Part shown: piece by piece, positions 1 through 64,000 of the stretch | Layout of the letters: the number at the start of each line of letters is the position of its first letter | Numbering within the stretch: the first letter of the stretch is position 1 | DNA from: Halorientalis persicus | GTDB taxonomy: Archaea; Halobacteriota; Halobacteria; Halobacteriales; Haloarculaceae | Length of the DNA: 64,000 nucleotides | Reading direction: 5' to 3' | NCBI RefSeq assembly: GCF_900110215.1 | Contig: NZ_FOCX01000011.1 | Coordinates: 1 to 64,000 of the forward strand | Made by a program: the position numbers and the translations under genes | Notes under the pieces: generated by a model | Told to the model about the DNA's origin: nothing | Seen by the model: the letters and a program-made list of their open reading frames with translations, nothing else | Databases searched by the model: none

Positions 1-695
<695 letters not shown>

Positions 696-765
696 ATCAT
701 ACCGCACGAAGACTCGATTGCACGAGTCCAGGCGCTATCTGGATCGCACGTATACACAGTCCTAA

Positions 766-852
766 CCGACCGGCATTGGAATCCCAGACAAAGTCTGGGG
801 CACGGAAGACGGCGTCTTCCGGTGTTTCGCGGTTCGATTCCGCGAGTCGGCG
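766..852 (+). other. tRNA-like processing element before 5S rRNA
   Basis: The spacer just before 5S rRNA folds like a degenerate tRNA. CCGAC (766-770) can pair with GTCGG (846-850). A hairpin follows at 783-799 (CCCAGAC/GTCTGGG), a second at 803-821 (CGGAAGAC/GTCTTCCG), and then a perfect T-arm at 828-844 (CGCGG, loop TTCGATT, CCGCG). In Haloferax volcanii a tRNA-like structure at this place lets tRNase Z mature the 5S 5' end. By analogy the cut would fall close to 852/853. The folding is my reading by eye; the function is inferred from the Haloferax case. Confidence 0.6.
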
Positions 853-974
853 TTAAGGCGGCCACAGCGGCGGGGTTACACCCGTACCCATCCCGAACAC
901 GGAAGTTAAGCCCGCCTGCGTTCCGGGGCCTACTTGAGTGCGCGAGCCTCTGGGAGACCCGGTTCGCCGCCTCC
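853..974 (+). rRNA. rrf: 5S ribosomal RNA
   Basis: The sequence is a complete 122-nt haloarchaeal 5S rRNA. It starts TTAAGGCGGCCACAGCGG and contains CCCGAACACGGAAG. The 3' strand GGTTCGCCGCC pairs with the 5' GGCGGCC to close helix I. It follows 23S in the usual order. The tRNA-Cys that often follows 5S directly in haloarchaea lies about 1.4 kb further on here. Confidence 0.95.
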
Positions 975-986
975 ACTCATACCTTC

Positions 987-1020
987 GACCCGCACCAGCA
1001 TCGCGCTGGTGCGGGTCTTT
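987..1020 (+). terminator. Hairpin terminator of the rRNA operon
   Basis: A perfect 13-bp stem (GACCCGCACCAGC, 987-999, with GCTGGTGCGGGTC, 1005-1017) encloses a 5-nt loop and is followed by TTT. It sits 12 nt after the 5S 3' end and separates the rrn operon from the acyl-CoA dehydrogenase gene. Confidence 0.75.
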
Positions 1021-1130
1021 CCATTTCGAACGTCGGTAGCCGCTGGAAGATCCCCCGCTTCGAACAGTTGTCAACCATCCTGCTGTTGAAAGTTCATACC
1101 TTTATTTGCTGGTAGCCCCTCGTAGAGTGC

Positions 1131-2333
1131 ATGTCATTCACTGACGAAGCAGGGTTCGCGGAGTCGGAGACACACCGGATGATGCGGGAGACGGCGCGTG
1201 AGGTGGCGAGTGGCTACGGTGACGACTACTGGCGGGACGTGTCGGCCGGGATGGAACCGACGGAGTTCTGGCAGGACTGTGCCGACGCAGGGTTTCTCGG
1301 TGTCACGGTGCCGGAGGAGTACGGCGGTGAGGGGATGGGAATCCGGGAGTTGACGACGATCGTGGAGGAGTTGGTCGCTCACGGCAGCATGGGTGCGGAG
1401 ATGCTGTTCGTGGTGAACGTGGTCTTCGGGGCGGTGACGCTGACGAACCACGGAACCGAGACACAGAAAGAAGAGTTGCTGGAGCCGCTGGTGGACGGCG
1501 ACCTGAACTTCTGTATGGCGCTGACGGAACCGAACGCGGGGCACAATGCACCGAACCTGGACACCTTCGCGGAGGAGCAAGACGACGGAACCTTCCTGAT
1601 CGACGGGAGCAAGCAGTGGATCAGTGGGGTGGACGTGGCGGACGAGATGTTGTTGGTCGCGCGCACGACGCCGAAAGACGAGGTGCCCAAGCGGACCCAG
1701 GGAATCACGCTGTTCTTGGCGGATCCACAGGACGAGAACATCGAGCGCAGGGAGCTAGACGTGGGGATTCCGACGCCGGAGAACCAGTACGAACTCTCCT
1801 TCGACGGGTACGAAGCGACAGAGGACGATATCATCGGAACGCGGGATATGGGGCTGTACCAGCTCTTTGACACTGTGAATCCCGAGCGGTTGGTTGGGGC
1901 GGCAGGGGCGATCGGTGTGGGTCGCAACGCGATCGAGCGCGCGGTCGAGTACGCGAACGATCGTGTGGTGTTCGACGAGCCGATCGGGGCGCACCAGGCG
2001 ATCCAGCACCCGCTTGCGGACGCGTACTCGAAGGTGCAGGCGGCGAAACTGCTGGTCCAGAGGGCTTCGTGGTTGATGGACGAGACGGAAGGGACCGAGG
2101 ACATGAAGAAGACGGCGGAGGTCTCGAACATGGCGAAACTGCGGGCGTCGGAGGCGGGTCACGAGGCGACGGACGTGGCGCTCCAGACCCACGGCGGCAA
2201 CGGGTTCAGCCGTGATTACATGATCGTCGAGATGTGGAAGGGGAGCCGGCTCGGGACGGTTGCGCCGGGGTCGTCACAGATGATGCTGAATCACATCGCC
2301 GAGCACACGTTGGGGCTGCCCCGCTCGTACTGA
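1131..2333 (+). CDS. Acyl-CoA dehydrogenase (FAD-dependent)
   Basis: A 400-aa acyl-CoA dehydrogenase, which oxidises an acyl-CoA to the trans-2-enoyl-CoA and passes electrons to electron-transfer flavoprotein. The N-terminal helical domain is followed by the flavin-binding LTEPNAG segment (131-137) and WISG (163-166) of the middle beta domain. The C-terminal helical domain has LQTHGGNGFSRDY (351-363). The usual YEG catalytic glutamate near residue 379 is replaced (APGSSQ). E252 in PERLV lies where isovaleryl-CoA and long-chain enzymes keep their catalytic glutamate, so a branched or long substrate is plausible. It stands alone between the rrn terminator and tRNA-Cys. Confidence 0.9.
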   Translation: MSFTDEAGFAESETHRMMRETAREVASGYGDDYWRDVSAGMEPTEFWQDCADAGFLGVTVPEEYGGEGMGIRELTTIVEELVAHGSMGAEMLFVVNVVFGAVTLTNHGTETQKEELLEPLVDGDLNFCMALTEPNAGHNAPNLDTFAEEQDDGTFLIDGSKQWISGVDVADEMLLVARTTPKDEVPKRTQGITLFLADPQDENIERRELDVGIPTPENQYELSFDGYEATEDDIIGTRDMGLYQLFDTVNPERLVGAAGAIGVGRNAIERAVEYANDRVVFDEPIGAHQAIQHPLADAYSKVQAAKLLVQRASWLMDETEGTEDMKKTAEVSNMAKLRASEAGHEATDVALQTHGGNGFSRDYMIVEMWKGSRLGTVAPGSSQMMLNHIAEHTLGLPRSY

Positions 2334-2394
2334 GGGGCGGTCGCTCGTGGCAGACCGCTACGCTTAAACGCGGTTCTCGATTATTATCGACTGT

Positions 2395-2470
2395 GCCAAG
2401 GTGGCAGAGTCTGGTATAACGCGTCCGCCTGCAGAGCGGATCGCCGCCGGTTCAAATCCGGCCCTTGGCT
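2395..2470 (+). tRNA. tRNA-Cys (GCA)
   Basis: A full cloverleaf with acceptor GCCAAGG/CCTTGGC (2395-2401 with 2463-2469). The anticodon stem TCCGC/GCGGA encloses loop CTGCAGA, giving anticodon GCA at 2431-2433. The T-arm is GCCGG, TTCAAAT, CCGGC. The discriminator T at 2470 matches the U73 identity element of tRNA-Cys. No CCA is encoded and I see no intron. Its usual place in haloarchaea is directly after 5S rRNA. Confidence 0.95.
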
Positions 2471-2558
2471 TCCTGCTGCGAACCGCTCGTGAGCGACGGC
2501 ACTGTCGCGCGACGGAACCCGAAGGATATAGACGACGGCAACCTGACACTCCAGGCGA

Positions 2559-3812
2559 ATGACGGACCGGCGGGTTGTGCTGATCGCTGCGGTCGGCGTC
2601 CTCGCTCTCACGGTAGGGATCGGGCTGATCGCTCTGCAGGCGGGCGGAGACGGCGAGCGCCGGGTCCAAGACGAGCGGTTCGCACGGGCACACGCTGCGG
2701 GGTACACGGGGGAAGGAATCCGTGTCGGGATCGTGGACGTGACGGGGTTCGACGAGGATTCTCCGGGTGTCGCGGAGCAGGTGGTCGCGGCGCGTGCGTT
2801 CGGTGCCGACGCGACGGTCGGCAACGGCGGGTCGGACGGACACGGGACGGCGGCGGCGCGGATCGTCGCACGCGCAGCGCCGGGGGCGAACCTGTCGCTG
2901 GCGACGTTCGATTCGCCGTCGGGGTACCGGGCGGCGGTCTCGTGGTTACTCGACCGGGACGTGGACGTGATCGTCGCGCCGGTGGCGTTCTACGGGAAAG
3001 CCGGGAACGGGACGGCGGCGGTCGAGCGCCTGGCGACGCGGGCTACCCGGGAAGGAGTGGTGTTCGTCGCGCCGGCGGGGAATCTCGCTCGGAGCCACTG
3101 GAGCGGTCGGTACGACGAGGTCAAGAATGGACGACTGGTGTTCGGCGATCGGACGCGGAACTTCCTGCGGCCCGGGGGCCGGCGCGTGAGTCTGTGGCTC
3201 TCTTGGAGCGAGACGACGAGCGCGGACTACGACGTGGCGCTTTATCGGCTGGGGGAGGACGGATCGGAACTGGTGGCGCGGTCGCGGCCGTATCGTCGTG
3301 ACGACGTGCCCAACGAGCGCATCGACGTGACCGTGCCGGAGGGGACGTACTTCGTCACGGTCGAGGGGCCCGCTTCGCCGACGGGGGCGCGGATCGAGCT
3401 GGCGTCGCCGACACACGAGTTCCAGCGGGCCCGGGACGGTGGGACTCTCGTCGCGCCGGGGACGGCCGAGGGTGTCCTCACCGTCGGTGCGTTCGACCGC
3501 GGGCGGGGGCGGGTGCGTCCGTTCAGTTCGCGCGGGCCGACGGTCGACGGGCGGATCGGACTCGACGTGGTGGCACCGGATACGGGCGTCGCCGACGTGC
3601 CGGATGGGTTCGTCGGGTCGTCGGCGGCGGCACCGTACGCGGCGGCGACGGCGGCGCTGGTCCGGCAGGCGAACCCCGATCTGGGACCGGCAGCGGTGGA
3701 GTCGGTCGTCGAGCGGACGGCGAGGCCGGTGAACGGGTCGGTGTTCGCGGCTGGAGACGGGCGGGTCGATCCGTGGGCGGCGGTGCGGGCGGCCCGGAAC
3801 GCGACCGGTTAA
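2559..3812 (+). CDS. Membrane-anchored subtilisin-like serine protease (S8 family)
   Basis: A 417-aa subtilase. One N-terminal membrane segment (about 6-26) probably anchors it with the catalytic domain outside. The triad is visible: D60 in GIVD, H95 in DGHGT, oxyanion N175 in PAGN, and S355 in GSSAAAP. It has almost no propeptide; the catalytic Asp follows closely after the anchor. Residues about 205-290 form an extra beta-rich stretch (SLWLSW, DYDVALYR, GTYFVTVEG) like a PPC domain, inserted between the Asn and Ser motifs. The gene starts 88 bp after tRNA-Cys and is followed by a membrane regulator gene. Confidence 0.88.
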   Translation: MTDRRVVLIAAVGVLALTVGIGLIALQAGGDGERRVQDERFARAHAAGYTGEGIRVGIVDVTGFDEDSPGVAEQVVAARAFGADATVGNGGSDGHGTAAARIVARAAPGANLSLATFDSPSGYRAAVSWLLDRDVDVIVAPVAFYGKAGNGTAAVERLATRATREGVVFVAPAGNLARSHWSGRYDEVKNGRLVFGDRTRNFLRPGGRRVSLWLSWSETTSADYDVALYRLGEDGSELVARSRPYRRDDVPNERIDVTVPEGTYFVTVEGPASPTGARIELASPTHEFQRARDGGTLVAPGTAEGVLTVGAFDRGRGRVRPFSSRGPTVDGRIGLDVVAPDTGVADVPDGFVGSSAAAPYAAATAALVRQANPDLGPAAVESVVERTARPVNGSVFAAGDGRVDPWAAVRAARNATG

Positions 3813-3875
3813 ACGAGTTTTGTAGCTACGGACAGGGCTATGTAAACGCAGGGACAACTTTCGGTACCGCTGGGT

Positions 3876-4487
3876 ATGTCTGGACTCATCGACCGCATAC
3901 AGGGACCGACGGCCGACACGGACGAGCGGCTCCGTGTGCTGAACGTCGACGACGCGGCGACCGACGAGGTACTCGACGCGCTCTCTTCGGAGACGGCCCG
4001 GGAGCTGTACCGGGCGCTGTTCGAGGAGCCGGCCTCGCCGTCGGAGATCGGCGATCGGATCGACACGTCGGTGCAGAACGTCATCTATCACCTGCGGAAC
4101 CTCGAAGAGGCGGGGCTCGTCGAGGAAGTGGGGACGCGCTATTCGGAGAAAGGCAACGAGATGTCGGTGTACGGGCCGGCGACGGACCCGCTCGTACTGG
4201 TCGGGAATCGCGACCTGCGCTCGGGTATCGAGCGGTCGCTGACCGACGTACTGGCGGGGCTGGGACTGCTGGGGCTGGCGAGTCTGCTGGTACAGTGGGG
4301 TGCCGAACGCCTGGCGAGTCCAGAGCGGTCGGGGTCGTCGGCCGTCGGCCCGACCGCACCGACGGCGACGGGCGGCGGACAGGATCCGCTCACCCGACTC
4401 GTCTTCCAGATACTCGAACCCGGACTGATCTTCTTCTTCGGGTCGCTGGCGCTGATCGCCGTGCTCGTGCTGGTCGTCCGGCGGTGA
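3876..4487 (+). CDS. Winged-helix protein with two C-terminal membrane segments
   Basis: A 203-aa protein. Residues about 28-100 form an ArsR-like winged helix (ETARELYRALFEEPASPSEIG, then TSVQNVIYHLRNLEEAGLV). The rest carries two hydrophobic segments (about 122-142 and 180-201) separated by a Ser/Gly/Pro/Thr-rich loop, ending in VRR. A DNA-binding domain tied to the membrane suggests direct regulation in response to an envelope signal. The neighbour on the facing strand is a large surface protein (ends converge 14 bp apart), a plausible but unproven target. No ligand residues stand out. Confidence 0.75.
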   Translation: MSGLIDRIQGPTADTDERLRVLNVDDAATDEVLDALSSETARELYRALFEEPASPSEIGDRIDTSVQNVIYHLRNLEEAGLVEEVGTRYSEKGNEMSVYGPATDPLVLVGNRDLRSGIERSLTDVLAGLGLLGLASLLVQWGAERLASPERSGSSAVGPTAPTATGGGQDPLTRLVFQILEPGLIFFFGSLALIAVLVLVVRR

Positions 4488-4501
4488 AAAGCAGGGGGGC
4501 G

Positions 4502-6421
4502 TTACTGGCGGCGGACACCGAACAGGACGGCCACGCCGACGACGGCCAGGATGCCACCGACGGCGATGGCGGCGAGTGCACCCAGTTCGTCGCCGTCACT
4601 GCTGTCGTTGTTGGCGATGCTTGGCCCCGGTGTCGGGGTGTCGGTCGGGGCTGTCGTCGTCCCGTTCGCGGAATCGTTTGTCGGTTCCAGCAACTGGAGT
4701 GTGCCGACGCCGATCTCCTCGCCGGAGATCCCGGAACCGTTGTAGACGTCGATATCGAGTATGCCGACCGCGATCGCGTCGGTATCGCCAGCCCCCTCTC
4801 GGAGCGTTACCTCGTTGTCGCCTTGTACGGCGACACGGTGGCTACCGGTGTCTACAGCGCCGGTCCTGAACAGCAGGGGAACCCGCCCGCTCCCGTCGGC
4901 GTCGTGGACTTCGACGACGTACTTGTCGGGGGTGCCGGGACGCCGTATCTGGAGTGTCACCGTGGTTCCGGGCCTGACCTCCAGTGGGATGTGGGCAGGC
5001 TGGCCGCGGTGGGTCGTGACGATCCCGTTCGAGAGGACGTCGTCGCGGTTCCCCCACGTCCACTCCGTACCGGTCTCGGCCGCCTTCTCGGTCGCACTCG
5101 TCCCCTCGGGAACGTTATCTCGGGTGTCGTGGATGAGCGTCCCCACGGAGACTTCCTCGCCGTCCGGCGGCCGGCCGAGGCTCAGGTTCATGTCGTACTC
5201 CCCCGGCGGGAGGCCGGCTCCGGAGCGGTTGGACTGACGGTGGACGACGACACTGTCGCCGCGGCCGACGCTGAGCGGGTTCGCTCCCGTTCCGGCGACA
5301 GCGGTATCGAACTTCACGTGGACTTCGCCGTCCTGGTTGCCGTCTCGAAGCGTCGCGACGAGCAGATACGGGTCGCCGTCGCCGACCGAGATCGTCACTG
5401 ACCCGTCCGCGTCCGGTTCCAGATCGACTCTGACGAACGCCTCCTCTCGCCAGTCGGCAGTCGGGGTCTTGGTCTCGAACCAGCTGCCATCGTAGGTATC
5501 CGGTTGTTCATTGGATGGGGTATTTATCACTCTGAGATAACTGATGTCGACTTCCTCACCGTCGGGGGGAGTCCCGCGCGTGAGGTTCATGTCGTAGCTC
5601 CCGGGTTCGAGTCCGCCTTCACCATCGAGACGCGTCTCTCGGACCACGGACACGGTGTCTTCACCGTCGGCGGTGATCGGGGTGCCGTCCGTCCCCGCGG
5701 CTCCGACATCGTACTCGACGGCCACCGTCCCGTCGCCGTTCTCGTCGGTAACCGTCGCCACGAGGAGGTAGCCGGGGCCGTCGATGGCGAGCGTGGCCGA
5801 TTCGCTCGCGTCCGACTGGAACTCGATCTCGAAGCTTGTAGTCCCGTCCACGTCGGCGGTGACCTGCCGGGCCGAGAACCAGTCGTCGCTCAAGTCGATG
5901 TGGGTCGCGTCGAAGACGACGCCGAACGCTCCGGTATCGAGCGTCTCGCCGTCCGCCGAGGTCCCGTTCGCGAGGCGGAACTCGTAGGACTTGGCGGTCA
6001 TCCCCTCCCGCTTCAGCGCGGTCCTGTTCGTGACGCTCACTTCGTCTCCGTCGACCGCGGTGAGCGAGCTGGTCTCGGGGCCGTCGACGCCGGCGCTGTA
6101 TTCGAGGGCGATGGTCCCGTCGTCGTTCGCGTCCCGGAGCGTCGCGACGAGGCGGTACTCTTGGGACTCACCGCCGATCTCGACGGTCACAGGGCCGTCG
6201 GCCGACTCGGGAACGGTCACGTTGAACCGGGTGGAGTTCCCGTGGACGGCATCGACTTTCTCCTCGGGGAGCCACACCTCCTCGGACTGAGCTGTGGCCG
6301 TCGGAACTGCCCCGTGGTCGGTCGTCACCGTGTCGGTGGAACCGACTGCTCCGGCGACGCCGACTGCCGCGACGCCCGCGAGCAGGCACACCGACAGGAG
6401 GCCAATAGTGATACGTCTCAT
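4502..6421 (-). CDS. Large cell-surface protein with four repeated beta domains
   Basis: A 639-aa secreted protein. The start is set at 6421 because an AGGTGG-type ribosome site lies just upstream and a signal peptide (MRRITIGLLS onward) begins there; the open frame continues 44 codons further upstream without features. The body has four similar units of about 120 residues (near 50-170, 180-298, 314-430, 456-578). Each carries a Y(L/R)LVAT-L/V-x-D-x-N-x-DG type strand pair; the fourth is divergent (YVVEVHDADGSG). A Thr/Pro-rich stretch (about 585-605) leads to a C-terminal membrane helix and RRQ, so it is an anchored surface or S-layer-associated protein. Several N-x-S/T sites are present. 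Confidence 0.8.
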   Translation of the reverse strand: MRRITIGLLSVCLLAGVAAVGVAGAVGSTDTVTTDHGAVPTATAQSEEVWLPEEKVDAVHGNSTRFNVTVPESADGPVTVEIGGESQEYRLVATLRDANDDGTIALEYSAGVDGPETSSLTAVDGDEVSVTNRTALKREGMTAKSYEFRLANGTSADGETLDTGAFGVVFDATHIDLSDDWFSARQVTADVDGTTSFEIEFQSDASESATLAIDGPGYLLVATVTDENGDGTVAVEYDVGAAGTDGTPITADGEDTVSVVRETRLDGEGGLEPGSYDMNLTRGTPPDGEEVDISYLRVINTPSNEQPDTYDGSWFETKTPTADWREEAFVRVDLEPDADGSVTISVGDGDPYLLVATLRDGNQDGEVHVKFDTAVAGTGANPLSVGRGDSVVVHRQSNRSGAGLPPGEYDMNLSLGRPPDGEEVSVGTLIHDTRDNVPEGTSATEKAAETGTEWTWGNRDDVLSNGIVTTHRGQPAHIPLEVRPGTTVTLQIRRPGTPDKYVVEVHDADGSGRVPLLFRTGAVDTGSHRVAVQGDNEVTLREGAGDTDAIAVGILDIDVYNGSGISGEEIGVGTLQLLEPTNDSANGTTTAPTDTPTPGPSIANNDSSDGDELGALAAIAVGGILAVVGVAVLFGVRRQ

Positions 6422-6665
6422 CCCACCACCTCCCCGGGATCGGTCGATCGTAACGCGATACGTTCGCTGGAGGGCCGTTTCGACCGGCGATTCGTCCGCC
6501 GGCCATCGGGTCGTCGCACTCCCATTGCAGGCGTTCGTTCTCACCGGTCCCAAAAAGGTATCACGTAAACTGAAATTCGGCTTTCAGCGCCCGTCGGCAG
6601 TGACGTGAACGCACAGACGAACGTGTGCGTATCCCTTTTGTCGCTCGGGCACGTTATCAATCATC

Positions 6666-7208
6666 ATGGCAGACGGTGACACTCAAACGAACACCGAGGA
6701 GTTCGAGCCGGCGGTCGAGGGTGAGATCGCGGAGTCGGACTTCGATCACCTCGCGGGCATCGTCACGGACGGGCTGATCGGGGCCGTCGGCGGGTTGGTC
6801 GGGACGGCCGCGATGAGCATCGGGCTGTTCGTGGCGTCGTCGCTGGGCGCGTTCGACATGGCCTCGTTCGGCATCCTCGCGGATCTGACCGGGCTGGACG
6901 TGCTCTTTCCGGCGAACGCGGTCGCGGTCGGATTCCTGGTCTTTCTCGGCGGTGGGATGCTCACCTGGCCGCTCCTGTTCGCCGCGACGGCGGCCTACCT
7001 CCCGGGCGAGCGGTTCGCCACGAAGGGGCTGCCCTACGGGTTCGTCCTCTGGACGGGGTTCGTGCTGGCCTTCTCACAGGGCATCGACGGTGGGATACTC
7101 ACGCTTGCGCTCTATGCCGTCCTGACGCTGGTGAGTCACTTCGCGTACGGGTTCAGTCTCGGCGCGGTCTTCGACTACCTCTCGGATCGCCCCGACACGC
7201 TGGTCTGA
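6666..7208 (+). CDS. Four-helix membrane protein, DUF6789-like
   Basis: A 180-aa integral membrane protein. An acidic soluble N-terminus (1-28) is followed by about four hydrophobic segments (near 33-60, 78-98, 100-115, 124-170). It resembles a haloarchaeal family (DUF6789) often found near respiratory oxidase genes, but no oxidase genes are seen here. No catalytic or metal-binding motif is apparent. It is a single-gene unit between the divergent surface protein and the iron-type cassette. Confidence 0.6.
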   Translation: MADGDTQTNTEEFEPAVEGEIAESDFDHLAGIVTDGLIGAVGGLVGTAAMSIGLFVASSLGAFDMASFGILADLTGLDVLFPANAVAVGFLVFLGGGMLTWPLLFAATAAYLPGERFATKGLPYGFVLWTGFVLAFSQGIDGGILTLALYAVLTLVSHFAYGFSLGAVFDYLSDRPDTLV

Positions 7209-7258
7209 GCGAGTGCCAGGGGAACCCCTAACCCGTCGCCGCTTCAACTCGGCACCGA

Positions 7259-8326
7259 ATGCACAGGCGACGCCTGCTCACCCTCCTCGCCGGCGCTGGT
7301 ACCGTCGGCCTCGCGGGCTGTAACCGACCGCAAACAGCTGGCACGTCGACCGACGATGGCACTGGCTCCCCACCCCCATCGACGCCGACCGGATCGGGTG
7401 ACGGTGGTGTCTACGTCCAGTCGTTCGTCGAGCGGATGGGGCGGCTGGGGACGGCGACCGCCGGTCCCTATCGCGTGGCGCTGCTGTACACGGTCCCTCA
7501 CCAGTTCTGGACGGTGACGAACGCCCAGCGGTCGCTCGTACCGAGGGGTGGCGGCGACGGCTACCGCGTCCACCTCATGGCGACCGTCTGGGACCCCGAG
7601 ACGGGAATCGCGATCCCGGAGACGGGACTCTCGCTCGAACTCGAACGCGACGGGGCCCTGGTCTCGGAGGAAGTCATCTACCCGATGCTCTCACAGCGGA
7701 TGGGCGTCCACTACGGCGGCAACTTCACGTTCCCGGCCGACGGGGACTACCGCGCCCTGATCGACGTGGGCGCGCTCTCGATTCGCCGGACCGGCGCGTT
7801 CCGTGGACGCTTCGGTGACCCGGCGACCGCCGAGATTCCGTTCCGGTTCACTGCCCGAGATCGCGAGCGGATCGGCACGCGCGAATCTCCCGGTGCCGGC
7901 GACCCCGGGGCCGTCGCACCCATGGACACCGCGTTCCCGCTGGGTCGGGCACCCGACGTCGAGGCCATGCCGGGCACGCATCTCGGGACCGCGCGGAGCG
8001 GCGACGCGGTGTTCGAGGCCGTCCGGCTGACCGATCCGCCCGCCGGCGTCGACGGGCCGGGGCCGTACCTCTCCGTGTCGGCCCGGACACCGTACAACCG
8101 GTTCGTTCTCCCGGCGATGTCGCTGTCGGCGTCGGCCGGTTCGTTCGACGGCGACCTCGTCCGGACGCTCGATCCCGACCTGGGGTATCACTACGGCGCG
8201 GCGATCCCCGAACTCACCGAGGCCGACCGACTCCGGTTGGCGGTCACGATGCCGCCACAGATCGGCCGTCACGAGGGATACGAACGCGCATTCCTGACCA
8301 TGCCACCGATGGAGTTGTCGATCTGA
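7259..8326 (+). CDS. P19/Tp34-like iron-transport lipoprotein (DUF7350-like), copy 1
   Basis: A 355-aa exported lipoprotein. The signal RRRLLTLLAGAG ends in lipobox GLAGC with C21 as the lipid anchor. The mature part has two related modules (about 50-200 and 240-352), each with a HYG motif (MGVHYGGN at H151, LGYHYGAA at H311). H81 and H105 precede the first module core. The GxHYG motif with a following G-D-Y strand resembles the periplasmic P19/Tp34 family, which binds copper and iron or manganese. The next gene starts 2 nt after the stop, and a close paralogue follows two genes on. Inferred role: extracytoplasmic metal binding for uptake. Confidence 0.7.
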   Translation: MHRRRLLTLLAGAGTVGLAGCNRPQTAGTSTDDGTGSPPPSTPTGSGDGGVYVQSFVERMGRLGTATAGPYRVALLYTVPHQFWTVTNAQRSLVPRGGGDGYRVHLMATVWDPETGIAIPETGLSLELERDGALVSEEVIYPMLSQRMGVHYGGNFTFPADGDYRALIDVGALSIRRTGAFRGRFGDPATAEIPFRFTARDRERIGTRESPGAGDPGAVAPMDTAFPLGRAPDVEAMPGTHLGTARSGDAVFEAVRLTDPPAGVDGPGPYLSVSARTPYNRFVLPAMSLSASAGSFDGDLVRTLDPDLGYHYGAAIPELTEADRLRLAVTMPPQIGRHEGYERAFLTMPPMELSI

Positions 8327-8327
8327 G

Positions 8328-9263
8328 ATGCGTGCGAGCATTCTCCTCCTCGGCCTGCTCGCCCTCGCCGTCGCGGGGGCCGGCCTCGCGGTCGCCCACG
8401 GGAATCACGCGACCGCGAACCCACAGGTGTCGGGTAACGGGACCGTCGTCGTCGAGGAGGCCTTCCTCTCGACCGACGGGTACCTCGTCTTGCGGGCCGA
8501 CGACGGCGGCGAGCCCGGCCGGATCGTCGGGGTCCGCTCGCTCGACCCCGGCCGCCACCGCGGTGTCACCGTCCGGGCCGACGACGCGTTCTGGTCGACC
8601 GTCCGCGGGAACGTGACGCTGTGGGCGGTGTTGCACGCGGACGCCGAGGCGGGGGACGCGTTCGACCCAGCCGCTGACACCATGCTCGAATGGTTCGGCG
8701 GGCCGGCCGGCCAGCGACTCGCGGTCGCGCGGGGTGAGCGGCCAGCGTCGGTCGTCACTCGCGGGGTCGGATCGCTCGAAAACGGGACGCTTCCGGTCCT
8801 CGCGGCGAGGCTCCCCGCGGCTGGTTCACTCGTCGTCCACGCGACGGCTGACGGCACGTTCGGGCGGCCACTCGGGTCCCGGACGCTCGCGGCGGGCCGA
8901 CACACGAACGTGCGCGTGCCCGTGAACACCACCGGACTCGACGACCGGGCGACCCTCGCGGTCGCCGTCCACACCGACGACGGCGACGGCCGGTTCGAGG
9001 CGGGGGCCGATCCGGTGGTCCGCGTCGCGGGCGAACCGGTCGTCAGTCGATACGAGCGACTCCCCGACGGGCGCGACTCGATCCGCGTGAACACGCCCAC
9101 ACCGTCCCCCGAGCAGGGTGGTGACGGTGGGACTGCCGACCGGACGCCCACGACCCACTCCCCCGCGGACACGTCGGCCGACGGTGCGGGGCCGGGCGTC
9201 TGGGGCGTCACACTCGCGGTTGCCGTGATCGCCGTGTGGCTGGCGCGTCGCCAGGACGCGTGA
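8328..9263 (+). CDS. DUF7282-like secreted protein with C-terminal anchor
   Basis: A 311-aa protein with a signal peptide (1-23), two similar beta-sandwich modules (about 38-135 and 150-250) and a Thr/Pro/Ser linker. A membrane segment near 285-304 ends in ARRQDA. Both modules contain the pattern (D)G-x-L-V-hydrophobic, then G-R-H-x-x-V, then an A-L/V-H-x-D-A/D stretch, as in DUF7282 domains of haloarchaeal surface proteins. It lies 2 nt from the first lipoprotein gene and just before the second, so it probably belongs to the same envelope complex. No enzyme motif is visible. Confidence 0.65.
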   Translation: MRASILLLGLLALAVAGAGLAVAHGNHATANPQVSGNGTVVVEEAFLSTDGYLVLRADDGGEPGRIVGVRSLDPGRHRGVTVRADDAFWSTVRGNVTLWAVLHADAEAGDAFDPAADTMLEWFGGPAGQRLAVARGERPASVVTRGVGSLENGTLPVLAARLPAAGSLVVHATADGTFGRPLGSRTLAAGRHTNVRVPVNTTGLDDRATLAVAVHTDDGDGRFEAGADPVVRVAGEPVVSRYERLPDGRDSIRVNTPTPSPEQGGDGGTADRTPTTHSPADTSADGAGPGVWGVTLAVAVIAVWLARRQDA

Positions 9264-9316
9264 ACCGGTGCCGTGAATCGGAACGGGCTTTTGTGTCCGA
9301 TGCCTATCGGTCGGCG

Positions 9317-10363
9317 ATGAACAGACGTGCTGTCCTCCGGGCGGGGGCCGGACTGGCTGGCGCGGGGATCGTCGGGGGGTGTCTCCAGACGGAGTCACGA
9401 TCGGTTCGGTCGCCACCGCTGGTCGAGAACCGCCCCGACGCGGTCTACTACCCGACCCACTCCGAGGGGATGGAGATGGTCGGCTCGACGACCGCCGGCG
9501 AGTACAAGGTCGCCGCGATGTACAGCTACCCCCACCGGTTCTGGGAGGTCACGGGCGCGGACACGAACAAGAAGGAACTCGACGGGAGCCATGCGATGCA
9601 CTTCATGGCCGTCGTCTGGGATCCCGAGACGAAGACCGTCCTGCCCAACGCCAGTCTGACCGCCGAACTCACAAAGGACGGTTCGCTGGCCGACCAGACC
9701 AATCTGTACGCGATGCTGTCCCAGCCGATGGGGCTGCACTACGGTAACAACCTCGAGGGCGACGGCGACGGCACCTACACCGCCAGTATCGACATCGGGT
9801 CGGTACCGGACGACCGCGTCCGCCGATCCGGTGACTTCCGGGGGCGGTTCACCGACCCGGCGACCGCCGAAATCCAGTTCGAGTACAGCGAGCGCGCCCG
9901 CGACGACCTGCCGTATCAGGAGTACGACGACGCGGGCAACCGCGCCGCCCTGGAGCCGATGGACATGATGGCTCCCAGCGCGACCGTCCCGCCCGAGGGC
10001 GAGCTGCCGGGTGCGGTCCGCGGCACGGCCACGAGCGGCGACGCCGTGTTCGTGGTCACGGTCCAAGACACGGTGCCCGCGGGCATCGAGGGCGACGGGC
10101 AGTATCTGGCGGTGTTCGCGCACACGCCGTACAACCGGATGGTCCTGCCGTCGATGACTCTCTCCGGATCGCTGGCCGACGACTCGTTCGCCCTCGAATC
10201 GACGCTCGACCCGGACCTGGGGTATCACTACGGTGCGGCCGTCCCCGAGGTGACCGACGGCGACACGCTCGCGATTACAGTCGACACGCCGCCCCAGCTG
10301 GCCCGTCACGAGGGCTACGAGATGGCCTTCCTGACGATGCCGGACGCCGAGGTGCAACTCTGA
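9317..10363 (+). CDS. P19/Tp34-like iron-transport lipoprotein (DUF7350-like), copy 2
   Basis: A 348-aa paralogue of the protein at 7259-8326, with the same two-module plan. The start at 9317 gives a clean Tat-type signal (MNRRAVLRAGAGLAG) and lipobox VGGC with C22; the 27 codons upstream in frame look non-coding. Shared landmarks are H73 in YPHRFW, H95 in MHFMAVVWDPE, H141 in MGLHYGNN, H304 in LGYHYGAA and H331 in ARHEGYE. Retention of the histidines in both copies argues that both bind metal. Its stop overlaps the start of the Dyp-like gene by one base, so the two are surely co-translated. Confidence 0.72.
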   Translation: MNRRAVLRAGAGLAGAGIVGGCLQTESRSVRSPPLVENRPDAVYYPTHSEGMEMVGSTTAGEYKVAAMYSYPHRFWEVTGADTNKKELDGSHAMHFMAVVWDPETKTVLPNASLTAELTKDGSLADQTNLYAMLSQPMGLHYGNNLEGDGDGTYTASIDIGSVPDDRVRRSGDFRGRFTDPATAEIQFEYSERARDDLPYQEYDDAGNRAALEPMDMMAPSATVPPEGELPGAVRGTATSGDAVFVVTVQDTVPAGIEGDGQYLAVFAHTPYNRMVLPSMTLSGSLADDSFALESTLDPDLGYHYGAAVPEVTDGDTLAITVDTPPQLARHEGYEMAFLTMPDAEVQL

Positions 10364-11670
10364 TGGACTTCGACGAGTCACTGCCCCGCAGACAGTTCGT
10401 GAAGGCCGCCGTCGCGGCGGGCGGTGCCAGTGCCCTGAGCGCCTGCCTCGGGCGAGCACCGCGAGCCGGCGAGCCCGTCCCGACGGGTGTCTCCGATATC
10501 TCGAACCTCCCCCAGCGTCAGCACGCGTGGAACGACCGCGTGCGCGTGGACGCGGACGGGAACGTCCACCTGCCACGTCACCAGACGTTCCTGTATCTGA
10601 CCGTCGACGCCGACGGTCCGCCCGAGGATGACGCCCGCGGGACCGTCGAGGCGGCGCTCCGGACGCTGGATCGCGCCTACGAGCGGAGCAACGAGGGGCT
10701 GGTCTACTCGCTCGCGTACGCCCCGAGCTATTTCGACCGGTTCGAGGCGACCCTGCCCGACAGTGTCGACCTGCCCGAACCCCGGCGGCTCTCGGGGTTC
10801 GAGAATCCGACCTTCGACACGCAGGACGCCCTCCTGCATCTGGCAAGCGACCGCGGGGACGTGGTGCTGGAAGCCGAGGAAGCGATGTTCGGCGACCGGA
10901 GCGAGGCCAACGGGGTCGCCGTCGAGGCGAAACTCGGCGACGCCCTGACCGTCGACGACCGCCGGACGGGTTTCATCGGCGCGGGGATGCCCGCCGAGCG
11001 ACAGGCCCAGGCTGGCGAGCCGATCAGCGGCATCCCCGACTCCCTGCCGGTCCCCGAGCAGTCGCCCCTGTTCATGGGGTTCGAGGCCGGCTTTGCTGGC
11101 AATCAGGCCACCGAGGACTACGTGACGATCCCGGAGGGTCCCTTCGCCGGCGGGACGACCAAACACGTCGCGAACCTCCGCCAGCGACTGGGCGACTGGT
11201 ACGACGAACAGAGCTTCGCGGAGCGGGTCATGGAGATGTTCAGCCCCAGCCACGCCGAGCAGGGCCTCGTCGAGGGCGTCGGCGACAACCTCGGAGCCGA
11301 CAGCGGCATCGACGCCGTTCTCGACCCCGAGACCATCCAACAGTCGATCAGCGACCACGGCCGGGTCGGCCACGCACAGAAGGCCGCACGCGCCAACCGC
11401 GACGCCGACGGCAACGTCCGCATCCTCCGGCGACACGTCGAGTCGACCGACGACGACGTGGCCAGCCTCCACTTCCCGTCGCTCCAGCGGCGACTCTCCA
11501 CTTTCGAGGAAGTACGCGCGGCGATGAACGGCGACGACCTCACGGACAACCCGGCGATCCGACAGCGCGTCAACAACGGCATTCTCGAGTACATCTTCGT
11601 CCAGAACCGCGGGAACTTTCTGGTGCCCCCGCGCCGCCACCGCGCGCTTCCGACGCCGCGACCCGCCTGA
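10363..11670 (+). CDS. Dyp-peroxidase-like Tat-exported protein (DUF7405-like)
   Basis: A 435-aa exported protein with twin-arginine signal PRRQFVKAAVAAGG and a Cys at 28 in SACLG that may be lipidated. The layout recalls EfeB-type heme peroxidases of the Dyp family: an N-terminal ferredoxin-like half (FLYLTVDADG, VYSLAYAPSYF), then FMGFEAGF (237-244) and H268 in TKHVANLRQ, with H332 and H337 also possible heme ligands. The canonical Dyp GxxDG motif is not recognisable, so heme binding is uncertain. In EfeUOB systems such a protein works beside a periplasmic iron binder, which matches the two P19-like neighbours. Confidence 0.62.
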   Translation: MDFDESLPRRQFVKAAVAAGGASALSACLGRAPRAGEPVPTGVSDISNLPQRQHAWNDRVRVDADGNVHLPRHQTFLYLTVDADGPPEDDARGTVEAALRTLDRAYERSNEGLVYSLAYAPSYFDRFEATLPDSVDLPEPRRLSGFENPTFDTQDALLHLASDRGDVVLEAEEAMFGDRSEANGVAVEAKLGDALTVDDRRTGFIGAGMPAERQAQAGEPISGIPDSLPVPEQSPLFMGFEAGFAGNQATEDYVTIPEGPFAGGTTKHVANLRQRLGDWYDEQSFAERVMEMFSPSHAEQGLVEGVGDNLGADSGIDAVLDPETIQQSISDHGRVGHAQKAARANRDADGNVRILRRHVESTDDDVASLHFPSLQRRLSTFEEVRAAMNGDDLTDNPAIRQRVNNGILEYIFVQNRGNFLVPPRRHRALPTPRPA

Positions 11671-11768
11671 TTCGGTCGTCACGTGATCCGCTTCCCGTGC
11701 CGACTCCGTGCGGGGTGGTAACACTGCCGTCGTGCGGTTTAGGGTCGTCCAGCCCCTACTCAATACCG

Positions 11769-12020
11769 ATGCGGAAAGACGAATTCCTCCATCTCCACCA
11801 GTTGCTCGCCGTGACACAGCGGACGCTGGCGGCGCGGGGCGTGAGTGACGCGGACACGGACACGGACACGGGGACGGTGTCGCCGGTCGCGGCCCACGCT
11901 TCGAAGGCGGACCACGAACGGGCCGTGATGACGCTGGCGGCGACGCTGGCTACGGTGACGGCCGACGAGTCAGATGCGGCAGGGAACGAGCGTGACCGGG
12001 CGAGACAGGCGCCGAAGTGA
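11769..12020 (+). CDS. UPF0058 family protein
   Basis: An 83-aa protein that begins MRKDEFLHLHQLLAVTQRTL, the hallmark start of the archaeal UPF0058 family. The start at 11769 is chosen for this reason; upstream codons in the same frame are unlike the family. It is helical and acidic at the C-terminus. Its function is unknown. A Thr/Asp repeat (DADTDTDTGT, about 28-37) looks like a lineage-specific insertion. Confidence 0.78.
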   Translation: MRKDEFLHLHQLLAVTQRTLAARGVSDADTDTDTGTVSPVAAHASKADHERAVMTLAATLATVTADESDAAGNERDRARQAPK

Positions 12021-12091
12021 CCGGAACCGATCGGTAGCGGTCGCGCTGACGAAAAGTAACGATTAAAGGCCGTCCTCACAAGATTCGAAGT

Positions 12092-12925
12092 ATGCAACGA
12101 CGAGCCGCGGCGATATACTTCGTTCTCTTCCTCGCCATCGCGGCGGGGTCGTTCGGCTATATCACCGTCGTCGACGCCCAGCGTCCCGAGGTCGACGTGC
12201 AGGGGCAGGAACTGACGTCCGACGACACACTCAGAATCGGCGACCGGGTCTACATCGCCTCCGTCTCGGAGGGCAGCGGTGAACTCGCGTGGACCAACCA
12301 GTCCGCGCAGGCGTCCGCGTCGCTAGAGCACAACTCCACGGCGACCTACCAGAACCAGTCGTGGACGGTCGTCATCGAGAACCGGACCGACGTCTCGGAG
12401 TTCGACCTCCACGAGCAGCTCAACGTCAGCGCCATCCTGGCCAACGACCCCGCAGTGGAAAACGAGACCGCCACGTTCCAGGGTGACGAGTACGTCGTCT
12501 ACCCGGCCAACGAGACCTCGGACCGCGAACTCGTCCTCCTCGACGAGTACCTCCCTGCGCCCGAGACGCGGACCTTCGCCGTCGGTGACGAGTACGAGTA
12601 CGTCGCCGAGGAAGACGGACAGGTCAACGCCACCGTCACGAACGTGACCACGTCCGCGGCCGAACTCACCTGGACCTCCCCGCAGGAGAACACGATCTCG
12701 CTGTCTGAAGGCGGGAACGTCACCCTCGGCGGAACGCAGTACGTCGCCCACTTCCCGGACAACAGCACCGTGATCCTCTCGGAGAACGTCCAGGGGTACC
12801 TCGAAGATACTCGGCGCCAGGACTACTTCACCGAACGCAAGAACGGCCTCTGGGGCGTGTTCATCGTCAGCTTCGGTGCCGCGATCGTCCTGCTCGGCGC
12901 GGCGTACCTCCCCGTCAAGGACTAA
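12092..12925 (+). CDS. Conserved membrane-anchored extracellular protein
   Basis: A 277-aa protein with an N-terminal membrane segment (about 6-26), a large external domain rich in N-x-S/T sites (for example NQS, NST, NRT, NVS, NET), and a C-terminal membrane segment (about 248-271). The external part seems to hold two related halves, each with a GDRVY or GDEYEY strand followed by an AELxWT segment. I know of no activity for it. A TATA-like GATTAAAG about 28 bp upstream suggests a nearly leaderless transcript. Confidence 0.65.
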   Translation: MQRRAAAIYFVLFLAIAAGSFGYITVVDAQRPEVDVQGQELTSDDTLRIGDRVYIASVSEGSGELAWTNQSAQASASLEHNSTATYQNQSWTVVIENRTDVSEFDLHEQLNVSAILANDPAVENETATFQGDEYVVYPANETSDRELVLLDEYLPAPETRTFAVGDEYEYVAEEDGQVNATVTNVTTSAAELTWTSPQENTISLSEGGNVTLGGTQYVAHFPDNSTVILSENVQGYLEDTRRQDYFTERKNGLWGVFIVSFGAAIVLLGAAYLPVKD

Positions 12926-13007
12926 CTGCGACCCGTCGGTTTCGCTTTTCGGAGAACAGTTCGGTTCGACCCACAGGATTCTGACTCCCGTTCTCGTCGT
13001 GTCTCGT

Positions 13008-13223
13008 CTACGCCGGCTCCGCGTCCGTCCGCGAGAGCCAGCCCAATCCGACGCCGACGCCGACCGCCAGCAATCCGGCGATGGCTTTCACTCCGCCGAC
13101 GGCCCCGCCGAGCGTCGTCCAGGGCATCCCCACGATGGTCCCGATCCCTACGAGGATCAGGAACGCCCCCGTCAGCAGTCCCAGCAGTTCCAGTCTGTCA
13201 CTGAAGCCTAACATATGCCCCAC
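13008..13223 (-). CDS. Small two-helix membrane protein
   Basis: A 71-aa protein with two hydrophobic helices (about 13-35 and 42-62) separated by a short Gly-rich turn, and an acidic end (SRTDAEPA). Small membrane proteins of this kind are conserved in haloarchaea without a known role. It is encoded between the tRNA-Lys repeat array and the converging gene ending at 12925. Confidence 0.55.
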   Translation of the reverse strand: MGHMLGFSDRLELLGLLTGAFLILVGIGTIVGMPWTTLGGAVGGVKAIAGLLAVGVGVGLGWLSRTDAEPA

Positions 13224-13303
13224 CTTCTCGGTGACCGCCGTAAAGTCCTCGGTCTCGTTTGACTTCGTTGACGGGTATTCGACTGCCCCGGAATCTCCGC
13301 TGA

Positions 13304-13662
13304 GAAGTACGGGCCGGGAGGGAGTTGAACCACGCGCAGACGTGCTCGCGACGCTGCGCGCGACTGCTCTGCTTCAACTCCTCCTGGCGTATTCGCCGCT
13401 CACGAGTTGTTCGCGGCGAAGTACGGGCCGGGAGGGAGTTGAACCACGCCCGAGAACCTGCGCTTCGCGCAGAACCTCGGTCTGATTCAACACCCTCTGG
13501 CCGCTTTGCTCGACACACTGTGCCTCGCAAAAGCGGGCCGGGAGGGAGTTGAACCGGAGCCAGAGGTTCCTGCTCGTCGCTTCGCTCCTGTGCGGGCAGC
13601 CACTGGCAGGCTTCAACTCCTCCTGGCGTATTCGCCGCTCACGAGTTGTTCGCGGCGAAGTA
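13304..13662. repeat. Array of partial tRNA-Lys 3'-end copies
   Basis: The 20-nt sequence equal to the reverse complement of the tRNA-Lys T-arm and acceptor recurs at 13311-13330, 13425-13444 and 13535-13554, and finally inside the true gene at 13664-13683. Spacings are 114, 110 and 129 bp. A 75-bp block is perfectly repeated at 13371-13445 and 13610-13684, and 13304-13335 matches 13418-13449. Between copies lie imperfect inverted versions (TTCAACTCC at 13373 and 13612, TTCAACACC near 13488). This gene-poor stretch holds no credible protein gene; the ORFs across it come from the repeats. Confidence 0.85.
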
Positions 13663-13774
13663 CGGGCCGGGAGGGAGTTGAACCCCCGACCATCTGGTCA
13701 CTTCCGAACCCGCCCGGATCGAACGCGCGGACTCGTTAAAAGCCAGACGCTCTGCCTAACTGAGCTACCGGCCC
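13663..13774 (-). tRNA. tRNA-Lys (TTT) with a 38-nt intron
   Basis: Read on the minus strand, the acceptor is GGGCCGG/CCGGCCC, the D-arm GCTC/GAGC, and the anticodon stem TCTGG/CCAGA. The loop is C-T-TTT-A-A, with anticodon TTT at 13738-13740. About 38 nt (13699-13736) interrupt the gene right after position 37, the canonical archaeal intron site, where the splicing endonuclease recognises a bulge-helix-bulge. The T-arm is GGGGG, TTCAACT, CCCTC and the discriminator is G, as in archaeal tRNA-Lys. No CCA is encoded. The 3' end overlaps one copy of a 75-bp direct repeat. Confidence 0.88.
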
Positions 13775-13829
13775 TCGAAAGGAGATGGGGCGGTCGGGTG
13801 GTAAACAGTTTCGATCCACTGCGGGCGAG

Positions 13830-14498
13830 TCAGTCGTCGAGGTACGCCGCCAGTGCCTCGCCGACCAGTCGACCGGGATCGACGTCCTCCAGCGCGGCCT
13901 GCCGGCGGAGTTCGCAGTAGGCGTCCTGGGACAACTCCATCTCCATCCGCCCCAGCGTGACGCCCTCGGCGGTCAGGGCTTCCCCGACGGTGTGGCCGTC
14001 GTTGACGGTACTGGCGACCGAGCGGATCTGGCGCACGGTGAGATCGTGGTCCAGGGCGGCCCACGCGAGCAACAGGCGGGCCTCGCCTGCCACGCGGGCG
14101 ATGTGTTTGGCGGCGGTAGGTGCGATCTCGCCTTTGGCGACGTGGCGGCGGATCGACCGGGGGAGATCGTGGACCCGCGACCACTTCCGGATGAACGCCA
14201 CCGTTGCGTCACCGCCGGCGCGCTCGGCCGCGGCCTTGTAGGACCCTTCGCCCCGTACGAGGGCGGCACAGGCGGCCGCACCCCGGAGCATATAGACGTT
14301 GTCGGGGTCGCCGGCGGTGTTCTGGGAGAACTGGTGGACGGTCTCTGCGGCCTCCGCGAGGCTGTCGGGGTCGTCCGGGTCGAACGCGACGGCGCGCTCG
14401 GCGTGCTCGCCAGTCAGCGTCGGGTCGCCTCTGATGACGGGCCGGCCCACTGGCGACTCCCGATCCGTGGGTGGTCCGTCGGTCGGCCCGTCTGTCAT
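13830..14498 (-). CDS. DUF7119-like protein with ParB-type helix-turn-helix
   Basis: A 222-aa soluble protein. After a disordered start (1-30) it is helical. The stretch around 115-170 (SIRRHVAKGEIAPTAAKHIA, ALDHDLTVRQIRSVASTV) resembles the helix-turn-helix of ParB/KorB proteins. The C-terminus (MEMELSQDAYCELRRQAALE then PGRLVGEALAAYL) resembles a ribbon-helix-helix dimerisation arm. It is therefore probably a DNA-binding protein. It lies downstream of two tiny genes on the same strand and may share their transcript. I infer DNA binding only; partner and target are unknown. Confidence 0.65.
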   Translation of the reverse strand: MTDGPTDGPPTDRESPVGRPVIRGDPTLTGEHAERAVAFDPDDPDSLAEAAETVHQFSQNTAGDPDNVYMLRGAAACAALVRGEGSYKAAAERAGGDATVAFIRKWSRVHDLPRSIRRHVAKGEIAPTAAKHIARVAGEARLLLAWAALDHDLTVRQIRSVASTVNDGHTVGEALTAEGVTLGRMEMELSQDAYCELRRQAALEDVDPGRLVGEALAAYLDD

Positions 14499-14554
14499 CG
14501 GTGCGTGCTAGGGCGACGAATGATAAAAGAGTCCCGTAGATCGCGGGGCATTCG

Positions 14555-14695
14555 TCAGTCGTCTGCAGCCTCGCGGCGCTCGCTGGTGTGCTCCCAGACT
14601 TCGGCACAGCCACAGCCGTCGTCCAGGTCGTCGAGATGGTCTGTTGGCACGTCCTCTTCCTCCTTCGTGTCGGGGTCTGTTGCGTGTTCGGTCAT
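14555..14695 (-). CDS. Tiny acidic protein with a CxC motif (46 aa)
   Basis: A 46-aa reading frame with strong coding signs. It begins MTEHATDPDT, has a dense acidic centre (DHLDDLDD) and then GCGCAEVWEHTSERR, ending in ADD. The CGC pair could bind metal, perhaps as a dimer. Its ATG overlaps the stop of the upstream tiny gene (ATGA), typical of translational coupling. Small CxC proteins of this type occur in haloarchaea, but I know of no function. Confidence 0.6.
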   Translation of the reverse strand: MTEHATDPDTKEEEDVPTDHLDDLDDGCGCAEVWEHTSERREAADD

Positions 14696-14793
14696 CGATA
14701 ATCCAGCTCCTGATCTGGTTCGTACAGCTCCGGCGCAACGTCCGCTGGGGCCTGTCGAGGTCCACCGTCAGTCGCACCGTCACTGTCAGTCAT
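14692..14793 (-). CDS. Tiny acidic protein (33 aa), coupled to the CxC gene
   Basis: A 33-aa frame (MTDSDGATDGGPRQ at the start, ELYEPDQELDYR at the end) whose TGA overlaps the ATG of the CxC gene by four bases. Acidic composition and coupling support a real product. It may be a small regulatory peptide or just a leader that allows translation of the next gene. No domain is recognised. Confidence 0.4.
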   Translation of the reverse strand: MTDSDGATDGGPRQAPADVAPELYEPDQELDYR

Positions 14794-15032
14794 CACTCCC
14801 CTATAGCTGTCCCGCCATCATAAGGCCTCTCGCAACTGTAATCCTCACCCGTACTCCCGTATACCGGCAAGAGCTGTCCCCTTTCTCTGACTATGGGTTG
14901 TGGTATCACGTCAGATTATGGTGCGCCAGGTCGGACCTGCCACACGACCGGTCACTCCCCGTGGTAGGTCGGCCCCGGCGAGTATTGTCCACGCCGGACT
15001 ACTCAGGTGGCTCGAACGATAACGGCGAGTGA

Positions 15033-15371
15033 ATGACCACCGACGTCCACCAACTCGACGACGGTGCCTGGATCAGCGTCAACGACTCCCGGGAGATCAA
15101 CGTCTCCGATCTGTGGCTACTGGCCCGCCACGAGTTCTGTGACTGCGAGATGGCTGACTTCCTCGCGGAGGGCGTCGTCGAGGTCGGTGTGGACGCCCCC
15201 GACATCGCCGCCCGCTTCGCGGGGCGCTGTATCCAGTGTGGCCGTGAAGGCGTCACCGACTGGCTCACCGTCGGTCGCGTCATCGACCCCGACGACGGAC
15301 AATTCTACGGCGTCGTCCCCGAGAGCGTCCACGTGCCACGAAAACGCACCCGGCTGGCTCGTCCGGAGTAG
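15033..15371 (+). CDS. Conserved four-cysteine protein, probable zinc binder
   Basis: A 112-aa soluble protein with paired cysteines C36-D-C38 and C66-I-Q-C69 that probably form one metal site. The N-terminus (DDGAWISVNDSREINVSDLW) looks beta-rich and the C-terminus is basic (PRKRTRLARPE). It ends 87 bp before the siroheme reductase and could serve sulfur or nitrogen assimilation, but only position suggests this. The family is not recognised. Confidence 0.6.
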   Translation: MTTDVHQLDDGAWISVNDSREINVSDLWLLARHEFCDCEMADFLAEGVVEVGVDAPDIAARFAGRCIQCGREGVTDWLTVGRVIDPDDGQFYGVVPESVHVPRKRTRLARPE

Positions 15372-15458
15372 GCGGCAACATTCTCCGCTACCGCGAAGAG
15401 GTGGGGAGGTTTGTCGGTGAGCGCGAGCGTATATGAGTGGGACTCTAGACCCGTAGGT

Positions 15459-17225
15459 ATGCCGAGCAAGGTCGAGAACTGGAAATCGGAGGTGTACGGA
15501 TCGGAGATCCGTGAGCACCTCATGGAGTTCGCGGAGGAGGGCTGGGACGCGATTCCCGAAGACGAGCACGACGCCTGGTTCGAGCGGTTCAAGTGGTGGG
15601 GGCTGTACCACCAGCGGTCGGGCCAGGAGAGTTACTTCATGATGCGTATCGGGACACCGAACGGCGTGATCGAGCCCGGCCAGCTCGAGGTCATCGGCGA
15701 GGTCGCCAAGGAGTACGCGACCGGACCCGTCGACAACCCCGAGTTCGGCGAGGCGTATTGTGACTGGACGACCCGCCAGTCGATTCAGCTCCACTGGATC
15801 AAACTGGAGGACGTGCCCGAAATCTTCGAGAAGCTGGAATCTAACGGTCTCTCTACCCAGCAGGCCTGTGGTGACTCCTGGCGGAACATCGTCGGCTGCC
15901 CGGTCGCCGGCAAGGACAAACACGAACACATCGACGCCTGGCCCGTCGCGGAGGACCTCCACGAGGAGTTCAAGGGTAACGACGACTACGCCAACCTGCC
16001 CCGGAAGTGGAAAGTCTCGGTCACCGGGTGTGACCAGGGCTGTGGCCAGGGCGACATCAACGATCTGGCTTTCGAGCCCGCCGAGAAAGACGGCGAACTC
16101 GGCTTCAACGTCCGTGTCGGTGGCGGACTCTCCCGGAAGGAACCGCGCTTCGCTCGCGACATCGACGTGTGGGTGCCCCCGGAGCAGGCAAGCGACGTGG
16201 CCGCCGGCATGAGCGCACTCTTCCGCGAGTACGGCGACCGCGAGGACCGCTTCAACGCCCGCATCAAGTTCCTCGTCGACGAGTGGGGGCCCGAGAAGAT
16301 GCGCCGCGTCCTGCAGGAGGAGTTCGTCGACTTCGAGCTCCCGACGGCGGGCGAGGATATGCGCGACCAGTACACCTACAACGCCGGCCACGACGACGGT
16401 CACGGCGACCACGTCGGCGTCCACGAACAGCCCGACGGCAACTACTACGTCGGCCTGGACGTCCTCGTCGGTCGGATGGGTGCCGACGACACCATCGAAC
16501 TCGCCGAACTCGCCGAGGAGTACGGCTCCGGCGAGGTCCGCCTGACCCAGCGCCAGAACGTCATCGTCACCGACGTGCCCGAGGAGGACCTCGACGCCTT
16601 GCTCGACGAACCGCTGCTGGAGGACTACTCACCGGACCCCCACCCGTTCATGCGCGGTTCCATCGCCTGTACGGGCTCGGAGTTCTGTTCGCTGTCGATC
16701 ACCGAGACCAAGAACCGCCAGGTCCGGTACGCCCGCTGGCTCAAGGACAACGTCGAACTCCCTGACGGCGTCCAGGACTTCCACATCCACCTGTCGGGCT
16801 GTACGGCCTCCTGTGCCCAGCCCCAGATCGCCGACGTGTCCCTGCGCGGCATGAAGACGCGCAAGGACGGCGAGCCGGTCGAGGCCTTCGACATCGGCCT
16901 CGGTGGCGGACTCGGCGAGGACCCGCATTTTGCCGACTGGGTGGAGATGCGCGTCGCCGCCGACGAGGTGCCCGGCTACATCGAGAACCTGCTCGCGGCC
17001 TACGAAGACCAGCGTGAGGACGGCGAGACCTTCCGCGAGTTCATCGCGGCCCGGGAGGAGGACGCCCTGCAGGACCTCGCGACGGCCGAGGAGACCAGCT
17101 ACGAGGACCCGTATATGCACAACACGAAGATGACGTGGTACCCCTACGCCGAGGACGACGACATGAACGCCTCGCCGGCACCCACGGACGGTTCCGGCCA
17201 GCCGCTGGCGACGAGCGACGACTAG
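15459..17225 (+). CDS. Siroheme- and [4Fe-4S]-containing nitrite/sulfite reductase
   Basis: A 588-aa assimilatory reductase that uses ferredoxin to reduce nitrite to ammonia or sulfite to sulfide. Two ferredoxin-like half repeats are visible, and the cluster/siroheme cysteines are C404, C410, C448 and C452 (CTGSEFC and GCTASC). The first half keeps the related GDSWRNIVGCP (138-148) and VTGCDQGCGQ segments. The start MPSKVENWK at 15459 fits the family; the frame extends 16 codons upstream. No nitrate reductase or nitrate transporter is nearby, so sulfite is at least as likely as nitrite. A His/Asp-rich insert (about 310-322) links the halves. Confidence 0.88.
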   Translation: MPSKVENWKSEVYGSEIREHLMEFAEEGWDAIPEDEHDAWFERFKWWGLYHQRSGQESYFMMRIGTPNGVIEPGQLEVIGEVAKEYATGPVDNPEFGEAYCDWTTRQSIQLHWIKLEDVPEIFEKLESNGLSTQQACGDSWRNIVGCPVAGKDKHEHIDAWPVAEDLHEEFKGNDDYANLPRKWKVSVTGCDQGCGQGDINDLAFEPAEKDGELGFNVRVGGGLSRKEPRFARDIDVWVPPEQASDVAAGMSALFREYGDREDRFNARIKFLVDEWGPEKMRRVLQEEFVDFELPTAGEDMRDQYTYNAGHDDGHGDHVGVHEQPDGNYYVGLDVLVGRMGADDTIELAELAEEYGSGEVRLTQRQNVIVTDVPEEDLDALLDEPLLEDYSPDPHPFMRGSIACTGSEFCSLSITETKNRQVRYARWLKDNVELPDGVQDFHIHLSGCTASCAQPQIADVSLRGMKTRKDGEPVEAFDIGLGGGLGEDPHFADWVEMRVAADEVPGYIENLLAAYEDQREDGETFREFIAAREEDALQDLATAEETSYEDPYMHNTKMTWYPYAEDDDMNASPAPTDGSGQPLATSDD

Positions 17226-17263
17226 CCACCTTTTACTTTGGGGATTCGCTCCGCGACCCCCTC

Positions 17264-17313
17264 GCAAAAACGTGGGCGAAAAACTACCGACCCCAGATGA
17301 AGTGAGGGTCGGT
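17264..17313 (+). repeat. Intergenic motif and hairpin after the siroheme reductase
   Basis: The motif GCAAAAACGTGGGCGAAAAA (17264-17283) nearly equals one at 55688-55706 after arlJ; both follow a short GC hairpin. Directly after it, ACCGACCC (17286-17293) pairs with GGGTCGGT (17306-17313). It may act in transcript termination or be a dispersed haloarchaeal repeat. Confidence 0.4.
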
Positions 17314-17462
17314 GAACCCTGCGCCTACGGTTTGCGGATTCTATTCACGTTCGACCGTGAGTACGCAAACACTCTTTTTGAGTGAAAGGAGTGCGAGCTT
17401 TAATAGACATATTTCTCGTTTCGAAGATTCCATATACCACAAGACAAAATGTAATAAGTACC

Positions 17463-18464
17463 ATGGACGGTCCCTCGTTCCTCGAGGAGCCGCTCTTCGG
17501 AACCATCGATACCCAGTTGACCGACGCGGTTGATGAACTTCCAGACATCTCGAAAGATGATCTCGACTCCATCACCCGTCAGAAGCTGCGGCTTGATGTT
17601 GTCGAGGGGCTTGGTGCGACGGAGTACGTCACGACACAGTACTACTTGCATGGGAAAGTTGCACCCAAAGGGAAAGAAAATAATCGATCGGGGAATGTAG
17701 ACCTCCATTTGCCGAGTACTGTCGACTCAGATCTCCCGTCGGACGAGGCTATCTTCACGTACCTCACTGATGAGCGATCCGACTACGTAACCGAGGCAGT
17801 GAACACTGACACGTTCGAATGGCTCGAAGGTCACTATGAATCAGCCGACGAGTACCATTTTCGAGATGTCTACCTCGCGGCCTTACCGATCTATCGTGAT
17901 CTCTACAGACTTCGAGCCGCAACAATCGAGCGGAACCCGAATTTTGTGCCGGCCGATCTGGAACAGACAGTACTCGACCAGAGTCTCGAGCTTAAGCGTG
18001 CTCTGAACCGGTATTCGATGTTCCGTGATATCCCCCCCTATGTCACCGAGTTCAAGAACAGTGTGTTGCCAGCGGTTAGGTGGGTAGATTCTGCGGATTT
18101 GAATGAGCAAGAAATACTAGAATATTATGACTTCACGGACCGACTGTACAAGCTCTTCTATGATGGGGTCTGGAAGGCTTGTGGACAGCAGATGAGCTAT
18201 ACCACTGTTGAAGGTCCGTCAGCTGAAGACACGATTGACCGCCGGAAACGCGAGATCGACCAACAGAAGACCACGTTTGAGCTCATGTTTGATCGACTAG
18301 AGATGGAAACTGACGACTTTGAATTTGATCTCTCTGTAAATACTGATCGTCTACCGGAGCTTGAGCCAATTGATGCCGATCCCGAGCCTGAACTGGCAGA
18401 GGAACTCGACACGGTTGCACGGGATGACCCGGCATTTGATGTGCTGGCAAAAAACAATGAGTGA
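17463..18464 (+). CDS. Unknown protein of the AT-rich two-gene cassette
   Basis: A 333-aa acidic protein that I do not recognise. It begins MDGPSFLEEPLFGTIDTQL and is mostly helical, with a possible long helix near 255-290 (DRRKREIDQQKTTFELMFDRLEME) and a Glu/Pro/Asp-rich tail. No transmembrane segment or nuclease motif is seen. Codon use differs from neighbours, with many A/T-ending codons (GAT, AAA, TAT), and the upstream region is AT-rich with TATA-like TTTAATA near 17399. It overlaps the following PIN-like gene by 8 bp, so the two products are made together. A role as antitoxin or scaffold for the PIN-like protein is possible but unproven. Confidence 0.65.
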   Translation: MDGPSFLEEPLFGTIDTQLTDAVDELPDISKDDLDSITRQKLRLDVVEGLGATEYVTTQYYLHGKVAPKGKENNRSGNVDLHLPSTVDSDLPSDEAIFTYLTDERSDYVTEAVNTDTFEWLEGHYESADEYHFRDVYLAALPIYRDLYRLRAATIERNPNFVPADLEQTVLDQSLELKRALNRYSMFRDIPPYVTEFKNSVLPAVRWVDSADLNEQEILEYYDFTDRLYKLFYDGVWKACGQQMSYTTVEGPSAEDTIDRRKREIDQQKTTFELMFDRLEMETDDFEFDLSVNTDRLPELEPIDADPEPELAEELDTVARDDPAFDVLAKNNE

Positions 18465-18963
18465 GGTTGACACGCCGCGGCACACTCATTTTCAACCCTA
18501 CAACGGAAACTATACAACGAGTCTTGTGATTGGTCCGAAATTTTTGGTTTCAGTTTTCCGGACGAACCACTCAAACGATGAGGAATCGCGGAAAGGGCGG
18601 TTTGCCGAGAAACTGCTCACGCTTATCCGCGATGAGGAACTCCCGTTCCGGCAGTTGCTTGTGACGCACCACACTCTTGACGAAGCTGCGACACGTCTTA
18701 AAAAGAAAGCACAGCCGTCTGATGCGTTCGACTGTGTAACCACCGTTCGCGAATCGAAGGTGTACTGTCTCACAGATCTCGATGTAGACACATTCGACAG
18801 CGCCTGTACCGATTTTACGAAATACGGTGATCATGGCGGGGCGATGACTGATTTCATCAACAAGGCATTCGTAGAGGTACAGACTACCGACTATATCGCT
18901 ACGTGGGATGACCACTACGAAGCATTCGACGAGCTAGAATTGCTCCCCCACTGCGATCATTGA
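18457..18963 (+). CDS. PIN-like domain protein lacking the first catalytic Asp
   Basis: A 168-aa protein whose order of elements matches a PIN ribonuclease: strand SLVIGPKFLVSVF (about 22-34), helix and LLVTHHTLDEAATRL with the typical Glu, then YCLTDLDVDTF, GAMTDFINKAFVEV with an Asp, and YIATWDDHYEAF with the last Asp before a LLP end. In PIN enzymes the first strand ends in Asp; here a Gly stands at that place (VIGPK). The protein may be inactive, rely on another acidic residue, or bind RNA. The ATG lies inside the end of the upstream gene. Base composition is AT-rich like its partner, which suggests transfer. Confidence 0.6.
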   Translation: MSEVDTPRHTHFQPYNGNYTTSLVIGPKFLVSVFRTNHSNDEESRKGRFAEKLLTLIRDEELPFRQLLVTHHTLDEAATRLKKKAQPSDAFDCVTTVRESKVYCLTDLDVDTFDSACTDFTKYGDHGGAMTDFINKAFVEVQTTDYIATWDDHYEAFDELELLPHCDH

Positions 18964-19141
18964 CTGCATCTTTGGATAAATGCTAAAAATAGTAGTAAAA
19001 TCATTTTATGACTTTCCTTCGCTGACGCCGAACGAGCGAGACTGCAGCTGTTTTCATAATGGTAAAATCTGAAATCGTAGCGAAGCCGGGTCCAGGCTGG
19101 AAAAAGGTGGGTTGTAAGTTCGGGCCGACCCAACCGCCGGT

Positions 19142-19426
19142 ATGGTAGACCGACTCCTGAAAGTCAACGCCTACACCACGTTCGACCTGCTGGACGGCCG
19201 CGTCGAGGGCCACGGCTTCGACGAGGAGGCCCTGGCCGTCCTGAACGTCACCGCGCCGCGCGAGGACCCCGATCACGTGACACTCCAACTGGAGATGGAC
19301 AACACGCAACTCGATTCGGTGGAACCACACGCCGACCACGTCACGCTCTCGGCGGCCGAAGCCCGGGAACTCGCGGCCGAACTGGAGGAGTACGCCGGGA
19401 AGGTCGAGGCCGCACAGTCGGAGTGA
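19142..19426 (+). CDS. DUF6360-like small protein
   Basis: A 94-aa acidic soluble protein starting MVDRLLKVNAYTTFDLLDGR, resembling a conserved haloarchaeal family (DUF6360). It has alternating strands followed by a C-terminal helix (AAEARELAAELEEYAGKVEAA). No catalytic residues are apparent. Base composition returns to the local GC-rich norm here, marking the right edge of the AT-rich cassette. Confidence 0.65.
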   Translation: MVDRLLKVNAYTTFDLLDGRVEGHGFDEEALAVLNVTAPREDPDHVTLQLEMDNTQLDSVEPHADHVTLSAAEARELAAELEEYAGKVEAAQSE

Positions 19427-19488
19427 GGGAGTTGGGAGTCGGCCGAACCGCACTACTATGTGGGACGGGGCCGAACCCCACACCGTCG

Positions 19489-19785
19489 ATGGATCCCGAC
19501 GGGAACCCCGCCTCGCGCGAACTCGGTTTCTGCCCCTGCTGTGGCTACCAGTCCCTGCCCGAGGATCAGCCGGGGTCCTACGAGGTCTGTCCCGTCTGTG
19601 ACTGGATGGACGACCCCGTCCAGTTCCACAACCCCGCCTACGTCGGGGACACCAACCACGTCTCGCTGGCCGAGGCCCGCGAGAACTTCGAGGAGCACGG
19701 GGCCTGTACGCCCGGAGCCGCGCCGGACACCCGTGACCCCCGCGAGGACGAGCGTCGGGACCCGAACTGGCCCTACGAGGGGTAG
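19489..19785 (+). CDS. CPCC family cysteine-rich zinc-type protein
   Basis: A 98-aa protein with FCPCCGY (C15, C17, C18) and EVCPVCDW (C34, C37), the double knuckle of the Cys-rich CPCC family (PF14206), so one zinc site is expected. The conserved downstream part HNPAYVGDTNHVSLAEAREN is also typical. The ATG at 19489 places the cysteine motif at the usual distance; the frame opens earlier with a GTG just at the stop of the preceding gene. Function is unknown. Confidence 0.75.
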   Translation: MDPDGNPASRELGFCPCCGYQSLPEDQPGSYEVCPVCDWMDDPVQFHNPAYVGDTNHVSLAEARENFEEHGACTPGAAPDTRDPREDERRDPNWPYEG

Positions 19786-19815
19786 TTTTCTGTCGCTGGC
19801 GCTCCAAGGAAGGGT

Positions 19816-20772
19816 ATGTCCGAGTGGACGACGGGACAGATGCCCGACCTGTCGGGTGAGACAGTGATCGTCACCGGCGCGAACAGCGGGCTCGGCTTCG
19901 AGGGCACGCGGGCCTTCGCCGACGCGGGCGCGACGGTCGTCATGGCCTGTCGTAGCGTCGAGCGTGGTTCGTCCGCGGCCGAGGAGATCAGCCGCGAGGT
20001 GCCCGACGCCGACCTCGACGTGCTGGAACTGGACCTGGCCGACCTCGACAGCGTCGCGGCCTTCGCCGAGGCGTTCGCCGACGAGTACGACGACCTGCGT
20101 TGCCTCTGTAACAACGCGGGCGTGATGGCGATCCCGTACAGCGAGACCGAAGACGGCTTCGAGATGCAACTCGGCGTCAACCACCTCGGTCACTTCGCGC
20201 TGACCGGGCACCTGCTGGACACCCTGCGCGAGACCGACGGCGAGAGTCGCGTCGTCACCCAGTCCAGCGGACTCCACGAGAACGGCGAGATGCGTTTCGA
20301 CGACCTCCACGGGGAACGCGACTACGACAAGTGGGGTGCGTACGGCCAGAGCAAGCTGGCCAACCTGCTCTTTGCCTTCGAGTTGGACCGTCGGCTCGAC
20401 GAGGCCGGTATCGACGGCGTCACGAGTGTGGGCTGTCACCCCGGCTACGCCGACACGAACCTCCAGCGCCGCGGCCCCAAGCAGGCCGGCTCGACGCTCC
20501 GGCTGGCGATGATGAAAGTCGCCAACGCCGTCGTCGCACAGGACGCCGCCACCGGCGCGCTCCCGATGCTGTACGCCGCGACCGCGCCGGATGTCCGGGG
20601 GGGCGAGTACATCGGTCCGAGCGGATTCATGAATATGCGCGGCCCGCCGGCCGAGGACACACCGTCCCGTGAGGCTCGCGACCCCGAGCGTGCCCGTCGG
20701 CTCTGGTCGGTTTCGGAGGAGCTGACGAACGTGACCTACGACCTGCCCGAGGCCACCGCGACGGCCGACTGA
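19816..20772 (+). CDS. Short-chain dehydrogenase/reductase
   Basis: A 318-aa SDR oxidoreductase. The NAD(P) fold starts with VTGANSGLGFEG, then NNAGVM, a conserved NHLGHFALTG, the catalytic Ser in QSS, and YGQSK as the YxxxK motif. The size and NHLGHF segment place it with retinol-dehydrogenase and WW-domain-oxidoreductase-like SDRs, which usually act on alcohol or ketone groups of lipophilic substrates. The Arg in MACRSVERG after the second strand favours NADP. It appears to stand alone. Confidence 0.85.
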   Translation: MSEWTTGQMPDLSGETVIVTGANSGLGFEGTRAFADAGATVVMACRSVERGSSAAEEISREVPDADLDVLELDLADLDSVAAFAEAFADEYDDLRCLCNNAGVMAIPYSETEDGFEMQLGVNHLGHFALTGHLLDTLRETDGESRVVTQSSGLHENGEMRFDDLHGERDYDKWGAYGQSKLANLLFAFELDRRLDEAGIDGVTSVGCHPGYADTNLQRRGPKQAGSTLRLAMMKVANAVVAQDAATGALPMLYAATAPDVRGGEYIGPSGFMNMRGPPAEDTPSREARDPERARRLWSVSEELTNVTYDLPEATATAD

Positions 20773-20805
20773 GTGGGTTCGGGCCACCCTTTCGCTACCG
20801 AACCG

Positions 20806-21477
20806 TCACTGTTCGGGACTCGGGGTGTCGGTCGGCGTTCCGGTGGGCGTGCCGTCCGGGGTTCCGGTCGACGTACCGCCGTCCGTTCCGGTCGGCGTGT
20901 CGCCGAAGTTCCCGGTGCCGGTCGCGAGGTCGTTCAGGACCGATCCGATCCGGTTCAGCCGCTGGGTCTCGCCTTCGATCCCGTGGCGGCGGGCCAGATA
21001 CTGCGGGTCGTTGTAGGTCACCTTCGTCTGACCGCCGTCGTCCCAGACCAGTAGTTTCTGCGGGAGGTCGATGGCGACCGAGCGGGCGGCCTGCATCAGT
21101 GGCGTCCCCACGTCGGGGTTACCGATCAGCAGGAGGCGGGTCGGCGGGAGGTTCCGGTCCACCGAGGCGGCGTTCTCGTCGTGGCCGACGGTGGCCAGCA
21201 CCGTCAGCGGACTCGACTCCACGTCGTTTTCGATTCGCTGGACCGTCGCGTCGACGCTCCGGTCGACGGTGACGGTCACGAGGCCGGGGTCCATCGTGCC
21301 ATCGCCGGCCTGTTCGTCGGTGGGCTGGTCCTCGTCGGTCGTGGTGGTGTCTGTCTGGGTCATCGCTGTCGCTGTCGGTGTGCCCGTCGGTGACGGCTGG
21401 CTCTCGGGGCCGCCACAGCCGGCGAGGCCGCCGACCGCACCGACGCCGAGGAGACGGAGCAGTGTTCGTCGATCCAT
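20806..21477 (-). CDS. DUF302 domain lipoprotein
   Basis: A 223-aa exported lipoprotein with a signal starting MDRRTLLRLLGVG and lipobox GLAGC (C21). A Thr/Asp-rich linker is followed by a DUF302 domain at about 65-180 (LTVLATVGHDENAASV, TRLLLIGNPDVGTPLMQ, VDLPQ-like and KLLVWDD segments). The C-terminus is a Gly/Thr/Pro repeat (GTPTGTPTDTPSPEQ). DUF302 proteins occur with electron-transfer and sulfur genes, and some may bind small redox ligands; the role here is not known. Confidence 0.78.
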   Translation of the reverse strand: MDRRTLLRLLGVGAVGGLAGCGGPESQPSPTGTPTATAMTQTDTTTTDEDQPTDEQAGDGTMDPGLVTVTVDRSVDATVQRIENDVESSPLTVLATVGHDENAASVDRNLPPTRLLLIGNPDVGTPLMQAARSVAIDLPQKLLVWDDGGQTKVTYNDPQYLARRHGIEGETQRLNRIGSVLNDLATGTGNFGDTPTGTDGGTSTGTPDGTPTGTPTDTPSPEQ

Positions 21478-21579
21478 CCACCGACCGATACCGGTGCGGT
21501 GCAGTTAGTTACGCGACAGCTACTCGGCGGACGAGTCCGGCGAACGGCTGGGCGTCCGCCCCCATCCGGACCCCGCTCG

Positions 21580-21822
21580 TCACGACTCCAGTTTCCGACG
21601 AAGCTCGGCCTCGTCGACCCGGAATTTGAACGTCGGTGTCCCGTCGACGAGGACGTAGGGGACGCGTTCGCCGTACTCTTCGCGGAGGTCGGGGTCGTCG
21701 TCCACGTCGATCTCCTCGATCTCGACCTCGGCAGAGACCTCCTCGGCCACCGCCTCGATGGTCGCTTTCGCCTCGTCACAGAGATGGCAGTTCTCCCGGG
21801 AGTAGACGGTGACTTCGGGCAT
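21580..21822 (-). CDS. Glutaredoxin-like protein
   Basis: An 80-aa thioredoxin-fold protein with active site C12-H-L-C15 after MPEVTVYSREN, and a cis-Pro region VPYVLVDGTPTF. It should reduce disulfides in the cytoplasm. The start at 21822 is the family-like one; the frame extends ten codons upstream. It lies 27 bp downstream of the CoA-disulfide-reductase-like gene on the same strand, so a shared thiol-redox role is plausible. Confidence 0.82.
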   Translation of the reverse strand: MPEVTVYSRENCHLCDEAKATIEAVAEEVSAEVEIEEIDVDDDPDLREEYGERVPYVLVDGTPTFKFRVDEAELRRKLES

Positions 21823-21848
21823 ACGCGAGTGCTGGGCGGCCGCGGGGA

Positions 21849-23276
21849 TCAATCTTTCAGCTTGCCGTTGAGCACCTTGGCGGCGACGAGGATCGGATCC
21901 CAGACCGGGCTGAAGGGCGGGGCGTAGGCCAGATCCGCGCGTTCGAGTTCGCCGACGGTCATGTCCGCTTCCAGCGCGGTGGCGACGGTGTCGATGCGGA
22001 CGGCCGCGCGGTCGGTGCCGACGATGGTGCCCCCGAGCAGACGCCCGCTCTCCCGGTCAGCGACGAGCGTCACGGTCGTCTCGGCCGCGCCGGGGTAGTA
22101 GCCCGACCGCGAGCGGGTGGTGATCGTCTCGCTCACGGGATCGAAGCCGGCCTCGCGGGCCCCGTCTTCGAGCAGGCCCACCCGGCCACACTCCTGCTCG
22201 AAGGCCTTGACGACGGCCGTGCCCGCGATGGAGCCGACCGGTGTGGGATCGCCCGCCACGGTCGCACCGACGGCCCGGCCCGCGCGGTTGGCGGTCAGTC
22301 CAAGCGGGACCCACGCGGGCTCGCCGGTGACGGTGTGGTCGTCCTCGGCGCAGTCGCCGGCGGCGTAGACACCCTCCACGCTGGTCTCGCCGTACTCGTC
22401 GACCGCGACTGCTCCGTCCTCGCCCAGTTCCACGTCCGCCCCCGCCAGCAGGTCCGTGTTCGGCTGAACCCCGACGCCGACGACCGCCAGGTCGATGTCG
22501 AGGGCGGTGCCGCCCTCACACTCCAGTCGCTCGACCCGGTCCTCGCCGGCGAGTCGAACGACCGTCTCGTTCAGGTGGAGGGTGACGCCCTGCTCGCGGA
22601 GTTCCGCGGCGACCGCCTCGCCGACGGCCTCGCCGAACGGCGAGAGGAGATGGCCCGAGCGCTGGAAGACGTGCACGTCGAGCCCGTGGGCCGACAGGGC
22701 CTCGGCCATCTCGACGCCGACGTAGCCCCCGCCGACGATGGCCGCCGTCTCGGGCGGGTCCATCGCCCCGAACCGCCCGACACGCTCGCGGTCGACGAAC
22801 GCCTCCCCACCCACATCCGCCAGCGCGTCCTCGCTGGGATCGAGCAGGAAGGCCCTGATCGCGGCTGCGTCGTCCAGTCCGTGTAGTGGGAAGCCGCCGT
22901 CCAGTTCGCTCCCCTCGATGGGACCGGTCACCGCTCGCGCGCCGGTCGCGACCAGCAGGTCGCCGTAGGCCTGCTCGAACTCGCCGTCGGGGCCCTCGAC
23001 CGTGACCGTCCCGGCGTCGGGGTCGACGGCGACGACCTCGTGGTGCCGCCGGAGGTCGATGTCGCGTTCCTCGATCTCCTCGGGTGTCAGCGAGAGCAGG
23101 TTCTCCAGTTTGTCGACCTCGCCTTTGACGAAGTAGGGCTCACCACAGTGGGCGTAGGACACCCACTGCCCTTTCTCGAAGACGATCACCTCGCGGTCGG
23201 GGGACTCGCGTTTGCACTTGCTGGCGGCGCTCAGTCCGGCGGCGTCCCCACCGATCACGACGAATGGCTCGGGCAT
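21849..23276 (-). CDS. FAD-dependent NAD(P)H oxidase / CoA-disulfide reductase-like
   Basis: A 475-aa pyridine nucleotide-disulfide oxidoreductase. FAD is bound by VVIGGDAAGLSAA at the N-terminus and by GVYAAGDCAE; NAD(P)H by AAIVGGGYVGVEMAEAL. The single active cysteine is C44 in SYAHCGEPYF, the signature of CoA-disulfide reductase and NADH oxidase enzymes. The C-terminal dimerisation domain carries a GYYPGA segment. The start MPEPFVVIGG at 23276 is chosen over an extension of eight codons. The likely role is to keep CoA or another low-mass thiol reduced, with the neighbouring glutaredoxin as possible partner. Confidence 0.83.
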   Translation of the reverse strand: MPEPFVVIGGDAAGLSAASKCKRESPDREVIVFEKGQWVSYAHCGEPYFVKGEVDKLENLLSLTPEEIEERDIDLRRHHEVVAVDPDAGTVTVEGPDGEFEQAYGDLLVATGARAVTGPIEGSELDGGFPLHGLDDAAAIRAFLLDPSEDALADVGGEAFVDRERVGRFGAMDPPETAAIVGGGYVGVEMAEALSAHGLDVHVFQRSGHLLSPFGEAVGEAVAAELREQGVTLHLNETVVRLAGEDRVERLECEGGTALDIDLAVVGVGVQPNTDLLAGADVELGEDGAVAVDEYGETSVEGVYAAGDCAEDDHTVTGEPAWVPLGLTANRAGRAVGATVAGDPTPVGSIAGTAVVKAFEQECGRVGLLEDGAREAGFDPVSETITTRSRSGYYPGAAETTVTLVADRESGRLLGGTIVGTDRAAVRIDTVATALEADMTVGELERADLAYAPPFSPVWDPILVAAKVLNGKLKD

Positions 23277-23316
23277 ACTCTCACATTCGACGGCCAGCAC
23301 ATAGGCTTACGGTGAG

Positions 23317-23628
23317 TTACTCGTAACTCCGGGGCGGGACGTACAGCGACAGGGTTTTTTGGACTCGCTCGCCCGTGTTCTCGATCTCGTGGGTCTCGCC
23401 GGCCTCGATACAGACGAGATCGCCGGCTCGGAGTGCAACCGGGTCACCGTCGACGATGGCGCGGCCCTCGCCCTCGATCACGTAGAGCCACTGATCGCTT
23501 CGCTCGTGGTGGTTGTCCGGCCCGCCCGTCGACTGCCCCGGCGAGAGCGTCATGACGGCGGCCTGTGCCGTTTCTGTCTCCGCTAACACGTCGAACCAGC
23601 GATCCGACTCGACACGCGTCCGCTTCAT
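23317..23628 (-). CDS. Small cupin protein
   Basis: A 103-aa single-domain cupin. The metal-site pattern is recognisable: HHERSDQWLYVIEGEGRA gives two histidines and an acidic residue, and H79 in AGETHEIEN the last histidine. It could bind Fe, Mn or Zn and act as a sugar isomerase, dioxygenase or sensor; the substrate cannot be told. A TATA-rich stretch at 23689-23699 lies between it and the divergent gene at 23764. Confidence 0.78.
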   Translation of the reverse strand: MKRTRVESDRWFDVLAETETAQAAVMTLSPGQSTGGPDNHHERSDQWLYVIEGEGRAIVDGDPVALRAGDLVCIEAGETHEIENTGERVQKTLSLYVPPRSYE

Positions 23629-23763
23629 ACACCCCGCTTCGACGGAGAGGTGGTTGGGCCTTGTGGACCCTTTTTCACCCGCTGAAAGAGCCTATATATA
23701 CCTCTCTTCACACACCGAGAACACGCTTGCGTACTTATGACCGTGTAGGGACGTGATCGATAT

Positions 23764-24006
23764 ATGACCGACTCCGAAACCACCCACGAGACCGTGCCGA
23801 CGATGACGTACCTGCCCGACCACCTGCTGGCCGGCCAGTCGAAGATTCCCACCGTCCGGACCATCGACGACGACCGGACCGACGACGACCGGACCGACGA
23901 CGAGGAGACCGACGGCGAGGCGAGCGACACCGACAGCGACCCGACCGCGGAGTTTTGCCGGTCCTGGCGGCGTCACCGGTCGCGCTCGCGGTCGTTCCCG
24001 TTCTGA
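23764..24006 (+). CDS. Hypothetical acidic-to-basic small protein
   Basis: An 80-aa frame. The first part MTDSETTHETVPTMTYLPDH looks ordered, the middle is a repetitive DDDRTDDDRTDDEETDGE tract, and the end is Arg/Ser-rich (RSWRRHRSRSRSFPF). Unlike almost every neighbour it is not acidic at the C-terminus. It is preceded by a good TATA stretch 65 bp upstream. It could be a real small gene or a chance frame. Confidence 0.4.
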   Translation: MTDSETTHETVPTMTYLPDHLLAGQSKIPTVRTIDDDRTDDDRTDDEETDGEASDTDSDPTAEFCRSWRRHRSRSRSFPF

Positions 24007-24091
24007 CCCCGGCCAGCGGCGTTCCGTCGACCTGTATCAGACACTGAGAATCGAATGAGGGTATTTATCCGCAGATCTTCTCAGGCCGTGT

Positions 24092-25414
24092 ATGGCCACC
24101 CAGGAACGTGGATCTACGAGCGGCATCGACTTCTCACAGGAGATTCTGGAGGGGAAAGAGCTGGGCGAGGAAGCGCTTCGGGACGTACTCTCGAACAACA
24201 TCCGACAGATCATGAACTCGACGGGGGCGGCGATGCGGATTCTGGACACGAACTTCAACGTAGTGTTCGAGAACGACCAGATGGTCGAGATGGGGGGTGT
24301 CGAAGCCGAATCGAGCGAACTCGTCAACTGTTACGACCAGTTCTGCCACCCGGAGGTCTGCGGGACGGACAACTGCACGCTGAAACAGGTCGTCGACGAG
24401 GGCAAAGACGAAATCCGGGTCGAAGTCGAGAAAGAGAGCTACGACGGGCGCGTGATCCCGACCGAGCTCGTCGTCAAGCCGATCCGGGACGAGGACGGCG
24501 ACGTCGTCGCCATCAGCGAGACCTTCAGGGATATCTCGGACCGGAAAGACGCGACCGAGCGGATCAAACAGGCCGTCGACGAGCTGAAAGCCACCTCACA
24601 CGACGTGGCGGACAACTCCAAGGATATCAGTACCCGTGCGGCAGACCAGCTCGACGCCATCAGCGAGATCGCGAGCGAAGTGTCGGGGCTCTCGGCGACC
24701 GTCGAAGAGGTGGCCGCCACGGCCGACGAGGTCAGTTCCGTCAGCGAGCGTGCCAGGCAGCGAGCCGAGACGGGGCAAGCGGAGGCGACCGACACGATCG
24801 AGATCATGGAGCGGGTCGAAGACGAGGCCGACGCCGTCACCCGGGACATCGAGGCGCTCCGCGATAGCATCCGTGAGATCGACGAACTGGTCGACGTGAT
24901 CAACGACATCGCGGACAAGACGAACCTGCTCGCACTGAACGCCTCCATCGAGGCCGCACGCGCTGGCGAGGCCGGTGAGGGGTTCGCTGTCGTCGCCGAC
25001 GAAGTCAAATCGCTGGCCGAGGAGTCACAGAACCGGGCGACCGAGATCGAGGCCATCGTACAGGAGATCCGGACGAACACCGAGGAGACGGTGACCAGCC
25101 TGGAAGCGACGAACGACGTGATCCAGACCGGGGCCGAAAAGGCACGCAGTTCCGGCGAGACATTCGAGGACATCGTCGCGACCGTCGAGGACGCCTCCGA
25201 CGGGATGGAGGAAGTCGCCGACGCGACGGACGACCAGGCCGCCAGCACGGAAGAGATCGCGAGCATGGTCGACCAGACCGCAGACGACTTCCAGGCCGTC
25301 GCCGACGAGGCCGAAGCGATCGCCAGCGCGAACGAGGAGCAAACCGCGGAAGTCGAACGGATCAGTGAGCAGGTCGACCAGCTGAACGCCCTGGACGTCC
25401 AGACGGACCTGTGA
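24092..25414 (+). CDS. Soluble chemotaxis transducer with four-cysteine PAS domain
   Basis: A 440-aa methyl-accepting transducer with no membrane segment, so it senses a cytoplasmic signal. Residues about 35-150 form a PAS domain that holds four evenly spaced cysteines, C80, C85, C90 and C95 (C-x4-C-x4-C-x4-C), and H86 next to the second. They could bind an iron-sulfur cluster or zinc, or sense redox. The rest is the coiled-coil signalling domain, with the conserved hairpin [20 protein letters not shown] that contacts CheA and CheW. The ATG at 24092 follows a TATTTATC box by about 27 bp, giving a nearly leaderless transcript. The che locus is 10 kb away. Confidence 0.87.
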
Positions 25415-25495
25415 CACCCTCGGTGCGGTCGTATACGATACCGACCTGTGACTCCGGTTCACCGAGGCGAATCCACTGCGAACCGGATCGCGTGC

Positions 25496-27352
25496 TCAGT
25501 CGTCGGCCTCCGTGGGTTCGGTGTCGCCGAACCGCCGTGAGAGCAGGTAGCCGAGCCCACCTGCGCCGCCGAGGGCGGCCGTAATCCCGAAGCCGGGGCC
25601 GCTCTCGCTCGTCGCTGTCCCGTCGTCGGTGGCGGCGGTCGTTCCGTCACCGCCGTCCATTCCACCGCCACTGTCCGTTCCCGCGGTAGTCTCCATTCCA
25701 CTGTCCGTGCCCTCGGTACTCGCCGTTCCCTCGGTCCCGTCCATCTCGTCGTCCTCACCGGCGCTATCCGTGCCGCCGGCGGTGCTGGCCGCCGGGAGTT
25801 CCTGGCTCGCCGGGACCGACAGTTGCACCGCCGTGTCGCCGCTGAGCTCGATCCCGGCGTCGTCGTCGGAGGGCCGGTACAGCGACCCGCCGAAGAGGTC
25901 GTTGACCTCCGCCGAGGTGAGCGCGTCCTCGCGGGCGCTCATCGCCACCCGGAGCCGGTCACCGGCTTCCAGGTTCGCGTGGACGCCGAACAGTTCGAGT
26001 TCGATCTCGCCGGCCTCGGTGACTGCTAGCGGCGTCACCCGCTGTTTGATCGTCGTGGCCTCGCCGTCACGGACGCGCTGGAGCGCGACGAACAGGTGGC
26101 TGCGGCCCTCGCCCGTCGGCGTGACGTCGAGTGTGAGCGTCGGGAGCCCGATGATCTCCGTCGCTTCCTCGATTTCGATGTCGACGCTCGCGACGTTGCC
26201 GTCCGCGCCGTCGAGTTCGACCGACTCGGGGATCGTCCGGGTGGTCGACCGTTCGGGATGTGGGGGGAACGCCGCTGCGGCACTGAACTCGTCGGCGGCT
26301 TCGTCGTAGTAGTGCAGCGTCGAGACGTCGAGATCGCCGTCCTTGAGATGCGCCTCCTGCCACTGGAGGGCCATCTGGCCGACGAACTGCCGGGAGGTCT
26401 CCGACCCCGGCGGATAGCCGTCGGGTTGGCCGAGGATGTGCGTGCCGTCCTGGCCGAGCAACAGCGTCACCTCACTCCCGTCGCTCTGGAGCTTGCGGAA
26501 GTTGCGTACCCCCTCGTTGATCGGGAACAGCTGGTCGGTCAACTCGGGGATCACGAGCGCGGGCGTGTCTTCGATCGCGTCGTAGCTGACCGGGGAGCGC
26601 TGTCGGTAGTACGCCCGGTCGTCCTCGGTCATCCGTCCGCGGTCGAGGATCCCGCTGGTCGTCTCGGTGTTCTCCGCCGAGAGGTTTCCGGTCTGTGCGC
26701 CGAACTCGAGCGCCTCGATCCACCCGCGTTTGATGACGCCGTTGGGCGCGAGCGCCTGGGCGAGGTTGTTCCAGGTCGCCCGCGGGACGATCGCGTCCAG
26801 TCGGTCGTCGACCGACGCCGTCCGCATCTGGATCCCCCCACCGTAGGAGGTGCCGTCCATCCCGATCCGTGGGTCGTCCTCGCCGTCGGTCAGCACCGCG
26901 TCCTGCTGGGCCAGGTAGTCGATCAACGCGCTCGCGTCCTGCCGTTCGAGTTCGCTCGTCGAGTTGACCTCGCCACCGGAGCCCTGGCCGTCCCCGCCCT
27001 GTCCGAACCCGCGGGACGTGTACGCCAACACGACGAACTCGTTGCTCGCGTACACCGACGCCAGCGGCTGGAGGTCCGTCTTGCTCCCACCCCAGCCGTG
27101 GGTCATCAGGATTGCTGGATGTGGTCCGTCGGCCGTCGGTTCGTAATACGTCGCGTCCAGTTCGGTCCCGTCGAAGGATGCGATCCGCCGCTCCTCGCTC
27201 TGGAAGGCGTCATCGTCGGTCTGTAGCGCCGCGACCGGATGTGCGAACGGATCCATCGCCCGACTCCCGACGACGCCCAACCCGGCGGCCGCACCGAGAT
27301 ACTTCAGTACGTCCCGCCGTGTCTCCGCCGGCAGTTCGCTATCGTCTACCAT
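25496..27352 (-). CDS. Tat-exported CocE/NonD-type alpha/beta hydrolase, anchored
   Basis: A 618-aa exported hydrolase of the X-Pro dipeptidyl-peptidase/cocaine-esterase type. The twin-arginine signal TRRDVLKYLGAAAG is at 11-24. The oxyanion region is THGWGGSK and the nucleophile S169 lies in GTSYGG. The later GTHILG may give the catalytic His. A C-terminal jelly-roll domain (about 370-510) is followed by a Thr/Ser/Gly/Asp-rich linker and a membrane helix before SRRFGD. It should act on esters or peptides outside the cell. The start ATG at 27352 is preferred over a GTG five codons upstream. Confidence 0.8.
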   Translation of the reverse strand: MVDDSELPAETRRDVLKYLGAAAGLGVVGSRAMDPFAHPVAALQTDDDAFQSEERRIASFDGTELDATYYEPTADGPHPAILMTHGWGGSKTDLQPLASVYASNEFVVLAYTSRGFGQGGDGQGSGGEVNSTSELERQDASALIDYLAQQDAVLTDGEDDPRIGMDGTSYGGGIQMRTASVDDRLDAIVPRATWNNLAQALAPNGVIKRGWIEALEFGAQTGNLSAENTETTSGILDRGRMTEDDRAYYRQRSPVSYDAIEDTPALVIPELTDQLFPINEGVRNFRKLQSDGSEVTLLLGQDGTHILGQPDGYPPGSETSRQFVGQMALQWQEAHLKDGDLDVSTLHYYDEAADEFSAAAAFPPHPERSTTRTIPESVELDGADGNVASVDIEIEEATEIIGLPTLTLDVTPTGEGRSHLFVALQRVRDGEATTIKQRVTPLAVTEAGEIELELFGVHANLEAGDRLRVAMSAREDALTSAEVNDLFGGSLYRPSDDDAGIELSGDTAVQLSVPASQELPAASTAGGTDSAGEDDEMDGTEGTASTEGTDSGMETTAGTDSGGGMDGGDGTTAATDDGTATSESGPGFGITAALGGAGGLGYLLSRRFGDTEPTEADD

Positions 27353-27578
27353 ACCATCACTGTACACTCACAAAACACATTTTAAATTTTGGGACGATTG
27401 TAAAGGGATATACTTAAAAGAAGGCTGTGGAGGTAACCACTCGGCGGGAGCGAACGCAACACTGTAATTGCTATTTACCATTCGAGCGAACACTGTACGC
27501 TTCTGGAGCGAGTGTTTGGTCGTCGACTTCTCGGCGTGAATCAGTGCAATCAAACCCCGCGGCTGGGTAGGTCCGGCA

Positions 27579-28811
27579 ATGAATGTGCGGTTCCTGGGCG
27601 GTGCAGGCGAGGTCGGCCGCAGTGCGATTTTGATCGACGACTCCCTCCTGCTGGATTTCGGGATGAAGACGGCCGACCCACCCCAGTTTCCCGTCGAGAC
27701 GCCCGACCCCGACGCTGTCGTCGTCTCCCACGGCCACCTCGACCACGTCGGGTCGATCCCGTCCCTCCTCTCGGGTGGCCGCCGTCCACCGATCCACTGG
27801 ACACCACCGACGCGGGAGTTGACGCTGACGCTGGCACGAGACACGCTCAAGTTACACGGCGGGACCTACGACTGTCCCTTTACTGAAGAGGAAGTCCGCC
27901 GGGTCACGCAGGTGTCCGAGACCCACGGCTACCGCGAGCCCTTCGAGGCGGCCGGCTACGAGGTCACGCTCTACGACGCGGGCCACATTCCCGGGAGCGC
28001 GCACGTCCTCGTCGACGACGGCGAGACACGGCTGTTCTACACGGGCGATTTCCACGTCGACTCGCAACGGCTCGTCGCCGGCACCACCGCCCGCCCGGAC
28101 GCGGACGCCGTGCTCTGTGAGAGCACCTACTCCGACGTACAACACGACGCCCGGAGCGCCGTCGAGGAACGGTTCGCCGAGAGCGTCAAGACCACGATCT
28201 GGGAGGGCGGTACCGTCGTCGTTCCCGCCTTCGCCATCGGGCGGACCCAGGAGCTGCTCATGATCTGTGAAGCGTACGACATCCCCTGCTACGTCGACGG
28301 AATGGGGACCGACGTGACCGAGCTGGTTCGCCGCCACTCCGGGTTCGTCCGCGACCCCGACGCCCTCCAGCGGGCGACCAGCCACGCCCGGTTCGTCACC
28401 GGTCGAGACGGCCAGCGAAAGCGCATCGCCGACCAGAATACCGCGATCGTCACGACCAGCGGGATGCTCTCCGGTGGCCCGGCGATGACGTACATCCCCG
28501 AGATTCGGGATCGCCCGGTCAACAAGATCGCGATGACGGGGTATCAGGTCGAGGGGACGCCCGGCCGGGAACTGCTGGAGACCGGCAGTGCCGAGATCGA
28601 CGGCCGCGTCATGCCCGTCGCCGCACAGGTCGAGCAGTACGACTTCTCCGCCCACGCCGACCGCGACGGACTGCTGGCGCTGCTCGATTCCTACCGGGAC
28701 ACACGGGTTCTGGTCGACCACGGCGACCGCTGTGGGGCCTTCGCCGACGAACTGGTCGCCGACGGATTCGACGCGAGTGCGCCCGAGAACGGCGATCAGG
28801 TGTCGATCTGA
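27579..28811 (+). CDS. Metallo-beta-lactamase beta-CASP protein, RNase-like
   Basis: A 410-aa protein with a metallo-beta-lactamase fold and a beta-CASP insertion. Motif SHGHLDH (50-56) binds two zinc ions together with the later His of DAGHIPGS, the Asp of YTGDFH, and SAHAD near the end. The beta-CASP core includes VVVPAFAIGRTQELL and TTSGMLSGGP. This architecture belongs to the CPSF/RNase J group, so it is probably an RNA endo- or exonuclease. No KH domains precede it, unlike archaeal CPSF1. Upstream DNA is AT-rich and shared with the divergent hydrolase. Confidence 0.85.
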   Translation: MNVRFLGGAGEVGRSAILIDDSLLLDFGMKTADPPQFPVETPDPDAVVVSHGHLDHVGSIPSLLSGGRRPPIHWTPPTRELTLTLARDTLKLHGGTYDCPFTEEEVRRVTQVSETHGYREPFEAAGYEVTLYDAGHIPGSAHVLVDDGETRLFYTGDFHVDSQRLVAGTTARPDADAVLCESTYSDVQHDARSAVEERFAESVKTTIWEGGTVVVPAFAIGRTQELLMICEAYDIPCYVDGMGTDVTELVRRHSGFVRDPDALQRATSHARFVTGRDGQRKRIADQNTAIVTTSGMLSGGPAMTYIPEIRDRPVNKIAMTGYQVEGTPGRELLETGSAEIDGRVMPVAAQVEQYDFSAHADRDGLLALLDSYRDTRVLVDHGDRCGAFADELVADGFDASAPENGDQVSI

Positions 28812-28812
28812 G

Positions 28813-30603
28813 CTACTCTCGCCCGTCGCCGTCGACGGTCCCGTAGGCGGTTCCGTATCCGTCCTGTTCGCGCTGGCCCTCACGCGCACGGAGGTTCTGT
28901 CGGGTGAACTGCGGGTCGGCGCTGATCCCCGACCGACTCCGGAGCGACCGGTAGAGAAGCGCCAGTGCGAGCGGTGCCCCGAGCGCGGCGACGGCGGCGG
29001 CCGTCCGGTCGCCGGCGACGAACAGGACGAGCGCGGCGATCACCGAGCCGAGAAACCCCAGGCCGAGGACGGCTTGCTTCGCGAGTCGGTCGAACAGCCC
29101 GGTCTCGTCGCCCAGTGCCGTCCGGACGGTGAGGTCGTCCCTGTTCGCGCGGTCGAGCGTACGCTCCAGTTTCGGGCCGGTCACCAGGAGCGCCCCGGCA
29201 GTGCCCCCGAGTTCCTCGCCGGCGCGGTCGAGCAGTTCCCGGACACCCTGACTCGCGTACCCCTCCGAGCGGACGTACTCGGTGACGAGCTCGATCAGGT
29301 CGAACTCGGGGTCGAGCGTCCGACAGACGCCTTCCAGTACTGTCGTGATCCGGACGATCAGTGCGAGGTCCTGGGGCAGTCGGAGCGGAAACTCGTACAG
29401 TTCGGCCTGGAACTCCGCGACGAGTTGCTGGACGCGGTACTGGTCCACGTCCCGGCCCCGGAAGCTCTCGAGGACGATCTCGAACATCTCCCGCAACAGC
29501 CGTCGGTCCGCGGTCGGATCGAGCGCGCCCATGGCGACGAACGAATCGATGATCCCGTCCACGTCGTCCCGGGCGATGGCGACGTACATCTCGAAGATCT
29601 GTTCTTGCAGGTCCTCGTCGACCGTCCCGGTGATGCCGAAGTCGTAGAAGACGATGGTGCCGTCCGGCTGGACCGCGAGGTTCCCCGGGTGGGGGTCGGC
29701 GTGGAACACCCCCTGGTCCAGCACCATCTCGATGTAGGCGTCGAAGAGCCGCTCGACCAGTGCCCCCCGGTCGATCCCCATAGCGTCCAGTCGCTCTACG
29801 TCGGTGATCTTCGTCCCGTCGACGTACTCCATCGTCAACACGCGGGCCCCGGAGTGGGAGTCGATGGGTTCGGGCACCCGCACGCGGTCGTCGTCGGCGA
29901 AGTTCGTCCGCACGGTTTCCAGCATCCGGGCCTCGTGGACGTAGTCCATCTCCTCGCGGATGGTCGCCGAGAACTCGTCGGCGAGGTTCTCGAGGGTGAA
30001 CGCCTGTCCCGGCTCGGCCCCACGGATCAACAGGGGCGTCAGCGTCTCGATCACCCGGAGGTCGGCCGCGACGCGCCGGCGGATGTTCGGCCGCAGAACC
30101 TTCACGGCGACCCGCTGGCCGTCCAGTCGGGCCGTGTACACCTGCCCGAGGCTCGCGCCGCTGATCGGCTCGGTGTCGAAGGTGTCGAAGGCCGCCTCGA
30201 CCGGGCCGACTTCGGCCTCGATCGCGGGTTCGATCTCGTCCCACTGGGCCGGCGGGACGCGGTCCTGCAGGCGCTGGAGCACCGCGATGTACGGGCCGGG
30301 CAACACGTCGGGCCGGGTCGAGAGGATCTGGCCCACCTTGATGAAGGTCGGCCCGAGCGTCACCAGCGTGTCCAGCAGTTCCTCGGCGCGGTCGACCTGC
30401 GTCTCGGCGTCGATCTGTCGTTCGCGCCCGAACAGGAGGAAGCGCCGCCGGTCGCGGGCGTAGGCGACGAGGAGCGGGAGGAACTGGCCGACGACGACGA
30501 GGAGTCGCCAGGCGACCCGGAACCGGAGCCAGCTGTCGTCGGGACTCGCGGCTCTTCGGGACCCCGCCCCATCCGGTGTCGCTTCCGCCTCCGATTCGGC
30601 CAT
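28813..30603 (-). CDS. ABC1/UbiB (ADCK) atypical kinase family membrane protein
   Basis: A 596-aa UbiB-family protein. The family signature KVGQ lies at 89-92 (TFIKVGQILSTRPD), the Ala-rich nucleotide loop is SGASLGQVY (148-156), K168 is in VAVKVLRP, and the catalytic segments are FHADPHPGNL and VFYDFG. Two C-terminal membrane helices follow. Relatives support quinone biosynthesis or lipid handling as ATPases. The ATG at 30603 gives the family-like start. It converges with the beta-CASP gene, whose stop is 1 bp away. Confidence 0.88.
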   Translation of the reverse strand: MAESEAEATPDGAGSRRAASPDDSWLRFRVAWRLLVVVGQFLPLLVAYARDRRRFLLFGRERQIDAETQVDRAEELLDTLVTLGPTFIKVGQILSTRPDVLPGPYIAVLQRLQDRVPPAQWDEIEPAIEAEVGPVEAAFDTFDTEPISGASLGQVYTARLDGQRVAVKVLRPNIRRRVAADLRVIETLTPLLIRGAEPGQAFTLENLADEFSATIREEMDYVHEARMLETVRTNFADDDRVRVPEPIDSHSGARVLTMEYVDGTKITDVERLDAMGIDRGALVERLFDAYIEMVLDQGVFHADPHPGNLAVQPDGTIVFYDFGITGTVDEDLQEQIFEMYVAIARDDVDGIIDSFVAMGALDPTADRRLLREMFEIVLESFRGRDVDQYRVQQLVAEFQAELYEFPLRLPQDLALIVRITTVLEGVCRTLDPEFDLIELVTEYVRSEGYASQGVRELLDRAGEELGGTAGALLVTGPKLERTLDRANRDDLTVRTALGDETGLFDRLAKQAVLGLGFLGSVIAALVLFVAGDRTAAAVAALGAPLALALLYRSLRSRSGISADPQFTRQNLRAREGQREQDGYGTAYGTVDGDGRE

Positions 30604-30900
30604 GTGACCCGTATAGGCGTCCCCCACTCAAGGTCGTGGTGGTCGGCCGCGCGGCTGGGTCGGTGGACTCCCGCCGGTCGCCGTTCACAGTCTGGCGGTT
30701 CTCCCTGTCTCGCGGTTTCACCGCTCGACCGTTCGAGGACCCCCGCCGGTCGTCCTCGTGACGGTCGAACCTCCCTGCTCGCGGTTCCTTCGTCACCGCT
30801 CGCAAGTTCGGGGATTCTTCGCTTCGCTCGAATCTCCCTGCTCACGGCTCCCGTGGGTCGCCGTTCGCTCGTCCGGCGACGCTTCCGTCGGTCGCGTCGC

Positions 30901-31182
30901 CTACTCCCCCACGGCGTCGGGACGGACGCGAAATCGATTGTACCCGCCGTGTGAGAGCTCCAGCGAGTCGAGCCACCAGTTCCAGCGCTCGGCCAGATCG
31001 TAGTCGTCGGGCGCGTCTTCGAGGTTGTCGATCACTGCGTCGACGGTCAACTCGAATCCCAGTTCGGACTCGATCTTCCCGGCGTCGGCGAGGTCGCGGG
31101 CCTGCCGCGCCACGACGCGCCGTGCCTGCTCGGTCCCCCCGAAGACCGCTCCCAGTTCACGTTCCAGCGAATCTCGGTCCAC
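30901..31182 (-). CDS. Conserved small helical protein
   Basis: A 93-aa acidic protein, mostly helical (MDRDSLERELGAVFGGTEQA, ARQARDLADAGKI, then DYDLAERWNWWLDSLELSHG). The Trp-rich WNWW patch suggests a binding surface. It is on the same strand as the hydrolase-membrane fusion, 49 bp downstream of it. The roughly 300 bp on its other side (30604-30900) hold no gene that I can support, only GC-rich low-complexity sequence with a repeated CTCCCTGCTC element at 30770 and 30833. Confidence 0.6.
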   Translation of the reverse strand: MDRDSLERELGAVFGGTEQARRVVARQARDLADAGKIESELGFELTVDAVIDNLEDAPDDYDLAERWNWWLDSLELSHGGYNRFRVRPDAVGE

Positions 31183-31231
31183 ACGTGGAATCCGGACCGG
31201 ACGTACTTGACGTTCTCGAAGCCGTGCCGGA

Positions 31232-33025
31232 TCAGATGGGTGCCTGGGTCGCCGTACTCGCGACGAGGAACCACGTGATCAACACGGCGTTGACGAACGC
31301 GCCCGTCCAGACCCCGCCGGTCCGGTGGTAGAAGTACGTCGAGATCACGGCCGCCGCGGTCAACACCGGCAGGAACGACAGCGAGACGATGGCGTACAGT
31401 GCCAGCGGCGGGGTCGCGAGCGCGTGACCCAGCAGGAGCGGCACGTACTGGGCCGCCACGAGCAACACGAACCCGCCGACGACGATGACGGTGTTGGTCG
31501 CCATCGCGCGCCGGAGCGACGTGGTCGTCGCCGGCGTCCGGAGCCGACCGTGCAGGAGGACGCCCAGCGCCACGAAGAACGCGCCGAACACGGGCAGGTA
31601 GACCAGGAAGGCCCCGACGTGCCACGGCTGGAGCAGTTTCAGCGCGACGAACCAGATCCGGTAGTCGACGTTGAACAGCGTGTCCACGGCGACCAGCGAC
31701 AGGTACACCGCGCCGACGACCGCGACGGCCACGCCCAGCGCACGGGTGACCGCACCGCCGCTCTCGCCGGCCGCTAGCCCCAACCGGGCCAGCGCGTCGC
31801 CGTCGCCGTCCCGGCGAACGTGCCAGATGCCTACGAGGGTAACGGTGAGCAGCGTGTTCACCAGTGCCCAGATCGCCACCCCGTTGGTGATCGTCTGTGG
31901 GAAGATGGCGTTGGCCGACAGCACCTGATCGCCCAGGATCATCGCGGGGTAGTAGGTCAGCGCCGGCAGGACCGCGGCGACGGCGGCGTTTGCGTACCAC
32001 CAGCCGCCCCGTTCGGTGACGGCGTCGGGGACGGTGTCGACTGCCGCCGCGAAGGGGTCACGGTCGAGCAGGAGACTCCCCGCCGGGAACACGAAGAGGA
32101 CGGCCCCGAACAGGGCGAGCAGGGTCCCGACCTCTTTCCAGTACCACACCTGGTTCGTCGGGGACAGGTCGGTCTCGGTCGGGGCGGTGCGCTGGAGCCA
32201 CTCGACGGAGTCGGCGACCGCCGCGGTCGAGAGGTGGGTGCCAGGGTGTGTGGTCGCCGGCGTGGTCAGCTTCCGGGCCGACCCGGACTCGACGTTGCCG
32301 TAGACCTGCCCTTCCTCGACGGGGCCGTCGGTGCCGAAGACGGCTTTCGTCTTGGTCGCGCTCCGGACCGTCCCGCTGTCGGCCGCGGCCGCACCCCACA
32401 TCAGCCAGTGGAACTCGTCGTACTCGGCGAAGACGACGCCGACGTTGCGCGGGAACGTCGCGCTCCCGTTGGGCGCGGTCGCGTTCGGGATGGGGAAGCC
32501 GGGGATCGGTCCCGGGCCGGACCCCTGGTAGATGGCCGCGTCGTACTTCCGCGGGTGGACGGCCGCCGCGGCGGTAATCGCCCAGCCGCCCATGGAGTGA
32601 CCGCTGAGGGCGATGGAGTCGTTCGCCACCATCGAGCGCGACTGGAGGTACGCCAGCCCGTCGGGGCCGCCGAAGGCGTTGGCGAACGCCGGCGGCTCGG
32701 AGCCGCCGTGGCCCGTCTGGTCCAGCGCCAGTACGACGTACCCGCGTCTGGCGTACTCGGTCGCGAACGGTGACTGGACCTGCTTCGTGTTGACGTAGCC
32801 GTGGACGGCCAGCACGCCCGGGGCGGGATTCTCCGCCGAGACCCCGTCGGGGACGTAGAGGTGCCCCGACATCGTCGTGCCGTTCGTCCCCTCGAACTGT
32901 ACGTCCTGTACCGAGACCGAACCGCCCGCGGTGTGCCCCCAGTAGCCCAGTGCGCCGCCGCCGAACACCAGGACCAGTGACAGCACGAGCAGTCCGACCC
33001 GCCTGTCTATCTTTACGTCTACCAT
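31232..33025 (-). CDS. Alpha/beta hydrolase fused to a multi-helix membrane domain
   Basis: A 597-aa membrane protein. An N-terminal anchor (about 8-28) leads to an external alpha/beta hydrolase domain (about 40-285) with [11 protein letters not shown], nucleophile S144 in GHSMGGW and a later HPGTHLS that can supply the His. The second half has about eight membrane helices (from about 303 to 590). The hydrolase part resembles dienelactone hydrolase or acyl-peptidase relatives. The unusual fusion suggests hydrolysis of a lipid-linked or transported compound at the membrane. Only the fold is firm; the substrate is unknown. Confidence 0.75.
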
Positions 33026-33159
33026 GGGTAGTACCGAGAAACAAGTGGGGCATAATTGTTTCCATCGTTCATCAAGGACTGACGATTCACATCGGATGTA
33101 ATGGAACAGCTTTGACCTGTCGGGTCCGGTCGGGGTGGTCAGGGCAGGTGCGTTCCGAC

Positions 33160-33172
33160 GGGCTTTTTATTC
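33160..33172 (+). promoter_or_regulatory. TATA box of the S6e gene
   Basis: GGCTTTTTATTC lies about 26 bp before the S6e ATG at 33193. This is the spacing expected for a leaderless haloarchaeal transcript of a strongly expressed ribosomal protein gene. Confidence 0.55.
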
Positions 33173-33192
33173 GGCACGGTCTGAATCGACCA

Positions 33193-33588
33193 ATGGCAGA
33201 TTTCACCGTCGTCGTCGCGGACCCCGAGAGCGGCGACACCTACCAGCTCGATGTGGACGGACAGGACGCGAACCGCTTCGTGGGCCGTGAACTCGGCGAG
33301 GAAGTCGACGGTACGGCCGTCGGCCTCGACGGCTACACGCTCGAACTCACGGGCGGCTCGGACAACGCGGGCCGACCGATGCGGTCGGACGTGCGCGGAC
33401 CGAACCTCACCTCCCTCCTCTCGGACGGCGGGACTGGCTTCGAGCCGACCCGCGGCGGCGAGCGCAAGCGCGTGACCGTCCGCGGTCGCGAGGTGAGCGA
33501 GGAGGTCCGCCAGATCAACGCCAAGATCACCGACCGCGGCTCCGAGGACGTGGCCGACCTGCTGGGCGAAGGCGAGAACGACGAATAG
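33193..33588 (+). CDS. rps6e: 30S ribosomal protein S6e
   Basis: A 131-aa S6e protein of the small ribosomal subunit. It contains the S6e core with [10 protein letters not shown], then [18 protein letters not shown], and [21 protein letters not shown] in the RNA-binding part. The upstream reading frame is open but holds no sensible protein; the ATG at 33193 fits the family start ([14 protein letters not shown]). The next gene starts one base after its stop with GTG, so both are probably one transcript. Confidence 0.95.
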
Positions 33589-33589
33589 C

Positions 33590-34021
33590 GTGTCCGACCG
33601 CCTCCCGAGCGATCACGACGCCGTCGAGACGCACCGGGCCAGTCTCGAACGGGTCGGCCGGACCGACCGCCCGAAAGTCGTCGTCCCGGACGACGCGGCT
33701 GTCCCGACCGACGAGGTGGTCCGCGTCGTGATCGACGGCCGGACCTGCCACGCTCGTATCGAGACGAGCCTGCAGGGCGACACCGAGATTACCGGGGCCT
33801 ACGACACTCCGACGCTCGCGCGAGACCCGGGCGACGGCGAGAACCGCCTCCAGACCTGGGTCTCGGACGCCGACGTGACCGTCGGCGGCTCCGTCCTGCT
33901 GGACGTGGTCACCGAGGGATTCAAGTACGGACTGCGCGCTCCCGGTGAACGGACCGTCTACGAGGCGACCGAGCAACCCAGCGACAGTCTCTCCTCGATC
34001 GCCGACGAGCTGACCGAGTGA
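33590..34021 (+). CDS. DUF7112-like protein co-transcribed with S6e
   Basis: A 143-aa acidic protein with a GTG start one base after the S6e stop. It looks beta-rich: PKVVVPDDAAVPTDEVVRVV, then RTCHARIETSLQGDTEITGAY and WVSDADVTVGGSVLLDVVTEGFKYGLR. Conserved in haloarchaea next to S6e, but I know of no function. Position suggests a link to translation or RNA binding. Confidence 0.7.
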   Translation: MSDRLPSDHDAVETHRASLERVGRTDRPKVVVPDDAAVPTDEVVRVVIDGRTCHARIETSLQGDTEITGAYDTPTLARDPGDGENRLQTWVSDADVTVGGSVLLDVVTEGFKYGLRAPGERTVYEATEQPSDSLSSIADELTE

Positions 34022-34156
34022 CGGGAGCGCCCGACGGCTCCGGATTCGATACGCGCACAAACGTTTTGACTATCTACGCACTGGCAAGTGTACGGGACGC
34101 CGTGCGCGAAACCCTCAAGACTCGGTCGCGCGTACCAACTCCAATCGCCCCCTAGT

Positions 34157-35026
34157 ATGTCGGAATCAGTGATCGCGGACTTCGTGGGCAAATTCAACGC
34201 CAGCGCCTCCGAGCGTGGCGAGCCGGCGACAGGCCGGGTCCTCCTCAGCCAGAAACGGCTGGTGCTGGCCGCCGACGCCGGCAAGACCACGATTCCGCTG
34301 TCGTCGATCTTCGACGTGGCCGTCGGGCACGTCCCACAGGACCTGGGGAAGTTCTTCGACTCGACGGTGACCATCGCGTTCCGGAAGGGCGACCACCGCC
34401 ACGTCGCGGCCGTCGAGGCTGGTGACGACAAGATCGAGAAGTTCTCGACGGTGCTGTTCAAGGCGCTGCTCAACGGGACGACGATGACGGTCAAACACCC
34501 CGCGCGGCTCGGGGGGCGCGTCACCGACGCCGCCTTCCACCCCGCGAAACTCTACCTCAAACCGCGGATGGTCCGGTTCAAGGGCCCCGAGTCGACCTTC
34601 ACTGTGGACCTCTCGACGGTGACGAGCTTCGAGCGCAGTCAGCGCGAGATCGACGGGAAATCGCGGGAGGTGCTGTCGGTTCGGCACATGCAGGACGCAC
34701 AGGCGATGACCTCCCTCGCGGCTGTCGACTCCGGGCGGAAGATGTCCATTCTCGGCCGGTACCTCCGGCTGGAGTACAGCGACATCGTGGCCGACCTCAA
34801 GGACATCTCCCTGTCCGAAGACGAGACGGAACTGCTGGTCGCGGTGTACTCGACCGGCCCCGGCGTCTCGCTGGCCAAAGTCGTCGACGTCGAACCCAGT
34901 CAGGCCGAGATGCTGCTGGGCGACCTCCGTAACAAGGGGTTGATCGCCGACGGACAGGACGAGACGGAACTCACCGCCAAGGGTCGCATCGTCGTCAGCG
35001 ACAAACTCGAAGACGTCAATCAGTGA
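34157..35026 (+). CDS. cheF: CheF, archaeal taxis-archaellum adaptor (first copy)
   Basis: A 289-aa CheF protein (DUF439 family). CheF binds phosphorylated CheY and archaellum proteins and so carries the taxis signal to the motor. The N-terminal beta-rich part has GRVLLSQKRLVLAADAGKTT, and a second similar barrel follows near 120-200. The C-terminus (SEDETELLVAVYSTGPGVSL to LTAKGRIVVSD) is winged-helix-like. The ATG at 34157 is chosen by the family start MSESVIADFVGKFN. It runs toward the second cheF on the other strand. Confidence 0.9.
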   Translation: MSESVIADFVGKFNASASERGEPATGRVLLSQKRLVLAADAGKTTIPLSSIFDVAVGHVPQDLGKFFDSTVTIAFRKGDHRHVAAVEAGDDKIEKFSTVLFKALLNGTTMTVKHPARLGGRVTDAAFHPAKLYLKPRMVRFKGPESTFTVDLSTVTSFERSQREIDGKSREVLSVRHMQDAQAMTSLAAVDSGRKMSILGRYLRLEYSDIVADLKDISLSEDETELLVAVYSTGPGVSLAKVVDVEPSQAEMLLGDLRNKGLIADGQDETELTAKGRIVVSDKLEDVNQ

Positions 35027-35052
35027 AGGCCGCGCCTTCGTGGCGTCGGCCT
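35027..35052. terminator. Hairpin between the converging cheF genes
   Basis: AGGCCGCGCC (35027-35036) pairs with GGCGTCGGCCT (35042-35052) around a short TTCGT loop, with one bulged T. The hairpin fills the whole 24-bp gap between the stops of the two cheF genes and could end transcription in both directions. No T-tract is visible. Confidence 0.45.
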
Positions 35053-35917
35053 AGCGCTCGTCCATCACGTCGCTGGCGATGTGCCGGCCGCGGGCTTTCA
35101 GCCGCACCTCTTTGCGAACCCTGACTTCCTCCAGGATCTCGAGTTCGATCAGTCGGTCGTACACCTCTTCGACCTTTTCGACGTCCATGCCGACGAAGTT
35201 GGGGATCTCGAAGGGCGAAACGCCCGAGTACAGTGCCATCAACACCTCGTGTTCCCGCTCGCTGAGGTCGGCGTTGACCTCCGCGCGCTGTTCGCCCTCA
35301 CGGAGCAGGCTCCGGAGGAAGACGGTGTGTCGCCGCGTCCCGGAGATGTGGGTCTGGACGCTCGTCCCGTCGTCTTCGGTGTGTTCGACCTCCAGTACGA
35401 GACGTTCGTCGTCCATGACTGTCCGATTCCCTTCGTCGACGCCGCCGATGTCGTCGAGGGGAATCTCGACGAACTGGCCGTCGGAGATGGCCAGTTCGAC
35501 GCGTTCGTCGCCGATCTTGAGCCGCCCTTTCTTCCACTCTGTGTCCTGAACGACGCCGCCTTCGACGGCGGGATGTTTCGCGAGAATGACCTGCTGGTTG
35601 AGCAGGGCTCCGTAGAGTTTGTTCTTGAACGCCTCGGTGTCGTTGGGGGCCACCAGCGTCACGTCCTTGCCGACCTGCAGGGAGATGTAGCCCGACACCC
35701 GGGCGATGGCCTGGTTCACGTCGATCCGACCCTTGAGGCCGTCGACCTCCGAGAGCGGGATGGTCCGCTTGCCGTCGTTGCTGACGAGGACGATCCGCTT
35801 GTTCGAGAGGATGATGCGGCCGCTCTCCCACTCGATGTCGTTGAGCTTTCGCCCGTCCTTGACGACCCGGGCGAATTTCCCTTGGTCGTCGGCGAGCTTC
35901 TGTTCACCCTCGCTCAT
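35051..35917 (-). CDS. cheF: CheF, archaeal taxis-archaellum adaptor (second copy)
   Basis: A 288-aa paralogue of the facing cheF, with the same three-part plan. RIILSNKRIVLVSNDGKRTI matches RVLLSQKRLVLAADAGKTTI of the first copy, and the C-terminal winged-helix-like part is SEREHEVLMALYSGVSPFEI to LKARGRHIASD. Halobacterium also has two CheF proteins in its che locus, with distinct partner preferences. It starts 77 bp downstream of the HEAT-repeat gene on the same strand, so it is probably the last gene of the cheB-cheA-cheR-HEAT operon. Confidence 0.9.
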   Translation of the reverse strand: MSEGEQKLADDQGKFARVVKDGRKLNDIEWESGRIILSNKRIVLVSNDGKRTIPLSEVDGLKGRIDVNQAIARVSGYISLQVGKDVTLVAPNDTEAFKNKLYGALLNQQVILAKHPAVEGGVVQDTEWKKGRLKIGDERVELAISDGQFVEIPLDDIGGVDEGNRTVMDDERLVLEVEHTEDDGTSVQTHISGTRRHTVFLRSLLREGEQRAEVNADLSEREHEVLMALYSGVSPFEIPNFVGMDVEKVEEVYDRLIELEILEEVRVRKEVRLKARGRHIASDVMDER

Positions 35918-35993
35918 GGACAGTTCTGTCTCTCCGGAACTTCACTCCGTGATCGTATTAACCTTCCTGCCGTACGAACAGCCGATACGCGGG

Positions 35994-37241
35994 TCACTGG
36001 ACGCCCCTCCCGCCCAGCTTCGAGATGGCCGAGAAGGCCTTCTTCCTGAGCTGTTCGCTCTCTGTCTGGTCGATGAGGTCGTCGAGGCGCTTGCGCGTGC
36101 GCTCGCCGCCGACCTTCCCGAGCGTGAACACCGCCTGTGCGCGGACGTTCTCGTCGTAGCCCGTGTCGTCGACGATCTCGAGCAGGCGGCTCTCGACCTG
36201 GGGCCCGCCGATCTCGGCCAGGCTCGTGGACGCGAACTGGGCGGTCATCTGGTCTTCGTCCTCTAAGGTCTCGACCAGTGCCTCGACGATCCGACCGTAG
36301 CCACGGCTGTCCTGATCGGCGACCCGGCCGAGGAGCCAGGCGGTGTTGCGCCGCTGGCGGTCCTGGGTACTCTCTTCGAGGATGTCGATCATCGGCACGA
36401 GGACGCTCTGGTCGTCGGTCCGGTTGAGCTGTTCGACGACGGTCTCGCGGATCTCGTGGCTCTGGTCGGTCGGCACGTTCGAGAGGAGTTCGATGATCGA
36501 GTACACCGCCGTCCGGCGGACCGAGGCGTCGTCGTCGCTCAGGGCCCCGACCAGTCCCTCGACCGGGCGGGAGTTGCCGAAGTTACCCATCGCACCGACG
36601 GCGATCCGCCGGATCGGTGCGCGCTCGTCGTCGAACATCTCGAGCAGTGCGGTCAGGGCCTGTCGGTTGCCGATCGTCCCCAGGGCCTCGGCGGCCTCCC
36701 GGCGCACCTCGGCTTTCGGGTCAGAGAGGCGCTCGATCAGGGCGTCGGTCGCCCGGGCGTCTTCGAGGCGACCGCAGGCGCGGGCGACCCGGGCACGGAC
36801 GCGAGGGTCCGAATCGTCGAGCGATTCCAGTAGCTTGGGCAACACGTCGGTCTTCCCGAGTTCGCCCAGCGCGTTGGCGGCGGCCATCCGGAGTTCGGGC
36901 ACGTCGGCCGTGAGCGCCTGCGCGAAGGCCTTGGCTTTCGCCCAGTCGGCCTGCTGCTCCTCACCGAGGTCGAGCCCGGCCATCTCCGCGATCAACTCCT
37001 CCATCGCGTCGGTGCCCAGCTGGTTCAGCGCGTCGATCGCCGCCGCGGTCACGCGGTCGTCGTCGGCCGACTGGGCCAGATCCACGAGCGGCGTCACCAC
37101 GTCGTGGCCCGCCAGCGTCTCCTCGTCGAAGTCACCGAGGATCCCGGCGGCACGGGCCTTCACTTCCGGGTTGTCGGTGGTCCGGATGACGGACTTCAGT
37201 TCCTCGACCTCGCCTTCGCGTTCCAGCTGGTAGAGTGACAT
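35994..37241 (-). CDS. HEAT-repeat taxis adaptor protein (HEAT_PBS type)
   Basis: A 415-aa solenoid of about twelve helical repeats of roughly 31 residues. Recurring signatures are LGELGKTDVLPKLLESLDDS, EALGTIGNRQALTALLEMFDD and AMGNFGNSRPVEGLVGALSD. A protein of this architecture sits at the same place in the Halobacterium salinarum che locus, where it interacts with CheF and CheY and is needed for switching. The first base of its ATG is the last base of the cheR stop, so translation is coupled. No enzyme residues are expected; it is a scaffold. Confidence 0.88.
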   Translation of the reverse strand: MSLYQLEREGEVEELKSVIRTTDNPEVKARAAGILGDFDEETLAGHDVVTPLVDLAQSADDDRVTAAAIDALNQLGTDAMEELIAEMAGLDLGEEQQADWAKAKAFAQALTADVPELRMAAANALGELGKTDVLPKLLESLDDSDPRVRARVARACGRLEDARATDALIERLSDPKAEVRREAAEALGTIGNRQALTALLEMFDDERAPIRRIAVGAMGNFGNSRPVEGLVGALSDDDASVRRTAVYSIIELLSNVPTDQSHEIRETVVEQLNRTDDQSVLVPMIDILEESTQDRQRRNTAWLLGRVADQDSRGYGRIVEALVETLEDEDQMTAQFASTSLAEIGGPQVESRLLEIVDDTGYDENVRAQAVFTLGKVGGERTRKRLDDLIDQTESEQLRKKAFSAISKLGGRGVQ

Positions 37242-38059
37242 TATGCCTTACGGTAGATGCGGTGGCGTTTGTCGAACGGTTCGAAGGTGTCCCGACACTC
37301 GTGGGGCAGGGTCTCGGTCATCCCGATGACGAGGTAGCCGTCGCCCCGGAGCGACCCCTCGATAGTCTCGAAGATGGGCACCTTGTATTCGGAGTCGATG
37401 TAGATGAGCAGGTTCCGACAGAGCACCAGATCGAAGTCGCGCTTGGGGTCGCCCCGGATGAGGTCGTGGTTCTCGAACTCGACGAGGTCTTTCACCCGGT
37501 CTTTCACCTCGAACCGGTCGCCCTCTTGCTCGACGTAGCTCGTCGAGTCCTCCAGGGGGGCCAGTTCCTCGCCGATATCGGTCGTCTGGGACGTCTCGTA
37601 GACACCCTGGCGGGCTACGTTCAGGGAGTCGTCACTGATGTCGGTGCCCAGAATCGAGAGGCGGCGCGCGTTGATCTCCGGGTCGTCGAGCGCGAGCATC
37701 GCCAGCGAGTACGGTTCGCGGCCGTCGGCACACGGGGCGCTCCAGGCCCGGACCGACCGGCGCTCGTCGGTCAAGCGGCGGAGGACGTCCCGGATGCCAC
37801 TCCAGGCTTCGGGGTTGCGGAAGAAGCCGGTGACGTTGATCGACAGCGAGTCGAGCAGGCGCTCCTGTTCCCCGTCCGTCGTGGTCAACTGGTCGCGGTA
37901 CTCACCGTAGCTGTCGGCCCCGGTCCGGCGCATCCGGGCGGTGATCCGCCGATCGAGGTAGGCGTCGTTGTAGAAGCCGGTCTCGAACCCGACCTCGCGC
38001 TGGATGTACCCGAGCAGGTCGTCGAACGCCTCGCGGGACTCCTGTCTGCTGTCGGTCAT
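37241..38059 (-). CDS. cheR: CheR, protein-glutamate O-methyltransferase
   Basis: A 272-aa methyltransferase that transfers methyl groups from S-adenosylmethionine to glutamates of transducers, setting adaptation together with CheB. The N-terminal helical domain ends in LSINVTGFFRNPEAW (family NVTxFFR). The SAM fold shows WSAPCADGREPYSLAML (the usual G-E-E-P motif has R-E-P), LGTDISDDSLNVARQGVY and VLCRNLLIYID. Its ATG follows the cheA TGA without a gap on the minus strand (cheA stop at 38060-38062), and its stop overlaps the next ATG. Confidence 0.93.
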   Translation of the reverse strand: MTDSRQESREAFDDLLGYIQREVGFETGFYNDAYLDRRITARMRRTGADSYGEYRDQLTTTDGEQERLLDSLSINVTGFFRNPEAWSGIRDVLRRLTDERRSVRAWSAPCADGREPYSLAMLALDDPEINARRLSILGTDISDDSLNVARQGVYETSQTTDIGEELAPLEDSTSYVEQEGDRFEVKDRVKDLVEFENHDLIRGDPKRDFDLVLCRNLLIYIDSEYKVPIFETIEGSLRGDGYLVIGMTETLPHECRDTFEPFDKRHRIYRKA

Positions 38060-40078
38060 TCAGAGGGTCACCACGTCGAGGATGTGGACGATGTTGCCGT
38101 CGCCAAGCACCGCCGTCCCCGAGAGGCCGGGCGTCCCGCTGAGGATCCCCTCCAGGGGTTTGACGACGACTTCCTCCTGCTGGGTGACCGCGTCACACTT
38201 CAGCGCGACCTGACGTTCGGATTCGCGAATCCGGACGAGCATCCCGTCACCGTTGGTCTTGGCGTCGGGCACGTCGAACGCATCGGCGATGTCGACGATG
38301 GGGTAGATGTCGTCGTTGTGTTCGACGACCTCCTCGCCGTTGACGACCTTGGTCCCGTTCATCTGGCTGATCTCGTCGATGTTCTTGATCGGGACGCCGT
38401 ACTGCTCGTCGCCGACCTGTACGAACAGGACCTTGACGATGGCCATCGTCACGGGCAGGCGAAGCGAGACAGTGGTCCCCTCGCCGGGCTCGGAGTCGAC
38501 CGACACGGAGCCGTCCAGTTGCGTGACGGTGTCGTGGACTACGTCCATCCCGACGCCGCGGCCGCTGGTGTCGGTGACCTCCTCCTTCGTCGAGAGGCCG
38601 GGGTGGAAGGCCAGGTCGTAGATCTCGCCCTCCTCCATCCGGTCGAGTTCTTCCTCGGTCCGGACCTCGTTCTCGATTGCCTCTCTGCGGATCTCGTTGA
38701 CGTCGAGTCCGGCACCGTCGTCTTCGACCTCGATGATGACGTGGTCGCGTTCGCGCGTGGCGCGCAACTCGACGGTCCCCTCGCGGGGTTTCCCCTTCCG
38801 TTCGCGCTCTTCGGGGGGTTCGATCCCGTGGTCGACCGAGTTCCGGAGGATATGCATCAGCGGATCCGAGATTTCGGTGAGGATCGTCCGGTCGAGTTCG
38901 ATGTCCTCGCCCTCGATCTGGAAGTTCACCTCCTTGTCGAGTTCCCGCGCCAGGTCCCGGACGAGTCGCGGGAACTTGCCCACGACTTTCTTCAGCGGGA
39001 TCAGGCGCATATCCATCACCGTGTTCTGGAGGTTGGCGCTGATCTTGTCCAGTTCGTTCAGGTTCTCGCTGGCGGCGTCCATGTCGCCGTCGGCGACGGC
39101 CCGGCGGAGCTTGATCCGGCTGGTCACGAGCTGTTCGACCTGCCCGTGGAGTTCGTCGAGCCGGTCCACGTCCACGCGGACGGACTTGATCTCGTCGACC
39201 GAGGAGTCCGTCGACGCCGCCGTCTCACCGCTGTCGTCGCCGTCGTCGCCGTCGTCGCCGAACGCCTCGACCCGCTCGACGGCGAAGGCGTCGATCTTGG
39301 AGACGCTGTTGAGACTGCCGCGCAACACGTCGGTGTCGGGAGCGTCGACCAGCAGGTCGAACCCGCCCTCGTACTCGCCGTCCTCGATCTCTGCGCGGGC
39401 GGGCTCGGCGGCCAGCAACTCGAAGGTGTCCGCGACGGCCTCGACGGCGAGCATCCCGTCGACGCCGAGCATATTGCTGTCGCCGATCTCGACGCGGACG
39501 TGATAGGCTTCGTCGGCGTCGACGCTTGCGTCCGCAAACACCGACGTGTCGACCGTCACGTCCGAGCCGCCGCCGTCAGCGTCGCCGTCGGCTGTATCGT
39601 CCGCATCGCCGCCCTCGCTCTCGGCGGTGTCGTCGCTGTCCGCCTCGACATCGTCGGACTCGTCGTCGGTCGTGTCACTCCCGCCGCCGGCCGCTTCGGG
39701 ACCGTCTTCGAGGACGCCCCGGATCTCGGCGACCATCTCGTCGGTGTCGGTCGTGGACTCGCCCTCGGCTTCGATCTCGCCGACGATGACCTCGATCTGG
39801 TCGACACCCGCGAAGATCATGTCCATCACTTCGGGGGTGACTTCCATGTTGCCCTCGCGCATCTCGTCCAGCAGATCCTCGATGGCGTGGGCGAGATCAC
39901 TCGCGTCCTCGAAGCCCATCGCGCCGAAGTTGCCCTTCAGCGTGTGGGCCGTCCGGAAGATCGACTCCATCGCTTGCTCGTCTTCCGGATCGGACTCCAG
40001 GGCGAGCAGGGAGTTGTTCAGTTCGGTTATCGCTTCCTCGCTTTCGCGGATGAACGCGTCGAGATACTGGTCGTCTAT
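38060..40078 (-). CDS. cheA: CheA chemotaxis histidine kinase, apparent ATA start
   Basis: CheA phosphorylates itself from ATP and passes phosphate to CheY and CheB. Read from an ATA codon at 40078 the protein has 672 aa. It begins (M)DDQYLDAFIRESEEAITEL, the normal start of a haloarchaeal phosphotransfer domain, with H45 in TAHTLKG as the phosphorylation site. A long acidic linker, a P2-like domain (about 195-270), the dimerisation helices, the ATPase domain (HILRNSVDHGIE, DDGAGLD, GRGVGMD) and a CheW-like domain follow. The first ATG in frame is at 39970, inside the Hpt domain. No ATG, GTG or TTG lies between the cheB stop, which is in the same frame, and that ATG. Confidence 0.88.
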   Translation of the reverse strand: MDDQYLDAFIRESEEAITELNNSLLALESDPEDEQAMESIFRTAHTLKGNFGAMGFEDASDLAHAIEDLLDEMREGNMEVTPEVMDMIFAGVDQIEVIVGEIEAEGESTTDTDEMVAEIRGVLEDGPEAAGGGSDTTDDESDDVEADSDDTAESEGGDADDTADGDADGGGSDVTVDTSVFADASVDADEAYHVRVEIGDSNMLGVDGMLAVEAVADTFELLAAEPARAEIEDGEYEGGFDLLVDAPDTDVLRGSLNSVSKIDAFAVERVEAFGDDGDDGDDSGETAASTDSSVDEIKSVRVDVDRLDELHGQVEQLVTSRIKLRRAVADGDMDAASENLNELDKISANLQNTVMDMRLIPLKKVVGKFPRLVRDLARELDKEVNFQIEGEDIELDRTILTEISDPLMHILRNSVDHGIEPPEERERKGKPREGTVELRATRERDHVIIEVEDDGAGLDVNEIRREAIENEVRTEEELDRMEEGEIYDLAFHPGLSTKEEVTDTSGRGVGMDVVHDTVTQLDGSVSVDSEPGEGTTVSLRLPVTMAIVKVLFVQVGDEQYGVPIKNIDEISQMNGTKVVNGEEVVEHNDDIYPIVDIADAFDVPDAKTNGDGMLVRIRESERQVALKCDAVTQQEEVVVKPLEGILSGTPGLSGTAVLGDGNIVHILDVVTL

Positions 40079-40081
40079 AGT

Positions 40082-41209
40082 TTAGGCCTCCGTAAGCGCG
40101 TCGAGTACGGCGTCGGTGATCGACTCCAGTGCGAGCTCGTCGTCGACGACGCCAGTCTCGACGGCTCGTTTCGGCATCCCGTATACTGCCGAACTCGCCT
40201 CGTTCTGGGCGATCACGTGGCCCCCCGCCCGCGCGACGGCGCGGACACCGTCGGCACCGTCGGTCCCCATCCCGGTCAGGATGACCGCGACCATCGGGTC
40301 CGTGATGCAGTCGGCGGCGGTCCGCATCGTCACGTCGACGGCCGGACGAACGCTGTTTTCCGGTGGTGCCTCCGTGAGCGCCACGCGGAGTCGCCCGCGT
40401 GCGTAGTTGGTAACTTCCATGTGTTTGCCGCCGGCGGCGACCAGCGCCTCGCCGCTGCCGATGCGTGCGCCGTCGGTCGCCTCGGCCACGTCGTAGTCGC
40501 TCCGGCTGTCGAGACGCTCGGCGAACCGACCCGTGAACCCGTCCGGCATATGCTGGACGATCAGCACACGCAGGCCCGCTTCCAGGGGCAGTTCGGCCAT
40601 GATCCGTTCGACGACCGTCGGGCCACCCGTCGACGATCCGAGCAACAGCGTCGGGTTGTCGACGTACGCCGCCGGTTCCGTGACGCTCCCGGCGTCGGCC
40701 CTGTCGGCGTCCGCCGTCGTCCCGGCCGTCGCCGTCTCGGCGGCCTCGACGGCCTCGGTGTAGGCCTCCTGTGGCGTGGTCGCGTCGGTGCCCGGACCGA
40801 CGCGCACGTCGACTTCGGCCACTGACTGGACCATCTCGACCAGCTGGTCTTCCAGCCGGGACATCTCCATCGAGACCTCTCCGCCGGGCTTGGTGAAGAA
40901 ATCGACCGCGCCCTTCTCCAGGGCCTCGAAGGTCACATCGTCGTTCTCGTCGGTGTGGGCCGACAGCATGAGAACGGGCGTCGGCGCGGTGGCCATGATC
41001 TCCTCCACGGCCTCGATGCCGTTCATCTCGGGCATCTCCACGTCCATCGTCACCACGTCGGGCTCGTGTTCGCGGACGGCACGGACCGCTTCGCGACCGT
41101 TGCGTGCCTCCGCGACGACCTCGACGCCGCTCTCCTCGAGCATATCGGAGATGACGCTGCGCATGAAGTGGGAATCGTCGGTGACGACGGCCCGGGTCGC
41201 CCGTGCCAT
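40082..41209 (-). CDS. cheB: CheB, protein-glutamate methylesterase/deamidase
   Basis: A 375-aa response regulator that demethylates or deamidates transducer residues. The receiver domain has TDDSHFMR with the acidic pocket and the phospho-acceptor Asp in VTMDVEMPEMNG. The linker is about 60 residues. The esterase triad is Ser in LLLGSSTGGP, His in VQHMPDGF and Asp in GMGTDGADG. It is the first gene of the minus-strand che operon, divergent from cheW over a 250-bp shared region. Its stop TAA is three bases before the apparent ATA start of cheA and in the same frame. Confidence 0.95.
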   Translation of the reverse strand: MARATRAVVTDDSHFMRSVISDMLEESGVEVVAEARNGREAVRAVREHEPDVVTMDVEMPEMNGIEAVEEIMATAPTPVLMLSAHTDENDDVTFEALEKGAVDFFTKPGGEVSMEMSRLEDQLVEMVQSVAEVDVRVGPGTDATTPQEAYTEAVEAAETATAGTTADADRADAGSVTEPAAYVDNPTLLLGSSTGGPTVVERIMAELPLEAGLRVLIVQHMPDGFTGRFAERLDSRSDYDVAEATDGARIGSGEALVAAGGKHMEVTNYARGRLRVALTEAPPENSVRPAVDVTMRTAADCITDPMVAVILTGMGTDGADGVRAVARAGGHVIAQNEASSAVYGMPKRAVETGVVDDELALESITDAVLDALTEA

Positions 41210-41459
41210 TCAGCTCCCTCCGTGGGAACCGGACGGCCGGTCGCGACGGGGGTGCGCGTCGCTGACGGTCGCCGTTGTGTGTGCGAGACGGTCCGTCCGC
41301 GTCGGGCGTTTCGGCATCCGTGAGTTCTGTCCCGGAGGTATCCGCGAGCACCCAATAAAGACACCGCCCCCGTAATCAAATGTGATAGCCCAGGGGCCAA
41401 TCTTAAGTCCGGATCCGCGTTCAGTTGGGAGTAGACCGACGGCGACGGTCGAATCTACT

Positions 41460-41918
41460 ATGTCACAGGCGACACCGACGGACACCGCCGAGGCGACGGG
41501 GCAGGTACTGGAGTTCGAACTCGGCCCGGAGACGTACTGCGTCGACATCGACTACGTGACCGAGATCGTCGACGTGGGCGAGTTGACCGGGCTCCCGAAC
41601 GCACCCGACTACGTGAAAGGTGTGATGGACCTGCGCGGGCGCACGACGGCCATCGTCGACCCGAAGACGATCTTCGACGTCAACGGGGCCGACGCCGACG
41701 CCCAGCGCATCATCGTGTTCGACCCCGAGATCATCGCCGACCGGAAGGCTGCCGGGTGGCTCGTCGACGAGGTCCACCAGGTCGTCAAGCTCGACCCCGA
41801 CACCATCGAGGAAGCGCCCGAGAGCGGTCGCGAGGCGGTTCGGGGCGTCATCAACCACGAGGACGACGACGAGGAGGGGTTCGTCATCTGGGTCGATCCA
41901 CAGGCCGTCCACAAGTAA
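41460..41918 (+). CDS. cheW: CheW, chemotaxis coupling protein
   Basis: A 152-aa CheW that links CheA to transducers. Two SH3-like barrels are recognisable from LEFELGPETYCVDIDYVTEI, PDYVKGVMDLRGRTTAIVDP (the conserved GVMxLRG stretch) and GWLVDEVHQVVKL. The ATG at 41460 excludes 26 upstream in-frame codons that do not look like protein. TTAAGT near 41403 may be its TATA box. It is the first gene of the plus-strand motility arm. Confidence 0.94.
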   Translation: MSQATPTDTAEATGQVLEFELGPETYCVDIDYVTEIVDVGELTGLPNAPDYVKGVMDLRGRTTAIVDPKTIFDVNGADADAQRIIVFDPEIIADRKAAGWLVDEVHQVVKLDPDTIEEAPESGREAVRGVINHEDDDEEGFVIWVDPQAVHK

Positions 41919-42017
41919 GCCGTCCTGTCACTGGACAGATACAGCCCCGAGCCCACGTCTGTCCGCCGTTGACGACCAGTTAGAGAACAAGGTTTTTCTG
42001 CCCCGACGGCGGACCCT

Positions 42018-42027
42018 TTTTTAATTC
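42018..42027 (+). promoter_or_regulatory. TATA box before the KaiC-like gene
   Basis: TTTTTTAATTCG lies about 33 bp before the ATG at 42055, in an otherwise GC-rich gap of 136 bp after cheW. This suggests that the KaiC-like gene has its own promoter rather than relying on cheW. Confidence 0.5.
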
Positions 42028-42054
42028 GCGGCGTGTACGCCTCTCCAAGAGAAC

Positions 42055-42780
42055 ATGATCGAGCTAACGAAGACGGGGATCGACGGACTCGACCAGATCC
42101 TCAACGGTGGGATCGTCAAGAACTCGACGACGCTGGTCAGCGGGAATCCGGGGGCCGGGAAGTCCATCCTGGGACTGCAGTACATCTACAACGGTGTGGA
42201 GATGTTCGACGAGAAGGGGATCTATCTCTCTTTCGAGGAAAACGAGGCGGACATCCGTGAGGCCGCCGAGTCAATCGGCTTCGAGAACTGGGCCGACCAC
42301 GTCGAGAACGGCGACATCAAGGTGTTCGACAAACAGGTCCTGCTCCGAGAGAACGATTTCACCTCCTCGCTGGACCTGCTGCTCGACGACATCCAGGACG
42401 AGGACTACCAGCGGATGGTACTGGACTCGCTGACGATGTTCCAGCTGTTCTTCGAGAACGAACAGGAGAAACGGACCTACCTGCTGAAGTTCACCGACAT
42501 CCTCCGGCAGAACGAACTGACGACGCTGATGACGAACGAACAGGGCGCGGTGTTCCCCGATACCGACATCGGGCTGGAGAACTACCTCACCGACGGGAAC
42601 ATCTACCTGATCCAGACGCCGACCGAGTCCGGCGTCAACCGCTACGTCTGGGTGGCGAAGATGCGCAAACAGAACATCGAGACCGACATCTTCCCGATGG
42701 AGATCGAACACGGCGGGATCACGATCCACCAGAACGCCAGCGCGTTCTCGATGATGAGTGAAGACGAATCCCCGATCTGA
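42055..42780 (+). CDS. KaiC/RAD55-family ATPase of the motility locus
   Basis: A 241-aa single-domain RecA-like ATPase, distinct from ArlH further on. It begins with the KaiC-type phrase TGIDGLDQILNGGI and has Walker A GNPGAGKS, Walker B-like RMVLDSLTMF, and the catalytic Glu pair in YLSFEENEAD. The C-terminus EIEHGGITIHQNASAF is KaiC-like. Such proteins act as ATP-dependent switches; the place between cheW and a regulator suggests a taxis or archaellum control role. No second KaiC domain or KaiA/KaiB is seen. Confidence 0.82.
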   Translation: MIELTKTGIDGLDQILNGGIVKNSTTLVSGNPGAGKSILGLQYIYNGVEMFDEKGIYLSFEENEADIREAAESIGFENWADHVENGDIKVFDKQVLLRENDFTSSLDLLLDDIQDEDYQRMVLDSLTMFQLFFENEQEKRTYLLKFTDILRQNELTTLMTNEQGAVFPDTDIGLENYLTDGNIYLIQTPTESGVNRYVWVAKMRKQNIETDIFPMEIEHGGITIHQNASAFSMMSEDESPI

Positions 42781-42906
42781 ACCGCTCTACCTCTCGTTAT
42801 TTGCTTCGATAACGGCTGTAATCGGCTCCTGTCCGGTTACGAAGATCTGAAATCCGCGGCCACACACCAGATCGCGGCCCGTTTCGAGTGGCTGTTCGAC
42901 CCGTCA

Positions 42907-42916
42907 ATTTTATACT
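42907..42916 (+). promoter_or_regulatory. TATA box of the winged-helix regulator
   Basis: TTTTATACTT lies about 30 bp before the ATG at 42943, in an AT-rich 160-bp gap. Spacing fits a leaderless or near-leaderless transcript. Confidence 0.5.
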
Positions 42917-42942
42917 TGGGTAAATTCATTATCTGATAATCA

Positions 42943-43278
42943 ATGCCACCTGCTGAGGTTCTACGAACGCTTGGAAACAAGTACAGCGCCGAGATTCTGG
43001 AGGCGACCGACGAGCCCCAGTCAGCACAGGGATTGAGCGAGGAACTCGACATTCCGATCGCCACCTGTTACCGCCGGATCGACGAGTTGACCGAGCACGA
43101 CCTGCTCGAACTCCACGACAACATCCTCTCGGACGACCGCCGGCGGATCAAGGTCTACCGGCGCAACGTCGACGAGATTACGGTGGACTTCTCGGGGGAA
43201 CTGTCCGTAGCCGTCGAGGAGCGGTCGGAAGTCACCAACAAACTCGACGAGGCGTGGCGGACGCTCTCGGAGAGCTAA
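42943..43278 (+). CDS. Winged-helix transcriptional regulator in the motility locus
   Basis: A 111-aa ArsR-like winged-helix protein. VLRTLGNKYSAEILEATDEP is helix 1-2, then AQGLSEELDIPIATCYRRIDELTEHDLLEL the recognition helix and wing, and a C-terminal amphipathic stretch that may dimerise. It has no metal-binding cysteine cluster. It lies upstream of the archaellin gene and next to a small membrane protein, a pair seen elsewhere in haloarchaea. It may control archaellin expression; that is inference from position. Confidence 0.78.
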   Translation: MPPAEVLRTLGNKYSAEILEATDEPQSAQGLSEELDIPIATCYRRIDELTEHDLLELHDNILSDDRRRIKVYRRNVDEITVDFSGELSVAVEERSEVTNKLDEAWRTLSES

Positions 43279-43426
43279 TTTCAGTACTTGATCCGCTGGG
43301 GGAAAAGAGGGGCGCTGCCGTCTTGCGATTTTCGCCCGTCTGTAACGAGTAGTTATCAGCAGAGATATTTTCAAGGGTGGATTTAAGGTGTGGGTCGGCC
43401 CTCTATTGTCGTAGGGACAGATTGTG

Positions 43427-43705
43427 ATGACAGTAGAAATCCTCTATGCCGCCTCCACCCTGGTCTTCGTCGTGGCTGGGTTGACGATGGTCGGCATGGC
43501 CATCCGCGCGTACGTACAAACGTCTCGACAGGCGATGTTGCACCTCTCGTTGGGCTTCTCGCTGGCCGTCGCCGGTGCCGCCGCGACGATGATCAGTGCG
43601 TTCATCAACGACTTCTCGGGGACCCGCTGGCTGTTGCTGGTCAACAGCGGGCTGACGACGTTCGGGTACCTGTTCGTGATGTACAGCCTCGTCACCTACG
43701 AGTGA
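43427..43705 (+). CDS. DUF7521-like small membrane protein
   Basis: A 92-aa protein with three hydrophobic helices (about 4-26, 38-60 and 67-88). It resembles small haloarchaeal membrane proteins (DUF7521) that are often encoded after a winged-helix gene, and the pair may form a membrane-signal regulator couple. The ATG at 43427 is preferred to the GTG just before it. Confidence 0.65.
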   Translation: MTVEILYAASTLVFVVAGLTMVGMAIRAYVQTSRQAMLHLSLGFSLAVAGAAATMISAFINDFSGTRWLLLVNSGLTTFGYLFVMYSLVTYE

Positions 43706-43875
43706 TCGCAGCTCCCGTCGCCCTCCCTGGCCGAACCACCCGACGGCGCGAGTATTATCATCGATAAAATCGCGATGCGGGTCCGATTATCATCTCCAAA
43801 CTCTCCAGATTGCCGTTTCAAATCTCTGTAATCGCCAGCTAATCGTCTGTTTTCACACTCGATAATTGGCAGGTC

Positions 43876-43886
43876 AGGTTTATTAC
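43876..43886 (+). promoter_or_regulatory. Possible TATA box of the archaellin gene
   Basis: GGTTTATTACC lies about 80 bp before the archaellin ATG, which would leave a 5' leader of roughly 50 nt. The gap 43706-43960 is AT-rich and otherwise empty. Confidence 0.35.
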
Positions 43887-43960
43887 CAAGACATGATTCT
43901 GTCAGTGTAGAGTCCGGGTCGGCCGTGACGGTCGCTCGGGCACAGGTAACAAAAACCATG

Positions 43961-44635
43961 TTCGAGATATTCAAAGAAGACGAAGATCGGGGTCAGGTCG
44001 GTATCGGGACCCTCATCGTGTTCATCGCGATGGTGCTGGTCGCGGCGATCGCGGCGGGTGTCCTGATCAACACGGCCGGCTTCCTGCAGAGTCAGTCAGA
44101 AGAGACGGGTCAACAATCGAGTCAACAGGTCACCAACCGGCTGGCGGTCCAGCAGTCCAGCGGGCTGGTCGAAGAAATAACTGGTGATAAACTGGTCGTC
44201 GGTGGTGTCGAGATGATCGCCACCAAAGCTCCCGGGGCAGAGGACATCGACCTCACCGGCGTGACGATGCAGTGGGTCGACGACTCCGGGACGTACGATC
44301 TGGTTCACGAAAACGTGGCCAATAGTGATGATAATAACAACAACCCTGACGGGACCTTTAGTCACGTCGCAATCAAAGACCAGGACAGTTCCCTCTCCGG
44401 GGATGCTCCGGTAATCAACAGTCCGGACGACCGGGCGAAGATCATTATCAGTGTCGGAGATATCTACTCAGAAGATCCTGCTTTCCCGACGAACGCAATT
44501 CCGATTAATGGAGGAGACGGACTCGAAGAAGGCGATACGGCGACGATCCGTATTACCACCCAGTCCGGGTCCGTCTCGACGGTTCGGCTGACCGTCCCCG
44601 AATCGCTGAGTGGCAAGTCCGCCGCCACGCTGTAA
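43961..44635 (+). CDS. arlB: Archaellin (archaellum filament protein)
   Basis: A 224-aa class III-signal protein that polymerises into the archaellum. Prepilin peptidase should cut after G12 (DEDRG before [20 protein letters not shown]), leaving the filament-core helix at the mature N-terminus. The outer beta domain follows. No N-x-S/T sequon exists anywhere in the protein, which is unusual because haloarchaeal archaellins are normally N-glycosylated; the NNNN run at about 128-131 is followed by Pro. Only this one archaellin gene is in the window. The start at 43961 leaves the usual short basic/acidic leader. Confidence 0.93.
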
Positions 44636-44726
44636 CCGCGCACACACTTTTCGTTTTCTTCACACCGGCCAGTGACGACTGAATCCACCGACGGAATTAT
44701 TGCCCTCGGTCACGGCAGACCCTAGC

Positions 44727-45383
44727 ATGACGCCGGGCCCAGACGAGGAGCCGACCGGTGGCGACCCCGAAGAGGGGCCCGTCCTCTCACCCGAGGAGCT
44801 CGACATCGCCGAGGACGAACGGGTCAAGGAACTCGACGACGGCCGCTACGTCGTCTCGTCGGGCGACCCTATCGCCGACACCGGGTCCGAGCCGACCGGG
44901 CAGATCGAAGGCCAGACGACCGACGACCGCCCCGTCCCGCCAGAACCCGACACCGATCCCGAACCGGCCGGTGCGCCGTCGGCACCGGCACCAGAACCTG
45001 AGCCCGAGCCCGAACCGGAACCGGAGCCGGATCTCACGGCACGGACGGTTCACGAGTGGCTCACCGAGGATATGCAGGCGGCCAACTCCCGGTACGGGTT
45101 CGACATCACCGCGGCCTTCGACGGCGAGGTGACTCAGCAACGGATGGTCTCGAACGACGTGGTCACCATCTTCGAGAGCCTCGTCATGTGGTACGCCCAG
45201 CAGATCGACCGGAACACGCCCGTCGAGGAGGTGCTCGGAATCTTGCTGATGGAAGCGAACGTCCCGATCCGGTACCCGCCCGACGCCATCGTCCGGACGC
45301 TCGAATCGACGGACCTCTCGCCCGAGGACTCCATCGCCGACCTGCTCGCGGAGATCCGGGAAGACGAGGGGTTCAAACTGTGA
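44727..45383 (+). CDS. DUF7500-like archaellum-locus protein with EP-repeat linker
   Basis: A 218-aa acidic protein. The first part (SPEELDIAEDERVKELDDGR) is short and helical, then a Pro/Glu linker [16 protein letters not shown] (about 88-104), then a helical C-terminal domain (ARTVHEWLTEDMQAANSRYG to LLAEIREDEGFKL). A similar EP tract joins the domains of ArlCE in the same locus. It may be a cytoplasmic archaellum-associated adaptor; I see no catalytic motif. The ATG at 44727 is used because upstream codons are not protein-like. Confidence 0.7.
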   Translation: MTPGPDEEPTGGDPEEGPVLSPEELDIAEDERVKELDDGRYVVSSGDPIADTGSEPTGQIEGQTTDDRPVPPEPDTDPEPAGAPSAPAPEPEPEPEPEPEPDLTARTVHEWLTEDMQAANSRYGFDITAAFDGEVTQQRMVSNDVVTIFESLVMWYAQQIDRNTPVEEVLGILLMEANVPIRYPPDAIVRTLESTDLSPEDSIADLLAEIREDEGFKL

Positions 45384-45404
45384 CGCCATCGACGCCGGCG
45401 ACGC

Positions 45405-45914
45405 ATGGCTGACGGCTCGCTCCCGCCGGTCCGGCGGCTCCAGTTGGGCACCGTCGCCGTCGTTCTCGCTGTCCTCGTCCTGTCGGGACCGCTCGTCGGG
45501 ATCGTCGACCTCACGCCCGAAACCCGCGGTGCGGCCGAGCTCGGCGAAGGTACCGCCAACGCGACCGTCGTCGGCGATCCGACCGTCGACCTGGCGATTA
45601 CGCCCGGCCGGTTCGGAACCAACGTCTCCTATCTCCGGATTCCCCCTGCGGTCGTCGACGTACGGCGGGTCGAGGACCGGCCGCGGTTGCTCTATTCCGT
45701 CTCGGTCCCCCGGCTCGACTTCGAACGGTCCGTGTCGGAACCGCTAAACGAACGCGTCGACGGGCGCATCACGCTCCGGATGGACGACCGCGCGTTCACA
45801 AACGCGCGGATCCGAAACGAGAGCTATCGCGCGACCGTCGTCGTCCGGGTCCAGAGCTTCGAGGGGACCCAGACCGTCTACCGGCGAAACGCGACCGTCC
45901 CGGTCCGCAAGTAA
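45405..45914 (+). CDS. Secreted or membrane-anchored archaellum-locus protein
   Basis: A 169-aa protein with one N-terminal membrane segment (about 13-33) and an external beta-rich domain carrying several N-x-S/T sites (NAT, NVS, NES, NAT). Strand-like stretches are VDLAITPGRFGTNVSYLRI and RATVVVRVQSFEGTQTVYRR. Genes of this kind are found between archaellin and cheY in haloarchaea. It might assist in surface anchoring of the archaellum; function is unknown. Confidence 0.62.
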   Translation: MADGSLPPVRRLQLGTVAVVLAVLVLSGPLVGIVDLTPETRGAAELGEGTANATVVGDPTVDLAITPGRFGTNVSYLRIPPAVVDVRRVEDRPRLLYSVSVPRLDFERSVSEPLNERVDGRITLRMDDRAFTNARIRNESYRATVVVRVQSFEGTQTVYRRNATVPVRK

Positions 45915-45964
45915 GCCGAAGATTACCCGCGTAGCTCGTATTCAAACGCGATAATCTGACGAAA

Positions 45965-45975
45965 GGGTTTATGCC
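45965..45975 (+). promoter_or_regulatory. TATA box of the cheY operon
   Basis: GGGTTTATGCC lies about 30 bp before the cheY ATG at 46002. The spacing predicts an almost leaderless cheY-cheC-cheD transcript separate from the upstream genes. Confidence 0.5.
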
Positions 45976-46001
45976 GATATTCGCAGTACGAATCGGTAAC
46001 A

Positions 46002-46361
46002 ATGTCAGAGGTACTGATCGCGGACGATTCGGAGTTCATGCGGAACCTGCTGCGGGAGATCCTGGAGGAGGACCACCAGATCGTCGGGGAGGTCGAGAAC
46101 GGCGTCGAGGCGGTCGAGGTGTACAAAGAAGAGCGGCCGGATCTGGTCATGATGGACATCGTGATGCCGATCCGTGACGGGATCGAGGCGACGGACGAGA
46201 TCAAGAACGGCGATCCGGACGCGACGGTCATCATGTGTACCAGTGTCGGTCAGGAAGAGAAGATGAAGGAGGCGGTCAAGGCCGGTGCGGACGGCTACAT
46301 CACCAAGCCCTTCCAGAAGCCCAGCGTGATCGAGGCGATCGAGGACGCAGTTGGGGCGTAG
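46002..46361 (+). CDS. cheY: CheY response regulator
   Basis: A 119-aa stand-alone receiver domain. The acidic pocket is ADDSEFMR, the phospho-acceptor Asp lies in VMMDIVMPIRDG, the switch Thr/Ser is in IMCTSVGQEEKM and the Lys in YITKPFQKP. Phosphorylated by CheA, it acts on the archaellum through CheF and ArlCE. It is followed after one base by cheC. Confidence 0.96.
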   Translation: MSEVLIADDSEFMRNLLREILEEDHQIVGEVENGVEAVEVYKEERPDLVMMDIVMPIRDGIEATDEIKNGDPDATVIMCTSVGQEEKMKEAVKAGADGYITKPFQKPSVIEAIEDAVGA

Positions 46362-46362
46362 G

Positions 46363-47568
46363 ATGGAAGTCGACATCCAGTCGCTCGAGACGTTCAACCA
46401 GCTCGCCTACGAGGGATCCCAGCAGGCGACGGCCATGCTGGCCCAGATGACGGGCATCCAGGCCGACGTGGAGGTGACCAAGATCACCCTCATGGACCGG
46501 GCCGACATCGGCGAGGAACTCGCCGGACAGTCCTTCGTCGGCATCGGGTTCGATCTCGAAGGTGCGCTGGTCGGCGACACGACGCTGGTCTTCGAGGAAG
46601 CCTGTACTGGCCCCATCGTCGAGGCATTGCCGGGCGGTGCGGCCGGCGACGAGATGGTCGAGTCGAGCGTCAAGGAGATCGGCAACATCATGATGAGCGG
46701 CTTCATCGACGGGTGGGCCGACTTCCTCGGGACGACCATCGAACACTCGCCACCGCGGTACGTGGAGGCGACCGGCGCGGACGTACTCCCGGTCGGCGAC
46801 GATCCGAACGAGCAGGTGTTCGTGTTCAAGAGCCACATCGAGTGGCCCGGCGAGGATCTCAGCTTCTATATCTATATGTTGCCGGCCTACGATCAACTCA
46901 CCGAGTTGATGGCCGACAGCGGGACCGGCGAGGACGCCATCCCGGTCGACAAACTCTCCGTGTTCAACGAGATGACCAAGGAGGGGACCGCGACGGCGGC
47001 GGCCAACGTCACGCAGATGACCGGCATCGAGACCGACGCGGAGGTGACCCAGATCAGTTTCGCACCCGTCGAGGACGTGCCCAAACAGGTCGACAACAAG
47101 GCCTACGTGGGGACCGCCGTCGAGTTCTCGGGGACCCCGAGCGGGTACCTGATGATCCTGTTCGACGAGGAGTCGGCGATGAACGTCGCGGAGGCGCTGA
47201 TGCCGATGGAACCCGACGGCGAGGGCTTCACCGATATGCACGAGAGTGCCATCGAGGAGATGGGCAACATCATGACCAGCGGGTTCATCGACGGCTGGGC
47301 GAACGTCCTCGAGACCTCCGTCGATCACACGCCGCCCCGCGTCGTCCACGATATGGGGCGGGCGATCATCGACCCGCTGGCGGCCCAGGTCGGCCAGCAC
47401 CAGGAACACGCGTTCATCATCGAGTCCCGGATGCAGACGGCCGACCTCGAGTTCGGCTGTGAGATTCACGCGCTCCCCGACGACGCCGAGCTCCGGCAGG
47501 CCCTCGACGACCTCGATGTCGCACGGAAAGACGAGACTGACCCCGACGTGGAACGGATCTTCGAATGA
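46363..47568 (+). CDS. cheC: CheC-type CheY-phosphate phosphatase, two tandem domains
   Basis: A 401-aa protein made of two complete CheC domains (about 1-195 and 200-390). Each has an intact active pattern: ESSVKEIGNIMMSGFIDGWA with HSPP, and ESAIEEMGNIMTSGFIDGWA with HTPP. These give the E-x2-N motif needed to hydrolyse CheY phosphate. Most bacterial CheC proteins carry two half sites in one domain. The ATG at 46363 follows the cheY stop by one base, and its TGA overlaps the cheD ATG. Confidence 0.92.
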   Translation: MEVDIQSLETFNQLAYEGSQQATAMLAQMTGIQADVEVTKITLMDRADIGEELAGQSFVGIGFDLEGALVGDTTLVFEEACTGPIVEALPGGAAGDEMVESSVKEIGNIMMSGFIDGWADFLGTTIEHSPPRYVEATGADVLPVGDDPNEQVFVFKSHIEWPGEDLSFYIYMLPAYDQLTELMADSGTGEDAIPVDKLSVFNEMTKEGTATAAANVTQMTGIETDAEVTQISFAPVEDVPKQVDNKAYVGTAVEFSGTPSGYLMILFDEESAMNVAEALMPMEPDGEGFTDMHESAIEEMGNIMTSGFIDGWANVLETSVDHTPPRVVHDMGRAIIDPLAAQVGQHQEHAFIIESRMQTADLEFGCEIHALPDDAELRQALDDLDVARKDETDPDVERIFE

Positions 47569-48083
47569 AAGTATACGACAGTAGTTCGGAGACGGCAAGC
47601 AGTCCCGAACAGGAACGGGTCAAGGTCGGCATCGCGGAGTACGAGGTGACGACCAGCGACGCGACGCTGACGACCAGCGGCCTCGGCTCCTGTCTCGGCG
47701 TCGCACTGTACGACGACGCGGCCGGCGTCGCTGGCCTCGTCCACGTGATGCTCCCGTCGGCCGACGGCGTCGAGGACCCAAACGCCGCCAAGTACGCCGA
47801 CACCGGCATCGAGACGCTCCTGCTGGAGATGGAACGTGCCGGTGCGAGCCGTGCCAGCATCCGCGCGAAAGTGGCCGGCGGCAGCGATATGCTCGACTTC
47901 TCGGAGAACGGGTCAGGCATCGGCGTCCGGAACATGGAGCAGGTCGAGGCGACCCTCGACGACCTCGGCGTCCCCCTCGTCAGCGAGGACGTCGGCGGCG
48001 ATCACGGCCGATCGCTCCGCCTCGACGGAGCGTCCGGTGAACTCACGGTCAAAAGTGCCAACAAGGGAAGCAAAACGATCTGA
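47565..48083 (+). CDS. cheD: CheD, transducer glutamine deamidase
   Basis: A 172-aa CheD. The catalytic Cys lies in TTSGLGSCLGVALYD and the His in AGLVHVMLPS. It deamidates glutamines of transducers and binds CheC, whose gene overlaps it by 4 bp (ATGA). The C-terminal part VGGDHGRSLRLDGASGELTV is typical. Confidence 0.94.
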   Translation: MKVYDSSSETASSPEQERVKVGIAEYEVTTSDATLTTSGLGSCLGVALYDDAAGVAGLVHVMLPSADGVEDPNAAKYADTGIETLLLEMERAGASRASIRAKVAGGSDMLDFSENGSGIGVRNMEQVEATLDDLGVPLVSEDVGGDHGRSLRLDGASGELTVKSANKGSKTI

Positions 48084-48291
48084 TTCGCTCGCGGGTATTT
48101 AAACGACGAGTGTTTCTATCGGTGATAACAGAACCTGCGATAGCGGGAACGACGGCCTATCGGCCGTGGGTGTGTCTGAAACCCGATTTCGGCTAATTCG
48201 CCCGAAATCTCCAGTTGAAGCGTCTGACGAGTATCACTCATGATACTATAAGCGACAGGTTGAAGGCCGTAAGGGGCGAATACTGACAGTG

Positions 48292-50100
48292 ATGAGTAGT
48301 CTCGCCGCGGGCCCGGTCGCGTTCGTGTTCGCCGCCGGTGCCGAAGGGTTGGTCCCGGAGGGGCTGGCCCCGCTGGTGGCGCTCGTGGCCAGCGGCGTCG
48401 TCGGGATGAGTATCAAGAACGTCTTCGACTCGATACTCTCCGACGAGGAGGAAGAGGGCGATCTCGGCGGCGATATGGGCGGCGATATGGGCGACGACAT
48501 GGGCGATGACGGCGGCCTGATGGCCGACGAGGGCGGTGACGACCTCGACGACCTGGGCGGGCTCGGCGGCGACGACGACCTCGGCGGCTTCGACGACGAC
48601 GGCGACGGGTTCGGCGACATGGACGGCGGCGGTGGCGGTCCGGCCACAGACGAACTGGAGAACCGGCTGGACGAACTCGAAAACGAGGTCGGCAGTCTCC
48701 AGTCGACCGTCAACACCGTCCGCAACGAGAACGAGCAGATCGGCGAGCAGGTGCAGGACCTGGACGAGAACATCCGGAAGCTGCTCGACATCTACGAGAT
48801 GGTCACTCGTGGCGTCAATCCCTTCGCCGACGACATTCAGGCCGGCGCGGGCGGCGGTCTGGAAGACGGGAGTTTCGGCCTGTTCAGCGACGACGACGAC
48901 GGCGACGACGAAGAGGAGATCGACGACGAGATCGCCAACGCCGACGCCGAGGGCTTTTTCGACGAAGACCTCGTGGAGGACGAGGATGACGACAGCGTGG
49001 AGGACGTCGGTGACGACCTCGGCGGCGTCAGCGACGTCGTCGACGGCGGTGACGACGGTGCTGACGGAGGTGACGACATGGACGAGTTCGGAGACATCGA
49101 CGACTTCGACGACGGTGGCGACGACATGGACGAGTTCGGAGACATGGACGACTTCGACGACGGCGGCGACGATTTCGATGATTTCGACGACGGTGGCGAC
49201 GACGATGGCGGCGGTGACGGTGACGGCGGGAAGTCATTTCAGGAACTCAAACAGGAGTACGAATCCGGTGACGCCGACTGGGCCGAAGGCGAAGAGCCCG
49301 ACGACGCCGCGGACGACGGTGACGACGAGGACGAGCCCGTGGTCGAGCCCGCCGACGACCTGGAGGACGGCGACGACTTCGACGACGGATTCGGCGACCT
49401 GGACGACGACCTCGGCGACGCCGAAGAGAGCATGGACGGTGACGTCGTAGAGTCCACGGACGTCGACGACGTCCTCCCGTCGGCCGGTGACGACGGCAAC
49501 GACGACGGAGCCGACGAGACGGCCGACGGGGCCGGTGCGATGGCCGCCGAGACCGAGCCCGACCCGGAGGTGGATTCGGAACCGGAGCCCGAGCTGGACG
49601 CCGAACCGGAGCCAGAACCCGAACCGGAGCCAGAACCCGAACCGGAGCCAGAACCCGAACCCGAACCAGAGCCTGAACCGGAGCCCGCGGCCGCGACCAC
49701 CGACGCCCCCGTGACGGACCAGCAGAGCGCGCCCGAAACGGACGGAACCGCGACGGACGACGGGCCGGGGAAGCCGTACCTCCGGGCGCTCCCGGACGGG
49801 TACGCGGCCGATCTGATCGTCATGGAGTGGCTGGAGTACCTCGTCGCGGAGTCGGACGTGCGCGAGACGGCGGAAGCCATCCAGTACTACGAGCGGATCG
49901 ACTGGCTCAGTGAGTCGGTGGCGACGGAGCTACGGTCGTTCCTGTCGGGATTCGACGGCGGCGGGTCGGGTGGATCGCTGACGATCGATCACCACACCCA
50001 GAGTCTCCGCTACATTAGCCAACTGGGCGAGGACGCCGCCGACGGGGCGGCCATGCGACTGTTGGCCCGTGGAGGTGGTGGTGATGGGCTTCAGCATTAG
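48292..50100 (+). CDS. arlCE: ArlCE, archaellum switch protein (fused ArlC and ArlE)
   Basis: A 602-aa fusion of the cytosolic archaellum proteins that form the chemotaxis-responsive switch under the motor. The N-terminus has a hydrophobic stretch ([16 protein letters not shown]) and then an acidic Gly/Asp/Met repeat. A coiled coil (about 115-165, [20 protein letters not shown]) belongs to the ArlC part. A long Asp/Gly linker with near-perfect [18 protein letters not shown] units and an EPEPEP run (about 425-465) leads to the ArlD/E domain ([20 protein letters not shown]). A GTG one codon upstream is a possible alternative start. Confidence 0.88.
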
Positions 50101-50521
50101 CGGCTCGGCGGCGATCATCTTCGTCGGGATGTTCATCGGTTTTGGCATCCTCTACGGGGCCGTCTCCGACGGGTACGAGCGCGTTTCGGACGCACAGGAG
50201 GCCCGGACCGACGACGCCCTCGAGACCGAAAACACTGCGATCAACGTCACGTCGGCCGAGTACGTCGGGACCACCGACCGGCTCACGGTGCTGGTCGAGA
50301 ACACCGGCGCGACTGCGGTCGGGCTCAACGCGACCGACTTCCTGATCGAGAACGAGTACGTGACCGACTGGCGCGCCGCGGCGACCGTCGCCGGACAGGA
50401 CGACACGCGGCTCTGGCTGCCGGGCGAACAGCTCAACATCACGGTCCGGACCGGCGAGGTGCCGGCCAGGGTGACCGTCGTCACGGGCAACGGCGTCGCC
50501 CGGACGGAGGAGGTGAACTGA
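50084..50521 (+). CDS. arlF: ArlF, archaellum stator/anchor protein
   Basis: A 145-aa protein with an N-terminal helix (about 8-26, [18 protein letters not shown]) and an external beta-sandwich domain ([20 protein letters not shown]). Three sequons (NVT, NAT, NIT) are present. ArlF binds the S-layer and anchors the motor in the pseudo-periplasm. The gene overlaps the end of arlCE by 17 bp and is followed by a paralogue. Confidence 0.85.
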
Positions 50522-50522
50522 G

Positions 50523-50978
50523 ATGGGTGTCAGCGTGACTTCGTCGTTCGCCGTGATCGTGGTCGGTGCGCTCCTGGCCTTCGGCGTGTTCTACAGCGCC
50601 TCGGCCAACTCCTTCGAGCGCGTTCGGGCGGCCAGCGACGGCCAGAACGAGCGCTTCGACCGCCTTCAGGAGACTTCGATCACCGTCACGGCGGCCGACG
50701 TGATCGACACGACGCCCTGTACCGTCCGGGTCAACGTCACCAACGAGGGCCAGACTACGCTGACCATCGACGACACGGACGTGCTGGTCGACGGCGTCTA
50801 CCGGACGGGCTGGCAGTCCGAGACCACCGTCGAGGGCGACGAAAACACCAGCGACTGGTTCCCGGCCGAGCGCCTGTCGCTCAACGTCACTGCCGACGGG
50901 ACGCCCCAGCGCGTCAAGGTCGTCAGCGGTCCGGGCGTCGCGGCGACGAAACCGGTCACGGGGGGGTCAGTATGCTGA
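50523..50978 (+). CDS. ArlF-like paralogue
   Basis: A 151-aa protein built like the preceding ArlF: an N-terminal helix (FAVIVVGALLAFGVFYSASA) then a beta domain (TVTAADVIDTTPCTVRVNVT, DVLVDGVYRTGWQ). The shared ending VKVVSGPGVA matches [10 protein letters not shown] of the first copy, so the two arose by tandem duplication. It may replace or pair with ArlF in the stator. It begins one base after the arlF stop. Confidence 0.78.
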   Translation: MGVSVTSSFAVIVVGALLAFGVFYSASANSFERVRAASDGQNERFDRLQETSITVTAADVIDTTPCTVRVNVTNEGQTTLTIDDTDVLVDGVYRTGWQSETTVEGDENTSDWFPAERLSLNVTADGTPQRVKVVSGPGVAATKPVTGGSVC

Positions 50979-50994
50979 CGGAGGTGCGTAACTG

Positions 50995-51456
50995 ATGGCG
51001 AGCGTCTCCGTCTCGCATATGATCCTGTTCATCGCCTCCATCGTGATCGCCGCGAGCGTCGCTGGCGTGTTCACCGACAGCATCAGTCAGGTGAGTCAGG
51101 CCATCGACGATCGCGGATTATCGGTCAGTGAGAACGTCCGGACGGACATCGAAGTGATCAGCGACAGCGGGTCGGCCGCCGTCTACGACGAGACGACGGA
51201 GAACATCACCATCTACGTCAAAAACACGGGATCCAGGGAGTTACGAGACGAATCTGAAGCCATCGACGTGCTGGTCGACGGCCGGTACGAGACCGACGTG
51301 ACGGTGACGTTGCTCGACGGGGCCGACGGCTGGGGGCCCGGCGACGTGGTTCGGCTGGAGATCAGTCCGAACGACGGCGGCGGGCTCTCGTCCGGTGACC
51401 ACCGCGTGAAGGTCATCATCAACGAAGACGAGGAGGTGTTTAGGTTCCGCATATGA
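50995..51456 (+). CDS. arlG: ArlG, archaellum stator protein
   Basis: A 153-aa protein with an N-terminal helix ([20 protein letters not shown]) and an external beta domain. ArlG forms filaments capped by ArlF that link the motor to the S-layer. One sequon (NIT) is seen near 65. Its stop overlaps the arlH start by four bases. An ATGA overlap ties its translation to arlH. Confidence 0.85.
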
Positions 51457-52217
51457 GTATCGCAACACAAGATCTCTACTCGCTCGGCCTGACGGATCAC
51501 GACCGGCTCAACAAGGAACTCGGCGGCGGCATCCCGCCCGGGAGTATCGTCCTCGTCGAGGGCGACTACGGGGCCGGGAAGAGCGCCATGAGCCAGCGGT
51601 TCACCTACGGTCTCTGTGAGGAGGGCCACTCGGTGACGATGCTGTCGACGGAACTCACCGTGGGCAGTTTCCTCGACCAGATGCACTCGCTGTCCTACGA
51701 CATGGTCGATCACCTCCTGCAGGAGAACTGTCTGTTCCTCCACGCCGACATCGGCGACACGAACACGCTGACCGGCGGCGACGAGGAGGAGGGCGACCGC
51801 AAGGAACTGCTCAAGCGTCTCATGGAGGCCGAAGTGATGTGGGGCACCGACGTGATCATCATCGACACGTTCGACTCCATCCTGCGCAACGACCCGAAAT
51901 TCGAGGCGCTAGTTCGACAGAACGAGGAGCGCCAGGCCGCTCTGGAGATTATCGGCTTCTTCCGGGACGTGATCTCCCGGGGGAAAGTGATCGTCCTTAC
52001 CGTCGATCCCTCGACGCTAGACGAGGAGGCCATCGGTCCGTTCCGATCCATCGCGGACGTGTTCCTCGAACTCGAGATGGTCGAGGTCGGCAACGACGTG
52101 CGCCGGCAGATCTCGGTGAAGCGGTTCGCCGGGATGGGTGAACAGGTCGGTGACTCCATCGGGTACTCGGTCCGCTCGGGGACCGGCATCGTGATCGAGA
52201 GCCGTAGCGTCGCATAA
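51453..52217 (+). CDS. arlH: ArlH, archaellum motor regulator (RecA-like ATP binder)
   Basis: A 254-aa KaiC-like protein of the archaellum motor. Walker A is GDYGAGKSA, Walker [10 protein letters not shown]. The start [21 protein letters not shown] is typical. ArlH binds ATP and controls the ArlI ATPase; it forms a ring at the motor base. It is the second KaiC-like protein in this locus, the other being at 42055-42780. Confidence 0.94.
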
Positions 52218-52219
52218 CC

Positions 52220-53890
52220 ATGACTGAACACGGAACCGCCCAACCCTCGGACGAACTCAGGCAGTACGCCGCCAGGCGGCGGCACCTGCAGGACCACCTG
52301 AAGAAGTTCAAACAGATCACGGGCGAGTTCCCGATGTTCATCGACGAGGCCAGCGACGAGTACGAGACCGACCGGCCGAACGTCCTCTACCCGGTCGGTG
52401 GCCCCATCTTCGTCCACATCTACGGCGACGTTGGGCAAGACACCAAGTACTACGCCATCGAACCGGAACTGGACGAGACCGAATCGGTCGTCTACCAGAA
52501 CGTCCGTGACAAACTCCTCCAGAAGTCCGTCACCAAGCCGGCCCCGACCGACGAGGCCGAGTACGACGACCGGATCGAGGAACTGCTCCAGGAAACGACC
52601 CGGATCAAAGACGAGGAAGACGGCGGCGTGATGAGCAAACTCTCCTCGGTCGTCGACATGGGGAAAGTCGAGGTGTCCCGGGAGACCTACGAGGACATCC
52701 GCTACATCCTCAACCGCGACATCGTCGGCCTGGGTCCGCTGGAACCGATCATGCGCGACCCGGCCAACGAGGACATTCACGTCATCGGCCCCCACGAGAC
52801 CTACGTCGACCACGCGGTCTACAGTATGCTCGAAACCACGGTCGACTTCGGCGAACCCGAGGAGTTCGACCAGTGGCTCCGGAACATGGGCGAACGGATC
52901 GGCGACCCCGTCTCCGACAGCGACCCTATCGTCGACTCCACGCTCCCGGACGGGTCGCGTCTGAACCTCATCTACTCCGACGACGTGAGCCTCAAGGGCC
53001 CCAGCCTCACCATCCGCCAGGGCGACGAGACGCCCCTGTCGATGTTCCAGATCACCAAGTGGGGCACTCTGAGCCCGCGACTGGCCGCGTACCTCTGGCT
53101 CTGTCTGGAGAACGAACAGACGGTGTTCGTCGTCGGGGAGACGGCCTCGGGGAAGACGACGACGCTGAACGCGGCCTTCGCCTTCATCCCCCGGGACGCG
53201 AAGATCTACACCGCGGAGGACACCGCCGAGGTCATCCCGCCCCACGACACCTGGCAGCAGCTGCTCACCAGGGAGGGCGAGGAGGAAGGTACCGGAGTCG
53301 ATATGTTCGATCTGGTGGCGGCCGCACTGCGTTCCCGTCCCGACTACATCATCCTCGGCGAGGTTCGTGGGGCGGAGGGTCGGATGGCGTTCCAGGCGGC
53401 CCAGACCGGCCACCCCGTCATGCTGACCTTCCACGCGAGCGACATCGTCTCGATGATCCAGCGGTTCACCAGCGACCCGATCAACGTCCCGGAGACGTTC
53501 ATGGACGTGGCCGACGTGGCGCTGTTCCAGAACCGCGTCAAGCAGGGCGACGACGTGCTCCGTCGGGTGACCTCCGTCCAGGAGATCGAGGGCTACTCCA
53601 AGGAGATGGACGGGGTCGTCACCCGGCAGGCGTTCTACTGGGACCCCGTCGAGGACGAGATCGTCTTCCAGGGGATGAACAACTCCTACGTCCTCGAAGA
53701 GCAGATCGCGACCCTGCTGGGGTACGAGGACACCCGGAAGATCTACGACGACCTGGACTTCCGGGCGAAGATCATCGAGCGCGCCATCCAGGAGGGCGTG
53801 CTGGGGTACCACGAGGTCAACGAACTGATCGCCGACTTCCAGCGTGACGGGATCGAGGGTCTCCCCTTCGACATCCATCGCGAGACCTGA
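52220..53890 (+). CDS. arlI: ArlI, archaellum motor ATPase
   Basis: A 556-aa type II/IV secretion superfamily ATPase that drives assembly and rotation. The N-terminal domain (FKQITGEFPMFIDEAS onward) precedes the ATPase core with Walker A VVGETASGKTTT, an Asp box ITAEDTAE-like YTAEDTAEV, Walker B YIILGEVRGAEG and a His box FHASDIVSM. It acts with ArlJ and ArlH. The start ATG lies 2 bp after the arlH stop. Confidence 0.96.
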   Translation: MTEHGTAQPSDELRQYAARRRHLQDHLKKFKQITGEFPMFIDEASDEYETDRPNVLYPVGGPIFVHIYGDVGQDTKYYAIEPELDETESVVYQNVRDKLLQKSVTKPAPTDEAEYDDRIEELLQETTRIKDEEDGGVMSKLSSVVDMGKVEVSRETYEDIRYILNRDIVGLGPLEPIMRDPANEDIHVIGPHETYVDHAVYSMLETTVDFGEPEEFDQWLRNMGERIGDPVSDSDPIVDSTLPDGSRLNLIYSDDVSLKGPSLTIRQGDETPLSMFQITKWGTLSPRLAAYLWLCLENEQTVFVVGETASGKTTTLNAAFAFIPRDAKIYTAEDTAEVIPPHDTWQQLLTREGEEEGTGVDMFDLVAAALRSRPDYIILGEVRGAEGRMAFQAAQTGHPVMLTFHASDIVSMIQRFTSDPINVPETFMDVADVALFQNRVKQGDDVLRRVTSVQEIEGYSKEMDGVVTRQAFYWDPVEDEIVFQGMNNSYVLEEQIATLLGYEDTRKIYDDLDFRAKIIERAIQEGVLGYHEVNELIADFQRDGIEGLPFDIHRET

Positions 53891-53892
53891 CC

Positions 53893-55647
53893 ATGGCCTC
53901 GAAGGAATCGACCAGCACCGTCGAAGAACTCAGACTCTCGCTCGCCAGTGTCGTCGACGACCTGCTGGAATCGTACCAGCAGATGCACGTCCCGATGCGG
54001 CGGTATATGCTGGTCATCCTGCTGCCGGCGACCGGCTTCATGCTCCTGAGCGCCATCGGCGCACTCTTGATCGACGCGCCGATGTTCGTCCGGGTGCCGG
54101 TCCCCCTGCTGGGACTGTTGCTGTTCGGTGCCGCCCTCTTTTACCCGAAGATCCTCCTCTCACAGGAGAAGAAGGCGCTGAACAACCGGCTCCACCTGGT
54201 GATCACGCACATGACCGTGCTGTCGACCACCCGGATCGACCGCATGGAAGTGTTCCGGGCGCTGGCCGAGGAAGAGGAGTACGGGGCGCTGGCCCAGGAG
54301 ATGCGCCGGGTCGTCCAGCTGGTCGACACCTGGAACCAGAGCCTCGACGACGCGCTCCGCCGCCGCGCCCGACAGGTCCCCAGCGACGCGCTCGCGGACT
54401 TTTTCGACCGGCTCGCCTACACGCTGGGTGCCGGGCAGCCCCTCGAAGACTTCCTCCTCTCGGAGCAAGAGCAGGTGATGCAGAACTACGAGACCGTCTA
54501 CACCGGCTCCCTGGAGAACCTGGAGGTCATGAAGGACCTGTATATGTCGATGATCCTCTCGATGACGTTCGCGCTGGTCTTCTCGGTCGTCCTCCCCATC
54601 CTGACCGGGACGAACCCGACGATGACCGTCAGCGCCGTCATTCTGCTATTCGTCTTCGTCCAGACCGGGTTTTACCTCGTGATTCGCACGATGGCTCCCC
54701 ACGACCCGCTGTGGTACCAGCCCGAGGAGATCACGACCGACCTCGACACGAAACTGATCGCCGTCTTCGCCACCGGCGTCTCGTTGACGTTCGTGCTGGC
54801 CATCGTCTCGCTGGGTGGGATGTTCGGTATCAGTCCGATCACCCTCGAAATGCTCCTCCCGCTGTCGTCCGTCCCGCTACCACTCTACGTGGCCGTCCCG
54901 ATCACGCCGCTTTTGATCCCCGGCCTCTACGTCCGCCGCGTCGAGAAACAGATCGCCGCGCGTGACGACGAGTTCCCCTCGTTCATCCGCGCGCTCGGTG
55001 CCGCCGAAGGGGCCAAGCAGTCGACCACCTCGATGGTCCTCTCGACGCTCCGGAAGAAGGACTTCGGAGCGATCACCGACAACATCGACGACCTCTACAA
55101 GCGGCTGAATATGCGGATCGAACCCACCTCGGCCTGGCGCTATTTCACCGCCGACTGTCGCTCCTACCTGATCCAGAAGTTCTCCGAGATGTATCTGATC
55201 GGCCGGGAGATGGGTGGCTCACCCAAACAGCTCGGTGAGCTGATCTCCGAGAACATGAACGTCGTCCTCCAGTTGCGCCAGCGCCGCTCCCAGGCCGCGA
55301 CGACCCTGATCGGCCTGCTGTACGGGATCTCGGCGGCCGCGACCTTCGCCTTCTTCATCGGCCTGCAGGTCGTCAACATCCTCGCGGGTATGAGCCTGGA
55401 CCTGACGACCTCCGCGGAGTTCAACGTCAACTCCCTGATCAACACCAGCGTCTACAACATCCCGCTGATCGAGTTCCTGCTCATCGTCGTCATCGTGTTC
55501 AACGCCCTGCTGTCCTCCCTGATGATCCGCGAGACCGACGGCGGCCACAAACTCAACGCCTATATGCACTTCGTGATCCTCACCTGGCTCGGCGCTGTCA
55601 TCGCCATCTTCACGAAGTCGATGGTGAGTTCGTTCCTGACCATCTAA
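53893..55647 (+). CDS. arlJ: ArlJ, archaellum membrane platform protein
   Basis: A 584-aa integral membrane protein with about nine membrane helices. Two cytoplasmic four-helix modules are recognised from LHLVITHMTVLSTTRIDRME and, later, FPSFIRALGAAEGAKQSTTS. It anchors ArlI and receives new archaellin. It ends the motility operon; a T-rich stretch right after the stop (AAATTTTTAC, 55646-55655) could act as an archaeal terminator. Confidence 0.94.
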   Translation: MASKESTSTVEELRLSLASVVDDLLESYQQMHVPMRRYMLVILLPATGFMLLSAIGALLIDAPMFVRVPVPLLGLLLFGAALFYPKILLSQEKKALNNRLHLVITHMTVLSTTRIDRMEVFRALAEEEEYGALAQEMRRVVQLVDTWNQSLDDALRRRARQVPSDALADFFDRLAYTLGAGQPLEDFLLSEQEQVMQNYETVYTGSLENLEVMKDLYMSMILSMTFALVFSVVLPILTGTNPTMTVSAVILLFVFVQTGFYLVIRTMAPHDPLWYQPEEITTDLDTKLIAVFATGVSLTFVLAIVSLGGMFGISPITLEMLLPLSSVPLPLYVAVPITPLLIPGLYVRRVEKQIAARDDEFPSFIRALGAAEGAKQSTTSMVLSTLRKKDFGAITDNIDDLYKRLNMRIEPTSAWRYFTADCRSYLIQKFSEMYLIGREMGGSPKQLGELISENMNVVLQLRQRRSQAATTLIGLLYGISAAATFAFFIGLQVVNILAGMSLDLTTSAEFNVNSLINTSVYNIPLIEFLLIVVIVFNALLSSLMIRETDGGHKLNAYMHFVILTWLGAVIAIFTKSMVSSFLTI

Positions 55648-55687
55648 ATTTTTACTTCGTCGGGTCGCCGGAGGCGACCGCTCCTGC

Positions 55688-55811
55688 GCAAAAACGTGGG
55701 GAAAAAGGCGCGAGTAGCGCGGAACGAAGTTCCGCGGACCATTCGAGCGGGCGAAGCCCGCGAGAAGACGCGGCGTCGCCGCGCTCGCGATGAACCGCGC
55801 GCCGAAGGCGC
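55688..55811 (+). repeat. Intergenic motif and mini-hairpin array
   Basis: The motif GCAAAAACGTGGGGAAAAA (55688-55706) nearly equals the one at 17264. After it come four short perfect hairpins in about 100 nt: CGCGGAAC/GTTCCGCG (55718-55736), GCGGGC/GCCCGC (55747-55761), GCGGC/GCCGC (55770-55782) and GCGCC/GGCGC (55799-55811). Three have the loop GAA and one has GTC. No gene is seen in 55648-55872. Confidence 0.5.
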
Positions 55812-55872
55812 ACGGATGCTGGCACGTTCAGTACAGAGAAAGCACTTATCTATGTACTATAATGACAACGGT

Positions 55873-56322
55873 ATGGAACGACGCACACTCCTTTCGACGC
55901 TCGGAGCCGGTGTGGTTGCGGTTTCGGGCTGTCTCGGTGAGCAGTCTTCAGGGGCCGGTACGCCGCTTCCAGCGGGGAGCATAGACTTTCCCGATGGACC
56001 GAAAGAGCGCCCGGAGCGTCCTTCACCAGTCTCCGAAACGGCTGCCCGAGAGTACGTGAAACGCCACGAGTATCGCTACGTCTATAATTCACTGTGGATG
56101 GGCAAGCATACTGATGTGGTCGTCGACTGTCGTGTCGATAGTGTCGAACAACGACAGTGGGGGTACGAGGCCGTCGTCACGTGTACAGGATACGCGGAAT
56201 CCCGAGCGAATGGGACGGTGACGCCTGCCCATGCTGACTGGTTCACACAGTCGTACCGGTACAGGGTAAGCGAGAACACGACACAGCGGCTGGACGCAGA
56301 GAACCGAGATCCCGTTCCCTGA
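55873..56322 (+). CDS. Small lipoprotein of unknown function
   Basis: A 149-aa exported lipoprotein starting MERRTLLSTLGAGVVAVSGC with lipobox VSGC and C20. The mature part starts with a Ser/Gly/Pro linker, followed by a compact domain (PVSETAAREYVKRHEYRYVYN, DVVVDCRVDSVEQRQWGYEA). It lies after the mini-hairpin array; base composition is lower in GC than the archaellum genes. The ATG at 55873 gives the only proper signal peptide. Confidence 0.7.
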   Translation: MERRTLLSTLGAGVVAVSGCLGEQSSGAGTPLPAGSIDFPDGPKERPERPSPVSETAAREYVKRHEYRYVYNSLWMGKHTDVVVDCRVDSVEQRQWGYEAVVTCTGYAESRANGTVTPAHADWFTQSYRYRVSENTTQRLDAENRDPVP

Positions 56323-56537
56323 CTATTACCTGCCCTGCTGGTTGTTCCAACAGCTGACTCACGGGACTGCGGGACACGGAACGTCCTCGTGAAGGGTTCT
56401 ATGGGGTTCCATTCATCACACAATCCGGTCTTTCCCGGCCGATTCGCTCGTGAGTACGAAGCGGGCGATTGAACAACATCGTGAAATTACCTGCCTCCCT
56501 TCGCGTTGCTTTAGTGTCCACGCGCGCGAGGGCGGGC

Positions 56538-56966
56538 ATGGACGAGAAACGCGAGCAGTTCCTCGCGGGCGAGCGCCCCGACGACGTACTGCTGTACTTC
56601 GACGAGCGTGCCGTCGAGGGGATGGATCGCCTCGCGAAGGTCGGCGAGAGCGTCGATGGCGGTGTGGTGCTGGTGCTTCCGGGCGAGGAGGGTCGCTCGG
56701 CTTTCCAGCGTGCGGTCGGCGTCGATCCGATGACGCTGGCCCAGTCGGCGATGGGATCGGAGAGCGAGATCGACCGCGGTTGTACCGGCGGTGTCTGTCC
56801 CGACAGCGAGCAGGATGGCGACCACTTCGCCCGTTTCGTCTTCGCCTTCGCCGAGGAACAGAACGAGGACGTGGGCGGCCTCTACGCCGAGGGCGACGTG
56901 ATCCACGCCTACGCGCGGTGTGACTGCGACACGACCTACTCCGAGAAGTGGGTCGCCGAGGACTGA
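56538..56966 (+). CDS. DUF5807-like protein
   Basis: A 142-aa soluble acidic protein (MDEKREQFLAGERPDDVLLY, VVLVLPGEEGRSAFQRAVGV) with cysteines near GCTGGVC and RCDCD that might bind metal. It resembles a conserved haloarchaeal family without known function (DUF5807). The ATG at 56538 fits the family start; the 23 codons upstream in frame are atypical. It converges with the small membrane gene to its right. Confidence 0.68.
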   Translation: MDEKREQFLAGERPDDVLLYFDERAVEGMDRLAKVGESVDGGVVLVLPGEEGRSAFQRAVGVDPMTLAQSAMGSESEIDRGCTGGVCPDSEQDGDHFARFVFAFAEEQNEDVGGLYAEGDVIHAYARCDCDTTYSEKWVAED

Positions 56967-56967
56967 T

Positions 56968-57175
56968 TACTCGTCAGGTTCCTCGTGGGCCAGGCCGACG
57001 TAGACCCGGCGACTACGAACATCGCGACCACCAGCCCCGTCAGGGTGGCACCGCTGTCGGGAACTGTCTCCTGAGCCGCGAGTCTCGCTGCACTACAGAC
57101 GCCGACGACCGCGATCAGTGTCAAGAATAGCTTCGGGTGCTTCGATGCGACACGGGTCATCGAGGGGAAAGCCAT
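56968..57175 (-). CDS. Small membrane protein with an apparent 1-nt frameshift
   Basis: A two-helix membrane protein starting MAFPSMTRVASKHPKLFLTL. As sequenced, the frame after FVVAG runs into an unlikely tail and stops at 56936 inside the neighbouring gene. If one C is added to the CCC at 57005-57007, the frame reads AGVYVGLAHEEPDE and stops at 56968, one base clear of the converging gene. That ending is far more natural, so there is a real frameshift or a sequence error. Coordinates given here assume the corrected frame. Confidence 0.5.
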
Positions 57176-57270
57176 GCCTACTCTGTCGACCAGCGGGTAC
57201 AGTCGGTTTCGGGACCGAAATCGCGTGAGTGGAGGCCGATACAGTTCGGTAACCGGCCCGCAACTATCGA

Positions 57271-58371
57271 CTACTGCTCGGTCTCGACGCCTTCCTCGTC
57301 TTCCGCCGCCTCCCGTTTCACGTCGTGGAAGGCCTCGACGATGACCTGCCGGGCGACCGCTCCCCGTGTGGTCCAGTGGTTGGCGTAGTCCAGCATATCG
57401 TCGTAGATGTCGGGCTTACAGCCCGCGGCCTTGGGGTGGCCGCCGCCGTTGACTTTCGCGGCGACCTCGTGGGCGCGCTCGAAGTCGTCGGTGCCGCGGA
57501 TGCTGGCGCTCCCGGCGGGTTTGACGATGACGGCGGCGTCGGTCCCCTCCTGGCGGAGGGCCTCGGCGACCTCGTTCTGGGAACAGCGGCCGTAAGTGAC
57601 GCCGACAGTCCAGTCGCCGATCTCGTGGATCTCCGCGCGGTCGACGGCCCGCTCGATCAGGGCCTCCTTCTCGACGCGCTGTTCGGCGAGAAAGTCCTCG
57701 ACGTCTTCGGGGAGGTCAGCGCCGTGTTCGCGGACGGTCTCGATGTACTCCTCGGGGTCGGCCCAGTAGGCGTAGTCCGCGAGGTCGTCGCTTCGGGGGT
57801 CCTCGCGGAGCCAGAGGTCGTGGTCGCGGGTGACGACGGCGAGTTCGGCGAGGTACTCGGGCACGTCGGCGTCGAGCGAGCGGGCGACTACGTCGGCCGA
57901 ACACTCCTCGTCGGACTCGCCGACGACCCGGCGGGTGACGAGTTCGTCCACGCGCGCGCCCAGGTCGTCGTCCCACTGGTGGTGGTCGAACCAGTGGACC
58001 TCGCTGGCGCGGTCGGCGACGAGTTCGAGGTGATCCAGATCCGACTCGCTGTCGGGACAGAGGTCACAGACGAACACCGGAATCCCGGGTTCGGCGTACT
58101 CGGCGACGTACTCCAGTGCGGTCGCGATGTCCCGCGGGCCGGCCGGGATCAGTGCGGCCTCGGCGACCAGTTCCCGGAGCAGGGCCACGCAGGCCAGTCC
58201 GTCCGCGTCGGGGTCGGCGACGACTACGGCGGGGGCGTCGGCGAGCGCTTCCCGTGCCTCGCGTTCCTGTTCGGCCTCGGCGACCGAGTCCGGGTGGAAG
58301 AATCCCTCGCCGGGGAGCAGTGATTTCCGGGTGAGAGAGAGCCGGTCGTCGTCGATGAGCCAGTCGTCCAT
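57271..58371 (-). CDS. DHH family phosphoesterase
   Basis: A 366-aa protein of the DHH/DHHA1 family (RecJ and nano-RNase/cyclic dinucleotide phosphodiesterase relatives). The metal motifs are VADPDADGL, the family signature FDHHQWDD, TRDHDLW and the C-terminal DHHA1 signature GGGHPKAAG. It probably cleaves phosphodiesters in short RNA, ssDNA or cyclic dinucleotides. The start MDDWLIDDD at 58371 is preferred; the longer frame overlaps the divergent UspA region. Confidence 0.84.
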   Translation of the reverse strand: MDDWLIDDDRLSLTRKSLLPGEGFFHPDSVAEAEQEREAREALADAPAVVVADPDADGLACVALLRELVAEAALIPAGPRDIATALEYVAEYAEPGIPVFVCDLCPDSESDLDHLELVADRASEVHWFDHHQWDDDLGARVDELVTRRVVGESDEECSADVVARSLDADVPEYLAELAVVTRDHDLWLREDPRSDDLADYAYWADPEEYIETVREHGADLPEDVEDFLAEQRVEKEALIERAVDRAEIHEIGDWTVGVTYGRCSQNEVAEALRQEGTDAAVIVKPAGSASIRGTDDFERAHEVAAKVNGGGHPKAAGCKPDIYDDMLDYANHWTTRGAVARQVIVEAFHDVKREAAEDEEGVETEQ

Positions 58372-58415
58372 ACCACCCCCAGCGTGGCGGGCGTCAAGAA
58401 GGGCACGGTCGCCCC

Positions 58416-58871
58416 TCAGGCTGGGGTCTCGGCCGTGGGCTCCTCGTCGGCGTCGAGCTGGCGGACGGTCAAAACCGGGGTGGGGCACCGGCGGACGACG
58501 CCCTCGGCGACGCTGCCGAGCAAGAAGGAGTGTTCACCGTGGCGGCCGCGGGTCCCCATCGCGATCACGTCCGCGTCGAAGTCCTCGACGTACCGGCAGA
58601 TCTCGGAGACCGGTTTCCCCTCCCGGACGGCGGTGTTGACCTCGCGGTCGGCGTGGTCGACGATGGTTTCGAGTGCCTCCTCGCCCGCGTCTTCGAGGGC
58701 GTCACGCAGTTCCGCCCGCACCTGTTCGGGCGAGCCCTCCACGTCGCTGCCGTCGATCACGTACAGCGCGTGGACCTCGGCGTCGAACTTCGCCGCCAGG
58801 TCCAGCGCCACGGTGACGGCCCGCTCGACGCTCTCGGAGCCGTCCGTCGCGATCACCACGGTGTCGAACAT
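58416..58871 (-). CDS. Universal stress protein (UspA family), copy 1
   Basis: A 151-aa UspA domain with the nucleotide-binding pattern. FDTVVIATDGSESVERAV is strand one, and MGTRGRHGEHSFLLGSVAEGV gives the G-x2-G-x9-G-S/T motif, so it should bind ATP. It is divergent from the second uspA gene at 58967, with a shared promoter region of about 95 bp. Confidence 0.88.
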   Translation of the reverse strand: MFDTVVIATDGSESVERAVTVALDLAAKFDAEVHALYVIDGSDVEGSPEQVRAELRDALEDAGEEALETIVDHADREVNTAVREGKPVSEICRYVEDFDADVIAMGTRGRHGEHSFLLGSVAEGVVRRCPTPVLTVRQLDADEEPTAETPA

Positions 58872-58966
58872 TACCGGGCGCTACCGCTCGCGCCGGCATA
58901 AAAGACCCGGCGTGTCCGACTCGTTCGCTCGGTGCCTTTTTGCCCCTGCCGGGCGGACGGATGCCC

Positions 58967-59416
58967 ATGGCAGCCGTCGAGTTCGACCAGGTCCTCGCCC
59001 CGCTTGACGGGAGCGAGGAGTCACTGGAAGCCGCCGAGTACGCCGTCGCCGTGGCCGAGCGGTACGGCGCGGACGTCCACGCACTGTACGTTCTCGAAGA
59101 ATCGGTCGTCCGCAGTCTGGAGTCCGGGAACCTCGACGGCGATACCGTGGCCACAGACACCGAGGAGTTCATGGAGACCGTCGACCAGCTCGCGGCCGAC
59201 AACGACATCTCGATGGGCCACTCGATGGCGCTGGGGTTCGTCACGACCCAGCTCACCCACCACCCGGGAAGCGTCATCCTCGACACCGCCGACGCCGTCG
59301 ACGCCGACTTCCTCGTGGTCCCGCGCGAACCCGTCTCCGGCGACCCCGACGAAGTCCTCGGCAAAGCCGCCGAGTACGTCCTCCAGTATGCCAGCCAGCC
59401 CGTCCTCTCCGTGTGA
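58967..59416 (+). CDS. Universal stress protein (UspA family), copy 2
   Basis: A 149-aa UspA-fold protein (EFDQVLAPLDGSEESLEAAEYA, DVHALYVLEES). The ATP-binding loop is degenerate: VVPREPVSGDPDEVLGKAAE replaces the usual G-x2-G-x9-G-S/T, so it may not bind ATP. Two closely spaced ATGs exist at 58961 and 58967; the latter is preferred by fit to the family start. Confidence 0.8.
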   Translation: MAAVEFDQVLAPLDGSEESLEAAEYAVAVAERYGADVHALYVLEESVVRSLESGNLDGDTVATDTEEFMETVDQLAADNDISMGHSMALGFVTTQLTHHPGSVILDTADAVDADFLVVPREPVSGDPDEVLGKAAEYVLQYASQPVLSV

Positions 59417-59619
59417 CTATCTGTCGTAGTACGGTCCGATCACTCGACCTGTAGGAAAAACAACCGTCTTGGCTCCGTTTCTACACCTGTATATCGAGTT
59501 CCCACCTCGGATCGGCGGGTGGACCGAACCGACAGGGGGCGGGCGGTTTCGTGAGCGCCATAGAGGTGGCTTATAATTGGGTTCGGGGAACCACCACAAC
59601 GTTTATCATACTCCTCAGT

Positions 59620-59639
59620 AAGAATATAATATATACCGG
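59620..59639 (+). promoter_or_regulatory. AT-rich promoter of the VirB-like operon
   Basis: The sequence TAAGAATATAATATATACC has an extended TATA box about 45 bp before the tiny ORF at 59675. The rest of 59417-59619 holds no gene that I can support. Confidence 0.45.
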
Positions 59640-59651
59640 ATATCGATCCGG

Positions 59652-59676
59652 ATATGCTAAGGGGGGTTTAGCATAT
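59652..59676. promoter_or_regulatory. Inverted repeat before the VirB-like operon
   Basis: ATATGCTAA (59652-59660) and TTAGCATAT (59668-59676) are perfect inverted repeats around GGGGGGT. The element lies between the TATA box and the first ATG and could be an operator or mRNA hairpin. Confidence 0.5.
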
Positions 59677-59761
59677 GGGGAAGCAAGCAACGCAACACGT
59701 AGCACAGGCCGTAGTCAGTACTGAGTGGAAAGCACACACGGGCGCTCTGGGGGGTGCCTGA
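59675..59761 (+). CDS. Tiny ORF (28 aa) at the head of the VirB-like operon
   Basis: The frame starts inside the inverted repeat (ATGGGGAAGCAAGC) and encodes MGKQATQHVAQAVVSTEWKA plus eight residues. Its TGA is separated from the next ATG by a single base. It may be a leader peptide or small product; no other evidence supports it. Confidence 0.3.
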   Translation: MGKQATQHVAQAVVSTEWKAHTGALGGA

Positions 59762-59762
59762 G

Positions 59763-60296
59763 ATGGTCGCCGACAGCGTGCGGGCTCGGCTCGGCGAGCC
59801 GGTCGCGGCCCTCTGGCTGAAGTTCGACCGCCAGCTGTTCGCGCTCTCGCCCCGAGCGAGTCGTCTGCTGGCGCTTCTCGTGATCGCCGCGTCGGCGCTC
59901 GCGGGCGTGGTGATGCTCCGGGTCGCAGCCGCGACGCTCGCCATGCCGGTGGCCGCACAGGCACAGTCACAGGTCCGGGAGGTCGTCTGTGAGAGTGGGG
60001 TTCCGATCGACACGTTGATCGCGTTCGCGGTCGCCGCGATCTCGTTGTTCCTCCTGGTCAAGGCAGTGATCCAGGGAACGGTCGCGTTCAACAAGCTCGG
60101 GTCGTCACGGGCACAACAGCAGTTCGAGGGCAAGCAGGCGCTCGCAGGTGCTGGGAAGACGGCGGCGGGCGCGTTCGTCCCACCGCTGTTCGTCGGCGTC
60201 CTCGGAACCGTGCTCGGGTTCGATCTCGGGGGGTGCCTCCTCGGCTCGCTCGATGCCGGCGCGATCCTCACGACCGCGGCAAGCCTGCCGCTCTGA
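59763..60296 (+). CDS. VirB2/pilin-position membrane protein of a secretion-like operon
   Basis: A 177-aa membrane protein with three hydrophobic segments (about 36-60, 85-105 and 135-155) and an Ala/Gln-rich loop (VAAQAQSQVREVVCESG). Two cysteines are present (C78 in VVCESG and one in GGCLLG). Its size and place ahead of VirB6- and VirB4-like genes resemble VirB2/TrbC in type IV secretion loci, but I cannot see direct similarity. A GTG three codons upstream is an alternative start. Confidence 0.5.
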   Translation: MVADSVRARLGEPVAALWLKFDRQLFALSPRASRLLALLVIAASALAGVVMLRVAAATLAMPVAAQAQSQVREVVCESGVPIDTLIAFAVAAISLFLLVKAVIQGTVAFNKLGSSRAQQQFEGKQALAGAGKTAAGAFVPPLFVGVLGTVLGFDLGGCLLGSLDAGAILTTAASLPL

Positions 60297-60434
60297 GGAC
60301 GGTCGAGGAGTGCTCTCCGCCCCGACCGGGGACCTGCGACGGTTCCCGGCGAGCCGGTGTCACGCACTCGGGGGGTCGTCCCCGGACAGTCGAACAGTCA
60401 CATCACCGACCGCGGTTTCAGGAGCGTCGCATCC

Positions 60435-61916
60435 ATGAAACGCCACATCTTGCTCGCGCTGGTACTCTGTACGATGCTTGCGGGGCCTGCGTCGGCCGCG
60501 ACCGGCGCGCTGTCCGATTCGGCTTCGGCGGACAGGACCGCCACACCGCAAACCGTCGGCAGTGATCTCACCCTGCAGACCGACGACAGCACCCAGAACG
60601 GCACGAACAGCACCCAGGACGGCACGGACGGGACACAGAACGGGACGAACGGCGACAGCGGGGACGGTGACCTGACCGAGGAGGACGTCCGGGACGCCGT
60701 TCTCGGGGCGATTTTCGGCTCGAACTCGGATTCGGGATCGGGCGGGGGTTCCGGATCGGATTCAGGTGGCGATTCGGGGCCGGATTCGGGTCCCTTCAGA
60801 TCGATCGCACAGGACGCCATCGAGGGGGCGATCCTCAGCCTGCTCGACGGGCTCGGTGACGACGCGTCGGCGGTGGCCCAGGACTTTCAGGAGAAAGGAA
60901 TCATCTTCCGCGTCCCGGCACCTGGCGCGATGGACCAGCCGGCGACCTGGGTCCAGCCCGACACGTGGACTGGGGATCACGCCGAGGAGTGGACCCAGAC
61001 CTACAAGTACTTCTGGGTGATCGGGTTCCTCGGGTTCGCCGGACTGCTCCCCGCGCTGATGCTCGCGATGGGGAAGGGGAACCGATCCCCCGACCGCGGG
61101 ACGCTCCAGCGGTTCGTCCGCGGGTTCCTCCTGATCGTCGCGGGCTGGGTCGTCGTCGCGTTCCTCTATCACTCGGCGGACGCGGTGACGCAACTGATCG
61201 CCCCGGCGCCACTGGGCGGTGACGGTCCGGGTGGCGCGCCCGGGTACATGGACGTGCTGGAAACCTCGAAAAACAGCAATCTGGCGGTTCTCGGACCGTT
61301 CCTCAGTGGGACCAAGGGCACGCTCCTGATGACGTCGTTCGGCGTGCTCTACATCCAGTTCGTCCTGACGTTCGTCTGTGCCGCGCTGTGGCCCGCGATG
61401 TGGGTGCTGAACGCCTACCGCTCGACGATGGCCCGCTCGGCCGGGAAGATCGGGCTGACGTTCATGGGTGCTCTGCTGATCATGAAGATTATGCAGGCCG
61501 TGATCTTCCGGTTCCTCGTCGGACTGGATCTGACGGGGACGACCGGCGAACTCGCGGCGACGGTCGGGATCGCCGTCGCGTTCGTCCTCCTGCCCTACAC
61601 CGTGCTGGCGAAGATGATTCCGCGGACGCTGCTGATCTTCGGCCTGCACGAACTCCGGGAGAAAGGTCGGGAGGACAGACGCTACCAGGAGCGACTGGGG
61701 AACGTCCGCCGGAAATTCAACCAGTCGCTCCGCCGCAGTCCGGACGGCGGCGTCGAACGGGTCGGCCCGGCCAACCGCGGCTCGAAGGGGCTGCCGAACC
61801 GACGGGCCGGTCAGCTGGAATCGGGCCGTGCCGACGGCGGGCGCGGACTTCCGCGGGGCTCTGAGGGCCGTCCCGACCGGCGAGCGGACGGCGGCGATAC
61901 GGAGGACAGGAGGTAA
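60435..61916 (+). CDS. VirB6/TrbL-like multi-helix membrane protein
   Basis: A 493-aa secretion-type protein. A signal peptide (MKRHILLALVLCTMLAGPAS) is followed by a Thr/Asn/Gly tract with repeated QNGTN and QDGTD units and a Gly/Ser/Asp linker. About six membrane helices lie between 195 and 415, and a basic tail ends the protein (REDRRYQERLGNVRRKFNQS). Such a protein would form the inner membrane pore of a conjugation-like apparatus. It is followed after six bases by the VirB4-like gene. VirB6 proteins diverge strongly, so this is inferred from topology and context. Confidence 0.6.
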   Translation: MKRHILLALVLCTMLAGPASAATGALSDSASADRTATPQTVGSDLTLQTDDSTQNGTNSTQDGTDGTQNGTNGDSGDGDLTEEDVRDAVLGAIFGSNSDSGSGGGSGSDSGGDSGPDSGPFRSIAQDAIEGAILSLLDGLGDDASAVAQDFQEKGIIFRVPAPGAMDQPATWVQPDTWTGDHAEEWTQTYKYFWVIGFLGFAGLLPALMLAMGKGNRSPDRGTLQRFVRGFLLIVAGWVVVAFLYHSADAVTQLIAPAPLGGDGPGGAPGYMDVLETSKNSNLAVLGPFLSGTKGTLLMTSFGVLYIQFVLTFVCAALWPAMWVLNAYRSTMARSAGKIGLTFMGALLIMKIMQAVIFRFLVGLDLTGTTGELAATVGIAVAFVLLPYTVLAKMIPRTLLIFGLHELREKGREDRRYQERLGNVRRKFNQSLRRSPDGGVERVGPANRGSKGLPNRRAGQLESGRADGGRGLPRGSEGRPDRRADGGDTEDRR

Positions 61917-61922
61917 GCACCG

Positions 61923-64000
61923 ATGTCGAACGATCTTCCACGACCGAACGACGAGAGACGCGAACAACGGAGTACGCGGGATCCGAGTCAGTTGATCCCG
62001 CCGTACATCGACACCTCGATCGAGATCATCGGCCCGCTGACGACCGCCGATCTCCTCCTGTACCTGCCGGCCGGGGTCGGGGCGCTGGTCGCGCTGTTCG
62101 CGCTGCTGTCGGAGTCGTGGCTCTTTTTCCCGGCGCTGATCGCCGCTGGCGTCCTCACCTTCGTCGCGACGGCGGCCAAGATCACGACCGACTGGTACTC
62201 CTCGCCGCGCGGGCGCGTCGAGGGATGGCTCAACTCGCTGTGGCGCTCGCGGACGCTCCCCTGGGACCACGAGGACGTCGTCGGCCGGTCGATCCCCGGC
62301 GTTCGCGGGTTCCAGCCCGAGGGGACCGCCAAGATGGACGATGGCCGCTACGTCGGGGTCGTCCGTGTCGATCCGACCAACGCCGCGCTGGGTTCGGATC
62401 GTGAACTCGACGGCCTCGCGGCACAGCTGTCGGGCGTCATCGACGAACAGATCAAGGACTTCGATTTCAAGCTGTTCGCGACGACCGGCGAGTACGACGC
62501 CGAGGAGATCGTCGGGCAGTACGAACAACGTGCTGGAAGCGCCAACACACTCGACGAGGACTTCCAGACCGCGATGTACAAGCGGGAACTGCTGGAGGAC
62601 GTGGCCGACTGGTACCGCGAGACCGACCGCCCCCAGTGGGCCGCCAACGACTGGCGCTACTACGTCGTCGTCGAGGTCACGCCCGGTGACGTGCAGTCTC
62701 CGGGCGACGTGAGCGTCTGGGAGATGCTCAACCCGCTAACGAGTGTCGACCCGGCCGAGGCGGACAAGCGCCAGTACGCCACCCTGCTCGACCGGCTCTC
62801 GACGGTCGAGGGGGCCATCGACGGCATCACGGGCCTGAACGCGGCCCGGATCGGGGTGCGGGAACACATCGAACTCTTGAGCGAGTACTGGACCGGGCAG
62901 GACGCCGTGCCCAGCGAGAACCTGATCCGGGCCATCGAGGAGGAGGAACTCTCGGAAGCCCAGCAGGCTCGCATGGACGAACTGTTCGCGCCCGACGAAC
63001 TCGACGTGCACGGGGACTACGTCGAGGTGGGCGACGAGTTTTGCCGGACCTTCTGGATCGCCGAGTGGCCCGTCGAGCCCCAGTCACTGTTCCTCCGAGA
63101 CCTGTTCACCCTGCGGGGCGTCGACGTGGACGTGTGTTTCCACGTCGGGGCCAGCGACAAGCGGATGAAGGTCGCGGAACTCGAACAGGTCATCGCCGAC
63201 ATCGAGTCCGAGGGCCACGAGCGCCGCGAGAGCTCCGACGTGTCGGCGGCGGACATCGACCGTGACGTGGACGCCTACGTGACGTACCGGGAACTCCTGC
63301 GGACGACCCGGACCCAGCCCTGGGACTTTGCCGGCTACGTCACCGTCCGGGCCGACACCGAGGCCGCGCTCAGGCGCGCCGAGTCGGCCATCGAGGAGTT
63401 CGACGACGTGGCCTTCGCCAAGCGCTCGGTCCTCGACGACGACGGCGAGATGATCCGCGACACGCTCGAATCCTCGCCCGCGGACTGTTTCACCGTCGTC
63501 CCGACCAGCCGGCAACTCGAAGCGTTCCAGTCCGGTGCGCCGACCGGGCGTGACGCCTTCACCGAGGCCTCGAAGATCGACAAGACCACCTCGGTCCCCG
63601 GCGGGGCCATCGGCGCGACCTTCCCGTTCTGCGGGACCGACGTGCGCGAACCGACCGGGATGGACTGGGGGCGCAACAAACAGAACGGCGCGATGCTCAA
63701 GGCCGACCCCTTCGAGCGCGAGAGCGCCCCGCACGTCCTGACCATCGGGAAGTCCCGGAGCGGGAAGACCTACGCCTCGACGAAGGCCGCGGCCCGGTGG
63801 TACCTCCAGAGTGAGGACCACACGCTGATCCTCTGTGACACCCAGAGCGGGTTCGACGGCATCACGAAACTGCTGGGCGGCGAGCACATCGTCGTCGACG
63901 GCACCCAGACGATCAACCCGCTGGACATCCAGCCCTTGCCCGATCACGTCCGGGAGTCCGCGGGTGGCCGCGTCGACCCCTACCGCATGAAAATCGAGGA
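61923..64000 (+). CDS. VirB4/TraC-like ATPase with PrgI-like N-terminus (cut by window edge)
   Basis: The frame runs open from 61923 to the window end, at least 692 aa. Residues about 20-95 contain two membrane helices (LLLYLPAGVGALVALFALLS, WLFFPALIAAGVLTFVATAA) and resemble a PrgI-like domain fused to VirB4. The large middle region has a VirB4 N-terminal fold (GYVTVRADTEAALRRAESAI, CFTVVPTSRQ). Walker A TIGKSRSGKTYAS lies near residue 608, followed by LILCDTQSGFDG and NPLDIQPL. It should be the motor ATPase of DNA transfer or secretion. The C-terminus lies outside the window. Confidence 0.82.
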   Translation, partial: MSNDLPRPNDERREQRSTRDPSQLIPPYIDTSIEIIGPLTTADLLLYLPAGVGALVALFALLSESWLFFPALIAAGVLTFVATAAKITTDWYSSPRGRVEGWLNSLWRSRTLPWDHEDVVGRSIPGVRGFQPEGTAKMDDGRYVGVVRVDPTNAALGSDRELDGLAAQLSGVIDEQIKDFDFKLFATTGEYDAEEIVGQYEQRAGSANTLDEDFQTAMYKRELLEDVADWYRETDRPQWAANDWRYYVVVEVTPGDVQSPGDVSVWEMLNPLTSVDPAEADKRQYATLLDRLSTVEGAIDGITGLNAARIGVREHIELLSEYWTGQDAVPSENLIRAIEEEELSEAQQARMDELFAPDELDVHGDYVEVGDEFCRTFWIAEWPVEPQSLFLRDLFTLRGVDVDVCFHVGASDKRMKVAELEQVIADIESEGHERRESSDVSAADIDRDVDAYVTYRELLRTTRTQPWDFAGYVTVRADTEAALRRAESAIEEFDDVAFAKRSVLDDDGEMIRDTLESSPADCFTVVPTSRQLEAFQSGAPTGRDAFTEASKIDKTTSVPGGAIGATFPFCGTDVREPTGMDWGRNKQNGAMLKADPFERESAPHVLTIGKSRSGKTYASTKAAARWYLQSEDHTLILCDTQSGFDGITKLLGGEHIVVDGTQTINPLDIQPLPDHVRESAGGRVDPYRMKIE

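Follow-up and report, generated by a model that had tools for sequence, protein, structure and literature searches.

An ATA codon at the conserved start position of cheA in a Halorientalis che/archaellum cluster

Introduction

Haloarchaeal CheA proteins form the NCBIfam equivalog family CheA_Halo (NF041336), and their gene lies in a cheB-cheA-cheR cluster. The cheA gene described here has the same domain set and gene order, and differs in carrying ATA instead of ATG at its start column, a feature that is unique among the sequences that we examined. It is located in a stretch of 64,000 nucleotides, hereafter the window. The nearest named genomes to the window are those of Halorientalis regularis, H. 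pallida and H. marina, joined by a Halorientalis metagenome-assembled genome (MAG), which places it in Halorientalis (Haloarculaceae).

In closely spaced gene pairs of Haloferax volcanii, the downstream gene is translated by termination-reinitiation in strict dependence on the upstream gene, a process that Shine-Dalgarno (SD) motifs help often, though not always (PMC6728339). The efficiency of this coupling drops steeply with distance and was reduced by 60% at 13 nt in one pair (PMC10666635). As for the stringency of start-codon choice, a Haloferax reporter with no leader or a very short one gave no detectable product from a UUG start (PMC4574771), and archaeal aIF1 was reported to destabilise non-AUG complexes (PMC6237735). 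In the literature that we searched, no demonstration of AUA initiation was found for any archaeon.

Precedents for AUA starts come from Staphylococcus aureus, where three genes have non-canonical starts, two of them AUA, with about 10% of the expression obtained from AUG; ccpN reaches up to 30% in rich medium, the NCTC 8325 laboratory lineage keeps an AUA start in citZ, and a helping role at such starts has been attributed to extended SD motifs (PMC13009471). Changes from AUG to a non-NTG codon are very rare: among 61,358 ancestral AUG starts, one became AUU and two became CUG, in a type of survey that depends on annotated starts (PMC5622118). In the haloarchaeon Halobacterium salinarum, an ATG-to-ATA start SNP arose in nadA during knockout construction (PMC11834397).

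Results

The cheA reading frame (positions 38060 to 40078, minus strand) comprises 672 codons if it is started at the ATA at 40078. Read from this codon, the predicted protein carries the Hpt (residues 4-94), P2, H-kinase_dim, HATPase_c and CheW domains, and matches CheA_Halo over profile positions 1-666 of 666 with 999.2 bits, for a cut-off of 950. Its residues 3-109 align to solved CheA P1 domains, such as 2LD6 and 1TQG, and a single close match to cheA is present in the genome. By their open reading frames and their domain or family matches, the neighbours are cheB (40082 to 41209, minus strand, 375 amino acids), the intact cheR downstream of cheA (37241 to 38059, minus strand) and the intact, divergently oriented cheW (41382 to 41918, plus strand). 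Further along, between 45960 and 53890 on the plus strand, domain and family matches identify open frames for cheY, cheC, cheD and archaellum genes (encoding a FlaC/D/E-domain protein, an archaellin-domain protein, arlH and arlI). The che/archaellum cluster around cheA is thus intact.

Several neighbouring frames have features of their own. A HEAT-repeat protein encoded directly downstream of cheR (35997 to 37241, minus strand) is conserved in Halorientalis relatives and reaches the cut-off of no NCBIfam family. An archaellin-like protein (43952 to 44632, plus strand) has 56% identity to its H. regularis match vs 79% to that of the relative G003, unlike the neighbouring genes, which might reflect recombination or surface-protein diversification. 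Finally, a single frame (48244 to 50097, plus strand) contains both FlaC and FlaD/E archaellum domains separated by a low-complexity stretch, which gives a weak match to a repetitive-protein family; the alignment with relatives is broken in the middle of this frame.

The junction of cheB and cheA reads, on the minus strand, GGAGGCC TAA ACT ATA GAC GAC CAG TAT CTC GAC GCG. The TAA (40084-40082), which follows the codons GAG GCC, is the cheB stop; cheB and cheA are in one frame and the single codon ACT separates the stop from the ATA (40076 to 40078, minus strand), a distance of 3 nt. The ATA occupies the position at which the relatives have their ATG, presumably the ancestral start. A putative SD-like GGAGG motif within the end of cheB (40087 to 40091, minus strand) lies 8 nt upstream of the ATA and is kept in every Halorientalis junction that we read, the other cheA genes of the genus likewise having a GGAGG-type motif before their start. 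The earliest ATG, GTG or TTG of the cheA frame is the ATG at 39970 (39968 to 39970), which would leave 636 amino acids. Numbering the ATA as residue 1, this methionine is residue 37 and the phospho-acceptor histidine of the AHTLKG motif is His45, which becomes residue 9 in the short form. A start at 39970 also reduces the Hpt profile match from positions 1-73 to positions 27-73 of 84, and the 36 residues removed include what we take, from knowledge of the fold, to be the first Hpt helix. An earlier sequence-only reading had claimed that cheA has an ATA instead of an ordinary start codon, that no ATG, GTG or TTG precedes 39970 and that a start there would cut the Hpt domain and leave the phospho-histidine at residue 9; all of this stands. 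A canonical start is something that the relatives share and the family model does not ask for; its loss bears on expression and not on the kinship of the coding sequence.

As for the RNA around the start, an 81-nt stretch is predicted to be less folded than its shuffled versions (z 1.85) and a 69-nt stretch is near average; with ATG instead of ATA, the region folds 2 kcal/mol more stably. The 16S tail, sought as a short pattern, gave 21 chance-like matches. Codon 17 of cheA (40028-40030, minus strand) is also ATA and is ATC in all seven other Halorientalis sequences, so that this rare codon has arisen privately twice in cheA within 50 bases.

We compared the start of cheA in relatives, as had been proposed along with the suggestion of an ATG-to-ATA change. 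The start codon is ATG in all seven Halorientalis relatives and ATA in none, and across the junction H. regularis (TAAACTATGGACGACCAG) differs from the window (TAAACTATAGACGACCAG) by a single base, which turns ATG into ATA; the suggested change is therefore real as a difference between the two sequences. The junction reads TGAATCATG in the Halorientalis MAG and H. pallida, TAACTTATG in G003 and TAACTCATG in G005, while the CheA proteins of G004 and H. marina begin with MVD. In H. regularis, H. pallida, the MAG, G003 and G005, an in-frame cheB TAA or TGA is followed one codon on by a normal cheA ATG, and in H. marina and G004 the two genes are in different frames. About 70 other haloarchaeal cheA loci were read, and these start with ATG, or with GTG in one case. 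Among 146 genomes of the family, the DD(Q/E)YLD start pattern is preceded by NTG in 62 and by ATA in one, which is the window's own genome; the non-canonical start is thus private to this genome, unlike that of S. aureus ccpN, which is conserved among relatives. Provided that the base call is right, this is a substitution relative to its kin.

Along 144 kb of the contig, we set the conserved start columns against those of two or three relatives. Among 108 such columns, 106 have NTG (78 ATG, 23 GTG and 5 TTG), cheA alone has ATA, and the remaining flagged column is spurious, being deep inside a gene. Habitual use of ATA starts, considered as an explanation, is rejected on this contig. In gene bodies of this contig, ATA represents 0.12% of the codons and 3% of the isoleucine codons. 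The three matches to the initiator-like anticodon stem-loop GGGCTNATAACCC all read CAT, and at these sites ARAGORN predicted a tRNA-Met (cat) at two and no tRNA at the third. With the other conserved starts being NTG, ATA being rare and the tRNA-Met anticodon being CAT, the ATA of cheA is a single event: a G-to-A change private to this genome, and no convention of it, in a gene that is intact. Since the relatives have an ordinary start in this column, ATA is rare in gene bodies and the other conserved starts of the contig are kept, the loss of the cheA start goes beyond chance. The C-terminal ends of genes were also compared with those of relatives over the 144 kb; the only truncation flagged (9277-9744) was dismissed as a shadow frame of the intact ORF 9236-10363.

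Decay of cheA was considered and rejected. Neither further disabling changes nor clearly relaxed selection was seen in this gene: its frame is open and the comparison with H. regularis gives a dN/dS of 0.13 from codon 38 to the end. Codons 2-37 differ from those of H. regularis by 5 synonymous changes and 1 nominal non-synonymous one, which is the start codon itself, counted because this alignment carries an extra leading column. Against three of four references, the window and H. regularis, its sister in this comparison, have similar numbers of non-synonymous differences (86.5 and 90.5 for G003, 86.2 and 83 for the MAG LUM68, 128.2 and 129.2 for G005), which indicates no clear relaxation. With H. 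pallida as reference, the window shows the higher count (60.5 vs 42.5), so that a slight acceleration of cheA evolution in the window is conceivable. Private changes in the cheR-cheA-cheB region number 57 in the window, 50 in H. regularis and 40 in H. pallida, without excess, and G>A (14) is among the commonest. An open and constrained cheA implies that the lesion at its start is recent, tolerated or not real.

Discussion

Altogether, we lean slightly towards the following interpretation: an ordinary haloarchaeal cheA would have changed its ATG to ATA by a private and recent substitution, full-length CheA still being made weakly from AUA. In one Halorientalis strain, a single G-to-A substitution would have created the ATA; ribosomes that finish cheB at its UAA, which lies three bases upstream, would be held by the GGAGG motif and reinitiate at the AUA, with which the ordinary initiator Met-tRNA (anticodon CAU) would pair at the first two positions. 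Full-length CheA would then be made at a reduced level. The 3-nt distance and the GGAGG motif 8 nt upstream suggest that ribosomes are delivered to this codon; from the coupling, the two-position pairing and the S. aureus precedent, weighed against the stringency data, we infer that a weak residual production of CheA is plausible. That reinitiation from cheB positions the ribosome well enough for a native archaeal gene to be translated from AUA, with low but adequate amounts of CheA, is a more specific proposal, which we consider possible but rather doubtful. If the AUA is wholly unused, the strain would be a cheA loss-of-function mutant and non-chemotactic.

The two closest precedents resemble the cheA case in part. 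Like cheA, S. aureus citZ is a gene that is normal apart from an AUA start restricted to one lineage; it belongs to a bacterium with IF3-type initiation and its expression was measured, whereas cheA is archaeal and lies in the middle of an operon. In H. salinarum nadA, the identical substitution arose spontaneously at a haloarchaeal start codon, as in cheA, in a different gene and with the difference that the SNP was found by resequencing with the parent known.

The strong rival is an error of sequencing or consensus, the strain truly having ATG at 40078-40076 and the assembly one wrong base, a possibility that we hold to be substantial while somewhat less than even. Indeed, the sole mismatch with H. 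regularis over the junction sits precisely in the start codon, and the change falls at an invariant and functionally critical position while the remainder of cheA is constrained. No further start is lost on the contig, the assembly is a draft of 121 contigs, and one miscalled base would look identical to a real substitution. This reading has to face the finding that no conserved gene is truncated over the 144 kb compared and that private substitutions are not in excess in the che region. The intactness of the contig argues against a generally poor assembly; it says little about one base.

Alternatively, the substitution could be real and CheA be supplied in another way. Translation could begin at the ATG at 39970, the shortened protein being the working form: this is the earliest canonical in-frame start, and Met37 is present in all the Halorientalis sequences compared. 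The relatives, however, start normally upstream of Met37, the residues 1-36 that would be lost align to the P1 domains 1TQG and 2LD6, the Hpt match shrinks, and, apart from the start, no amino-acid change in the lost codons is private. A start at 39970 would cost CheA a stretch of its Hpt domain that has been kept intact by purifying selection, and we judge this solution very improbable. It was also suggested that readthrough of the cheB UAA gives a CheB-CheA fusion; the common frame of the genes, in which one sense codon (ACT) parts the stop from the ATA, speaks for it. This idea has lost ground with the comparison, and the chance that readthrough supplies CheA is in our view slight indeed: the five relatives with an in-frame TAA or TGA also have a normal ATG, so that the layout is not selected for fusion, and in two others the frames differ. 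A conserved CheB-CheA fusion is rejected on the same ground, every relative with cheB and cheA in the same frame having its ATG. Moreover, UAA is in general the stop codon least prone to readthrough. As working solutions, readthrough and an internal start are both unlikely, though either could yield trace amounts.

Most probably, then, the ATA represents a real and recent mutation that entails either weak initiation on AUA or loss of function, a sequence error being the strong rival. Such a start would be a new instance of an already known kind of change and probably involves no new biological system. If the base is wrong, the case shows why start codons should be checked ahead of any biological interpretation. 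If the strain is non-chemotactic, it would be a one-base cheA mutant, natural or acquired in culture. Should the base be real and the strain still swim in a controlled manner, AUA would be shown to serve an archaeal ribosome as a start in a coupled position, and genes of this sort to escape gene finders and N-terminal annotation. A cheA gene truly translated from AUA would let the stringency of start-codon choice during haloarchaeal reinitiation be tested in a natural setting.
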